Origin: Rhododendron vialii
Lineage: Eukaryota > Streptophyta > Magnoliopsida > Ericales > Ericaceae
Direction of reading: 5' to 3'
Assembly (NCBI RefSeq): GCF_030253575.1
Contig: NC_080566.1
Span: 9,309,501-9,373,500, forward strand
DNA: 64,000 nucleotides
Within the stretch, counting starts at the first letter, position 1; every line of letters starts with the position of its first letter. A program made the translations under genes and the position numbers. Positions 1 through 64,000 of this stretch are shown here, in pieces. The notes beneath the pieces were generated by a model. That model was given only the letters and a program-made list of their open reading frames with translations, made no database searches and was not told the DNA's origin.

Positions 1-367
1 GAGCAAGTTTATCGGCGCAAAGGTAAATTACCATATGAACAGTTTCAATTCTATTTTATTTATTAATTTTTTTTTTTACAACTACACTAAACACAATTCA
101 TTTTACCTATTATTTATTAAAATATTATTTTTTTTCTTTTTCCAATATTAAAAATAAAGAGAGGAGAAAGGAGAAAGGAGGAAAGAGAGAGAAAAGAAAC
201 AATAAAAAAAGAAAAGAGTATGAATAGTACTTAGGTAAAAATGACTAACAACTATTCATAAATGGGTTTTACATCTTCTTTTACCTAATCTAGTACAAAC
301 AAGTTTTTGTGATTTTTCTCTCCAAAAAAGAGAAAAATGTATTTTACATTGTTTGATGTACTTGCTC
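1..367. mobile_element. Tourist-like MITE (left end at window edge)
   Basis: The window opens with GAGCAAGTTTATCGG, and the inverted counterpart (ending ACTTGCTC) is read at 357-367. A TTAA follows, from which a TTA or TAA target duplication could be drawn. The interior is AT-rich without an ORF. The terminus matches the next element (372-1244), so the two are related PIF/Harbinger-type MITEs lying head to tail. The true left end and its target duplication lie at or beyond the window edge and cannot be checked. Confidence 0.5.
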
Positions 368-371
368 TTAA

Positions 372-1244
372 GAGCAAGTTTATTAGCTCTTGTAAACTAC
401 CTATATAGCCATTTTCAGTGGCATAGCCACTCTATGGCCACTGGGGGCACCTGCCGCACTGCACCCCTTATTTTATTTTATTTTTTAAATTGGTAGTGTG
501 AGTTTACCTAATATTTAAAGCAAGACACATGTTATTAGATTAAATACTTGTTAAAATACAAATTGACTTGTTTGAATTGTTACACAAATAAGCACCACAA
601 AATCAATGTCTACAATCATATCAAAATAAAGATTCGGTGAATTTATTGAAGAGTGAGTAATTTTCATCCAATATGGACAGTGAGTAATACGTATATGCTC
701 ACCTAGTGTTTAGGTATATGGGTGAACAAAATAGTACTCCAAAACTTGAAAACTCTCCTTTGTAACATGATTTAACAACTAACACAAAAATCACGCCGTA
801 TCACCAACAACCATCAAGTCATTGGTCGGTGGGATGTCGTCGGGATTTGGCTATCGTCAGAGATTTTGTTCTTATAATGCCCCCAGCGATGTATATTCCT
901 GGCTACGCCACTGGCCATTTTACATCACCAAAAGTGAAAAGTAGTCTACTGCAGAATCGGTAAAGGAGGAGGTAAACTCCCTCCCGCTACAGTTCCAAGG
1001 CAAATGTAGAGTGCGACTGTTCATAAGCTTTCCCATTTCTTTATTGTTTTCTCTCTCTCTCCCACTCTCCCTCCCTCTCTCTCTCTCCTCAAAAAAAAAA
1101 AAGGGGAATAAAAGTAATAATATTTTAATAAAAAATAGGTTAAATAGATTGTATTGATATAGTGTTGAAAGAAATATGAGTAGGTAAAATGAAAAAAATG
1201 CACTGTTTACTAGCAATTTTACCAAACTACCGATAAACTTGCTC
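372..1244. mobile_element. Tourist-like element with TAA target duplication
   Basis: Terminal inverted repeats GAGCAAGTTTAT at the left and ATAAACTTGCTC at the right are flanked by TAA (369-371 and 1245-1247), the target site expected for PIF/Harbinger MITEs. There is no transposase. The element is interrupted by a hAT-type element at 416-913, so the uninterrupted parent would be about 370 bp, close to the size of its neighbour. Confidence 0.7.
416..913. mobile_element. Nested non-autonomous hAT-like element
   Basis: The element starts CAGTGGCATAGCCA and ends with the inverted form TGGCTACGCCACTG. It is flanked by a perfect 8-bp target duplication, GCCATTTT (408-415 and 914-921). The 8-bp duplication and CAGTGGC termini fit the hAT superfamily. 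The 498-bp body has no transposase ORF. It sits inside the Tourist-like element, so it inserted later. Confidence 0.75.
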
Positions 1245-1247
1245 TAA

Positions 1248-1897
1248 GGCTTAATTCATATATTAAATGAGTCAAATTCAATATTCAAAAATTCAGCTCG
1301 AATCGAAAAAATCGACTCGTTATATTGGTTTGACTCACTTAAAATGGGACAAAGAATTAAAAAATAAGACGGAGGGAATAGTTTGAAACTTAATTCCCTT
1401 TTAATTGTCCCTATTTGTTTCGTTTATGAATCTATTCATATTTAATCAGCTCTACAAAATGTAATATTTCGATCATTAGTTAGGAACAAAGAAAATTAGC
1501 AAAGAAAATATCCTTAAAGTGTACATGAACGGCTCAGATTCACTGTGCAGTACATCTAAACTATTCATGTACACTTTAAAAGTATTTTCTTTGTTCATTT
1601 TCTTTACACCTAGTATTTCTCCAATGGCCTAAAACTAACTGAACCAAACTAGAACCAATAAAAACCGGACAGGACAGGACCTGGTCCCACATTTAGAAGC
1701 TCCCCCAACGCATCACGGTGAATTAGTACGTGGGAAAAACGAACGTGCTCCCAAGTCCTAACCCTCGATCAAAATCCCCTTTTCTTCAACCACTGCAACA
1801 AGAAAGCCATTAGATTCTTTGAATTTTGGGGTTTTCGATTCGATTTCTTTGGAATTCGTTACGGCCATTGTTGATTAAAGAAAGGTGAATACTTCCA
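1248..1897. promoter_or_regulatory. Upstream region of the EAF gene with a hairpin MITE
   Basis: This is the presumed promoter and 5' UTR of the EAF gene. At 1485-1606 two arms of about 43 bases face each other (left arm ends AAAGTGTACATGAA, right arm starts TTCATGTACACTTT) around a 34-base loop, so a small foldback element sits roughly 300 bp before the start codon. A GGGACAAA...GACGGAGGGA stretch near 1345-1378 resembles one end of a Stowaway MITE. No convincing TATA box was assigned. Confidence 0.35.
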
Positions 1898-4800
1898 ATG
1901 GCAACTAACAACAAGAAAGACGAACCAAGTACAGCTCCTCAGGCCGATCGTTGGTATAACCTAACCCTAGGCTCCTCTTTCAAAGACCACCGTCCCTCCT
2001 CCAAGTTTTGCACTTTGCGCTGTAAATCTCTCTCTCTCTCTCTCCATATATATGTATGCATTTTTTTGCCATACGATAGTATGATAGTATAGTTAAGAGT
2101 ACAAGCTAACATCATTCCATCAACTTAAACCTGAAGCCTCACACACACTGACACCTAAGTGCCAACCCACTACCGCTTGAGCCGCAGCTGAGGGTCATTT
2201 ATTTATGCATGTTTGCGTAGGTTATAAAATTATTTGTTTAATTTTTGTTTTAACTATCCTGCCGTTTAAATGCCCATAAAGCTGAAAGGAAGAAAAGAAA
2301 AGAAAAAGAAAATATAATAGGATCTAAGATTCTGAGTATTTTTAGGGTTTTTTTTTTTTTTTTTTTGGGGGTGGGGTTGCGCGGGGGGGTTAAAGAACAA
2401 GAAATTTCATGTAAGAAAGAGTACAACAGTTTGCAACAGATGCTAGCTTACTAAAGAGGAGAAAAAGAGAGATGTGAGAGGATTAATCCTCTCCAAAAGA
2501 AACTGCTATCACCTGCAACTGCAACTCGACTTAGAATAAAAGAAGCCAAAGCTCTCACTTGGCTAACTCGTGAGCTGGCCGAACCTTATTACCAGAAACT
2601 TTTGTAATTCTGCAAATCGATCGCATTGATACTTCATTAGAAAAGTTTTGTGAACAAAACTTTGCCAATGTCGTGTTCAGGATGTCAAATACTGACCTCA
2701 ACTGGATCTGATAGTTGCTGTATAACCAATGGAATGAACCCTGTATTACGTTTCCCAAATCCACAAGTGAAACTTGTGATCAATACTTGGTATCTTATCC
2801 CTAGAGGGTTTGTAGTTTCAGGCGGAATTGAAATATGTTCTGTTCTTACTTGCCGAGCAAACTGGGGATAGATATTAGTTGGAAAGTTGCATTTGTTCTT
2901 CCTGTTTTTGTTCTTATGAATGGGTGACTTAGCTGGTTGCATTTATTTATTTATTCTTTTTAATTCTTCTTATACCAAGCTATGGAAAATCTTTTGTTTG
3001 GTTGTTATTTCAGAACCAGTTTTGCAGATATTTTCACTTTTTTACAAACAAAATCGCTCAATTGGTTTTTGAGAGTTTGGAAAGGTCATTTTTAAGGCCT
3101 TTTATCGAAAAGGCGGCGTCTTCTGAAAACTTATAGGAAACAAGTTTGAAATTGTCTAACAAAAAAGTTCTCTTTTGTTCAAAAAATTAGAACAAAAATG
3201 AAAAACGATAACGATACCAACCAAAAGCTATGTCAAATAAGGGTTGAGTTGTTGACCAATTTTATTTTATTTTATTTTTTGTTTCAGATGAATTTAAACC
3301 AGCTTCAATTGATAAGAACCAGGCCGGATCACTACACAAGAACAAGGACAACCGGGTTAGTGTGGAATTTCACAACAACCAGCCTGGAAAACCAAAAGTG
3401 ATCTTTGAGGGCAGTAGTGAGGATTACAAGGACAATGATGCAGTTTTGTTCTTTGATGGTCAGACCTTTCGGTTAGAAAGGTTGCATCGAGCAGTAAAGC
3501 GGTTGAGACATGTTAGGCAACCTGGTGAGTCTGCCGCTGGAGGAACTTCACTCGGACCAGCTGCAGAGTCTGGTTCACCGCCAGTCAGTAAAGTGGCTAA
3601 GTTGCAGCCTTTGAACAAGAGCATACCTCCTTTAATGCCGGTGAGTTTTTCAACATGGAAAAATTGTTTCTATCTTCATTCTACATGTTCACAGTCTATG
3701 TAGACAGGACAAGTTAGTTCAACTAAATTTGATCTACTGTAATGTCTGTGATCAAGAGATATTTGTTTGTATGATGATATGGTTTTTGTTAGGACTTAAA
3801 TTGAAGCTGCATGCTCAGGACGTCTATGATACCAATTTACAAGTTACAACTGTTGTTTTTCTATGACCATCTTAAGGAATCTTACTGCTTTTGGTGGGTG
3901 GAAGTTATGGAAGTAGGAACACGATGGACCTATATGGCTATATTTACTCGAGTAACGTTGATAAATTCAGTTCACACTTACGTAGTTTAAAGATCAGCAG
4001 CTTTATTATATTTGTACTTCTGTGAGTTCAGTATATATATATATATATATGTAGTCTATGAATTATAATGACTTCCAATAATAGTATGCAGTTTTTTAGG
4101 TAGACAACATGTTCGCTTCCAACCTGTACTATAATTTGTGACAAAGTTGCAGGCAACACTTTGGATGATCTGTTAATGACCACAGTCATCATTTCTACCT
4201 TGTTCCTTGGTCGAAAATCTGTTTCAGTAGCATCCCAATAAGCCTCTGAGTTCGCAGTCTCTCAATCACTTTGTGGAGTGAATAGACACATTCATGCTCC
4301 CTCGTTTCTTTTGTTGTAAGGTGTGAGATAATTTTGCTATTAGTTCGGAGGTTGATTATCTGGGTTTTTATTGGAATTAAGTAAAGTAACAAGTAACAGT
4401 TTTGCATTGGCTGTTTGCTGGACAATGCACATTGAGGTTCATGTTGAAATGGCAAACTTTATGTAACCATGTAGTAATTGAAAAGTAGGCATCAAACTAA
4501 TCGAAGATTTCAAGAGCAAATATGTGTTAGTAAGGAGAATGTTGATTAATCCATTTCAAGGCATCATCAAAGAATAACTGGAAAGAGTTTTGAAAAGCAT
4601 CATTTTGATTTGCTTGTTCTTAACGACATTCTTCTTGCAAATAAAGCCCTTACTGTTAAATATATACTGATGATGCATACTCATTTTATTGTGTACTTGT
4701 ACAGGTTGAGATTGAACGGATTGAAATTGGTGACTTCAAGAGCTTAGGTAAGTTTTGTTCTGATAGCTAAAATGATAAGATATAAACATCTTTGTCCAAA

Positions 4801-6740
4801 CAAAAGTAGTTACCAGCTTCCTACTTTTGGTTTGGTGTGATTAGTGGTTCAAGCGCTTAACATCCGAGATTGAGAGCATATCGTAGACTGTCAGACAAGC
4901 ATTACTTAGCTGAAGATGTACTATACTGTTTACCTTAGCAAGAGGCAGTTGACAGTTTTTAACCCTTCATCCTAAATCAATGGATTCAAACACACCCTAA
5001 ATGAACATGTTCCACTATTATTATGCAAGGCTGTGAATGCGGCTAGGTAGGAAAACCTTAAAGGCACTCGGTCTGGTGATCGAAACCTCTTCCTACTAGG
5101 GCTGCGCACATTCTGGATCGATCGGATTGCTATGAATCCAATCCTAATCTGCAAGTCACGGTTTTTTGAAAATGCAATCCATGTCCAGATCAAAAGTCTC
5201 ACGGTTCGATTTCAATAACCGAACCGTGACTCACAGTTCGGTCCCGGTTTTATACACGGATTAGTTCAACAAAATTCGCAATGACCTGTAAATACTTGAT
5301 TCCATATTCCAAAAATATAAAAACCTAAGCCATGTATCAAAAATGTAAAAACCTAAGCCAGGTATCAGATTCCCCAAGTTTGAAAAGAAACATTAACATT
5401 ACATCAAGCATCCAAGCAAAGTATTTGTTAGAAAGGAAAGAAATGAATACTATCCAGGTTCCAAAACTGAGCCAGGTTCCAGCAACCTGTTAGTTGCAGA
5501 TATCTAAACTAAGCTAGGTTACTAACAAATACTATTCCAGGGTCCAGCAACCTGTTAGTTCCAGATATCAAAACTAAGCCAGGTTACTAACAAATACTAT
5601 TCTAGGTTCCAACAAATACCATTCCAGTTCCGGCAACATGTTTGTTCCAGGTATCAAAACTAAGCCAGGTTACTAACAAATACTAACAAATATTTTTTAT
5701 TTTTTAAAAATATGCCACGGTCTAGTTCGGTTAATCCATGGTTTTTAAATGAAAATCCAATCCTAATCTATATCTCACTGTTTTTTAATTTTTGAATCTG
5801 TGTCCAGCCATTAATCCACGGACAAAATCCAAAAGGCACAGATCGGTTTGGTTTCACGGTTCACTGGATTTTTTGTACACCCCTACTTCCTACAAACTTA
5901 ATGGCATAAAAAATTTCTAGGACTACTCATTAATAATGGTAGCCACTACTATTTTACAGACTAGAGACTACTATTTTTCAGTTTGTTCAACTCATGGATT
6001 GTGCAGAACCAATTTTAATGACTTTATGAACAAAAATAAGTGATGCGGAAAATGGAGAATGAATTTATAGTATTTGGTTTTGTGCATTGCTATTTGGCTG
6101 CTATTACTTGCGTTGCATAGCTTCTGCTATGATACTTACACGCCGCATCCTTGATTGTGATAGAAGATGATGCAATTGTTGCTCAAACCTTGACGTTGTA
6201 GCTTTGGTTTTTTTTTTTTTTTTGAACAGCATTGTAGCTTTAGTTGTTCTGAAGTTCATGTTTGGAAATTATTCACTCTTTGATCTAACTGCCACAGATA
6301 CAAAACCAAAAAATGAAAAGGTTGTTGATTATCCGTCTGCCCATCTAAATCCATCTACCACATCACCAGACCTGAAGAATGAGGACTTGGAGGAACAATT
6401 AGATATAGTCAACGACAGTGATGAGGTTGAGGAAGCAGGAAACGGCAGTAAAAATGCTGAAAAGGAATTCCACACCGGTATTGACATTAATGTACCTCAT
6501 CAAAATGATACGGACGACGAAATTGCTGATGTGGACGTGAACGACGATGAGGATAAAGGATGTAATGCCGCAGAAGCCCTTAGAGCACAGGTGAATGCAG
6601 AGGAAAGAGGGGGGCAGACTTCAAGCTCAAGCAGTAGCAGTGGGAGTGAGAGCAGTGCGAGTAGCGGAAGTGGGAGTGGTAGTGGTTCCAGCAGCAGTGA
6701 CTCTGAAAGCAGTGATGGTGACTCAGTCAACTCCGGCTGA
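1898..6740 (+). CDS. EAF: ELL-associated factor (EAF) family transcription elongation protein
   Basis: The predicted protein has 320 aa in four exons: 1898-2021, 3288-3640, 4705-4747 and 6298-6740, all with GT-AG introns and continuous frame. The N-terminal third reads as the EAF domain: RWYNLTLGSSFKDHRPSS, then YEFKPASID across the first splice, VIFEG, and DNDAVLFFDGQTFRLERLHR. The last exon is an acidic, then serine-rich tail (runs of SSSSSSSGSES and SGSGSGS), typical of EAF activation regions. In animals EAF binds ELL and stimulates RNA polymerase II elongation. Plants encode EAF homologues, and a nuclear role in elongation is inferred by homology. The start is the first ATG giving the conserved N-terminus. 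Intron 3 contains a hAT element. Family assignment is strong; which plant paralogue it is cannot be told. Confidence 0.9.
5097..5885. mobile_element. Non-autonomous hAT element in EAF intron 3
   Basis: The element begins TAGGGCTGCGCAC and ends GTACACCCCTA, the TAGGGGTG-type inverted termini of hAT elements. It is flanked by a perfect 8-bp target duplication, CTTCCTAC (5089-5096 and 5886-5893). It is 789 bp long without a transposase. Sub-terminal inverted sequences (such as AATCCAATCCTAATCT) occur near both ends, and a tandem array fills the centre. Confidence 0.85.
5455..5690. repeat. Tandem repeat inside the hAT element
   Basis: There are three imperfect copies of a unit of roughly 65-85 bp that ends AGCCAGGTTACTAACAAAT and contains CAGCAACCTGTTAGTT. 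Copy lengths differ because the short word CCAGGTTCC is itself repeated. The array lies wholly within the hAT element at 5097-5885. Confidence 0.65.
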
Positions 6741-7712
6741 ATTCTGGGGATGGTGAATTTACTATTTGATTTTTGTGTGTATAATCTTTTTGACTTGAAT
6801 AGCATATAACCTTAACTGAGATTTGATTGTAAAACCATTGGAGAGAAATGCAGCTTTCTGATGTGAATTTAATTATACATTTTCCCTCTTTTCTTTTATT
6901 AGTGATGATGATAGAAGAATTATGCTTATTTCTTCTTCTTTTTTAATGAAAATTATGCTTATTTCCGATGTACTAAAAAGACAAGGATGGAACAATTATG
7001 TGACGATAACGAGGGACAGGGGGTCCTGTCATACCCTCGATTCGGGTATCGTTCTGAGCTCAAAAAAATGATATGAACTGTTTACTTTGTAGACCTTGTG
7101 TGTACGACAGCCCCGTAAAAATCAAACCAATCAGACATCGGGAACCTAGTAAATAAATCACATTTCTTCAACAAATGAAGAACAAATACTGTTTATAACT
7201 TCATACAATTCGATCTGTTAGCCCCATTGACTTGATTTTGCATGGTAGTTATTAGCCAAGATCTAAACAATGATCAGTTCAAATCACATTTTCAAGCTTG
7301 GGATGAGGCCCAAATCGATGGCACATCAGTTGTGCCCTCGATTGTACGTACAAAGGTAACCAACTACGCTAGTCCTAATTAGTTACACTTTTAGTTATCA
7401 GCAAAATTTGATTTTCATTTTTGAAGTTGTCTCTTTATATTTCCAACGGACTTATTGTTGTCTTGAGTAACATAATTTAGACAAAATACCAACCATGGTA
7501 TTCAAACTATCAAATGGAATTTTCCAAAACCCTCTTCCTAAATATTCATCCTAATCAAATACATGAGAAAGAAAAACAATTCCATGTCGCTCAAAAATTA
7601 TAACTACTACTATTCGAGATGGTACATCCAATATCGTCTCGTAAGGACGTGCCTAACAATTTCATAGTAGCATAGCATTCAATGACCAATCCACAAGGCA
7701 CAGCCTTGTGAC
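6741..7712. other. Convergent intergenic region, EAF to ClpP3-like
   Basis: This holds the 3' flanks of two convergent genes: the EAF 3' UTR on the plus strand and the ClpP3-like 3' UTR on the minus strand. I see no ORF, repeat pair or RNA gene here. Polyadenylation sites were not assigned. Confidence 0.4.
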
Positions 7713-10555
7713 TCAGGCATGTTTCCCTCCTACTGGAGTTGGTGCTTCCTTTTCCTGTTCCACCTCATCAGCTCCTGAACCACCGATTTTTCCATTTTGT
7801 GACATCTTTTCTTCCGATGGCAAATCCACCTCTGTAAGTATTTTGCCATCTACATAACCACCACCACGCCAAAGGAACCACTCCCCAGGGAAGGGCGGAG
7901 CAGATGAATCTGCTAGAGGTGCCACCAATCCCGGCTTACCTTCATCAATAACTTCATCCACCAACCCGTATTCCTTTGCTTCCCAAGGATTCATGAAAAA
8001 CTCGTACCGACTGTTGCGTTCAATCTGCCAATAGAGAAGAAAATAAGTGATAATTGACAATTGGAGAAGTATAGGAAAGAGGGTATAGAGCATATTTGGA
8101 TGATTAACCTGCTCCACTGGCTTCCCAGTAACTCGAGACAATATTTTTATCAGCTTAAGCCCATGGTACATTCCTTCTCTTAAATGGATTTGAACTTGTG
8201 TTGGCTGGAAGGGCAACAGTTGAGTGAGAGATTTATGACTTCAATATATTCCACAACAAATAAATTTAAATTCTGCAAAGAAATATAGCCACACACACTC
8301 CGTAGAATTAGAAGAACGTCTAAATTCTAAACTACAATGATACCGAGAGCTTCACCTCCTTGCTGTTGTTTACCCCATCCCCCGTCCAGAAACTTGACTT
8401 CTTACTAAAAAAGAGCGACAAAGCTACCATGTTCCGGTATGTAAAATATCTTCAGGGCTGAAATCCCGAAGAATTGGAATTTATCAATGATATCAACTTC
8501 CATCTGAAATTCTTCAACATTTTGTCCAATAGATTCATGTCAGTGGAAATTTTTTGTTACATGGAGGGATACTTTCTCCAATTCTAATACCATCGTGGAA
8601 AAAAAATATAAACACACACACTAGAATGTACTTAAAGTTATTCTAGTCAAATTGAAACAAAGCCATGGCAGCAGCAGGTTCTAATGCAGAAAAACTAAAC
8701 AGGAAGGAAAACAGGATGCATTGTCCAAGAAATAAAACACACAACAAAGTAACATCAACTGTTTTCTTGGCCAACCACCAATGTTGGGCCACTTTGGTGC
8801 AATACTTGGATTCGAATAATAATGTTTGCAAGAAAACTATTATTGAGCAAGTTCCATTACCACATTCATTAATCATGAATTGAAGACTCAAGGAGGCAAT
8901 TGTAATACGGTTAACATAATTCAATCTCTTCTATTCTAGTTCTGTTCCTTCCCGATACAAAACCTCGATGGATTGCACAAAAATCAATGAATTAAATGAT
9001 ACTTCAATTTTAGTCATAATCAGTTACAGATAATTAAAGACAGAAAAACTCATACGTAATGGCTAATATAGGGTTAAAAATGTTATACATTACCAAAATA
9101 AGAAGAGTTTAACTTAATCCTAAACATAGGACCAGATGTCCATGTCCGACATATAAAGGAAAATGACACACTGCATACCCTACTCAACATGTGTTGGACA
9201 CCTATCTATCGTCTCTAAGCATTAATCTTATCAGAGATGCTTAGAACCACACGTGTCAATCATTTAAACACCCATGAATTAGCCTGCTATTCACTAAGAA
9301 AACAAAAATAATACCTATTAATCCCTATTGTATAATTTCTCCAACTCTACAAATTTCTAAACCTAAAAGCTTACAAAGAAATTAAAGTAACATAAACATT
9401 TAGAATAACTATCAGGTCTGGGTATCCCCACACTTACTTTCTAGCATGTAAAACCTGAAAGTGATTTTTTAGTTTTGACATCTTAATATATGAAAAGATC
9501 ATTTACGAAAAGTCACTAGGAATTTTACGTATAAAAGTATAATACTTGTAGTTGATGTATCCCATCCATGTTGCGTCCTGGTTTGGTTTTTTCAAAATGT
9601 CATGTCAGCGAGTCCATGTCATGTCTTATCTGTGTTTTTGTTGTCCGGACACATGCTTCATATTTCTTTCTCTTCGCACTTTTAATAAGAAAACAGATTT
9701 CATAGCAGCAAAGAAGACACAAAAGAACGAGGTCTGAACAAGGATTGCTGTCTGATCAAATCACAGGTGAGAAAAAAGTAGAACACAATCATGTACTAAG
9801 TATCTATCAGCCCAAGTATGAAAGCCAGAGAATGCTAGAGGTACTAAACAATCTTCTAAACGTTGGCCTAGGCGCTAGGCGGTGGTCCACCACCTCAACT
9901 AGGGTCCTAAGCGTTTCATTAGGTGGCGGGACGATTAGTCGACCACTAGGCGGCATTAGTCAGGTAAGTGGTATTATTAGTGGGGTAGGCGAGGACAAGT
10001 TGGTGGGTGTATTTTTTTATTTTTACGAACAGGGGTTTAAATATGTATTACTCCCTCCCTCCAAAAAAAAGCCGTCCACAAAACAAAATTTTTAATTTTT
10101 AAACTTTTTTTTTTAAGTTAAAAGAACTCGTCAATATCTAGTATCTTGTTGGGAAATAGCTTGAAATTATTTGAACAGAAAATGCATTTTTTAAGTTCTC
10201 GATTTACAGACCGAACAATCTTTCTGGGACAGAAGTAGAAGTATAGGTCTTGTTTGGTAACCATTTCATTTCCTGTTTTCTGTTTTCATTTTCAAAATTT
10301 TCAAAATTTAGAACCGAAAGTTTGTTTGGTTGTCTATTTTCATTTTTAAAAATTAAAATGAATTTTCTAAATTTTTGAAAATTGAGAAAGTACCAAAAGT
10401 CTACTTTCACTTCTTGTAAAAATAAAAAACCGGCTACCAAATCTGGAACACGCGTTCTGTTCCCCCTTATCTCATCTAAGTCTTCCCTTATCTCATTTGA
10501 GGCTTCCCCAGATCCATCGATCTCTCTCGATCCCACTGGTTTCAAGCGACTGAAA

Positions 10556-10597
<42 letters not shown>

Positions 10598-13500
10598 CTC
10601 GATCAATTTTGTTCTCGCCCTTCTTTGGATCTAGTTGAAGTCGAGAGCAATTATTCTTTGTAGACTTTGGAACTTATTGATTTAACTTGGTGATTTTGGG
10701 GTTTCTTCTGTTTCAACGCTGGGAAACTGGAGTTCTATGTGCCTTGCTTGGGTCACAGTCCAACTGCTAGATTAGGATGCGATCGATCTTCGTACAACAC
10801 TCCTCGGATTTCGTCACTTGTTTGATCGCTTTTTTGATTCATATTTCTAGATGCATTACACATATATCTGTAACCGTATTCGTTTATCGTACAGTTTCTC
10901 TATCAGAATTGCTTGTTACATTATCTCCGATCTCGTTACCAATTGATATGCATTACCGTTCTCCGATCTCGTTACCAATTCCGTTCATGGCTGACGGAGT
11001 AAGAACAGGACCAATTTCAGAAACCTCCTTCCAGGGGTTGGAAATTCATTTGAGTCCCTGCTGTGAATTATGTCGCCAGCTTAATAGGCATGAAATTGCG
11101 AAACTAACACCAGTACCATTAGCATTTTACCACATTATCAAGGGTTATACGATTTTTTTTTTTGAACCTCAGGTTATACGATATTTGCTTTAGCCTTGAA
11201 TTCTTTGTTTCTGTTTAAATTTGTTAAGTTAGGTCAAATTGAGGCTGTTGATCTAGGAGCTCAGTGTCTGATCTCACAAAAATGATGCTAGAAATAATGC
11301 TAAATAACTGAGCCCTCTTAGAATCATGAGATAGATGTTGTAATGTTAATACATCATCGATTTTCCCTTTTCATTAAACCAATCAATGATTTCTCAATGA
11401 TCCCTTCTGAAGTCTTTGTAGGTCGGTAGCAGATGGAACATAAAAGTTGGACTCTGGACAATCCAGCAGTTCTAAGGCAGCTAGTTTTTGATATACCTCC
11501 GATGACATTTTCATTTATTGCACATAAAGGAGAGGTGTGGCAACTTACACAATCAAATACTGGAAGCAACGAGATGATTAATTATGGGTGTATTAAAATT
11601 TGTTATGTTTTGACATTTCATGCCTTAGTTTCTCAAGTATCGATGTCCCTTCGACTTATCAATGAGATTTATTGAATCTATAGTTCTACTTTGCCCAAAT
11701 AAATCTGAGATCTTATTTAGACCAATTGTGGGGTGATTTATAAATAGGAAATGGCTACTAAAGGCAATGTAAGTATCAAGATTGAGGATGATGATGATGT
11801 TGAAGTGGGAGGTGTAGCTGATTCCCTGTGGTCGAAGAAAAATGAAGCTTTTTTTTATTGACATTATGGAGGAGGAGGTGAAAACAATGGGTAGTCGAGA
11901 TACTGGGACTTTTCAGATAAAAAGTTGGGCTAGGATGAGGAAGAGTCTTTCTACTAAAGCTAAATATGAATACTCTGAACTTCAAATAAAAAACAAGTTC
12001 AACCAACTATGCACTATGCACACCAAATTTAAGAGCCTTTGTGACCAAAGTGGCGTTGGGTGGTGTGCGGAAAAAGGTACTGTTACTGCTGATGATACCC
12101 TCTGGGAGAAGCTCTATAAGGTTAGAAGTGACCTATTCTCTTTTTATTTTACTCATGCTTATAAATTAAGTCTGATACAAGCCACTTTGTTCTTCACTTA
12201 GGTTAATAAGAAGGCCAAGCATTTCAGGAAAAAAGGTTTCCCACACTATGCAGCGATGACCCGAATACTTGGAGATACCACTGCAACAGGATTCAATGCT
12301 CACCCGTCAGTCCAATCCCCGTCTGGAACAGATAGTTCTGATCCCTCATTCCAACTTAAACAGGACAAAGATGGTGAAATAGAAGTAACTAACATAGTGG
12401 TTAGTGGAAAAGGCAAAAAGGTTTTTGATATGAAGGCTTTGAAGACTACTGAGCCAAAGGAGAGTAGCAAGAGTAAGAAGAGGGACTCATTGTCTGCGAA
12501 CCTCAGTGCATCTTTAAGTGCTCTTGCAGAAAGTAGCTAGAGGAAGGTGGATATCCTTGAAGCAAAGCATAATGCTAAGAGCACTAGTGTTAGTGTGACT
12601 TCCCAGGACCATGGTGAGCCACAAGGTCTGCTGGCTGCATGCATAAAAACTCTTAATGACATGGAAGACCTAGATGGAGCATCGTATACGAAAGGGATGA
12701 AACTACTGAAGGAGGACCCTTCATGGAGACCAATATTCCTTGGCATGTCAGAGCAAAGGAAGAAAGACTTCTTTGCATATGTGTGAACCTTTGTTTATGG
12801 TTGGTTTGGTTTAGGACATGGTTATGTAGTTGGTTTGTAAGCTTTTGTGGGTTGTAAGACTTATGTGATTGGTTTGTTTTCTCTTCTTGTTGGAGTACTG
12901 TTTGGATATGGAACTTTTGTGGTTTGTTTTCTTGTTGGACTACTGTTAATGGGCAATCTTTATGATCTCACTGGGCAATCTTCTATTTCAGCAATTTTTA
13001 GTACTTTGTTGGCCTTTTTGCAGTATACAATTATATCCGTATATTTATCTCCCTTCTTTGTTTCAATTATGTTCTACTTTTCCACAAGATTTAATGTGGC
13101 TACCATAACATTTCATTGAAGGTAATGGAAGTATCTAATGCTCAAAATGATGTCACTCTGACTCAGATAACATGGTCTTTGAAGAAGGCCAATCATCAGA
13201 GTCTGTCAACAATATATGCAAGTCTGCCGGCCATGTACATGACTGTGAAAGCTCAGACACAATCTCTCTCAAGTTGGGGTTAGTTAATTTCTTGAAAGTT
13301 ATGTTGTGTTTCTGGATTTCATTGACTTGAAGCATCTTTCTTATGTTATTTTAGTCATTCTTTTAACATACGCCTTTGAAGTTTGAAGCATCTTTTTTAT
13401 CGCCATCTAGAATAAAAAATGTGATGCCTCTAACTGATGCAAATATGGGCCATCTAGGATTACTCGCTCTGGTCTCCTAAACCATAAGGATCATTGTACT

Positions 13501-16500
13501 TGCATGATACAGTAGTTAGGCTCCATTGTATTTAGTTCGTGTCACTGTCGTATGCCTTGTATAGCTCATAAACAGGGACCAAATTAGTAAAGCTAAAAGC
13601 ATTAGGTTATCTTAAAAGGATTGGTCATGCTTTGGACTTGATCATTTAGAAGTAGACATATTATTCAATATAAAAAAACAGTTTCTAATCGACCGAGTTT
13701 ATGCTGAAATAGAAAAACAGTAGTTTAGACTGTCCTTCGTATTAACATTTCCAGTTGATTCTGTGCGTTCTCTTTTAAGTTCAGTAATGGTTAGATTTTT
13801 GGAGTAATATTGCTACAGGCTTTGTTTCTTGCTATAGATTGATAGACCTGCATATAGTTTACTACTATTCTTGGCTTCAGTACTTTTGAAATCACATGCT
13901 CAAATTATGCAGTAACTGTGTCAGATTATCCTCTTAACAGTGAACATCATCTTATGATCAGTTCTTTTTTTTTTTTTTTTGATCCGTATGATCAGTTCTT
14001 CAATCTAGCAAATTTTGTGTATGCTACTTTTTTTTGTAGCCAAATGGAGTCTAGCGATGATAGTGACAAGGAATTGGAGTCTGATTCAGATGACGAAACA
14101 ATAATCACATTGGTTACCCTAGCACTACATGAACATCATCAGAAATACTATAATCGTATTCCATGTTGAACCTCTATATTAAGAGGACACGAATATGTAT
14201 TAGAGGTTTTGAATGGTCATGATGCAAGGTGTGAAGAAGGTTTTCGAATGGAAACACATGTTTTTATTGCATTTTGTGAGGCGCTTAAAGTACACACTGG
14301 GTTAAAGCATTCAAGGTACTTAACAGTTCAAGAGCAAGTATGTATATTTTTGCTCGTAGTTGGACACAACAGTAGAAATCGCATAATCCAAGAGCGATTC
14401 CAGCATTCCGGGGAAACCATCTCTAAGTATTTTAAACGAGTATTAAAGGCTATGTGTAAGCTTGGGAAGCTCATTATTCAACCCCCCCCCCCCCCCCCCC
14501 CCCGTCCCTCCAGAGATTATGCACAATCCAAAGTACTGGCCATTCTTTAAGGTATTATGATAAGTTTCAGTAATCCCTTCTCTATTTCATATTGCATATT
14601 GTATTATAAAATTGTCTAACATTTAGTTACATTTACTTGTGTCCTTGGTTGTAGGATTGTATTGGTGCTATAGATGGTACACATATCGATGCAAAGGTTC
14701 CTGCTCGTGAGCAAATTCCATACCGTGGGAGGCACAAGACCACGTCACAAAATGTAATGGCTGCATGTTCATTTGATATGAGATTTACTTACATCTTGTC
14801 GGGTTGGGAGGGAACGGCAAATGACTCACGAGTGCTTTTTGAGTGTGTGAATAATCCAGCAATGGAATTTCCTATGGCACCTCTAGGTAAGTACTTCTCT
14901 AGTTTTTTTAGTCACAAATTAGGAAACTGTGAACACATATGAGGTCTTGCTGCCATATTCTTTTACTTTTTTAGGCTTATTTTTGGCATGTGGTCGATTA
15001 ATTTGTCACCTACTTTATAGGTAAGTACTATGTGGTTGATTCGGGATATCAAAATATGCCTGGGTTTCTAACGCCATACAAGGGTGAGCGGTACCACTTG
15101 TCCTTGTTCCGTGGACGTGGACGTAGACGATTACCTACGAAAGAAGAAGAATGGTTCAATTATCGTCACTCGTCCCTTCGCAACGTGATAGAGCGCTGCT
15201 TTGGCGCATTGAAGGCACGATTTCCTATCTTGAAACAAATGCCTAAAGGCTTTAGTGTGCGGACCCAAAAATATTTGCCAACCGCTTGTTGCACAGTCCA
15301 CAACTTTATAAGGATGCATGACAAAAATGATGCAGTGTTCAAATTCTATAGCAAGGAAGATTTGATTGTTGAAAGTGAGCAAGGCCGTAGGAGCTCTTCT
15401 CAACAGATCAATGTCACCCCCGCTCAATTGCGAGAAATGGCTAGAGTTCGCAATACTATTGCCCGCCAAATCTTTAATAGCCAAAGGCTTTGATGCATTG
15501 GTAGTGAAGCATCCATTGCAGCAGTGGTAAGAGACTCCAAAGGCAGAATTGTCCATTGGCAGAATTGATAGCATTTTACAAGGATGTTTTGACAGCTCTT
15601 GTTTCTTTGTCAGAATTCATGTTTTTGTACTTTCCTTACTTGCTTTTATGAGACTATGAGAGTGATTGGAGTGGTTTGATTTTCTGTTTGACAATAGATT
15701 GGTTTGATTCAATCTGACGGTTAGATTGGTTTGATTCAATTTAAATTGTCCAATAGCAGAATTGTTCTAACACCCCCCGTATCGTTTGGAAATTAGTGGA
15801 GAAATTACAAGAGAGACATTTTTAGGAAAAGTAAAAACTGGTTTTAGAAATTTTTTTTTTTTTTTTTTTGAAAACAGGTTGACACAAACATATTTTCTGC
15901 TTTCACTTTTTTTTTTAGGAAAAGTAGAAATTGATTTTAGCAAATAGAAAACTAAAAACAGAAAAGTGGCAGTGTTACCAAACATAGCCATAATGGACTG
16001 GGTGTCAAGTATTATTTTGCAAAAAAATAATTATGTAATGACTTCTGACTTCTGAGTCAGACAAAATCCCCAAATCGCAGCAACGCAAACCTCTGGTAAA
16101 GTAGTAATTATAACCAAAAAGAAGGAAGCAGCACAACAAATGAATGTTCCCTCTCATAAAATGTAGGATGATGAAGAGTCGAGAACTTAAAAAATAGTCT
16201 GCAAAACTAAACATTAAAGTATTTGATTTTAATGGATGGATAGATGGATCATTGTTTGATGTTTCCATTTTGGATGTAATTCAATATTTTGTTCCACTTA
16301 TATTGTTCAACTTACTCAAACTTTGGGGAGGGGCCGGGGGAAAATACTTTTTAAAAAATAACAAAACCGACTAATCTCTAGGCACTGACTAATCGGCGAC
16401 TAGTTGGCCTGAGGTGCCCCTCTACCGCCCACAATCGCCTAGCGACTTTTAGAACCATGGTACTTAATTGATGAGCCACACAATGAAGGTGTGGCTGAGT

Positions 16501-18916
16501 TGTTGAGTATTGCCTAAGAATGATGACAATTGTACCAGAGAATCTATTGGGGTTTATGCCTCGTAGATCAATTATGGAAGCAGTCTACTTTTTAAAGAAA
16601 GAAGTCGAACAACAAAAAGAAACCAAGTACTTACTTCTTCTTCACCATCATCATCATCATCAGCATATCCTTCTGGCCTTTGAATCATCACCCTTGAATT
16701 AGGCATGCAAAACCTTTTCCCTTTGGTACCAGTAGCAAGGATAAATGCAGCCATGGACGCAGCAAGCCCCAGGCAAATAGTAGAAACATCAGCTTTGCAT
16801 AACTTCATAGTGTCATAAATTCCCATTGCTGCACACAAGCAGTAGTAACTTAAATGAAGAATGTTATGTAGAAAAAAGAAGACTAGGAGCTCTTCAGTGA
16901 TAGAGAACTCTTGGAAATCTTCGGTAATAAAGGACTCAACATCTTCAAGAATCAAGATTCGACATGCGACAATTTAATTTTTTTTGTTACTGACATGCAA
17001 CAGTTATGATAACAAGCCAAAGTGAGTAACTAGACACAAGTTACCAGTAGCACGTTTGAGCAAAATTGTTTCACAAAGTTCCCAAGAAACATGCACGTTA
17101 TATCTATGAGGACCAAAGTTGAAATAAAATTGAATGCATGATGAAGAACACCAAAGCATACACATATAATGTTTTTCACTGCATTGACGGGATATTCTCT
17201 TAAGGCCAGAAAGGAGATTTCAACAACAAAAACAAAGGAATACCAAATGAATATCATTGGACAAGTAAAACAATAATACAAACAAGATAACTTTCGAGTC
17301 GCACATCAAATATTAAACTCCAACACATACCACAAGGTTAAATTATGGATCTCATCATTGATTTAGGCTATTAGCAATCTTCATGCTTCACCTTCAGTAC
17401 ATGCTTTTTTGCTTTGGAAACTGTGCACGTCATAGCACTTCGAATTGAATGGACAAATTGAGGATGCTACATGTTGACCTTTATTTTAGTATGGTGAATT
17501 GGTGACCTCCAACTCAGTTGAGTTATACTCGTAGCCCATAGGAGTTTATTGCATGCTAAAGCAAATTTGAAACAGCCAATAAAGTTGCTGCATGGACTAC
17601 AATTTACAAAAAGGAGTCTTGCAAACCCCACTTATGGAGATCCATAGTGATATACCAGAGAGAAATTTCTTCAATACTTATGATCCATAGAAACTAGAAT
17701 GCCATTATTTACAGACACAAGACATATTTTAACGGGTTGCCATGGCAATAAGTGGCTTTTCTTATTACTGATTTTTAAAAATTCCATTAGCTAGTAAAGT
17801 TTGATTATCAAAAAACCCTTCATGAATATGGTCCAAAGCCTTGAGACAATCAAAAAATTTGCCCAATTGGATTAGCCTACTCATACGTCCAGATAAGAAC
17901 AGAAGTTAACCATGATCAGCTCAACGTAGAGGGGGAAAGTGAGGAAGCAATAACAGGACCAATGAAGAGATAGGCATACCGCCAGTTGAAGAGCCACCAG
18001 GTGAATTGATGAACAGTTTAATGTCCTTGTTTGAGTCTTCGGCATCCAGGTACAAAAGTTGACCTATGATGAAATCTGCTGTATAGTCGTCAATCTGCCC
18101 ATTATCAAGTGATTTCCACAGATTAACAGCTAAAGCAACTATCTCAAACTACAGATATGAGTCAAGGGAAGAAAGAGAGGAGCTGGGAACAAAGCTAGAC
18201 TTGTCCCTGATGCTTTCACAGACCGCATTCCAACATTAATGAGTGAAACAGGACTATGCTGATACTATGCATAAAGGCACCGGTTTCATTGGTCGGAGTG
18301 TCAGACTATTAAAGAAGTGATACAGATACTAACTAATAATCACAAAAGAAGAGTACTGACGACTGACAATTCCAGAACTCGAAGGTATTCCATATCCTTT
18401 GTTTTATTGAATTAGTTGGCCAAGTAATAGGTAATCTCTTGTTGCATTCAAACACCGGAAATAGCCTAATCCGGCAAGCAAACAGACCCAAAGCATCCAT
18501 ATTTCAGGCACAAAGAATCCATTCATTTGAAATCATTCAGACACAGTCATCACTCAAGGCTGGCAAAACCCATTTCGCAGACATTTCAATTAGGACACAA
18601 AATATTGTGAACTGAAACAAATGAGAAAAAAATATGGCCTAGAATAAAATAATAAACAAAAGTCTCACGCAGAAAGCCCCAGTAATGAAGTAAGAGGGCT
18701 AAAACTATGTAGCCAGAAGATCAGAACAAGCAAGCCCAATCTCTAAAATCCCACTTTTACCAACAGAGATGTGAGAGTTTTAGACAGAGTCTTATATACC
18801 TGGGTCATTCCCCAAACCTATCAGCCACAAAATGATGAGAAATGAAAACAATCATGAAAGAATGCCTAAATGACATATTTAAGGCACAAAACCAAGCATC
18901 TGGAAAATACCAATTC

Positions 18917-18956
<40 letters not shown>

Positions 18957-20746
18957 ATACCTCACAAAACCCATTTCCCAAAACTCCAGCCACAGAATGC
19001 AGCAAAATCAAAACAATTAAGAAATAAAGCCAAAAAAATGGATTGCTTAAACCAAAAAAAAAAAGCAATGGGGTAAGAGAGCGACAAAGATGGAGCCAGT
19101 AGAGTAGAATTACCAAAAACCATCTCAGAAGTACAATTCCACAAACGGAGAACTAGGTGAGAGAATGTCCTGAAAACACAAATGTTCATGCCACAAAACA
19201 AATCAATGAAGCATGCGAGCTTCAAAGATGGACCCCTCTATTAGAAGTTTAGAACAATTTCAACACCTTCCCATTTCTTACTTAATCTGTTCCAACTCAA
19301 CGCATTCCTTTGTCCATGGAGTACCATGAATGAACAGAAAGAACTATATCAGAGTTTCTCTTATTTGTATTAAGAGCTACTCTAGGAGAAATACTTTTAT
19401 GGGGTGCTAATGATTTAATAAGTTCCTATGTTGTACCTCAACTAAAATGTTTTCGGTTTTTTCGTCACATGTTAGAAGAAATTTACACACCAACCTAACG
19501 CTAACTCAACCTATTATAAGAAGAGTATCAGCATACTCTCCGCTGGACCTACGATCTCACTGCACCTAAATGCAACTACATAACCGCTAAGCTAATCAGT
19601 TCAGAATGTTTTCATCTAATGCTCAAACTATTTTATTTTTTTGATAAGTTTGAGCAAAACCCATCTTAGAAAAAACCCAAATTGTAGACAGGGAACGGGG
19701 CCGGTGCTGACATCTTGGGGACCTAAACGTATATATGAAAATGATGCCGTTTATGCATTTTACAAACAAAATAATAAACAGATATGGGAACTTTATAAAG
19801 CAAAATTTCAACATGATATACAAAAAAATTAAAACAAGTAATTAAAGTATCACTCTTCCTGCATTTCTAGTGTCAAAAGAACTAATTATGCTCATATAAT
19901 CAATTTCACTTATAGGTCCCATTCTCCCTAAATTTTTTGCCTGGTATTCTTTTCAGCATTTTCACTTTTAGCAATTTTTTATTTAGCCTTTTGTCGTTAT
20001 TTTTTAGATTAATCACTTGTCGAGGAATTAGAATGATATTAAAATATGGACTGAAGTTGAAAAAGTTAAGGGAAAAAAAAAAAATACAATACCACTATAC
20101 CAGCTGTTTATTTTTGCTTTTGGCATAATTTTCAATTTTTAGACTCCTCCAGTGGAAAACGGAGGATTAATCCAAAACACTATAAATGTGACATAACAAA
20201 ATTTCAGAAAAGATGAACAAAAATAGCAAAATATAAAATATAAAAAATTTAGAGAGAATGAGGCCTTACTGAATACTCCAAATACACATTTCTAGTGGGT
20301 TCTCATTTTAGCAAAATTTCGGGGGCCAAAAGCGAAAGCTTTGTTCGGCTTTGCTCACGTACCGAAAAGTGCGAGTTTTACACAGGCCAAAACAATTAAA
20401 ACAAAAAACAAAAAAGAACCCAAAATACCTCATTACCCAAGAAGACAATTCGCTGGCGGAGAAGCATGTTGGTGGGATCGAGCTCTTCGAATCTGGGCAG
20501 CCAAGAAGGATAAGAAACGGCAGGGGAAACGGACCCGACATTCCAATGGCTGTTCACGGTGCGGTTTCTTGCAGGGAAGCTCTTGCTCGATGCTTTGACG
20601 GACAAGGGACGGCTGCTTCCTCCGCTGCTTCTAGTGGTCAAGGGGTATGAGTAGTAAGTGGTGGATTTGGTGTGGTTTTTCCGGGTCTGTTTTGAATAGA
20701 AGGCCGTGGGGGTCGAAGGGGCTGACGCTATACAACCCCAGTCCAT
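7713..20746 (-). CDS. CLPP3-like: Plastid Clp protease subunit, ClpP3-like, with degenerate active site
   Basis: The predicted protein has 344 aa in five minus-strand exons: 20746-20429, 18094-17980, 16828-16635, 8204-8109 and 8024-7713. All introns are GT-AG and phases agree. The first ~70 residues are Ser/Thr/Arg-rich like a plastid transit peptide. The Clp core follows: [28 protein letters not shown], the nucleophile motif GLAASMAAF, then MIQRPEG and [38 protein letters not shown] and the extended C-terminus resemble Arabidopsis ClpP3 (about 309 aa from memory). ClpP3 is a subunit of the heptameric P-ring of the stromal ATP-dependent Clp protease. Here catalytic Ser is present, but the His of MIHQP reads Gln and the Asp of D-R-D-x-F reads Glu (RYEFF). 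A run of five Asp encoded by GAT repeats follows the lost His. The protein may be a ClpR-like structural subunit or a decaying paralogue. Family certain; activity doubtful. Confidence 0.88.
8205..10245. other. ClpP3-like intron 4, portion before the Harbinger element
   Basis: This is intronic sequence with no supported coding exon. At about 9862-9965 there is a GC-rich word set (GGCGCTAGGCGG, CCACTAGGCGGC, GATTAGTC). It recurs in inverted orientation near 16365-16460, on the far side of the Harbinger element. TACTCCCTCCCTCC at 10049-10062 looks like one end of a Stowaway MITE; its partner was not found. Confidence 0.4.
11751..12786 (+). pseudogene. Harbinger ORF1, Myb/SANT-like DNA-binding protein (broken)
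   Basis: A trihelix Myb/SANT-like domain is readable: [34 protein letters not shown] and LWEKLYK. It continues across an 81-bp GT-AG intron (12121-12201) into [14 protein letters not shown]. In PIF/Harbinger elements this protein binds DNA and helps the transposase. Two lesions are visible. A run of eight T at 11849-11856 puts the first 30-odd codons (from ATG 11751, with a DDDD acidic stretch) out of frame with the domain. An in-frame TAG at 12538-12540 cuts off the conserved tail, which resumes in the same frame to 12786 ([20 protein letters not shown]). The assignment is firm; it is not functional as read. Confidence 0.8.
14044..15493 (+). pseudogene. PIF/Harbinger DDE transposase (HARBI1-like, broken)
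   Basis: Exons 14044-14551, 14655-14886 and 15021-15493 read as a plant Harbinger transposase. The N-terminus has [31 protein letters not shown] and the helix-turn-helix region. The catalytic part has AIDGTHI (first Asp), [11 protein letters not shown] (second Asp) and [13 protein letters not shown] (Glu), so all three catalytic residues remain. The C-terminus ends in the usual ACCT(V/I)HNFIR region plus a tail. Two lesions sit in the N-terminal half: TGA at 14167-14169, where CGA is expected after IPC, and a 22-base C run (14482-14503) that shifts the frame before [13 protein letters not shown]. The DDE half is otherwise intact, which suggests a fairly recent insertion. Confidence 0.85.
16518..16623 (+). 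pseudogene. LINE reverse transcriptase fragment next to ClpP3-like exon 3
   Basis: Plus-strand translation gives [20 protein letters not shown] followed by [12 protein letters not shown]. This resembles the plant LINE reverse-transcriptase block ENQFGFMPGRSTMEAI with its downstream helix. Only about 35 codons are recognisable. The fragment ends about 12 bases inside the intron, next to the splice donor of ClpP3-like exon 3 on the other strand. Similarity is by eye and covers one short block. Confidence 0.45.
16829..17979. other. ClpP3-like intron 2
   Basis: AT-rich intronic sequence between exons 2 and 3. I see no ORF, repeat pair or RNA gene in it. Confidence 0.4.
18095..20428. other. ClpP3-like intron 1 with (AG)n microsatellite
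   Basis: This 2.3 kb intron contains a (GA)17 run at 18918-18952. The remainder is AT-rich and I recognise no exon or element with paired ends. Confidence 0.4.
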
Positions 20747-21677
20747 CTCTCTCTCTCTCTAATAACAACGGATTGGGATTTTGGTGTTGAGATTCAGGAG
20801 CAAGAAGTTTAGGAAGGAAGGTCCGCCAAATAAGAAAATTTTCAAAATACCATCAAACTTTGATTCCAATGTCTAGTAGATACCAAGACTTTGAAAATTT
20901 ACAATTAAACACCTAAACTATATTAGCTCGTTTTTTGAAAAGTAGATCTCTGTCGTCTAGATCAGTCAAACTGAGAACGAATTTGGATGATTTGGACTAA
21001 TTGTTCCGGTAGAATCGCCGAGTATGAGCTGATGGATATGTCCACTTTTTTTTTAAACGTTTTCGAGAAATATACTCCTACATTTTTGAAAACTATTTTA
21101 AAAATAGTCTTTTGCGCACTCCGAACATATATTGAGATTAAAAATATGTACTCAACGCTATGGGGGTTTTCATAGCGATACATGTTCCCATCAGAGCATC
21201 CGACTGTGGCATCGACTAAGCCATCCCGAAGCCGAGCATATCGAGTATGCAATGAATGAGGTGGTGAGTCATTGAGGTGCTCGGTGGGGGAGATGAATCG
21301 CTTCGAAAATACATTTGTCGCCATTTTTTTTAAACTTTTAGAAATTCACAAAAGATTTTGCACTATGAAAACATGAAATGTTATGATTCATGTAACAAAT
21401 TAATTGTTCGCAAGAGAGTTGATTGGTTGAAGGTTGAGCTGTAAAAACATATTTTAAGAATGCATTGTTAGGGTTACCTTGTAATGCATGTTTACAATGC
21501 GTAATACTACGTATTTATTTACAAGTTGACACATGACTGCAACATTGCACCACGTGGCCATTAACAATTATACCTCGTGTTCGGAATGAGGAAACCATTT
21601 TCAAAATACGTTCAAAAGTGATATATTTCTCGAAAACATTTTTAAAAAAAGTGGTCATATGGATCAAAACCACCTCT

Positions 21678-21683
<6 letters not shown>

Positions 21684-21742
<59 letters not shown>
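21684..21742. repeat. (CT)n microsatellite
   Basis: An essentially pure CT dinucleotide run of about 29 units. It generates long spurious ORFs of alternating Ser-Leu or Arg-Glu on the two strands. Confidence 0.95.
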
Positions 21743-21744
<2 letters not shown>

Positions 21745-22619
21745 GCACTTCTCTATCTAAAAACTTTTTTGGCTATTTCAAGAGTAGAAACACAAAATAA
21801 CATATGCCGCAGTCTCTCTTCAAAAATTTTATTTTGGCCACAGTGATTCGTATTATTCACTGACTCACTATTCACCAGCGTGCTACTACCTAAACACTTA
21901 AGCAACACATCCAAAAAAATTATAATTAGTTTTAGGTTAATGATAATGCCACGATCATATTCTCTCCTGCCACAATATTTTGACTTCGCTGACTATTATA
22001 CCTTTTTGATCAACTTAAGCGACACATCTACATGACTACTTCTGCTTCTCTCTCTCTCTCTCTCTCTTAATTTTGTCCTGAGAGTAAGAAGCAAATCCCA
22101 GTTTGTACTAATCTCTCCCTTCGTCCCTTCCATGGCCTTCAATCGTCGTCACTATCAAACCACTTGCAGATCAATCTGATCCCTCTCATTAGAAACCGCT
22201 TACCCACTGCCTCTCAATAGTTTTCCTTTAATTCCCTGCCTCATTCTTAACCCATACACCAAATCCCGCTCTCCAAATTAGCTCGCAATCTATGCATGCA
22301 TATAAATAATAGACAGAGCAATGGTTGATTTTGGTAAAGCATAGCCATTTGATGTTGGGATTTTTCAGATCATCCCATTTTCTTGTTGTGTTAAAAATAG
22401 AGTTGAGTTGAATCCAGATAGAATTTAAGTGTTGGGTATGGTGGTACTGTAGATTGATTCAAATATGAAGGGAAATTGTCACTATCATCATCGACAAAAG
22501 ATGAATTGAAGGGCGAAATGATTTTGAAGCTTTCCTGATTTATCTTGTATTCATGGCCCACCCTTAGTGGGCTTCCTCAGCGATCGGTGGTCCAAAATGC
22601 AGTAAGATTTGAAATGGTA

Positions 22620-22635
22620 GAGTACAGAGAGCGAT

Positions 22636-22703
<68 letters not shown>
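22620..22703. repeat. (GA)n microsatellite
   Basis: A GA dinucleotide tract of more than 80 bases with two small interruptions near its left end, in the intergenic space between the divergent ClpP3-like and SINA-like genes. Confidence 0.95.
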
Positions 22704-22706
<3 letters not shown>

Positions 22707-23337
22707 GCATAATTGTACGGCTACATGAAAAAGTCGTGGAATTAAAGAATATACTCGTGGCATTATCGCCACCCTTAGTTTTAAATTGTTATTACTTTTT
22801 AAGCATATACCGACCCAACAATTAAATGATCCAAATCACTCATCGTTATTGAAAAAAGATTATTTATAAAATAATTATCTTGATTGACAAGAGATAGCAA
22901 ATAACATCATATTTTTCAAAATATTATTTTGTTTAGATATCTCTGGATGTTCGATGAACATAATTTCTTTTACTAGTAAACTTCTCAATATGCCCTAAAT
23001 AAATGAGCAGTTCAGATCATTTTGTTTGTGAGTAGGGCTTGCGTCCGATTTATGTATGCCAACGCATGTGTAATATAGTAGTAATATGTTTGAGATTATA
23101 AAAAAAATAGTATTTTATTGTAGTAACTTTTGGAAAGTATTTTGGGACAAATATAAATACCAAATAACCACTTTTCAGATTTTTTTTTTAAACTTTTCCA
23201 ATTTCTCTCGATGAGATAAATCAATAATTTACAAAAATTTATCGCAAAACTAACAAACGCGGATTTTTTTTTGAATAAGAACAAAATGAAAAAGTCCTAA
23301 AAGTAAAAAATGTTCGAACGCAGTGTGCACGTCCTCT

Positions 23338-23661
23338 TAGAGCATCTCCACTCTTTGCTCACATTTGAACTCAAACTCAAATTTGAGTAATAATAACCTA
23401 AAACACCACTCAACTCCTTATTCAAACTCATACCAAATTTGAGTTTTACTCAAATTTCGCACCAAATTTGGTTTGGACCAAATCCTTCCTCAAATTTTAA
23501 AGGCTATTTTCTCCCCCTCAAATTTACAATTATGCCATTAATGAAACCTTTACTCAAATTTATGCTCACATTTTCATTTTACCCATTGGATTGCTTTATA
23601 CTAAATCAAGTTTTTACTCAACTTTGAATACAAAATTGGTAAGAAATGAAAATGCTCTTAC
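23338..23661. mobile_element. Putative MITE with GAGCATCTCCA-type end
   Basis: The left end TAGAGCATCTCCACT and right end GAAATGAAAATGCTCTTA are imperfect inverted repeats. The interior is a low-complexity set of CAAATTTGAGT-like words. The GAGCATCTCC terminus is common in plant Harbinger-type MITEs. The target duplication is not clear. Confidence 0.45.
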
Positions 23662-23848
23662 AAACGTACGGCGCCAAGTAGTAATGAGAGAAAATTGTAC
23701 GCGGAGGGGCCGTGTACAATTGATTGTGCGGCAAGGCCAGGGATCAGTGCCGCGTCATCTAGTGGCTCTCATGCAGTCCATTCAATTACTCTCACTCTCC
23801 AATCATTTTTTCACTCAATTATTTTAATTTCTTGAGACAATTTTTATA

Positions 23849-23989
23849 GGAAATTGAATTCTACACTCTTTTTTTTGACATCTACATTTTTTTTTTGGAT
23901 TTTAGTGTTGAAAGTGTATGTAATTTTTTTCCTAGAAGACAAAAAAAGGAGTGTAGATGTCAAAAAAGGGAGTGTAGAATTCAATTTCC
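23849..23989. mobile_element. 141-bp MITE with 8-bp target duplication
   Basis: Perfect terminal inverted repeats GGAAATTGAATTCTACACTC bound the element, and the arms remain paired further in (TGACATCTACA). The flanks are an 8-bp duplication, TTTTTATA (23841-23848 and 23990-23997). It is inserted just inside the left arm of the compound element. An 8-bp duplication would suit a hAT-type MITE. Confidence 0.8.
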
Positions 23990-24008
23990 TTTTTATATTA
24001 CAAAAAAA

Positions 24009-24880
24009 TATGGTTAATAAATTAAGTGTTCTAATTTTTAATCTAATTGAACAAGTGCGAATATCTTATTATTCTGATCATATTATTCTAAAAGGTCATA
24101 ATTAAATTTTGTTTCTAGACCTTTTATAATTAAGTATTTACTCTTTATTTGGAACCCTATGAAGCAGAAAACTTGATTATGAGAGTCTTAGAGATAAAAT
24201 TTAATTATGACATTTTAGAATAATAAAATATTCACACCGGTTCAAACGAATTAAAAATTTGAGCACTTAATTTTTTAACAATATTTTTAATATATAAACG
24301 GTCTAAGAAAATTAAGTGCGAAGATTTTATTATTCTGATCACTTTATTCTAAAGAGTTACAGTTAAATTTTGTCTCTAAGACTTTTATAATTAAGTATCT
24401 ATTCTTTATTTGGGACCATATGAAGCAGAAACTTAATTATGAGAGCCCTATAGACAAAATTTAATTATGACCCTTCAGAATAATATGATCAGAATAATAA
24501 GAAATTTGCCCCACTTCAAACAAATTAAAAATTAGAATACTTAATTTTTTAATCATATTTTTAATATATAAACGGTCTCAAAAAAATTAATTGCTCCAAT
24601 TTTCAATCCGTTTGAACCAGTGTGAAGGTTTTATTATTTTGATCATATTATTCTAAAGTGTCATAATTAAATTTTTGTCTCTAATACTCTCATAATCAAT
24701 TTTCTACTTCATATGATCTTAAATAAAGAGTAGATACTTAATTATGAGGAGAGCCGTAGAGACATAACATTTTAGAAGAATATGGTTAGAATAGTAAAAT
24801 TTTCGCACTAATTCAATTGGATTGAAAATTGGAGCACAGAATTTATTAACCGTATTTTTTAGTAATATAATATATAAATA
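24009..24880. repeat. Three tandem ~290-bp palindromic units
   Basis: The units are approximately 24009-24292, 24299-24574 and 24575-24880. Each has a forward arm (GATCATATTATTCTAAA, CATAATTAAATTTTGTCTCTA), a short centre around CATATGAAGCAG, and the same words inverted. Spacers carry AACGGTCT(C)AA, which matches the inner edge of the flanking arms. The whole block can fold as three consecutive long hairpins. Confidence 0.7.
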
Positions 24881-25071
24881 GTCTCAAAAAATTAAAATAA
24901 TTGGGTGAGAGTGATTTGAGAGAGGGGGGAATTGAATGAACTGGATGAGCCATTAGGAGACGTGGCGTTCATCCGTGGCGTCTCCGCACAATCAGTTGTA
25001 CACGGCCCCTCCGTTGTAATACCAGCCTCACATATATTTAAATCCGCTAAATTTGGAAAGTGGGATTAAAA

Positions 25072-28000
25072 ATGGCGAAATTCTCGGTGGGAAGAGAAGA
25101 AGACGATAACGAAGGACCCAGCAGTCCAAGGCCCAAGAAACGAAGAACAACATGCTATCAATCCCAACGACAACAACGGGAAAACCTAACCCTAGACCAA
25201 CAGGAACAAGAAGAAGAAGTGGAATCCGAATGTGATGAACAAGGAGAAGAACAAGATGAAGAAGAAGAAGAGAGAGAATCTGAACATGCTGAGGAAGAAG
25301 AAGAAGGTGAAGAGGAAGGCAATGAGGAGGAATCCGATTGGGCTAACACGGGTTTCCAGTCGATTGGCGATCGGGGTTCGGCGGGACCCAGTGGAGATGG
25401 GTCCATTTGCGTAACCCTAACGGACCCAGATGTGCTTGATTGCCCCATTTGCCTCGAACCCTTGAATAGTCCTGTTTTTCAGGTATGTTTTGTTTTGAAC
25501 CATTCGTTTTGGTGTTTTCCCTTTGGATCGAAAGCAAGGGCGAGAAAAGGAAAGGAAGAAGAATCCTATGATTCCTATCAAGATAACTCGAAGATGTTAA
25601 AATGGTGAGAGAAAGTTGAGAAATTTAGGAGTGTATTGGCCAAATAATCAAGCCCGATTAGTTTTTTGGTCTTTATTCAATTTTTTTCGCATTTGTTAGA
25701 TTTGGGTCAATTTTTTTTGGGTTATTGGTTCGTGTGACGTAAGGAATATAAAAAGTAAAATATCATTAACCAAACTGATTTTTATTTTTTTGTATAAAGA
25801 CAAAAATAGGTTTTCCCAACAAAGATGGGTTTTTTTGTTGTTATAATTGGTCCTTTGTTGTTTGGTGTTTTCCCCGTTGGATTGGAAGATGGGGTTAGAA
25901 AAGAAAAAGGAAGAAGAATCCTATCAAGATAACTAGAAGATGTGAAAATGGTGAGACAAGGATGGAAAATTTAGAAACAAAGATGGGTTTTTGTTTATTG
26001 GTCCCTTTCTGTTTGGTGAGAAACCAGGACTCTTTCTTTTCTATCCTTTTCTCGCAATCTAAAGGGCTAAGGTTTTCTGTTTTACTAAAAGCGCTGTTTT
26101 TCCTTAGTTTGTCTTACTGCCCGAGTGTGTTCTGTTAGGATTTATATGGTAATAACACAGATTGAGCAGACAGTTGCTACAACGTTTACAAGAAAATCAT
26201 GATGTCCATGACTAGGGGCTCGATCAAAGAATCTCTGAGTGCAATCGTATTAGGGCTTTGTTCGGTCTTTGATTATGTGGTGTGGATGCTGATTTTTTTA
26301 CCCTCACTAATGGTGGGATTTGCTCATTAAGTGTTGATTTGGAGGACGTGATTATCTGATAAATAACTTGTTCCCTCTGTAAGACAAAACTCCATCAGTG
26401 ATACATTCGATCGGAATGCCCTCCGATGGTTAACTTAATCACTCAAGGAATAGTTGTCTGAGCACTCAAAATATCTGTAGGAAGTGAGTGAGAAAAAGAT
26501 AGTAATTGCTCACAAAGTAAGTGCCAAGTTTTTCAATCCCTTCGTTTGTATTTGGATCTCCTATTCATCAGCGAATTGGTTAATCACTCAAGGAATAGTT
26601 GTCTGAGCGCTCAAAATATCTGTAGGAAGTGAGTGAGAAAAAGATAGTAATTGCTCGCAAAGTAAGTGTCAAGTTTTTCAATCCCTTCGTTTGTATTTGG
26701 TTCTCCTATTCATCGGTGAATTGGTTAATCACCCTCAGGCTGGTTACCCTATTGTTAACCACGGTCAAGTGTCATCATTACTATCCTTTTCTGAGATCTT
26801 TGCATGCGGCTCTGGATAATGCCCTTATGCCCATGCAGCTACCTGTCACATCAGTCCCCTTTTTTTATTGGTTGATGCGATGTAAAGTGATAACTTCTGG
26901 GGTGCACGCTCTACCGCTTGGTAACCGTAATTGTGTGTCTGCATGTTCTGTCCCCATTCGAAAAGCTATCATCCTTGTCAGACTAAGATGTTGTATCATC
27001 TTTCCCTTGTTCATTGAGGGGGATTTAGGATGCCGAGGTCATATCCTTGGCTAAGTACTACTGAAGTTACCATGTGCTGAGATACCTCATCGGCTCTTCA
27101 CTTCTGATGTCTTGTTCTCAGTCATTTGCTTTCTGGCCATTTGCACAAAGCTGAGCAATCCCTCTATTACTCCCTTTGTCTCTTTCACCTTAATTTTCTT
27201 TGCCTTTATACTAATAAGTATTAATAATCCCTATGATAATTTCACTCCTTGCATATGAATATCAAGAACCGAAGGTGAAGATTTCTTAAACTGAAAAGAC
27301 TCGACCAATGCAAAAGGAGGAGAGGACTTGATACCATAAGCAGCAGATGGAGAGAGGTGGGCTGTGTTATGTTCGTGATGTTGGACCTTGTGGTAGTGGG
27401 TAATAGAAAACTCGATTCCATAACAGAAAACTTGATTTGCGGAGGCTTAATGCACAAGGTAGTTCTATAGCTGTCATCTTGGGTGAGTGCATTGGAGTTT
27501 CTGGGTTGGCACTTGGATGGAAGATTAGGAGAGCTGGATGTGCTAGTTTTGGAGGCTAAGGCAGTACAGAAAATTAGCCTAAGATCCAAAAGTAGATGCC
27601 TAAACTCACATTTAGTCTAGCCTAAATTTCTGTAATGTGTAGAGTCCATTAATGAAAATACTTTGGAGTCTAAGGTCCCTGAAAAGACAAAATTGCCTTT
27701 AATGAAAATGCCAACTCAGCACATGGGAATACTTGGACATGGGCGCCTTTCATTGTTACGGACGGATGGAAAAAAAAAAACTACCTGATCGAGTCCGGCT
27801 TCGTCCATTTCCACCATTTCTGACCGATCGAGTCCGAGTCCGAGTCCGGCATCCCTCGTCGTTTTGCACCATTACCCTCGCCACACAAACTACCGCAAAC
27901 ATCTCTGACCAGCCACTAGCATTGTCAGGAGTTGTCGTCCCATTGGAAGTCGCCGGAAATTCACTTGCAAATTACAGTCGCCGGTGACCAGTGCTAATGT

Positions 28001-31000
28001 CCGGCGCCGGAGATGGTTGCAGAAGACGGAAGTCATGTGGAGGTTGTCGGCGTCGGAAAAATCAAACGTAGCAGCCAACATATCTCCCTCTCTCTCTCTC
28101 TCTCTCTCTCCCCAAGAGACTAATCACTGAACATTTCACTCAACTTCCCTACCCCCTATGTTGTCTAGTTGTGTGAGAGATAGTATAATAGTAATAAAGG
28201 TTGGAAGACAAGTCTTTGCAACTCCTTCTGAGAAAGAGTAGCACGTTGAGAGTTTAGGGGAATGGGAAAGTATAGATTATGCTATACTTATTTGTAATAC
28301 GTTTCACATTTATATGGATAAGATTATCTATGTTCAAGAGTTTCAATAAATTGAAAAGATAAGTTTACTTGTACTATTTTTTTTTGACAAATTACAAAAT
28401 CTACTTAATTATGATTATGATAACCTTATCTATTAATCTTTTTGGAATAGTATATAGTATAGATTTAGACAGATAATCACATATGTTTATCTTAATGTGA
28501 ATGAATATGAAGTGTACAAATTTTACATAAATAACCTTACCTGTTGGTCTTTTAATAAAGTGTACAAATTTTTTGATCCGTAAGTGCGTTACCTGGGATC
28601 CCTATACTTGGGTTTATCAAATAACATTATAGGTATATTACTTTGTCACACAAATAACTGTATTAGTTGAAAAATCCAAAGTATAAGTTTAGACAAATAA
28701 CCATATCTGTTGATTTTATTGCGATTATAAGGAGCACATATTTCGCAGAGATAACCTTATCAGTTATTCTAAATTATAGATAACATTTAACATAAACTGG
28801 AAAAAAATATCCTATGAGCAATCATCGGATGAAATTTTATGAAAATAATTTTGAATAATGACTTTTGAATTTAAAAAAAAAAACTTGTGTTCAAAACAAA
28901 TTTCGTAAAATATAGATTTGGATAGATATTCGTATTTATTAAAAAATATAGAGTATAACTTTGGGACAAATAATCATATTTGTTGATTTTATTGTGATTA
29001 TAGGGAGCACATATTTCGCAGAGATAACCTTATCAGTTATTTTAAATATAAATAAAATTTAACATAAACTAGGAAAAAAGTTTCAATTGATTGGGACTTA
29101 AGACTTAGTTTCAGTTTGATTTGGTTTGGTTTGGCTATAAATAAAAAATATCCTATGAACAATCATAGGATGAAATTTTATGAAAAGAATTTTGAATAAT
29201 AACTTTTGAATTTAAAAAAAAAACTTGTGTTATCAAAACTTATTTTCTAAAGTACAGATTTGGACAGATAACCATATTTATTAAAAAAATTAGTGTATAA
29301 GTTTAGACAAATAATCATATTTGTTGATTTTATTGCAATTATAAGGAGCACATATTTCGGAGAGATAACCTTATTAGTTATTCTTAAATTATAAATAAAA
29401 TTTTACATAGGCTGGAAAAAAAATCCTATGAACAACCATATGACGAAATTTTATGGAATCTTTTTGAATAATGACTTCTGAATTTAAAACAAAAGTGTAG
29501 AAAGGACGACTAGCATCTCCTTCATTTTGTTGAAGACCGGAAACCGGATGCTCACCGTTGAAGATGGCAATCGGCATTCTAGAAAGGACGACTAGCATCT
29601 CCTTCATTTTGTAAGCGAGGGGTATATTTGGTGGCGCAGATGAAGGCCGTCCGGCGAGATCCTCCTCAATCGACCGCCACCCACACCGGAGATCCTCCTC
29701 ATCGTTGTCCTGCTGCCGCCTGCTCCTAGTGAACACGTTCGATGGCGCCTCCAATTCCTCCTGGAAGCTTGCCGCCACTAACGAAACGTAAAATGTTTTC
29801 GCCCCCTTTTGTTTTTAACAATGGGGGTATATTTGGATAGCCAGTCCAAATGTCCTAGCGCCAGTTCACAACTTTATTGATGTCCTTATTACACTATTAA
29901 TCCCTATTGTATGGACTCCCGGCCAAAGCTCCTGAGGCAGTAATTGAATGGGTAGACTGTTTCATCTAGTGCAGAAGCTTTGGATTTGGGCAGTGGGGTG
30001 CATTTGTGTAGAAGGTGATAGGTGGCTGTGAGTCTATCAGTATGAAGCGGACGCTACAGCATTAGTTGTTGAGGGTCAACGGTATGCATGGCAGTTGGCT
30101 TGCGGGGCAAGTAAGGCTGCAATCATACTTTGTTGGATTATTTCAGTGGCCTTCCGATGTGGAGAAGAAGGTAAAGGATATCCATGCGTGTGGGTATGCA
30201 GCATGTTAGGATGGTGAAGCTATTAATTGGCGAGGGCATGCATGGTCGATTTTTGTTTCCCAAAACGGAAGTACTGTGGTAGTTAAAATGATTCTTGGCA
30301 AGGGAGCGTAAGAGAAAGGTGGAGAGCTAAGAGAGGCTGCCAATTCAATCTTTCTTTATGAAAAGAGCTTCGATTGGGCCATCATGATAAGCAAATGTTA
30401 TATTGGCTGAGCATAAGGTTAGGAGTGGGGTCGAGAAGGGTGAAAGTGTGAAAGTAATGCTGGTGTAGAGGGATTTGGATCAACAGTTCATGAGAAACCC
30501 CAGTCTAGTAGTTATCAGCCAACATTTTAATGGCTTCAGATTGGCTGTGATGTTTAACCACTGAACATGACATTTGATGTGTGAGTCGAGCTGTGCGTGT
30601 CATTGAAGCATTGCACAAGTTGTAGAGAAAGAATTGATTTTCAAATTGGCAAAATTTCAATATAAGAACATACTTTGAGAATTCTGAAAATCAGAAGAGT
30701 ATGACAGACAAACAGATCATATAATGTTGTAGATTTGGAAGCATTAAGGTCGTATTGACCAAATATCCAGCCATGCACAATCCTAAGAACCTAGTAATTA
30801 GCCTCATCACCAATGCGTTTTGATGTTTAATTTGGGTTGTGTTTTAACACACCCCACACGCGCACACACATGAGCGCGCATACGAGCTGTAATTCCCTGT
30901 AGCTTTGTGTACAATCCTATTTAGGTAGAATCCAATGACTTCTTTGAAGTTGGTTTTATCGTCAATGGCTGCTACGAAGCAAGCAGAACAAAGTTAGAAA

Positions 31001-34000
31001 CTATAGAAGTGCATTAGGCCAGCGCCTTAGCCCTTGGTTGTCCCTCAACCAATTCACCTTGCCTCAAGGGTTACAAGTTGCTACAGTGGCATTTTGCCTT
31101 GGTTCGCTTCGAGCCTTAGTGTGCTTTCTAGAGCACAGAGAGGAATAGTGGTTCACTTGAGTAGTTGGTCCTATGCAATCAGCGAGGTAATCTTAGCCAA
31201 GAGCGTTTAGGGGTTTGTTTTCGATTTTGTCTTTCCGGTTCTGCTCGGTGTTTCTTTTTCGGTTATGGTTTTTTTTGATCGAGGAAATCGGTGTTAGGGT
31301 GATATTGTTGTTGTTTCCTGCGGTGTTAGTAGAGGGAGTTTTATCTTACTTAGGGGATGTGGTTTTTGGCCTTTCGGTTTTCTTCGGCTGTTTGTCTTGG
31401 TCTGTCTTGGTTTTGGTTGATGGTGGGGATTTTGTTTTTTGGTTTTGAGGCTTGTTTAGGTTTGTGGCTGCCTCCTAGTTGGATTCGGCTGGGTTTTCTT
31501 TTGTGCTTGGTTGGCATCTTGCCTTCCCTTAGGTTTTGGGTGGCTTTGTGCCGGGGTGCCCTTGATCCTTTTAATCTTTGTAATTCTTTATAAAGATTAA
31601 TTAATCTTTTTGGTTAGCCAGAAAAAAAAAAAAAATTTGTGTATGATGAAGAATTTGCTTACATTGGTCCACAAAATATGAGAACCAAGCGAAGTGAGGA
31701 AACACCATCTAGGGAGGAAAGGGAGCTTACGAGGTTTCGTTTAAGAAGCACGGATACGGATACGATACAATATGGATACGCAGATACGTGATTTTTCCAA
31801 AAAAAAGGATACGATATGTTGGGGAATATAAAAGTAAATAAAAAATATATTATATATATAATTATTAATTTCATTAATGATTTAAAGTTTTCCATTACAC
31901 AAGTTCACCATTTCACATGCCGAGAGAGATATATTTACATCTAGCTTTATATAATTGTATCTATATACTTATATATACATACACACAATGAGAGAGGGAG
32001 AGATGTGAGAGAGAGAGAGACTTACAAGGTTGTCGAGAGAGATGAGAGACAAAAGAGAGGATATCTTCCGTGTGTTTCTAGTGTCGATTGGTGAGAGAAG
32101 AAGAAAAATATAGTTCTAATTGCAATTCTAACCCATTTATTTTAAGTAATAACATATTTACCCTCGCGCGTATCCAACACGTATCCGCGCATATCCGAAA
32201 TGTATCGGGATATCAAAAAATAATTCTAAAAGCAGGATACTTTGAAAAATGTATCAGATACGTATCCGGAGAGTATCGGTATCCGATACAAATACGATAC
32301 GTGATACGGAGGCCAAAATAGAATATCTGTGCTTCATAGGGTTTCGTTGCTCGGTGTATTTGATGGTCAAAAGGCATGCAATGGGGCACCGTGGTAAGAA
32401 GCTGATCAGTGCTTTTTTTATTTCTATGGATGAGTTTTGGAAGCAATCTAAGGAGGGGGAGGTATGTGAATCAACATTCAGTGAAAGGGTTCTGGACTCC
32501 CTTAACATGATTTTGTTGTCTATTTAAGTATGGTGGTCTCAAGAATGCAAAATAGCTTTATTTCCTTATTCTCTATCAACGAGGAGGGTTAAATAATAGC
32601 TTTATTTCCTCATTTTTCTCTATTTTTGTCATGGCAAATATAAGGAATTTGAGAATTGGATATGTTTTTCTATTTACGTTCATCTAAATCAGTACAGATG
32701 ATAGCCATTATATGGGCAAATGATATACAATACAGCAATGAGCTAATATGAATTTGTCTCTTTTATGTTGAAGCCTTATATCGAATGATCTTTACAAGAT
32801 CTGATGATACTATGATGTGATCTGAGCATTCAAGGAGTGGGTCTGGTTGCATTTGGATCGCTCACCAGGAATGTGGTCTATATGTTTGCCTCCTTATGTC
32901 CTCTTTCAAGCTTAATAACTTTTACGATATTAGTTTCCACTTTTCTCTCTCATCAACTGTATGTGGTTGCACATTGTAAATTTGTAAATGTTACTAGTTT
33001 TTCCAATGAACCATTTAGGTTCGTATAACCTCAGGCATTGAGTGAAAAGCTCTGTTTGCATGGTTCCCAACAAACAGATAAGTACGATTGCCATTAGGTG
33101 CTAAGTGCTATAGACTATATGGAGCATGAAAGCCCGATATAGAATTAGAAACAAATTTCTGACAAAATTGCCACATGATATACTATACCATTAGCATTCA
33201 CATGGAGGATTGACCACATAAATAGTATTTGAAGCTGTTTGCAGTAGTTGCTTTTTGATGTGATTGCATTTAACTTCTATCGGTGATACTTTTGTGACTA
33301 CTTATAGCAAGCTTATCCGGGAATACAAACAACTCTAATGTGTTTTCTCTTGCTAAATGGCAATTCAGTGTGAGAATGGACATATCGCATGCTCTTCTTG
33401 TTGTATCAAGCTTGGAAACAAGTGTCCCTCCTGCTCTTGGCCAATAGGCTATAACCGTTGTAGGGCTATTGAGAAGGTCATCGAATCGGTCAAAATATCA
33501 TGCATAAACATCAAGTATGGGTGCAATGAATCAGTGAGTTACAACAAGATTCATGACCATGAGAAGATGTGTATCTATGGGCCATGTTCCTGCCCACTTT
33601 CTGGATGCAACTTTATTGGATCCTCCAAGGATATATTCCTTCACTTTAGCATCAACCATTTGAATTCAGCTAAGCGCTTTCAGTACAACTGCCTCTTCCC
33701 GTTAGAGTTGGGTGTGGGACAGAGGTACCTTATTCTTCAAGAGCAAAATGATCGCACGACTTTTGTTCTCAATCATGGGGTTGAACTTCTGGGAAATGTG
33801 GTAAATGTTATCTGTATTGCGCCAAGCTCAACACAGAGAGGGTATTCATACGATCTCATAGCTAGAAAGGAGGACAGCTCCGTGAGGCTACAATCTTTCA
33901 CGGAGAGTATACCTCGATGGGATGAACATCTTCCTCTGAAGATGTTCCTGCTAGTTCCAAGTGATTTTCGTGGTTTTTCTGGGAAGCTTAAATTGGAGCT

Positions 34001-34061
34001 CTGCATACGGAGGCCTCAGGATGCTCCTGCACCCATCTTAAGAGGTAATTGTGTTATTTGA
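25072..34061 (+). CDS. SINA-like RING-type E3 ubiquitin ligase
   Basis: The predicted protein has 367 aa in two exons, 25072-25482 and 33369-34061, joined across a 7.9 kb GT-AG intron. Residues 1-110 are a disordered acidic region with long Glu runs and a basic patch (PRPKKRR). The RING finger is split by the intron: CPICLEPLNSPVFQ, then CENGHIACSSCC and CPSC. A SIAH-type second zinc-binding region follows (CNESVSYNKIHDHEKMC, CPLSGCNFIGS, HFSINH), then a C-terminal beta-rich substrate-binding half. Proteins of this plant SINA-like class transfer ubiquitin to target proteins; the substrate here is unknown. The start is the ATG at 25072; an upstream in-frame GTG at 25060 is not credible in a plant nuclear gene. 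The TE-derived arm just upstream may influence its transcription. Confidence 0.88.
25505..26060. repeat. Tandem duplication at the start of the SINA-like intron
   Basis: A block containing TTTGGTGTTTTCCC, GGAAGAAGAATCCTATCAAG and AAATGGTGAGA occurs at 25505-25625 and again at 25860-25977. A partial third copy of the preceding words (ATGGGTTTTTGTT...GGTCC) occurs around 25985-26020. The copies differ by substitutions and small indels, so the duplication is not very recent. Confidence 0.6.
26436..26726. repeat. 145-bp tandem duplication in the SINA-like intron
   Basis: Two head-to-tail copies, 26436-26580 and 26581-26726, both start TAATCACTCAAGGAATAG. They are nearly identical across 145 bp (only a few substitutions seen), so this is a young duplication. 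Confidence 0.85.
26727..28680. other. SINA-like intron, middle part
   Basis: No supported exon. A GC-richer patch at about 27730-28080 contains a short tandem of CGAGTCCGAGTC words and ends in a (CT)n run at 28082-28111. It looks like 5'-UTR or gene-fragment sequence, but I cannot assign it to a family. The remainder is AT-rich. Confidence 0.35.
28690..29480. repeat. Three tandem ~270-340 bp repeats in the SINA-like intron
   Basis: The word GTTGATTTTATTG followed by GGAGCACATATTTCG appears at about 28709, 28981 and 29322. Each is followed by GAGATAACCTTAT and, further on, ATCCTATGA and GAAATTTTATG. The second unit is longer because of an extra stretch around 29090-29150 (GTTTGATTTGGTTTGG). 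Looser related words occur upstream from about 28390. Confidence 0.7.
29497..29612. repeat. 34-bp direct repeat pair
   Basis: A stretch beginning AGAAAGGACGACTAGCATCT and ending CATTTTGT occurs at about 29498-29532 and again at 29579-29612, about 82 bp apart. The surroundings are GC-richer than the rest of the intron. Confidence 0.7.
29613..31000. other. SINA-like intron, unassigned stretch
   Basis: No supported exon or bounded element. A minus-strand open frame (29778-29389) is discussed as a weak gene-fragment candidate in the findings. The remainder shows no paired repeats that I can support. Confidence 0.3.
31000..31634 (+). mobile_element. Probable 3' end of a truncated LINE
   Basis: A GT-rich sequence ends in TTTGTAATTCTTTATAAAGA, GATTAATTAATC and a 14-base A run (31621-31634). 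This is the appearance of a plant L1-type LINE 3' UTR with its poly(A) tail. No reverse-transcriptase domain is present, as expected for a 5'-truncated copy. The left limit is a guess and no target duplication was found. Confidence 0.4.
31742..32339. mobile_element. Mutator-type MITE rich in GATACG words
   Basis: Ends TAAGAAGCACGGATAC and the inverse of CTATGAAGCACAGATA are flanked by a perfect 9-bp duplication, GGTTTCGTT (31733-31741 and 32340-32348), the length typical of Mutator-like elements. Arrays of GATACG/CGTATC words occupy both sub-terminal regions in opposite orientation. The 598-bp body has no transposase. Confidence 0.75.
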
Positions 34062-35697
34062 GGTAGTTGTAGGTGGTGTTGGTGTAAAACCGTTGTATCT
34101 GACCAGTGATTTGAGTTGGGTATTATCGATTGTTGTTATAAGATGATGAAACTTGCTTCTGTTACGTTGGCGGTGGACCAGTTTATGCCAGATCATATTT
34201 GAACTTTGTATTGTCAAAAACTTCCAGTTAGGAAGTTCAGCTGCTCCATCTTCTAATGTGTGTTGCCCATTTTTCTTTCGAATTGGAGACTGTAGGAATT
34301 AGGTGCCCCATGGTTTGGCAGAGAATATGATATGCTCCAAGTAACCCTAGTTTCTTCCTTTTTTCCCTGTTAATTACTCGGAGGGAGGGGGAGTTTCCTG
34401 GGTTCAAACTGATCGAGGACTCCGAGAGGAGTGTGGCAAGTGCTTCGGCCGGTGAAGACTTATCGGTTCCTCCTTTAACTAACCCTATTGCTGTTTCACG
34501 TTCTGAGGAGTTTGATTTTGTTGACCCTCACTAAGCGATGGTGAACGATATTCTTTCTGTTTGGTTGAAAATTAGTGAGATTCATTATCAGATTAACAAG
34601 AAGTATACACAACTTTAAAACAACACGATTAAACTACTACAGCTTAATTTTTCTTCAAAGTTAGTCTTGCAAATAATACCCTTTGCAGTAATCCTTTTTT
34701 TATTTTTATTTTTTTAAATTAGGTAATTGCACGATTAAACTATTACAAATAATTTCTCACAAAACTCTTTCACCAATTTCTCAATAAAAGTTTTCCTCTA
34801 GCAAATTCGTTTTGAATGCTCCCATCCACTTCATTGTGCATCTCAGTGGTCCGGAAGCAATGCTTCATTCTCAAGGAGAAAATTAATGGTAGGCTCCGCT
34901 ATTCATGCGAGAGAAGGGAACATTGCCATTCATTGACCCGGGGAAGCTGCTTGGCAGCTCTCTGCTGAGCGGGTGCACAGCAGTCGATCCGGCTATTCAT
35001 ATCGGCACAGACAGCTCGGATCGAATTTGAATACATACAAATTTGAACCGTTCATTGCTTGGTTAAGATTCGAGCCATCGATTGTCGAGATGAGCGGCCG
35101 GATCGACTGCTATGTACTGCTCCACATGGGGATGCTTGGCAGCATCTCCCATCTTCCATGTTTATTTCATAAAATTGATCACTTTTTAAAATTGTTTCAG
35201 GGCCCATTTGGTAACCCGTGCTTTTTTTTTTTTTTTTTGCCATTCGTTAATCCTCACTCTACTCTATCCTAGTTAACCCGTGCTGATTAACTTATTTTCT
35301 TTACTTGCTGATTTTAGTTATTTTGTGTATTGAGTCGGACCGAAACAATTAATCATTGTTATGTGATCAAACAAGGGCTAAATCTCAAGGGAAACCATGC
35401 ATGCTGGGGAATGACATTAGGGGGAACAGAACCTAAAGAAAAACCACCTTGATTTTAAAGCTATAGTTGTTAGAATCAAACTACTGTACTGAGCCATTAT
35501 TTTTATTCTTGATCGATAAATAATTCAAAAGCTAAAGCCACAGCCATCGAACGAAAATGAAAGCAAACACAAAAGCACTTTTTGCGACATTTTCTTATTG
35601 TCCAAACAGAGATCGGTTAGCCTGGAAGTCCAAAAGCAACGTTGCCCTGTCATGATTTCACATGCAGCACTTTCTCTAGCTTAATTATACGTCTCAC
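34062..35697. other. Intergenic region with a foldback element
   Basis: The 3' flank of the SINA-like gene is followed by AT-rich DNA. At about 34936-35150 inverted arms share GCAGTCGATCCGGC and GCTTGGCAGC, with partners GCCGGATCGACTGC and GCTTGGCAGCATC, so a small foldback element is likely. No gene is supported. Confidence 0.4.
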
Positions 35698-35933
35698 ACA
35701 CATATGACCCGGACAAGTTGGCCTGGTGGTTAAGGCTTGAGACGTAGGGTTTGCTCATGAGTTTCAAGTTCAAAATCTCTTAAAAGGTATCAATTCTTGT
35801 AGGATTAGTTCATACGAGACTTTGCGGCGATTCTTGTTAATGGACGGTTGAATTGGTCTCGTAGTAATTAATTGAGGAGCGCTTTAGTTGAGGCGTGCTT
35901 AAGCCGGCTTAGACACTTGAGTTATAATAAAAA
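35698..35933 (+). mobile_element. tRNA-derived SINE (Au-like)
   Basis: The 5' part carries pol III promoter-like boxes: TTGGCCTGGTGGTTAAGG as A box and AAGTTCAAAATC as a degenerate B box. The 3' end TAGTTGAGGCGTGC...GAGTTATAATAAAAA matches the second SINE copy at 46435-46670 and recalls the plant Au SINE family. TCTCAC lies on both sides and may be the target duplication. Confidence 0.65.
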
Positions 35934-36032
35934 TCTCACCCACTGGGCCACATATATATACAAGTATCAAGTCTCTCGGTCTAAATCATAAATCACAAAT
36001 CACATCTCTCTCTATCTCTCACTCTCTCTAAG

Positions 36033-36401
36033 ATGGGGGCTCTTGACTACCTCTCCAACTTTTGCACTGTGACCAGCACAAGAGGCAAACGCAAAGCAAT
36101 GCAGGTACTCATTAGCTCCATCTTAGAGAGGTAGGTCATTTTCAAGAACAAAGAAATGCAGTTATATTGATTACGACCTACACGATTCGTAGGCCTAAAT
36201 GAGTTAAATTTTTCTTAGCTAGTTTGATGTATGCTTAGTGTCTCTGTGTGTGTGTGTTTATTCTTTGTTCTGCAATTCTTTCTTTTTGAAAGATGTTTGT
36301 GTTTACTTTCTCAGACAGTTGAGATCAAGGTGAAAATGGACTGTGATGGCTGTGAAAGAAGAGTTAAAAATGCTGTTACCAACATGAAAGGTTCTTATGT
36401 G

Positions 36402-36457
<56 letters not shown>

Positions 36458-37348
36458 ATTTAAGCAGAAAACATCATAGATAACTACCTAAAGTCAGGAG
36501 AAATACTGAAACTCAAGCCCAAAGTTGAGATAAGATCAAGGAAAATGAGCATACATCCAAGAGTGTCTTAAGTCCTTTGTTTCTTTCAAAGTTTTGAATC
36601 GTATTTGTTTAGATAGTGTAATTCATTTATCTTAGCATGGTTTTTGGGGGCAAAATCTAAACAATGAATAAAAACATTTAGTCAAATGGGTGGTTATATT
36701 TCTTATTTCTATTTACTTTCTGTGTTTCTATTTTCTTTTTTCAATTAAAGCTGCAATAGGTTTCCTGCTTTAGTGGAGAGAACATTTTTTTTTTCTGACC
36801 AATTTAATTGATCATTCAACTATCTTGAATAGACAAGCATGTTATATTAACGTAACCATAGGCTATCTCCTGGCATGCCGCACATACTATACAATCAGAC
36901 TATATACCGTATATTCATGATACCGAAATACAAAGCATAACTAGTATCACCGTATATTCTTGTCTATTCATTTCATCTTTTGAAGTTGTTGTAGTATCAC
37001 AATTATTATAGTATGTCTCTCTCTCTCCCTCTCTCTCGTGGATTGATATTAGGTGTGAAAACTGTGGATGTGAACCGAAAGCAAAGCAGGGTGACAGTCA
37101 GTGGCTACGTTGAGCCAAACAAGGTGTTAAAGAAAGTGAAGAGCACCGGAAAGAGAGCTGAGTTCTGGCCATACATCGCACACAATCTAGTCTACTATCC
37201 TTATGTGACTCAAGCCTATGACAAGAGGGCCCCATCTGGCTTTGTTAGGAATGTTGCACAAGCTGCCCCTGTGGGGCCCAACGCTCCAGAGGAGAGATTG
37301 ACCTCTCTCTTCAGTGATGATAACCCAAATGCATGTTTCATCATGTGA
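36033..37348 (+). CDS. HIPP: Heavy metal-associated isoprenylated plant protein (HIPP)
   Basis: The predicted protein has 147 aa in three exons: 36033-36104, 36315-36390 and 37053-37348. The short leader MGALDYLSNFC precedes an HMA domain with the metal-binding motif MDCDGCERRV, split by intron 2 inside the domain, then VKTVDVNRKQSRVTVSGYV. The second half has FWPYI, YPYVTQAYDKRAPSGFVRN and SLFSDDNPNAC, and it ends in the CaaX box CFIM for farnesylation. This is the layout of the single-HMA HIPP20-24 group from memory. HIPPs bind heavy metals and attach to membranes by their lipid anchor, with roles in metal handling and stress. A (CT)n tract lies 13 bases after the intron-2 donor. A Stowaway MITE starts 9 bases after the stop. 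Confidence 0.93.
36404..36454. repeat. (CT)n microsatellite in HIPP intron 2
   Basis: About 25 CT units begin 13 bases after the splice donor of intron 2. A second, shorter CT-rich tract (37017-37038) lies just before the acceptor and may act as its polypyrimidine tract. Confidence 0.95.
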
Positions 37349-37357
37349 CGGCTTTTA

Positions 37358-37603
37358 TGCTCTCTCCGTCTCATATTGTTAGTTCATTGAGAAAACACGT
37401 GTAACTTTTGAATAAAAAATGAAGTACGTACTTTCATGTGTAGTTTTTAAAATTTCTTGATGGTAAATTAAAGAACTAATTGAGATCTTTAATTTGGTGT
37501 TAAGAAAATTTTAAAAAATTATGCATAAAAGTACTTTATTTTTTCTATTTAAAAAAAATTGCTCGTCTTTTCGTAGTAAATCTACAATATGGGACGGAGG
37601 GGG
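37358..37603. mobile_element. Stowaway MITE in the HIPP 3' UTR
   Basis: The left end CTCTCTCCGTCTCATATTGT pairs with the right end ACAATATGGGACGGAGGGGG. These are the Stowaway (Tc1/mariner-type) termini, and TA occurs on both sides (37356-37357 and 37604-37605). It is 246 bp with no ORF. The element begins 9 bases downstream of the HIPP stop codon, so it must form most of the 3' UTR or lie at its edge. Confidence 0.8.
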
Positions 37604-38483
37604 TACGGGTTGAGACTTGTTGAGAAACTTGTGTGAACTTGTTTGGTTCTTGTTTTCTCTTTGGAATTTTGTGGTGGGTTAGACAATTGGAGGAAGTTGA
37701 GTGAACATATACTATTAAGGCTTTTCTAGATTGAAGTGAGGTGTAATATTTTGCTCTCTTTTTCCCCCTTACCATGTTTCGTTTGAGAAGCTTTGGGAAG
37801 AAATGCGACACTAGGGCTTGTTCGTTTTGGGTATCCAAAACCCTTGCGCACATTCTTTAATAAATTTTCTTTCTCTATCTCTCTCTACTTATTACTCTAA
37901 AAGCCTCCCTCAAAACCCAAAACCACAAAGGTTAAAGAAGTTTTCCTTGAGCAAGAAGTCAGCTCACCAACGTAGAGGGTACCATTTGTTGCTATTAGGG
38001 TCGCGAGACAAATCAAAAAGAAAAATGGAACATGTTCAATTGGACTATGAAAACGTGACCAAACTGGTCCTAATAGTGCATTTGATTGAACGATTCTGAA
38101 AAAACAAAATCATATATACCAAAATTGTCCATTACTTCCTTTCATCGACATGACGAAAAACTACAATAATTTCTTCTTCTTCTTTTTTTCTTGACGAGAT
38201 GAAAAAAACAAAATTTTCTATTCCCGAACATAATTAAACAAATGCCATGTTACAACCGGCCAGTTAACTACGTTTTTCCTCTTCTTTTTTCCGTAAAACT
38301 ACGGGTTATTTATATGTTTTTTTTTTTCTATTTTCTGTGCATATACTGTTGTCATATACTCTCCATATATGAAGCAATGGTCCCAGACAAAATAAAAAAC
38401 AAGAAAAGAGGTGAGTTTTCTTTTGTTTATGTGCAGAATTTTTGGGTTCAAATTTACGCTAAAGTATATACAGTCCACTTCCC

Positions 38484-38812
38484 GTAAGGACCATCTTAAT
38501 TTAATAAAATGCGGACCTCCTTTTTCCGATCGAATTTCGATGATCCGAGCCGCTTAAAGTATTCAGAATGTGATTTTAAAGGTACTCGCGAGAAAAAAAA
38601 AAAAAAGAGACCGGGAAGAGCTTCATCTAAGTAGTTTTTGTTTATTTTTTATCGAAATGTTCAAACAGAAACTACTCGGATGAAACCCTTCCCGGTCATA
38701 TTTTTTGCCGATTTCACACGAGTAACCTTTAAAATCACATTCTGTACACATTAAGCAGCTCGGATCATCGAAATTTGATCGAGAAATGGAGAGGTCCTTA
38801 TTTTAAGGACCT
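38484..38812. mobile_element. Foldback MITE with ~150-bp arms
   Basis: The left arm has ATTTCGATGATCCGAG, AGAATGTGATTTTAAAGGT and GACCGGGAAG. The right arm carries the same words inverted in reverse order, leaving a loop of about 30 bases. The exact ends and target duplication are unclear; GGACCTC words are themselves palindromically arranged at the right end. Confidence 0.7.
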
Positions 38813-39380
38813 CATTTGAAAATGACTGCATGTATGTATGTGTTTGTGTCTATATATATATATATATTAAAAAGCATGATTAACTCTATTATAAAAAGCA
38901 TGATTCACTCTGTTTTCTCAAAGGTGGGACGGTTGGAGATTAGACATGCACTAAATGGTTTTGAGTTAAGTGGAAAATTGACTTTCAAAGATTTTGGTGG
39001 AAGAATTAGAATTAGAATTAGATCCTTTGTTTACAACCTAAAGATATGGAATTAAGCCTATATCCAACCATGATCGTCAATACAAAGTGCTTTTACACTT
39101 TAGGCCATTAATTGACAATTTGTTAACAACTTCGAGTATTGTATTGTGTTCGGATTCTCTTCAATCCAAGTTTTGGACTGGACGGTACAGTTCAATTCTA
39201 CTGGATGGGAAATTTCAATTCTGGATCATAGATTGGTATAATCCATAGTTCAGACCAAATCTGAACCATTAATTGCAGCAATGGACAATTCAAATTTGGA
39301 CTCTCACACCCAATGGATCAAATTCCATTATATTTCAGCAAGTTGGAATGTTGCATTAATTACCCATATCTCTTCCTATA

Positions 39381-39621
39381 TACTATTCCCGCCCCCCAAA
39401 AGTTTATCCATCATGCAAAACGGATACTTAAAAAAGGTAATTTTTATTTTGTCATGAAAATTTTTAGACTTTTTTCCACAAATTAATAGATATGATCAAT
39501 GAATACTATTCATTTGCCACAAATGTATTGAATTTCTTTTTGGAAGAAAATTGCATTTTTTTTTGAAATTCTTGTCTTGAGTGATGGACATGATAAATAT
39601 TTTGGGATGGAGCGAGCATTA
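39381..39621. mobile_element. Degenerate Stowaway-like MITE
   Basis: TACTATTCCCGCCCCCCAAAAG at the left and TTTTGGGATGGAGCGAGCA at the right resemble diverged Stowaway ends. TTTATCCATC and its near-inverse GATGGACATGATAAA lie just inside. The TA target is plausible but the ends have mutated. Confidence 0.5.
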
Positions 39622-39631
39622 ATCTTCTTAC

Positions 39632-40101
39632 TGTGGGGGGCTGAAATCACCCATGACCCTTCTTCCCCTTGTTGACTGGAAAGGGTGCTCGCCGAATCTA
39701 GAGAGGTTTCTGCTTAACCTGAGAGGTTTCTATCGAGCTCAGGGAAGTTCCCACAGAGCCTGGGGAGGTTCCCATCGAGCTTAGGGAGGTGGTCGCCGAG
39801 CTTGGGGAGGTGGTCGCCGAGCTTCACCGAGCTTAGGGAATTGGCCGCCGAGCTCGGGGAGGTGGTCGCTGAACTTGAGATAAGAGCTTGCCGAACCTGA
39901 GAGATCTCTACCGAGCCTGGGAGGTCTCTACCAAGCTTGGGGAGGTCTCCACCGAGGTAGGGAGGCCTCTATCGAGCTTGGGGAGGTCTCTATCGAGGCT
40001 GTGAGGTCTTTACCGAGCCTGGTACCTGCAAACCGAAGGGGGGTGTTTCTCCTGGAAGAAGCTCCGACGAACAAGTCAGTAAGTGGAGAAAGGAGAAATT
40101 T

Positions 40102-40161
<60 letters not shown>

Positions 40162-40949
40162 GTGTTCCTCTTATCTTTTTCTAGACCCTTTCACATGAGG
40201 GGGTGGTCTTGTATTTATAGGCAAGGCTTGGAGTGCTGAACCAGTAGGCGGTACACCCACGTGCATCGTACTGTTCAAATGACGTCACATGTCAAGAGAT
40301 TTGCTTTATCACACCTGTCCTCCACCTGTTCACAGAAGCTTCGAGAAGCTTCTAAACAGACCTTTGGATATTAGTTAGATATTTAGGGAGCAGAATTTAG
40401 CTGAACATTAGGAAAATAATCGCCTAACGTTAGGGACATGACCGTCGAACGTTAGGAAAATGACTTCCGAAGTTAGGGAAACGACCTCCGAACGTTAAGG
40501 AAAAGACATTCGAACGTTACGGAAATGTCAGCCGAGCATCAGGAACATTAAGGAAAAGATATCCAAACGCTAGGGAAATGTCAGCCGAGCGTTAGGAACG
40601 TTAGGGAAAAGATATCCGAACGTTAGGGAAAGACCAGCTAATGTTAGGAAAACGTCGCCGAATGCTAGGGAAGGGTTCTACTGAGCTCGAGGAGGTTGCC
40701 ATCGAGCTTGGGGAGGTCTCCACCGAGCTTGCCGAGCCATGGAGAGGAGCTTGCCAACCCTGGCCACCGAGCTCGGGGAGGCTGCCACCGAGCTTGGTTG
40801 CCGAGCCCGGGGAGGTTGCCTCTGAACCCGGTGCTTCCTGCAGCTTCAGATGCGAATGGGTCCACAGAATGACGTGTCCTTAGCAAAAAGTGAATTGGTC
40901 CGCGACCCCTCTGGATGTTCCGAAATTGTGGATATTTCGGCCCACTACA
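39632..40949 (-). repeat. LTR (3' LTR in element orientation)
   Basis: This 1,318-bp copy matches the LTR at 42701-44083. Plus-strand ends are TGTGGGGGGC and CCCACTACA. It is built largely of short internal repeats: CCGAGCTTGGGGAGGT-like words in the left third and again near the right end, a (GA)n run at 40103-40160, and CGAACGTTAGGGAAA-like words in the right half. Confidence 0.88.
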
Positions 40950-41049
40950 ATAGCCCCTCAACTCCTTCTTCCAGCGGTCTGAGCTGAAGGAGGAGTTGAA
41001 AATAAAAAGGGGCCGAACGATAGACAATCCCGTTGGATTTCCCTAAGCA

Positions 41050-41755
41050 TACTAGCTGAAAGCTAGGGGTGAAGGTGCGTGAACCCTAGAGTCGCGTAGG
41101 CACGCCGAACGCTAGGGGTGAAAGTGCTTGAACCCTAGCTTTGCGTAGGGACACCGAACGCTAGGGGTGAAAGTGCCTGAATCATAGCGTCGCGTAGGAA
41201 CGCCGAACGCTAGGGGTGAAAGTTTCTGAACCCTAGCGTCGCGTAGGGACGCTGAACGCTAGGGGTGAAAATGCCTGAACCCTAGCTTCGCGTAGGAACG
41301 CGGAACGCTAGGGGTGAAAGTATCTTAACCCTAGTGTCGCGTAGGGATGCCGAACCCTAGGGGTGAAAGTGCCTGAACCCTAGCTTCTCGTAGGAATGCC
41401 AAACGCTAGGGGTGAAAGTATCTGAACCCTACGCGACGCCGAACGCTAAGGGTGAAAGTGCCTGAATCCTAGCGTCGCGTAGGAACGCCGAACGCTAGGG
41501 GTGAAAGTTTCTGAACCCTAGCGTCGCCGAACGCTAGGGGTGAAATTGCCTGAACCCTAGCTTCGCGTAGGAACGCCGAACGCTAGAGGTGAAAGAATCT
41601 GAACCCTAGCGTCGCGTAGGAACACCGAACGCTAGGGGTGAAAGTATCTGAACCCTAGCATCGCGTAGGGATGCCGAACGCTAGGGATGAAAGTGCCTGA
41701 ACCCTAGCTTCGCGTAGGTACGCCGAACGCTAGGGGTAAAAATGCCTGACAGTAA
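41050..41755. repeat. 49-bp minisatellite of hairpin-capable units
   Basis: There are about 15 head-to-tail units of roughly 49 bp. Each reads GCTAGGG, a spacer of about 15 bases (GTGAAAGTGCCTGAA-like), CCCTAGC, then GTCGCGTAGGAACGCCGAAC. The 7-bp arms GCTAGGG and CCCTAGC are inverted, so each unit can form a small hairpin. Two units are shortened by loss of the CGCGTAGG part. It lies in the interior of the LTR element. Confidence 0.85.
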
Positions 41756-41889
41756 TAGACGGCTTCGAGAATTTCGCCGAACGAATAGAGTGCTAAGGGC
41801 TACGAGGATTTCAGTGGAATGAGTAGATTATCGAGGGCTACGAGGATTTCGCCCGAACGAGTAGATTACCGAGGGCTATGAGGATTTCG

Positions 41890-42060
41890 CCCAAACATGT
41901 AAATTACCGTCAAACGTTAAGGATCCACCTAACGTTAGGGAAAGACCACTTAACGTTAGGGAAATGTCCACCTAACGTTAGGCAAAGACCACCTAACGTT
42001 AGGGAAATGTCCACCTAACATTAGGGAAAAACCACCTAACGTTAGGGAAATGTTCGCCGA
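41890..42060. repeat. TAACGTTAGGGAAA short-period repeat
   Basis: Alternating units of about 25 bases contain CCTAACGTTAGGGAAATGTC or CCTAACGTTAGGGAAAGACC. The core TAACGTTA is a perfect palindrome. Related GAACGTTAGGGAAA words recur in both LTRs (around 40430-40670 and 43510-43810), so interior and LTR repeats share an origin. Confidence 0.75.
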
Positions 42061-42069
42061 ATGTTACGC

Positions 42070-42700
42070 TTATAGAAGGACGAGCAGCTTCGCTCGATGA
42101 AATGAGCACAGTACCAGCCCCGGTGCCATTTGTATTGGTAGCCCTGTCAACATGCATCTTCCAAGCTTCCTTTCTTCATCTGCAATCTTCAATACGTTGG
42201 CTTCGTGGGTGCTCAGAAGTCGTGCATGGCGATTGCCTTCATGCCATGCAACAAAGCTCAACCGAGGAGGATATTGTAGGGGCTCGGGGAATTGTCCACT
42301 ACGAGTAGCCACTACAATCATCACTTGGGAGGCGGTGTGCACGGGACAGGTAATCAAGCCGAGCGGACAAACAAGGGCGCCCGTGAAGTTGATGAGCAGG
42401 GTTGTAGCAATGCGGAGTTGGTTTGGGGTAAGCCCCAAACGCTTATAAGTTGAGTAGAACATTACCTCGATCGAACTCCCTTGGTCGACCAGTACACGTT
42501 GATTGGTTGATTTTTCAACGGTAACGGTGACAACAAGAGCGTCTATGTGAAGAGTTTGGACGTCATTGAAATCTTTCGCTGGTGGAGTGTGTCCAGATAT
42601 GACTAGAAAGTTGAGAGTGGAAGAAAGGGAAAGAGAGGTATGGTGTTCAGTTCCACAACATAGAGAGCTAGGAGACAATTTCCCCAGCAAAGTCGCCAAT
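42070..42700 (-). pseudogene. Gag-pol relic with retropepsin domain
   Basis: The minus-strand frame reads DALVVTVTVEKSTNQRVLVD, then QGSSIEVMFYSTYKRLGL and PLGLITCPV. This matches the aspartic protease region of plant Ty3/gypsy polyproteins, with the active-site motif DQGSS. It begins almost directly after the primer site, so gag is missing, and it ends before any reverse transcriptase. The open frame continues upstream into the LTR, which is not a natural start. It is a remnant and cannot support retrotransposition by itself. Confidence 0.7.
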
Positions 42701-43225
42701 TGTGGGGGGCTGAAATCACCCATGACCATTCTTCCCCTTGTTGACTGGAAAGGGTGCTCGCCGAATCTGGAGAGGTTTCTGCTTAACCTGAGAGGTTTCT
42801 ACCGCGCTCGGGGAAGTTCCCACTGAGCCTGGGGAGGTTCCCACCGAGCTTAGGGAGGTGGCCGCCGAGCTTGGGGAGGTGGTCGCCGAGCTTCACCGAG
42901 CTTAGGGAGGTGGCCGCCGAGCTCGGGGAGGTGGCCGCCGAGCTCGGGGAGGTGGTTGCCGAACCTGAGATAGGAGCTTGTCGAACCTAAGAGATCTCTA
43001 CCGAACCTGGGAGGTCTTTACCGAGCTTGGGAAGGTCTCCACCGAGGTAGGGAGGACTCTATCGAGCTTGGGGAGGTCTCCACCGAGGTAGGGAGGTCTC
43101 TACCGAGGTTGTGAGGTCTTTACCAAGCCTGGCCATCGAGCCTTGTACCTACAAACCGGAAGGGGGTGTTCCTCCGGGAAGAAGCTTCGACGAAAAAGTC
43201 AGTAAGTGGAGAAAGAAGAAATTTA

Positions 43226-43263
<38 letters not shown>

Positions 43264-44083
43264 TGTTCCTCTTCTCTTTTTCCAGACCCTTTCACATGAG
43301 GGAGTGGTCTTGTATTTATAAGCAAGGCTTGGAGTGCTGAACCGGTAGGCGGTACACCCACGTGCATCGTACTGTTCGGATGACGTCACATGTCAAGAGA
43401 TTTGCTTTATCATACCTGTCCTCCACCTGTTCACAGAAGCTTTGAGAAGCTTCTAAACAGACCTTTGGATATAAGTTAGATATTTAGGGAGCAGAATTTA
43501 GCTGAACATTAGGAAAATAATCGCCTAACGTTAGGGACATGACCGTCGAACGTTAGGAAAATGACTTCCGAATGTTAGGGAAACGACCTCCGAACGTTAG
43601 GAACGTTAGGGAAATGGCCTCCGAACGTTAGGGAAACGACCTCCGAACGTTAGGGAAAAGACATTCGAACGTTAGGAAAATGTCAGCCGAGCATCAGGAA
43701 CATTAAGGAAAAGACATCCGAACGCTAGGGAAATGTCAGCCGAGCGTTAGGAACGTTAGGGAAAAGATATCCGAACGTTAGGGAAAGACTAGCTAACGTT
43801 AGGAAAACATCGCTGAACGCTAGGGAAGGGTTCTACCGAGCCCGAGGAGGTTGCCACCGAGCTTGGGGAGGTCTCCACCGAGCTTGCCGAGCCATGGAGA
43901 GGAGCTTGCCGAGCCTGGCCACCGAGCTTGGTTGCTGAGCCCGGGGAGGTTGCCTCTGAACCCGGTGCTTCCTGCAGCTTCAGATGCGAATGGGTCCACA
44001 GAATTACGTGTCCTTAGCAAAAAGTGAATTGGTCCGCAACCCCTCTGGATGTTCCAAAATTGTAGATATTTCGGCCCACTACA
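42701..44083 (-). repeat. LTR (5' LTR in element orientation)
   Basis: This 1,383-bp partner of the left LTR has the same ends and internal repeat blocks. Length differences come from copy-number changes in the short repeats; for example the (GA)n run is shorter here (43230-43260), while one CGAACGTTAGG block is longer. Substitutions between the LTRs are modest, so the insertion is not ancient. Confidence 0.88.
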
Positions 44084-44250
44084 CTTACTATCAGGATGTT
44101 CGAGAATTTTGTCCCGACTAATTTACATGTAGTTCACGTTCCACGTGTAGGAGATGATTATCACCTTATCGGGTTTCGAGTTCCGAGGGTACCAATGTTG
44201 TTTCGTCAAGGGAAGTGAGGTATCTCTTCAATTAGAGAAAAACTTATTTT

Positions 44251-44423
44251 TGGCTGTGCTGTAAATAAGTGTTTACAATACTCAATCGTGACTGTCCAAA
44301 AGTGCTCTAGACGGTCTGGATGTTAATGAACTTTTTCGGGGAAGAGTGTCGGACCATCCAAAATACTTTTGGACGGCTGTGATTGGTTGGTGATGTAAAC
44401 AGGTTATTTACAGCACAGTCGGA
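44251..44423. mobile_element. Foldback MITE beside the LTR element
   Basis: The left arm TGGCTGTGCTGTAAATAA...GTCCAAAAGT is complementary to the right arm ACTTTTGGAC...TTATTTACAGCACAGTC. The arms are about 65 bp around a short loop. It lies 168 bp beyond the LTR element. No clear target duplication. Confidence 0.65.
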
Positions 44424-46422
44424 AACAAGACAATCTCGTGGAATTATTTATTGATCAGGTTCATTGGGTTCTACAAAAAGTCTACCCCACCGCTCTATTT
44501 TACTGCTCTGGACCATTAATTGTCGAGATAGACGATAAAATTGTGCGCCGCAACAGGGAAAGCGATGAAACAAAGCGATGGGAATAGTACTCTAGATTCT
44601 AACAAGCTAGCCCAAGTTGCACGATGCAGTGAGAAAGTCACAGCAGGGCTCTCTTCATGGGACCCACCCGAGATCTGATTTTATGATCGAAATTGTCGAA
44701 ATTGTTCGCTTGAAGAGAGGTGTCCACCTCATGCAAATATTTTAAGTGGACATGATCCAAGCACTTACAAGCTTATGGTCTACTCTCGCAGTTATTTTAA
44801 CCATTCAATTTTTTACCAAAAATGTATGTTATGATCATGTGTCTGTCAATGTCCGATCCATTTAAGTTGTTTTTTTTTCACGAGCGATCAACTAAACGAC
44901 CCTAACAGAACCAACGGCTCCGATCAAGTCAACAGGTCCGCGATGGGCCAGATCATACTTCCCACGGGTAGTTTGGTCCCAGGCCCCAATGGCCATTTCA
45001 CTCAGTTAGAATGTTGGTATAATTACCAAAGTAACAATTGATAGGAAATTAAGTACTACTTATGTGTAGCTGCTCACTTAGCTAGTAGACCTTACTCAAT
45101 AACTTATATATATACATGTCTATGTATAATGAAAGTGTAAATGTGTTTCAAAACTATATATGTAAATGTAAATATAAATATAAATATAAAAAAAAACTGA
45201 ATATGTATATATGTATAGTTTTGAATTTTGATGTGCCTAATGTTCTCGACGAGATCTAAAATATCAACGGTTTCGATCATCAAAACGGACTCGGAAATGG
45301 CCTGGAGTGGACAGGACCATCCAGTCCCTTGAAGAGTATCTTGTTCCTTTGTAGATCCTCATGACTTGGAGCAACCACATTCCAACTAACCCTTCATGAC
45401 CAATTTCACTGCTTTGATATTTGATAACTCTCCACCTTTTTCCTCCCGGGTCCTCAATGTCAGGCTTTAATTCAAATGGAGTGATGTAAGATAATTATTA
45501 TTAACAGTATATTATGGTGGTGCTCTCATAGAAATACTGGATTTGGTGGTAAAATCTTATCCAGATCATTTCAATGTCTCTCATAATCACTGACCTATAT
45601 CATTTAAATATGTTTGTATCTCTGTCAATATACATATACACGGTGCTTCTCCTAAGGAATCCCGTGCGGGCTTCTAATTCTAGGAAGCTGAGTTTTGGGG
45701 TGTTTTTATTTAGATCCTAAGTATTTTGAAAGCTGATTTTCATTGAACACTAATAGGTTTTACCCTAGCAAATCATAATTCTATGGTTATATTAAACAAG
45801 TTTATCTGCTTCTACAAGAACGTAGAATTTACAATCTAAAACATACAGTAATATAATCTAAATTTGATAAATACATTTCCCTTTACTACAATCTCAGTCA
45901 TTATCCAACAAAGCTCATGCAGTAAACAGGCCGAGTCAAGCTCAATACTTGGTCTAAAAAGACTTGGTTAACTTCTAACATGAATTGAAGTTCGACTTAG
46001 AAAGCTTTCAAGCTAATCTCAAATTAACAAGCTTCATTCAAGTCGACCACGAGTGGCTTCGTTTTTTACATTGTCCTAGAGTTTTTGTAAACCCTTCTAG
46101 ATGAGCTTTGTAATTGTTCAAGCTTGATCTGAATGCGTTAACTAATACTGAATTAGCTTTTAACGAATCAAACACAAGTTGAGTTTCAGTTGGTGGGTTC
46201 GTTTATCAACAAGATATGCTTAAGAGAGATTAGAGATGGAATATTTAATGGAATGATTAAAAAGACAACCACATAACAACACAAATTTGGAGGAGATCTT
46301 TAGCCTCTCCTTTTCCTTTTAATTATAGCGTATAGGTGCCATGTCAAGGGGACAAATTACCCACCTCCCTTTTATCTTTGATCATATAGTATGGCCATTT
46401 AATCCCAACCGCCTCTTAGATA
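44424..46422. other. Intergenic, no recognisable gene
   Basis: AT-rich DNA with short TA and ATAAAT low-complexity runs (45105-45190). Some words around 44690-44730 (GATCGAAATTGT, TTCGCTTGAAGAG) resemble the arms of the 50-kb foldback family, but no bounded element could be drawn. No ORF is supported. Confidence 0.35.
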
Positions 46423-46434
46423 AGATGAACTTCA

Positions 46435-46670
46435 ACTCCAAGGATTTAGGGGTTTGCTCCATCATAAAATATCAGGTTCGAAGCTTCTCAGGTGTTATCA
46501 ATTTTGGGTCAGTTCAAACTCTGTCTTTAATTGGGACTCCCACAAATAGACGATGGGGCTCCCACAAGTAGGCGATGGGGCTCCCGCAAGTAGGCGATGG
46601 AATTGGTCCTGCAAAATTAGTTGAGGTGCGCGAAAGCTGGGCAGGATGCCTTGAGTTATAAAAACAGATC
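46435..46670 (+). mobile_element. tRNA-derived SINE (Au-like) with 12-bp target duplication
   Basis: It contains a B-box-like CAGGTTCGAAGC and ends TAGTTGAGGTGCGCGAAAGC...TTGAGTTATAAAAA, matching the SINE at 35698-35933. AGATGAACTTCA stands on both sides (46423-46434 and 46671-46682), the variable-length duplication left by L1-type integration. The 5' A-box region is diverged or truncated. A 22-bp unit (GGGGCTCCCACAAGTAGGCG plus AT) has expanded to three copies at 46533-46600 inside it. Confidence 0.8.
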
Positions 46671-46682
46671 AGATGAACTTCA

Positions 46683-48201
46683 CCGATTAAGTTTAACCAT
46701 TTGTGTCTCTATCTGGCCAAAGTATGCCCCATACCGCCGCTTCAGAATTCATAAATTAATAGTAATAATTTTATTCCACTTGCTGCATAAAAGAAGGGGA
46801 ATGATTATTGGAAGCTCCACTCTCTTTCTTTTTAAAATATATTGGGGGTTTAGAAGGGAAGCTTATTCAAAGGAATGATCTTTTTAAGGACTCTGTTACT
46901 GATTTTGCCAATTAACAAATGTTAAAGGATGATCCACCAATCAATCACAACAATAATTCAATTCACAATTGGATTGCAGTTAGACAGTTGAGTGTCCTTG
47001 GGATCTAATCAACAAAGTTTTCAGACTTCTTTTGTTAAGAAGAGAAGTAAAGATGAAGCATCTCCTACTATAGAACACATAAATAAACAAACACCCATAA
47101 AACAAGCTTCTATGGCATGGAAAGTCTCAAGTTCTTGACCTCTTATTGTCACACAAGAACAGTCAGATTCACACTTCCCAATTTGACTTATTCTGGGAGC
47201 ATTAGAACAAATAAGAGAAGACAAACCCAAAAGGTTTGAGATAGATACAGAGAGAATCTAATGAAGAAGCACTAATTTTTCCCTGCACTAATGATTTTGA
47301 TTAAAATATTTCAGTCACATGCGAAGTACTACAACTTAGAGCCACAATGAAATTTGGTCGGTCATAAATGCACCCATTAGAAGGGACTTTGAAAGCATCC
47401 CCATGCTTAAGTGGTCTCCATATCCGTGTCGGACACAACACAACGGGGACACAAGGGACACGTCGGGGAAAGCGACACGCCAGGGAAACAAGGGAATATG
47501 TATGGGACATGCCAAATGACATGTCCAATTGTTGACGTTGAAATTTAACAGAGATACGTACATGACAAGTCGGGGACATGCTGTCTCAAGTGAGATACAT
47601 ATGGGCACACTGCGTGGTGTCACTTTACATAATGTAGAAAGTTTACTTCAAGGGTTAACATTTGTAGCAACTAGCAAACTTGCCACTTGTGCCTCGTGGC
47701 TTGTCTTTTACTAAATTACTATGATTCATCTCTTAATAATGTCGAAGCAGTGCTAATTTTCTTCAAAGTGCTAAGTTAGTGTCGGGTTTCAATAGTTTGA
47801 GTGCAAGAGGATCCAATATTCGTGTTAGCCACAATTAAAAAATATAGAATTGTTAGCTAATTTTTGCCGCATCCCCCGTTGTGTCCCTGTTCGCAATTCA
47901 TTTAGAATTGTTGTATCACGTGTCCATGCAAGCTCATGTTTCTAAGGAAGAGTTTAGATTCTTTTATTTACCAGAAGGAAAAAAATACATAACACAAAAG
48001 CATATTGTAGCGACAAAAGCAAGTCATGAAAGAAATAAGGAAATTCTCTGGCATTACTAGTCTACATGAGAGTTTAACTTCATGCCACCATTGCCAAAAA
48101 ATCTGATGATGCGGTGATACAGGTGTTTGAACAAAAAACTAAATGCAAAAGAATGTACAGATAACCTGATTTTGATGACTGTCAAATGAAAGACGTAAAT
48201 C
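46683..48201. other. Intergenic region 3' of the acidic organellar protein gene
   Basis: No supported gene. Around 47425-47590 and again near 47865-47900 there are words of the GTGTCGGACAC / GGGGACACAAGGGACAC / CCCTGTTCGC type. These are common in plant MITEs and comparable in style to the GATACG element. Ends could not be fixed. Confidence 0.35.
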
Positions 48202-51200
48202 CTAGCGCTTCTGTGCCTTTCTTCTTCTGGACTGTGTCTTCTGCCATTTCTTTTTCAGAACCAGCTTGCTTTTGGGTTTCAACTTCAACTCGGGTGAGAA
48301 TTTATAATTTGGATCTCTCATACGTGCTTGTATGTCCTTGAAGAACTCAATGTTCAATTTCTTAGGACCTCCTTGTCTAAGCTCTTCATATTCTGGACCT
48401 GAAACAATATTTTCAAATGCTCCGATAAGAATGTCCAAGTCACTCATTACTTCCCACACATTAGTGTACCGCCCATCTGGCCCCTTCTTTAATTTTTTAA
48501 GCGCATTTTCAACTGCAAGTTTCCTAGCCTGCTTTCCAGGAGATAACTCTTCTGGTTCATTCTCAGCTTTCAATAGTTCTGATATAGTTCGATATTTTGG
48601 TTTTTCCTCAAATTCAAACAATTTGTCTATATACGCATCACTTTTTTCATTTGGGTAGGCTTCTGTTGGAATGTCATCATCATCATCACCTTCGTCACCA
48701 GTCCACAGACTTTTTTCCTCATCACTTTCGGACCACACACTGTGTAACTCATCACTGTCATCACCATCAATGAGGTCTGAGTGCTCCTTTGCCTGCTGTT
48801 TGACCTTTCTTATTTCTTCTTCAAGATTATTTTGAGTTCGTCGATCTCCTTCATTGTCGCTTTCATCTTCACTTCCAGTCCAGAGACCGGTATCTTCGTC
48901 CACCTCTTCCTGCCAGGCTTTTCTGAATTCCTTATCCCCTGGTTTTCCATTTCCGAAGAGATTATAGTCTGAACGTCCACGTCTAGCATATGATCGTGAT
49001 GCTGAAAATATTTAGGATTTTAAACCACATAGGAAGAATATAAAAGAAATGGCAGACTTCAATAAATCCAAGGTTTTGCCAGAACCAAACCACCTAAAGA
49101 AGGAAAAAATAAGAAGTTCTCCCATGTATACTGTGAGTCAAAATAACTAATTGCACCTCTGTACACCATGCATACAGCTGTAAGCTGTAGCAAGTCAGAA
49201 GAATGCTTAAAGTTGGTTGACATGATAATGGTGTTATTTGAAGCCACGCCCAATCCAATTTGGTACAGGCTTCTATGACCTTCTTTTGGTTTCACTACTT
49301 CGAACTCATAGTTTGATGACAGAGAAATCTTCTTAAGATACTCTTTACATTAAGGTTTCATTCTATTGTTGTTCATATTTAAGACTAAGGCAACTCATTT
49401 TAAGGTTCTTTATGCTTAATAAGATTACAGAGAACTGAGAAGTCATGAGAGAAAACGTAGCCTTTGAATTTTGCAACAGCAACCCAACCTCACCTATAAT
49501 ACGCTTAAATTTCTTCTATTCTTTACCAATGTCCTTTATGATATTTCCATTTGACCAAAAAAAAATGTCCTTTATGATCAAACAGCTGGATTTCCGCCGG
49601 GACCTCAACTATGGTTGAAGTATCATATATAATCCAAAGGCCAATGACAAAATACTAACAGGTGGCTAGGCTTATGCATGCACAACGATACAAAGAAGGG
49701 TCTGTTGCCAAGCTGGTGATATGCCCAAATAACATCAAGACCCTTAAGATTTGAAATTTTTTTCGATGAAATAAGAAAGATGAGAAATTCATATACGGGA
49801 AGATTGGGATTATAAGCCACTTTGTTACTGCAAGTGGTGGTTAGGAGGTTTATCACTAAGGAAGAGCATTTGGCTGTGTGGTGCTCTGTTGAACAGAGGG
49901 AAAATATCAATGGTTAGACTGCATGGATGCATTTAACCGACATGTCAAAGAACACATAAGAACTAAAGAAGCCCAACTTATCAGAGATTACACAAACCCT
50001 TAGTTCCTTGTATTCAATGCATAAATAAAAACCTACTACATAGGTGAAACAAGAAATTGTGAAGCGGGGGGCCTGCTGTGCCCGATTTCTGGGCCCACTC
50101 CGGTCTCGCTCCGATGATCGAAATTGTTCACTTGTCGAGTAGAACAACTATGCAAAAAATCAGCTTAATTGGATATCATTAAGTACCTGATCGGAGCCCA
50201 TATAACTCTCGGTTCATGGGTTACAGTAGATTTAATCCAGTGTTTCGGATCCATTCTTTTCAAGATAAAAAGGTTCCGATCAGGTACTTAATGATATCCA
50301 ATTAAGCTGATTTTTTGCATAATTGTTCTATTTGACGAGCTCTACAAAGTGAATGATTCCGATCATCGGAGCGAGACCGGAGTGGGCCCAGAAATTGGGC
50401 ACAACAGCACACTGGTGTCCCCAAGGGGACAGCAGCCCCCCCGCTTCTTAGTGGCCTTGGCATCACTTATTCAGGAAGTATAGCATTCAAAATCCGTTCT
50501 AGGTTGACATTTGAAGAATAAATTTTGACGGCTTTCCATGATTGATCCTAACAAAATGTACATGTTTACTATCTTTATTCAATCCTCCGCTGTAGAATAT
50601 CATCATGCGTTCAATTGTGAACCTTCCAACAATTTTATTTCGTTCACCATCAAATCACTTGGTTTGACATACACTCATCTAACAGAGCTTCAATCTTTAA
50701 CATAGCACCTCAGTTAGTTCGTTTAAGTCCCGGAAAGAAGGTTACATGAAAATGCTACTAGCCTCCCTCCAAAACTGCCTCCCCTCCCTTGTGGTCAAGC
50801 CATTCACGGAAAAGATTTCGTTATACACAACATTTAATGGATATACAAAACAACACATGTGTTCTCGCAATTGAACACATAATCAAGTACAATAATATTC
50901 TATTGCTAAAAGAATTGCCCCGGGAATATTCAATTTTTGATGTACATATGAGTTGTCCAAAAAGGAAAAGCTAGCCTTTATTTGCTGTAATCTTGAAGGC
51001 TTTAGTGAAATTTTTCCAACTTGCAGAAAATTTCTTTGGCTTTTCGAATGCCTTATCCACTGCAATAAAAAGAAATGACCAAAAAGCTACAAGAAAGTAT
51101 GGGAGTTTTGTTTTTCCAGCTTTAGCAATTCTTTTCCCCTTCAAATTTGGCCCATGTATTTGTTCTTTCGTAGTGGAGAGAAATGGGAGAAGTGAAATTT

Positions 51201-51673
51201 TTGACCTAGAGATGAAAAAATTCAGAAAATACAAAAATTTCAGAAACAAAACAAGCTTTTCAGAGTCTCAGACATCTACACATAGTATAAGAATACCCAT
51301 TGGTGTCATCTTCAAGAAAAACTTCTCCAAAGACTTTATACAAACACGTACTATGCATACATACAAATGCAGTAAAGAACCTCAACAAACCCGCCAAGAA
51401 TCTATATACCACACACACACACGACGAAACCAAAGGAAACCCAAAATCCATTTTGCAAATGCAAAGACTAGTATTGAACTTGAGTTCGGTGGAGAGTGGC
51501 TACGCAGTACCTTGGAAAATTGGGCAAGGGAAGGGATGAACGGGGTGTTTTGAACAGATCACAGCTGAAGCAGAAAGTGGTATCAATCTGGAAGGTGAAT
51601 TTTGTGGTTGCAATTTGGAGAGAGACGGAAGCAGGGAAAGGCGGGAATAGTAATAGTAGAGCATTCGAGCCAT
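48202..51673 (-). CDS. Conserved acidic protein, probably organelle-targeted, function unknown
   Basis: The predicted protein has 320 aa in two exons, 51673-51511 and 49001-48202, with a 2.5 kb GT-AG intron. The first ~55 residues (MARMLYYYYSRLSLLPSLSK...) are basic and hydroxylated without acidic residues, like a mitochondrial or plastid presequence. The rest has ARRGRSDYNLFGNGKPGDKE, two acidic repeats built on LWTG (TGLWTGSEDESD and KSLWTGDEGDDDDD) and a VWSESDEE copy between them. A helical middle follows (AYIDKLFEFEEKPKYRTISE), then ARKLAVENALKKLKKGPDG, DLDILIGAF and a strongly basic tail (KKKWQKTQSRRRKAQKR). A basic tail on an acidic body would suit an RNA- or ribosome-associated role, but that is only inference. 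I do not recognise the family by name. A foldback element lies in the intron. Confidence 0.82.
50061..50447. mobile_element. Long-arm foldback element in the intron
   Basis: The arms 50061-50199 and 50273-50447 are near-perfect inverted copies: GAAGCGGGGGGC ends, TCTGGGCCCACTCCGGTCTC, and CAGCTTAATTGGATATCATT. The right arm has about 35 extra bases around GGTGTCCCCAAGGGGAC. The loop is about 73 bases. Because it sits in an intron, the transcript could fold into a long double-stranded hairpin. No convincing target duplication was found. Confidence 0.8.
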
Positions 51674-52445
51674 TTTCCGTATAAGCAGGGAAAGGCGGGA
51701 AGTAACCAGTCGGTTCTCCGGTTCTAAACCCTGTACGAGAATTGAGAGAAACTATTCACCGTGGACCGTGAATAAGTAATTTACGGTTCCGCAAAAATCT
51801 TGTCGTTGTAGTATTTTGGTAATTAATGATCTAAATTTTTAAAAAATTATTCGCTAAAATAGTTTAACTATTACTATTCTTGCGAATAATTTTTTTAAAA
51901 TTTTCAAAATACTTTTGGACACCCGCAATTAAGCACCGTAAACAAAAGTTTATGGGTTGCTCCATAAAGAAGTTTCTCTCATTAGAAGCGAGCAAATTAA
52001 CAGGTCTTAATACTCAAACGTCCTCGTAAAGAAGGTCTGTTCTTTTTTTAACCAACCTCTCTTCTTCAAAACGCGAGTTGAAGATTAACTCTTCGTAACT
52101 TTTTGTTTAGCTTTTCATCGTAATTTTCAAGATTAACCATTCGTCTCGTCGAGGCGAATCGAAAAAATATAAAAATATAAACTGATGTTAAAAAAGTTTA
52201 AATAAGATGGCACTTTAGTGATTTTTTTTTTTGTTTTTAGTAATAATTTTGTACTTTTTTTAACTCATCTCATCGAGATAGATGATTAATCTATAAAATA
52301 TGACACAAATATAACAAAAATTCAGAAAAAATGAACAAAACATACAAAACAAAAAAAATAATTAAGTTTACAAGAACTCAGTCTTTCTTGCGATTGTTTA
52401 TGAGTTTTTTTGGGTTTGAGATGAGAAAATACTAACATTCTGTCC
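51674..52445. promoter_or_regulatory. Upstream region of the acidic protein gene
   Basis: Presumed promoter on the minus strand. A small hairpin at about 51834-51902 has arms TTTAAAAAATTATTCGC and GCGAATAATTTTTTTAAA. Nothing else is identified; no core promoter element is assigned with confidence. Confidence 0.3.
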
Positions 52446-52448
52446 TAA

Positions 52449-53526
52449 GGCCATCCACAGCGGTATAATAAAAAATGGATAACCAAAAGTTGACACGTCA
52501 GCTTTTGATTATTCACTTAAGAGGTTGCTAAGCTTAACAATGTTGAGGTTCACAATGGTCACTTCTAGTCCATAATCAAAATAAGAAGTCCACTACAATT
52601 TCACACAATCTATCTCTCCCCCTCTGTTTCCCGTCATTCACTTCCCTCCATTATGGTTTATTTTTTTGGGCAAAAATATATCGAACATATGGTGTTCTTC
52701 CTAGTGTTATCTATCAAAACAACACCGAAACTTTTTTTTTTCTTTATATTCCTATAGCCTATATCACAAATCCACCACTCTCTTAATCTTTCAAAAAAAA
52801 TAAGATGTGTTCTTGAATTTGGTAAATGATGCAAGATTCTTCCTTTATATATTTTTTTTTGCAAGGTTTTTCATTTACTCAACCATAAGAGGAGGAATAA
52901 AAATGAATAACCACTTTTTAGTTGAAAAAATTATTTTTTTTGCTAAAAAATGGTTATTTCTCAAAATATTTGGGTAAAAGTAAAAAAAAAAATTTTACTT
53001 TTCCGATTCCTCTCGTCGAGACGAATCAATATATAACCTATAAAAGTTTGGCGCAAAACTAACAAATGCGAAAAAAATTCAAATAAAGACAATTTTCAGA
53101 TTTAAGTTAAATTCATAAGAATGCAACCTAAAATAAAAACGGGAAAGAAGAGTGAAATACTTTAATCCGCAACGATGGATTAAATTGTAGATGATCGAGA
53201 AATATGAGTTTCACTTTTGGAGGAAAATAAAGAGAAACAATTTGTCGTTGAAGTGAAGAAGATCTAGAGCACGTGAAGAAGAGAAAAAGAAAATACTAGT
53301 TGAAATATGCATGTTTATAAATTTTGGAACCAATTAACTTATGTGGTGTGGGATTAACAAATTTTGATTATTGAAAAAGGTTGCTAGTTTTGGTTATCCA
53401 AAGCCCAAAATTTGATTATTTCTAAAGATGTTGCTAAGTTTGATTATACCATTGTGAGCCATTTTTTGCACCAATATTGTTAATTTTAACAATAATTGGC
53501 TTTTGATTATACCACTGTGGATGGCC
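52449..53526. mobile_element. Non-autonomous PIF/Harbinger element (1.08 kb)
   Basis: Terminal inverted repeats GGCCATCCACAGCGGTATAA and the inverse of GGCCATCCACAGTGGTATAA bound it. TAA stands on both sides (52446-52448 and 53527-53529), the Harbinger target. The inner edges also mirror each other in AAAAG(T/C) and GCTTTTGATTA words. No transposase frame is present. It is unrelated in its ends to the autonomous-type element at 10246-15989. Confidence 0.85.
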
Positions 53527-53529
53527 TAA

Positions 53530-54106
53530 GAGGAGTATAATAGGTAAAATGTGCATTGATATCTGAGAAAAATGTATTAATATCTGTGAATTTTTTAATA
53601 CAGTTATTGTTTGTAATATCGTCTATTACGTTTTTGGACGGCTCGAATTTGGAGAGAGAAAAAATATTGGGGTGAGAGGAGAGGGAGATTTTCAATCCGA
53701 ACCATCCAAAATTGTATTTGACAGCATGCCCGTTCAAAAAAGAATAAAAGAAAAAGCACAAACTCGTGAGGTCCGAGTATGTAAGACGGCGCCGTTGCAT
53801 GAAATTAATCGCATCTTGAAGGCACGGAGAAGTTTTTAAACCTCTCGACTTGAAGACACGAGGCTGGGAGCACCACTACGCCGCCTGGAAAACCTAACCC
53901 CTTCCCTCTCTCTCTCCTCTTCCTCCCGCCGCCGTCCCTCGACGCCCACATCTCTCTCTCTGTCTCTCTTAACAGGTACATCTCTCTCCCTTCCAAATAA
54001 TAATTAGATTTGTTTCCAATTTCGATCAGTAATAACAATACTACTATTCAGTCGTTAATTCAGCATAAAAGTGATGTTTAAGTGGTATAGAATTCATGGC
54101 TCCGGT
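53530..54106. other. Intergenic, possible 5' UTR-like sequence
   Basis: A GC- and CT-rich stretch (53880-53972) is followed by AACAG|GTACAT, a possible splice donor. This could be a 5' non-coding exon for the PMD gene downstream, but the evidence is only compositional. Confidence 0.25.
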
Positions 54107-54291
54107 TAGTGGTGAGCAAAAAATTAGCCAAACCGTGAATCTAGTCCAAATCGAATGATTTGGTTTGGTTGTTTAGTAGTGTAGTTTGGTTTCCGTTTAA
54201 AAAAAATAGAAACCGAGTTAAATGGTTTGGCCTGGATTTACGTTAATAGGTTTGGTTCCAAACAGATCCGAACTATATATATATATATATA

Positions 54292-54326
<35 letters not shown>

Positions 54327-54796
54327 CACATGGGAGTTATAGTCATCCTAAATTAATAATCTATTCAATCCACCGTCCTATTCAGTATTTATTTACTATC
54401 AAAATTATTTAGCATAAATTTTTATGTATTACAACCCATTCCTATAATTTTGGTACACGAAAAGCACATGGTATATAAATATATAATGCTTCATTCAATG
54501 AATAATATTCCACGGCTCAATTAATTCCTAAATTTTCCTATATTTCTATAAATAAAAACCAATTCTTAGTTATCTCCGCAATTTTGAGTACTTTAAAAAG
54601 TTTACAAAGATGATATCTCAATTTTAAGTAAACTGTGGTTCGAAACCGCAACCGAACCGTAGTCTAATGGTTTGGATTGGTTTGGTCCTATACTTTATGT
54701 GGGTTGGCTTGATTACACAAATTCATAATCCGTAGATAGTAGTTTGGTTCTTGGTTTACCATAAAACCAAACAAATCCGATCGATGCTCACCCCTA
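54107..54796. mobile_element. hAT-like element with degenerate ends
   Basis: It begins TAGTGGTGAGCA and ends TGCTCACCCCTA, matching hAT TAGGGGTG-type termini. Both sub-terminal regions carry AACC(G/A)AA / TTTGGTTTGG words in opposite sense. The expected 8-bp duplication is not recognisable. A (TA)n(CA)n microsatellite occupies 54274-54325. Confidence 0.55.
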
Positions 54797-56753
54797 GCCT
54801 CTTGTAATAAAAGCTAACCATTATGTCATGCAATTTGGCGGGGTTGTTTTTCTTGGTGTCCCTATTGTAGATAAGACAAAGTCATGTAAATTTCATCCAA
54901 ATGTGTATCAACTATTTTTTTGTCATTTACCTCAGCCAACTATTCAGTGTCACTTTTTTTTTGTATCATACTTTGTGTCAATTTACATGAACTCATGTTA
55001 TATTGTTGGCGCAGATTATAAACGTATGGAGCCTGGCCCGACAGAGGCCACTGTTTTGAGCGAACAGAAATGGCATCGGTCCGCTTCAGTATGGTCTGCT
55101 GGGGTATGTAGACAGTCCATAGCAAGAGTCGATAAAAGATATGCTATTGCCTGTGGGCAACTTCAGTTTTTGATGGTTCCTATTTGGACTATATGTAATG
55201 ACCTTTTTGAATTTATTTTGCAGTCGGGTGCTGATTCTACTACCCTTACTGTTCATCGTCGCGAGGCTGCTCTCGGACGCATGGGTTTGCCAGATGATCG
55301 ATTCATCCCTCTGGTACAGGCTGCTGGATTTGGAGGTCTATTTCGAGTGCCATTCATCCAGTTGGATTGGCATCTCATTACTGCACTAGTGGAAAGATGG
55401 CGGCCAGAGACTCATACATTTCATATGAGACCTGGAGAAATGACCATTACACTCCAAGATGTTAGCATTCAATTGGGTCTACCCGTTGATGGTAAACCGG
55501 TTACTGGTTCTATCAATTATGACTGGGACGCGTTGTGTCTTAATTTGCTTGGTGCGACCTCCCCAGCCGAGAAACGGGATGGGGGTAAGGTGAAATATGA
55601 AATGGCTCGATGAAGCGTTTGGGGTGCTACCATTGGATGCTGATCCTATTGCGGTGGAGCAACATGCTAGAGCATACATCCTTCATCTTATGTTCCTCCC
55701 ACTACTAGAGGACTTTAATACTGCTGGGGAATATAGTTGGGGAAGCGCAGCTCTAGGATGCTTATATAGGGAGCTACGTCGTGCATCCATTGTTGATAAG
55801 TTACAGGTAGGTGGTTTCATGCTCCTTCTTTAGGTGTGGGCATGGGAGAGGTTTCCACATATTTCTCCACGTCGTTTGGGAAGTTTCAGATACCAGATGG
55901 TCCTCTTATCACACGGTATGGATATGGTTGTGGTCAAGTTTATTTATAGATCTTTGTTCTTATCGTTATATGTTGTATCATCAATTATTTCAAAATTTAC
56001 AGAATAATTATTTATTGACCCAATTTGTATGACTTTGTAGGTGGCACAATAGGTTTTAGGTTACTGACTTGTCCACTCATGTCTTACGGGAGTACCGTTA
56101 CACCTTTGATAGACAAAACGATGACCAAGTGAGTTAGTTACGTGGTTTAATTTCATTACTTAAAATTCTTAGCACAACACAAAAAAATTGTCATGCTTGA
56201 TTTTGCATTGCAATTTTGCTATATATGTAACGCCCCGAAATTTGGGTACGTTAAATAAAACATTTTATTGAAATAAAAGCTGAGTCCAGCTCTTTTATTA
56301 CAACAAAAACATAAAAGGAGTACTTTTATTACAAACGGGAGGGAACTAAGGTTCCTAACTACTGCTCCGCTTGTTCTTCCATCCGGGCTAGCTCTTCGGC
56401 TCCAAATGCCTCCAAGGTGTAAAGTTCACCCTGTTCATCTATGAGGTCTGACATATTATACCGGCGTCGCCACCAATATAATAAGTCAGGGTCACCAAAA
56501 AAAAGGCAACACCGTGAGCTTAAACGCTCAATAGAATAAACCAAACCCTCTAACCCTTAACTTATAACAATACAACATATAGTCAAAGATTTCCACATAG
56601 CATGCTCATCTATCAACAACACCTTCGTATACGATAAACCATCAACGTTGGTGTCCAAGATTTGTGAGTTTCTCCTACGTGACTCCTCGTAGATCGTGTC
56701 AACATTTTTCACATTTCATAAACATATCACCTTTTGAAAAACTCAATTTTTAA

Positions 56754-56985
56754 CACACCCAACCTCGGTTCCGCCGTTCCGGACTCCCGAGTATCCTCAC
56801 AATGGTTCCGCCGTCCCGGGCTCCCATTGGCACACATTGCATTGGCTCCGTAACGCGGATAACCAAGCACACACCCAACCTCGGTTCCGCCGTTCCGGAC
56901 TCCCGAATATCCTCACAATGGTTCCGCCGTCCCGGTCTCCCATTGGCACACAAAACACACACCACACAAAGGGCTACAATGTCCG
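56754..56985. repeat. 116-bp tandem duplication inside the solo LTR
   Basis: Two copies begin CACACCCAACCTCGGTTCCG at 56754 and 56870, both containing TCCGCCGTTCCGGACTCCCG and CCTCACAATGGTTCCGCCGT. They differ at few positions. They lie in the portion that would be U5 or R if the LTR is on the minus strand. Confidence 0.8.
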
Positions 56986-58002
56986 GCCACTTTGTGGTTT
57001 CCAAAACATTTCACACTTTTCAAAACACGCCCTTTTCATAAACCCCAACCTTAGTGTCATGTTTCTACTTCCTTGATTTCCGTGTCTCGTTTCTCATGCA
57101 TAGACTCCGCGGTGGGACTTTTCACATACGATATCATTCCTTGTATTATTCAATCTAACAAGATCATACATTTCAAACTACATGACATGCTTGAATCACT
57201 TAATAACAAACAACATGCATTTCATACATTCTTAAACAAAGATAACCTTATCTACATAAGCTTAATGATCAAAGTTACTTTCAAATGAACTTATTTTAGA
57301 GTTATGATACAAAACTACTTTATACTTAGGAATAGGGATAAGGAATTCCTACACTATATTTGGGGTGGACGATAAGAATATTCTACCTTGCTTCTTGGCA
57401 GTAGTTGTCGGCTAAGAAGATTCGGTCGTCGGTTTTGGATTTCGGCGGCGTAACGGCGTCGGTTTGCTTCGAAAGGAAGAGAGTTGTGCTTTCTCTTCCT
57501 AGAAACAACTTTCTAACTAACCAAGCTACTTTAAAAGATCTAATGGTGGTATTGGGAGGTGGTTTGGTGGTTTCTCTCAAGAACACTAAAAAACTAGAAC
57601 TTGGAAAGCAAGAACTTTTGGAATTTCTAGAGAGAAGTGAGAGCAATGGTTTGAGGTGTGAGTTTAAGCTTGGAGTGAGCTTCTATTTATAGGCAAAGGC
57701 TCTCCCTCTCTCCCTCTTGGCCGGTCCCTCTCTCTCTCTCTCTATGTCACACTTTATTTCACATGTCAAGGTTTGATTGAAAGGTTGGAAGCTAAATTGG
57801 TAGGCTTGCATGGCTATGTTAGTCCTTGGATGGGATTCTTGGAAGATATGTTGCAATGGAGGAGACATGGGTACAAGATTCTTGGTTTAAACAAATGAAA
57901 TTGGTACAAAGGAGGACAATGGAGGAAGATATGGAAGATATACATCTTCAATTTTTGAAAAGATGAAGAATCACCAAGTACAAGTCCCATCTTTCTTCTC
58001 CT

Positions 58003-58070
58003 TCCTTCTTCTTTCCTTCTCTCTCTCCCTCTTTCTCTCTCTCGGCCTCTCTCCTCTCTCTCCCTCACGA

Positions 58071-58102
<32 letters not shown>
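58003..58102. repeat. CT-rich low-complexity tract in the solo LTR
   Basis: About 100 bases of CTCTCTC, CTTCC and CTCCCT words. Together with a shorter CT run at 57708-57742 it brackets the region downstream of the proposed minus-strand promoter. Confidence 0.8.
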
Positions 58103-60714
58103 CCATGTACTAGCTATATATGTATATATATGTATGTACTAACATGTAAGAATACATTTAAACAATAGGTACTTTTGTACAAAAGGGCAATTTAGTAAAG
58201 GGTCAAGATTTCCCCAATAAACAATTAAAAGGTACGAGTACTTTAATTAATATAATAATGTACTTTTGTACTCCCGAGAATCTTAACAAAATATTATTTT
58301 AATGGGTTAAGTACTTTGGTTGAAAGATGAGCCTATTACCCAATGGTTAATAGAATCCCTAACGGTTATTATCCAAGGGATAATAAGGTACGGGTACTTT
58401 TAAATACTAAATTAAGTTTTTGGAAAAGACTACATGTCCTTTTTTGAAAATACACATGTGATATATATATATGTACTTACCAAATAAAATAAAGAAAAGG
58501 CTTTTGTCCAATGGGTAAAGATTACCCTAATGGTTATTATCCAATGGTCCATAGTTACTTGGGTACTTTTATTAGTAATTTAATCGAAAAGTACTTTTCA
58601 AAATAATTATAAATGTCAATCATAGTACTTTGTTTAAATCTTTCCAAAATCCTTTTAATATAAAGAAATGGGTTTCTTTTATCCAATGGGTAATAATTCC
58701 CCTAACATTTATCGTCCAATGGATAAAGAATAAAATCAAAATAATAAAAGAAAATAATTAAACCATTTCTAGTCTAGGGTTCAAAAGGTTCAAAAGGTTT
58801 AAGATGGCAAAACGGTCCATCTTTGGTTAGGGAAATGTAACTAGGTGACTTTCTAGTTTGGTTACTCCATCGAGCCGGTTAGAAGCTAACTAGGCTTGCT
58901 AAGTAGGGCATATAAGTCAAGAAACGATCCTTGAGGGTCCAAAGTGCAATTAGGGTTTCTAGTCGAGGATTATGATAATAAGGCGTTCGATTGCTTAAAT
59001 ACAAACAACAAGGAATCAAGTAAGAAAATCAACGAGCAATTAAGAGAAATTAAGAAATTTCAAATAACAACGAGATTTTTATTGAACGAAAAATCGGAGT
59101 TGTTACAATATATGTATCTAACAAAATTTCATATGTAGCTGGTGTGGCAACCATATCCACCTCGTGTCATCGATGCACTCCCGTTGTACTGGCGGGCTGG
59201 TTCAGACATATGGTTGACAAGTTCACCACTTATTTGTTTTGCCATTATAGAGATGCATCAGCCAAATAGGATACTTCGACAATTTGGCATGCGCCAACCT
59301 ATTCCATCCCCTTCTCGGTCACTTGATGCAGCCCACGGTGTTGATTTGAGAGGGGGAGCAAATGATTGGGCACAGACTCACAGAGTGTCAATCGCAATGT
59401 GGGATAATCGGCAAGATCACATTGTTCAGGGTGAGGCATATGATGGTGTTACGCATCACGATGACGCGAATAAGGAGTGGTATCAACGTCACACGCGCCA
59501 ATTCATTGGTCGCCTAGGCTGCTCATTTGAGAAACTGGTATAAATTGACCTGATTAATTCCGTTCTCCTCTACATTTCAATTTACTTGCCTAGGCTGCCC
59601 GCACTAGTTTGTTTTAATGCCTTACTATGGAAAGCTTGCGGTGATGTTGTTACACTCTATCCCAACCTTATGTAGTGAATAACCTATGAAACGCAGATAC
59701 TTCAAAATTTGTCCTGCTCCTGTGTCATGTGTTGCCTAAATTTACAAATCAAGACATGCATCTTGTGATTCGATACAATCTCTGATCCAATACGTATCTT
59801 AAGTAAAGGAAATCTTATGTTCTTAAGATTGGTACGTTTAGTAATAAAATAGATATGTATCTCTAAAGATTTCTTACGCTTAATTTCTTTGTTCGTGATA
59901 CCTTTCATTATGCCAGACATGACACCATAAATTTTGTTGTTGGATCATATTTTGTGGTTGAATATTGAAAAGTGTATATTAGCCAAAGTGTTTTTTTTTT
60001 TTTTAATTTTAACATATGAAGTACATCTTGCATGTTAGATTGGGAATAACTATTCTTTGAAAGTGTATGTACTTTTGTTTACGTATCTTACAATAAGAGG
60101 TAGCCAATATGTATCTCGATACAGTAGATAAAATTCAAAAAAGAATACAAGATATTTATCCCATTATGATAACTTTTCCGTATGGCTTACTTCAAAAATT
60201 GCCTGTTGCTCGTGTGTCCTAAGTCGTATCTCTTCAACCACGTCGGATTGGCACGCAGTTTCCTCCCTGGTGCCAACAAATACATAAACACGGTTTTGGA
60301 AGAAACGTTGTGTCGATCCAAGGGCAAGTTTTAAAGACAAGGTTTGGGACACATGTACTCGTGACCAACTTTTTAACATGATTGTTCCTAGATGGAGCCT
60401 AATATGTCATAGAAATTCCTATTGTTAAAGAACTTTATCCTGCTTCTTTGGTCTATTTACATGGTGGTTGATTTTCCTAAGGGGTAGTTACTTGCTAGTT
60501 TTGCTGATGCATTCTCAAATGACTAAGATGTTCAAAATGCAGGAAAAAAACTTAGAACAGATTTATCATCTCTTGGGTGAGGATTCAGAGGCCTATGTAC
60601 TAGCTGGCAACACACTTGCGCTGTTGAAGGAGCAACAGTCCTACTTCAGGATTGCACCGCTACCGCCACCAGAAGTAGCAACACCAACACCTCTAGAACC
60701 TGATTTTGATGGCT

Positions 60715-61012
60715 GATAACCTGATTTTGATGAGTGATGAGTGATGACTGTCAAATATTGAAAGACGTACATCTTAGCGCTTTTGTGCCTTTCTTCTTCA
60801 ATACTGTGTCTTCTGCCATTGCATTTTCAAAACTAGCTTGCTTTTCAGTTTCAACTTCAACTCGGGTGAAAATGTATAATTTGGATCTATCATACATGTT
60901 TGTATGTCCTTGAAGAACTCAATGTCAAAATTTCTTACGACCTCAAACAATATTTTCAAATGCTCCTATAAGAATGTCCAAGTCACTCATTACTTCCCAC
61001 ACATTAGTGTAC
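60715..61012 (-). pseudogene. Truncated copy of the 3' end of the 48-kb acidic protein gene
   Basis: This 298-bp segment matches 48160-48471 closely, including 3' flanking sequence (ATAACCTGATTTTGATGA, GACTGTCAAAT), the stop region and about 85 C-terminal codons (through the block encoding NVWEVMSDLDILIGAFENI). Relative to the source it has lost about 30 bases between two GACCT words and has small indels that break the frame. It has no 5' part or promoter of its own. It starts immediately at the end of the PMD pseudogene. Both copies are on the minus strand. Confidence 0.88.
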
Positions 61013-62080
61013 ATCTTTCAATTTTTATGATAGTCTTGTTTGTTTTTCTCAGTTGAGAGAATCTACAGGCCACAACGCAATTCAAATTTGGAGATTTTGG
61101 AATAAAATTTAAAGAAAAGATGTTCTTTCTAGTTGAAGCAAGATTGTTAATTATTGCATTTTAGTTCCTGTATTGAATTATTCATAGACTTGATCCGTTT
61201 AGATAGTTCAAAGGGGTGTTCCGGTTTTGTAAAAAAATACTTTTTGGAAAAAGAAGGTAATTTCAAACTCAAATATAATAAAAATAAAAAATATTTTTAA
61301 ATTTTTTTGCACCGTTTAAAAGATCTTAATGAGATCTATCAAACAAGATCCATATTGGTGAAAAAATTATTTGCATAAACACATAATTTTTGAGCTTGAA
61401 ATTACATTCTTTTGTCAAAAAGTACTTTTTTATCAAAAGTAGAACACCTTGGTTTGTGTTGTAAATGACTTTCTTAAATATGTTAGTTTATTATTATTTT
61501 TTGTAGAGAAAAAGTTTTTCATTATTATTTTGGCAATCAATGGTGCTAGTATCACATCCAAACTCACACTGAAACACACACCCACCACTCACATGATGGG
61601 ACCCACCACTCATGTGAGTGGTGGGTAGGTGTTTGGGTGTGAATTTGGGTGTGTCACTAAAATTATTGATCTGACAATATTGCTTATCACAATTATTTGT
61701 TTTATTGAAGCGTGTTAAAAGGTGCCCCACTAGTCATGTTTTCTGGTTGTACGGTTTGAGCAGTACAACCCACCCCGTAAAGAGCGGTGAAATTATACAA
61801 TACTCTGAGAGTACCACCACGTAGTACTTCCTATCCCTTTACAACCACACATTTCTGTGGAGTTTATCATGAAGTGTATAAATACCATAGACATGTATGA
61901 TTGTAAAGTGATCCTCCGAAATACTACGTGACAGCAGTCCCGGACTACCTGAATAATTACTCGTGCAGTAGTATGGTACTGAAACACTATTTTGTGATGC
62001 CCATGGTGGTATTGGGGCACGATGCCCCCAATTGTTATGAACTGTTAGATCTCCCTTCTTAATCATAACCATTGGTTAAG
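61013..62080. other. Unassigned region with a hairpin MITE
   Basis: At about 61534-61672 inverted arms GGTGCTAGTATCAC...CCCACCACTCACATGA and TCATGTGAGTGGTGGG...GTGTCACTAAAATTATTG form a ~140-bp foldback with a 13-base loop. The remainder, including a stretch around 61730-62040, shows no supported gene. Confidence 0.5.
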
Positions 62081-62151
62081 TCTCCCCCCTCTCTCTCTCC
62101 TGTTACCTACTCCATCGGTTGAAATTATTTCGAAAGCTCTAAAAATTATGA

Positions 62152-62200
<49 letters not shown>

Positions 62201-64000
62201 CCTCTCCCTCTCCCTCTCCTCTCAGGCTGAATCCCCTCACGCCTCACCACTACCTCTGTGACTACCTCACGCCTCTCCATCTCCTCCACATCATCTCACC
62301 TCTCGCTACAGCATCTCCAGTCGAAGTACTCCTCTCTTTCTCTATCGCGCTCACGCTTCCAAACACACACACACACAGTGTGGGTCGCCAGAGAATCAGG
62401 GGAGGAATGCCTTGCTTGCGATTAGGGCCGATTTACTGGGTTTAGGGGTCTCATTACTGTGTAAAAAAGTTGCAGAGTAGGAGACAAAAAATTCCCGAAA
62501 TCTATTTGTCCATTATTGGGTTTAGCTCGGAGAAAACGTATGTAGAGGTGAGTGGTGTGGACTCCTTTTTTTATTGGAATCTTCTATGTTTCTTCTCCCT
62601 TCTTTCCTTGTTGATTTTTCCTTGGATAGAGGTTGATTTAGAATAGAGGCACATGTTTGATGTTTTTTACATTGATTTCTTTTTTCCTAGAAAGCTGATT
62701 TTCCAAAAGTTTTCCAAGCATTAATTACATGAGCAATCACTCTTCACGTTTGGAGTAATTACTTCGATTTGGAGCAATTTAATGAGAAATCGACTAAGGT
62801 AACAAACTAATTTTGGATTTGATCTTGTGGTTACCAGTTTATAGACCTAAATTTATTCCTAAATTTTGGTTTTATTAGTTAAATGCAGCTAAAGTTCCCT
62901 TCTGGTGGGATTGGCTTTTTTTGGACTTGATCCTTTGTCAGGAGAACAACCACAAGGAAGATCTAATCCGGGATCAAGTTAAATATTCCAACACTGGATG
63001 TGCATATTGTGTTGGATGTAAATTGCAGCCTACTTTTTGTTAATCTGGCTTATGTGGATTGCAGCCATTGTGAGTTGATCCTTTTTGCTTATCTAGTTTA
63101 TGTAAATTGCAGCAACCATTGTTAATAGATGTCATGCATTGGTGGCCCTTTTCGTTTTACCAATATTAATAAATCTGATGCCTTTGGTGGTGGTTCTTTG
63201 CTTTGATAAATGTTGAGGAATTTTATGCCTTCATTGGCCTTATTGATGTGTTTAATGTTGTTGATTGTGAAATTCGTTTGTGAATTAGAGAGATACCGAC
63301 CATTTTACAGGGCATGTCATAAACTGAAGGTAGTTACCACGTCAATGAACATAACTACCATGATTTTTGAAAGTATTTACTTAAAACTGGACATATTTAC
63401 CATAAACTTTGAAAAAAAAAATCTTAGCAAACTGGAGATATTTACTATATCAATGAGCATACTTACCACGAATACTGGAGTGGTAAATTGTATAAGATGA
63501 ATTGAATACTTACCTTGGGAAACACTGGTGGGTGACATTGTGGTTCTTTTTGTTGTATGATTCATGGAGACAAACAGTGATAGATATGGCTCTTTTTGTT
63601 GGAGGTAAGTTGCAAACTCTCCCTTTTAGTTTACTAGGTGAGTGGCCCATGCCAGTACGAGGTGTCTCATGCCTGATATTTTTGTGTTTGGAGCATTCGT
63701 ATTGTAAATTGAGGTTTGACGCTCTCAATACTAATGGAATTTATTTGTAATTATAAAACAAAAGGCGGCAAAACTAATGAAAGAAGCGAGCATAATTTTT
63801 GGAAGCAATGGAACAACTAAAACTGTAAAGCTACGAATATAGTCACATTATTGAATTTGCACAAACAAAATGCTTCTAGGTACCTTCCATTCCAAAGTAT
63901 GGTCTGTCATTAATTATTACAAACTACCAAATATGTTTCTCAAGATCAGCACTATTACTCTATACATATTGGCTGGAATTTCATCATCAACACAGAAACT
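62081..64000. other. Right end of window: CT-rich tract and unassigned sequence
   Basis: A (TC)n tract (62155-62190) sits in a CT-rich stretch to 62340. This resembles plant 5'-UTR sequence, but no convincing coding exon follows in this window. At 63379-63480 two loosely similar words (CTGGACATATTTACCAT and CTGGAGATATTTACTAT) repeat. If a gene starts here it continues beyond 64000. Confidence 0.3.

Follow-up and report, generated by a model that had tools for sequence, protein, structure and literature searches.

The question raised by this locus of Rhododendron vialii, in a window of 64,000 nucleotides (the whole stretch of DNA analysed), is what becomes of a plastid ClpP3 subunit when most of its catalytic triad is replaced: does it turn into a structural subunit, decay as a pseudogene, or continue to cleave peptides?

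Gene structure and catalytic residues of ClpP3

The gene consists of five exons on the minus strand, extending from position 20746 to position 7713 and encoding 344 amino acids from ATG to stop. Exon 1 (20429..20746; donor GAG/GTATTT), which was recovered again by the genome search, contains the ATG and an N-terminal leader, whose first 40 residues comprise 35% Ser/Thr and one acidic residue, according to a composition count. It is followed by exon 2 (17980..18094), exon 3 (16635..16828; donor GAA/GTAAGT), exon 4 (8109..8204; from the gene model), and exon 5 (7713..8024), running to a TGA stop. The Pfam domain CLP_protease was matched in three pieces, namely exon 2 (2.8e-12), exon 3 (1.9e-23), and a stretch spanning exons 4-5 and the unspliced intron between them (7713-8240; 1.2e-7). 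Start, frame, stop, and both borders of all four introns, each of the GT-AG type, were intact over 1035 bases. The sequence-only reading had placed the gene at 7990..16830, which is too short, as exon 1 (20746-20429), exon 2 (18094-17980), and the stop at 7713 lie beyond it; its claim of an intact frame and splice sites agrees with the open frame and the GT-AG introns.

The nucleophile Ser (codon 169, TCC; 16755..16757, minus strand) was read in frame and is retained in the motif GLAASMAAF. The triad His is replaced by Gln (codon 194, CAA; 16680..16682, minus strand) in MIQRP, as found from both frame and alignment. Similarly, the triad Asp is replaced by Glu (codon 249, GAG; 8001..8003, minus strand) in RYEFF before NPWEAKEYG, in an ungapped alignment from the start of exon 4; a reading of this position as Tyr was rejected, because Tyr can be aligned there only if a gap is introduced, whereas Glu needs none. 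The three residues lie within one open frame. The earlier claims of MIQRP and RYEF at the His and Asp positions and of a retained Ser with two of the three triad residues replaced were confirmed in the five-exon frame and by alignment. In sequence terms, Asp to Glu249 is a conservative change. Of what a ClpP peptidase needs, the gene hence encodes the Ser nucleophile, but neither the triad His nor the triad Asp. Among the matches listed, the best 80 bacterial ClpPs, a set biased to conserved sequences, contained the Ser in 80, the His in 80, and the Asp in 79 cases, and the full triad was present in all five of a set comprising the Arabidopsis ClpP3-P6 sequences used and one Chlamydomonas chain. 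A hidden alternative exon restoring the His was sought as well; queries with the protein turned up no further exon 3, either within the window or genome-wide.

The surroundings of the active site were altered too. The GG of SPGGS is kept, and both the Gln following the triad His and the Arg preceding the triad Asp are changed. Out of 40 family-conserved positions kept by the Arabidopsis ClpP3 sequence used, 31 are retained and nine altered, six of the latter falling in the active-site shell (p = 0.012, with the shell drawn after the data were seen); two of these six adjoin an acidic insertion, where the alignment is least sure. This acidic stretch, DDDDDGEEE (codons 201-209; 16635..16661, minus strand), was located by gene model and alignment at the end of exon 3, the last 11 residues of which are encoded at 16667-16635 (minus strand). 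The loop after the His position is six residues longer than in ClpP2, ClpP4-A, ClpP4-B, and ClpP5-A of the same genome, and five longer than in ClpP5-B. Because of this extended exon end, Q194 and E249 are 55 residues apart, compared with 49 between His and Asp (H206-D255) in tea ClpP3. The adjoining intron 3 (8205..16634, minus strand; 8.4 kb) contains transposon pieces on the plus strand, with Pfam domains DDE_Tnp_4 (14655-14942 and 15002-15493) and Myb_DNA-bind_3 (11818-12201), which we take, from these two domains, to be of the PIF/Harbinger type. The transposase pieces lie between the two arms of an inverted repeat (17 bp, exact; 10186-10202 and 16179-16195), the only such bracketing repeat found; no target-site duplication is evident on its flanks. 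An origin of the acidic insertion from the transposon is unsupported, as the repeat, which may not mark the true ends of the element, stops 440 bp before exon 3.

ClpP3 copy number and the other Clp genes

The encoded protein is 64% identical to Arabidopsis ClpP3, versus 47% to ClpP4 and 46% to ClpP5; the Arabidopsis ClpP3 sequence used agrees, the engineered Ala aside, with the CLPP3 peptide quoted in PMC6508832. Being nearest to ClpP3 among the plastid ClpPs compared, the gene is assigned to plastid ClpP3; in this comparison with ClpP3, ClpP4, and ClpP5, its closeness to ClpP3 also places it outside the ClpR1-4 lineage. The proposed check for another ClpP3 with intact His and Asp was carried out by exon-level Pfam and own-protein searches, and no second intact ClpP3 was found in 532.6 Mb on 13 contigs. 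Beyond the gene's own exons, the best matches were ClpP4 and ClpP2 exons (38-43% identity); identities of up to 62% occurred only in shorter stretches of other Clp exons. A candidate at C4:20742577 was rejected as a second ClpP3, being a weak, decayed exon-1 match (E 0.008) with one internal TGA; it suggests the earlier death of a ClpP3 copy in this genome. The idea of a degenerating duplicate did not hold, and, as the only intact ClpP3 found, the gene occupies the ClpP3 place itself.

Triad loss extends to the sister genes. In ClpP4-A the triad Ser is replaced by Asp, in ClpP4-B the His by Arg (MMRQP), and in both ClpP5-A and ClpP6 the His by Gln, leaving ClpP5-B as the only one of six nuclear plastid-type P genes with a complete triad. 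Stops flagged by Pfam in the ClpP6 and ClpP5-A matches fall outside the exons as read. ClpP5-like fragments on C5 (4.83 Mb) and C11 (23.8 Mb) were left out of the gene count, because one short region matched each and no other ClpP5 exon lay within about 5 kb on either side. The dN/dS ratio was 0.35 (0.24-0.51) for the ClpP5 pair and 0.80 (interval 0.52-1.32) for the ClpP4 pair, with 1.46 (0.77-4.30) for the leader part of the latter; selection on the ClpP4 pair is not separable from neutrality. Clp rate variation has reportedly been treated by Williams et al. in 2019. From the sequence-only reading of a new ClpR-like subunit of the ClpP3 lineage, the lineage and the ClpR-like character fit the open frame, the GT-AG introns, and the losses near the active site; the word new does not fit, as no other intact ClpP3 was found and a triad residue is missing from four further plastid-type P genes too.

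ClpP2 is normally mitochondrial. Four ClpP2-type genes, in tandem on C4, all have complete triads. In three of these genes (33.79-33.83 Mb), 29-33 extra residues, starting MATLQ, precede the region alignable with the beginning of gene 1. A late first charged residue is no marker of plastid leaders here, as ClpP3 and ClpP4 have their first charge at position 2. Separate ClpR loci were found too, one ClpR4-like (C7, 14.12 Mb) and one ClpR3-like (C5, 28.1 Mb), as were two unlabelled loci without the Ser, namely on C7 (11.86 Mb; Asn) and on C5 (11.64 Mb; Gly). At the ClpR4-like locus, STIMIR and QPMDE are read on neighbouring exons; if joined, they would resemble the MMRQP of ClpP4-B.

Explanations for the loss of the triad

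The preferred explanation, with a probability of roughly two thirds, is that ClpP3 has been converted into a structural, ClpR-like subunit as catalytic sites disappeared more broadly from the Clp core of the plastid. Its product would be expressed, imported into the plastid, fold, and fill the ClpP3 place in the P-ring. With Gln in place of the triad His and Glu in place of the Asp, it would be unable to cleave peptides, and its role would be structural, without hydrolysis. The change would belong to a broader pattern, in which ClpP4-A, ClpP4-B, ClpP5-A, and ClpP6 are each without one triad residue. With the Arabidopsis stoichiometry P1:P3:P4:P5:P6 of 3:1:2:3:1 (ten sites), at most three P5 positions would be active, in addition to whatever ClpP1 or newly recruited subunits may contribute. 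As ClpP3 and most sister subunits have lost catalytic residues, the plant may live on very few Clp active sites.

An unlikely alternative is that of a young pseudogene, or of a gene under fully relaxed selection, in which catalysis was lost first, the rest is to follow, and ClpP3 has become unnecessary to the Clp core. The lost conserved positions, the acidic codon repeat, the transposon pieces in intron 3, the ClpP4 ratio not below 1, and the decayed match on C4 are all consistent with it. The open frame alone is also compatible with a short neutral period: in simulations of 1% neutral change, it survived in 66% of runs when indels were left out and in 24% when indels were assumed, the corresponding values for 2% being 44% and 5%. 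Furthermore, the loss of ClpP3 need not be lethal, since Arabidopsis clpp3 nulls grow on sucrose; without sucrose, however, they arrest at the cotyledon stage. Against decay also stand the intact start, intron borders, frame, and stop, the 31 conserved positions kept with losses concentrated by the active site, and the finding of this gene as the only intact ClpP3. It is very unlikely that an intact ClpP3 is absent from the assembly and that the present gene is a dispensable paralogue: unplaced sequence may be lacking from an assembly of 13 contigs only, but the searches described above returned no second intact copy. That the subunit retains some catalytic activity, or has a changed one, through Gln194 and Glu249 (or another acidic residue close by) acting with Ser169, is highly improbable, despite the retained Ser and GG and the conservative Glu, as Gln is unable to serve as a general base, the His is invariant in the bacterial set, and the neighbours of both replaced residues are altered.

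Comparison with known systems and meaning for the Ericaceae

The proposed conversion of ClpP3 into a structural subunit has parallels. Plastid ClpR1-4 share with this protein the ClpP fold and an incomplete triad. ClpR-type proteins carry an insertion in the SPGG loop; unlike them, the protein described here has a ClpP3 sequence, keeps the Ser, and has an SPGG loop without that insertion. Compared with Arabidopsis CLPP3 and tea CsClpP3, the latter likewise of 344 amino acids but with a reported triad S182-H206-D255, it differs in its His and Asp positions, neighbouring conserved residues, and acidic loop extension. Arabidopsis CLPP3 S164A, a ClpP3 similarly without a working triad, assembles, fully complements the null, and gives normal growth, whereas CLPP5 S193A gives no complementation, indicating that CLPP3 activity is dispensable and CLPP5 activity is not. 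Both outcomes fit the present pattern, in which ClpP5-B alone is complete, although S164A is a laboratory change of the Ser only, whereas here evolution altered His and Asp and kept the Ser. The plastid clpP1 of Acacia ligulata (Asp to Val) is reported as a natural triad loss in a transcribed and spliced plastid Clp subunit; it concerns a single plastid gene and the Asp only, whereas here every nuclear plastid-type P gene but ClpP5-B, five in all, is hit. In the open-licence literature, the matches listed (titles and abstract beginnings) contained no account of nuclear ClpP genes losing triad residues in Ericaceae.

The plastid-encoded partner may have changed as well. A primer pair from R. 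molle matches the genome analysed here. The clpP1 gene was not identified in the plastome of R. kawakamii and was called 'extensively missed' in other Rhododendron plastomes, whereas a divergent clpP1 has been argued to persist in other Ericaceae, so that its real loss is disputed; Enkianthus retains a clpP with two introns, and the pseudogenes named in the paper on the R. delavayi plastome do not include clpP. In the nuclear genome, neither a search with Arabidopsis ClpP1 as query (E up to 1) nor Pfam revealed a clpP1, though a very divergent copy could escape both. It is conceivable, though quite unlikely, that Rhododendron has a rebuilt Clp core in its plastids, with ClpP1, ClpP3, ClpP4, ClpP5-A, and ClpP6 inactive, ClpP5-B holding the remaining old sites, and duplicated ClpP2 recruited to the plastid.

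The question of Liao et al. seems to have a natural answer in this genome: of the six nuclear genes for plastid-type P subunits, five have lost a triad residue, and the complete one is a ClpP5, the subunit whose activity Arabidopsis requires. This loss would show conversion of ClpP to ClpR-like subunits in several genes within one genome, and would connect the absence or divergence of clpP1 in the plastomes of Ericaceae with changes in its nuclear partners.

Structure and residue changes of the ClpP3-like gene

The ClpP3-like gene was located on the minus strand of the window, where it consists of an ATG-containing exon 1 (20746-20429), exon 2 (18094-17980), exon 3 (16828-16635), exon 4 (8204-8109), and exon 5 (8024-7713, with the TGA stop codon ending at 7713). 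Exons 3-5 of the sequence-only reading were retained in this gene model; that reading was incomplete, as the ATG exon was added by reading upstream of these exons. All four introns possess GT-AG borders and the product counts 344 amino acids from ATG to TGA. CLP_protease was the Pfam family of all three gene pieces submitted, and the closest solved structures were ClpP chains (top match 7eko_C, 4e-47). At the end of exon 3, the protein contains a loop that is six residues longer than that of ClpP2, ClpP4-A, ClpP4-B, and ClpP5-A of the same genome, and five residues longer than that of ClpP5-B.

As claimed from the sequence alone, the nucleophile is kept (Ser169), and the triad histidine and aspartate are replaced; the residues at these positions are Gln194 and Glu249, respectively. 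All three catalytic residues are present in Arabidopsis ClpP3 to ClpP6 and a Chlamydomonas chain (5/5). The tea ClpP3 triad is reported as S182-H206-D255 (PMC8831552); an Asp to Val change occurs in Acacia clpP1 (PMC4425659). Alignment to the best 80 of 579 confirmed bacterial ClpP candidates, themselves among the matches listed and thus tilted toward conserved sequences, yielded 49 columns with at least 95% identity, 32 of which were kept by the window protein and 40 by Arabidopsis ClpP3. Nine of these 40 columns were changed, namely G69A, L98I, H118Q, Q119R, G126E, A128P, N146I, R166Y, and D167E (alignment numbering; insertions were dropped, and G126 and A128 adjoin one). The active-site shell, defined post hoc, held six of the nine changed columns versus six of the 31 kept ones (Fisher p = 0.012).

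Intron 3 harbors DDE_Tnp_4 pieces in two frames, presumably of a PIF/Harbinger-type transposase, as well as a Myb/SANT-like ORF (10186-16195, plus strand). A 17-bp exact inverted repeat flanks the transposase pieces and the ORF, at which no target-site duplication was evident. Elsewhere on the plus strand of the window, one open frame (3248-3700) encodes a putative plant ELL-associated factor and two others (25051-25605 and 33357-34058) encode putative SINA-type RING ubiquitin ligases.

Single intact ClpP3 copy and parallel triad losses

A primer pair designed for PSY of Rhododendron molle (PMC5067439) fits the genome on contig C10 (36.15 Mb): the forward primer matches without error, and the reverse primer, which we place beyond the stop codon, has one mismatch. 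The predicted amplicon measures 228 bp, compared with a published 229 bp. This one gene and the chromosome number of 13 point to a Rhododendron. A protein search of the genome (532.6 Mb, 13 contigs) with the window protein gave 21 matches, all 34 candidates being scored. Five were the gene's own exons, followed by six ClpP4 and ClpP2 exons (38-43% identity); the others were short matches with other Clp exons (at most 62%, for ClpP4 exon 1), in addition to a single weak match on contig C4. The search for another ClpP3 with intact His and Asp, proposed by the sequence-only reading, thus retrieved none, and the window gene is the single intact copy found. The weak match (C4, 20742577-20742672; E 0.008) contains one TGA (TWLPRF*EFDAVNALLRQRIIYLD), lies beside a CT repeat, and looks like the first exon of ClpP3 in a decayed state.

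A Pfam search of the genome yielded 29 Clp exon matches (48/48 candidates scored), which were assigned to genes by comparison with Arabidopsis sequences. Triads were lost in parallel, a complete one being present in one of the six nuclear plastid-type P genes, namely ClpP5-B (contig C13). ClpP4-A (C11) carries Asp instead of Ser (GLAVDTAS), retaining His and Asp; ClpP4-B (C11) carries Arg instead of His (MMRQP), and both ClpP5-A (C1) and ClpP6 (C5) carry Gln instead of His (MIQQP), all three retaining Ser and Asp. The reading frames of both ClpP4 models run uninterrupted from ATG to stop, and both ClpP5 models, for which N-terminal exons were found, are open across six joined core exons, with a provisional end for ClpP5-A. 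The ClpP6 pieces are collinear, two being weak matches, and give a partial splice model. Conserved columns were kept in 34/49 (ClpP4-A) and 33/49 (ClpP4-B) cases, compared with 38/49 for Arabidopsis ClpP4; in 35/45 (ClpP5-A) and 37/45 (ClpP5-B), compared with 42/47 for ClpP5; and in 29/44 for the incomplete ClpP6, compared with 34/47. A nuclear clpP1 was not found by the Pfam exon search or by a search of the 532.6 Mb genome with Arabidopsis ClpP1 (E up to 1).

The ClpP5-B exon with MIHQPMGEIEDGDIEDMEIQ (L014) displays an acidic stretch behind the His loop, as in the window ClpP3. Partial ClpP5-like copies with MIHQP occur on C5 (4.83 Mb; L017) and C11 (23.8 Mb; L020), and no other exon of ClpP5 was found in the 10 kb surrounding them.

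Selection, frame maintenance, and the ClpP2-type genes

The ClpP5-A/B core is constrained, as indicated by its dN/dS ratio of 0.35 (0.24-0.51; dN 0.257, dS 0.729). The ClpP4-A/B ratio of 0.80 (dN 0.112, dS 0.140) is inseparable from neutral in view of its bootstrap interval (0.52-1.32), with 0.61 (0.33-1.15) for the mature part and 1.46 (0.77-4.30) for the leader; 11% of simulated runs with 97 neutral changes left ClpP4-B stop-free. In neutral simulations of the window gene, 5%, 2%, and 1% change left 11%, 44%, and 66% of runs stop-free, respectively, or 0.06%, 5%, and 24% with indels at an assumed rate. Hence, the intact frame, which had been held against decay, disfavors long neutrality, but is compatible with a recent loss.

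Four tandem genes on C4 (33783340-33827903; L008, L118, L117, L116, L001-L004), which we take to be ClpP2-type from exon reading, all possess complete triads. Genes 2-4 carry 29-33 extra residues, starting with MATLQ, ahead of the part aligning with the start of gene 1. Ser/Thr make up 25%, 30%, and 23% of their first 40 residues versus 18% in gene 1, with 35% in the window ClpP3, 35% in ClpP4-A, and 25% in ClpP4-B. Their first charged residue is at position 18, 19, and 10, respectively, versus position 2 in gene 1, as in ClpP3 and ClpP4. These figures make the leaders look new and weakly plastid-like, which is put forward as a tentative lead. The dN/dS ratios of the three ClpP2 exon-2 pairs compared were 0.47-0.89, with wide intervals.

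Possible role of ClpP3 in the plastid Clp core

In Arabidopsis, full complementation of the null is achieved with inactive CLPP3 and not with inactive CLPP5; clpp3 nulls show seedling arrest, yet grow on sucrose, and the core contains ten sites (P1:P3:P4:P5:P6 = 3:1:2:3:1) (PMC6508832). As to the plastid partner, clpP was not identified in the R. kawakamii plastome and is extensively missed in other Rhododendron plastomes (PMC8330798), is a pseudogene in Arbutus and Vaccinium (PMC3832540), and is listed with fragments or pseudogenes in six Vaccinium plastomes (PMC9751094). Both known CLB19 editing sites, one being in clpP, are absent in Rhododendron (PMC5992886). Three pseudogenes are named for R. 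delavayi, whose plastome lacks ycf1, and clpP goes unmentioned (PMC7183307), as it does in PMC9670778. Loss is contested, however, in that a divergent intronless clpP is argued to persist in several Ericaceae and to be expressed in two (PMC4958920). Enkianthus retains a two-intron clpP (PMC12446880), and PMC8889267 cites that plastid clpP1 coevolves with the nuclear subunits of Clp.

The window ClpP3 is probably imported, and may fold and occupy the ClpP3 place without cutting, and the remaining active sites would be carried by ClpP5-B, a subunit of the kind that matters catalytically in Arabidopsis. Concerning the order of events, a change in clpP1 may have relaxed or reshaped its nuclear partners; alternatively, site redundancy may have let the triads go one by one.
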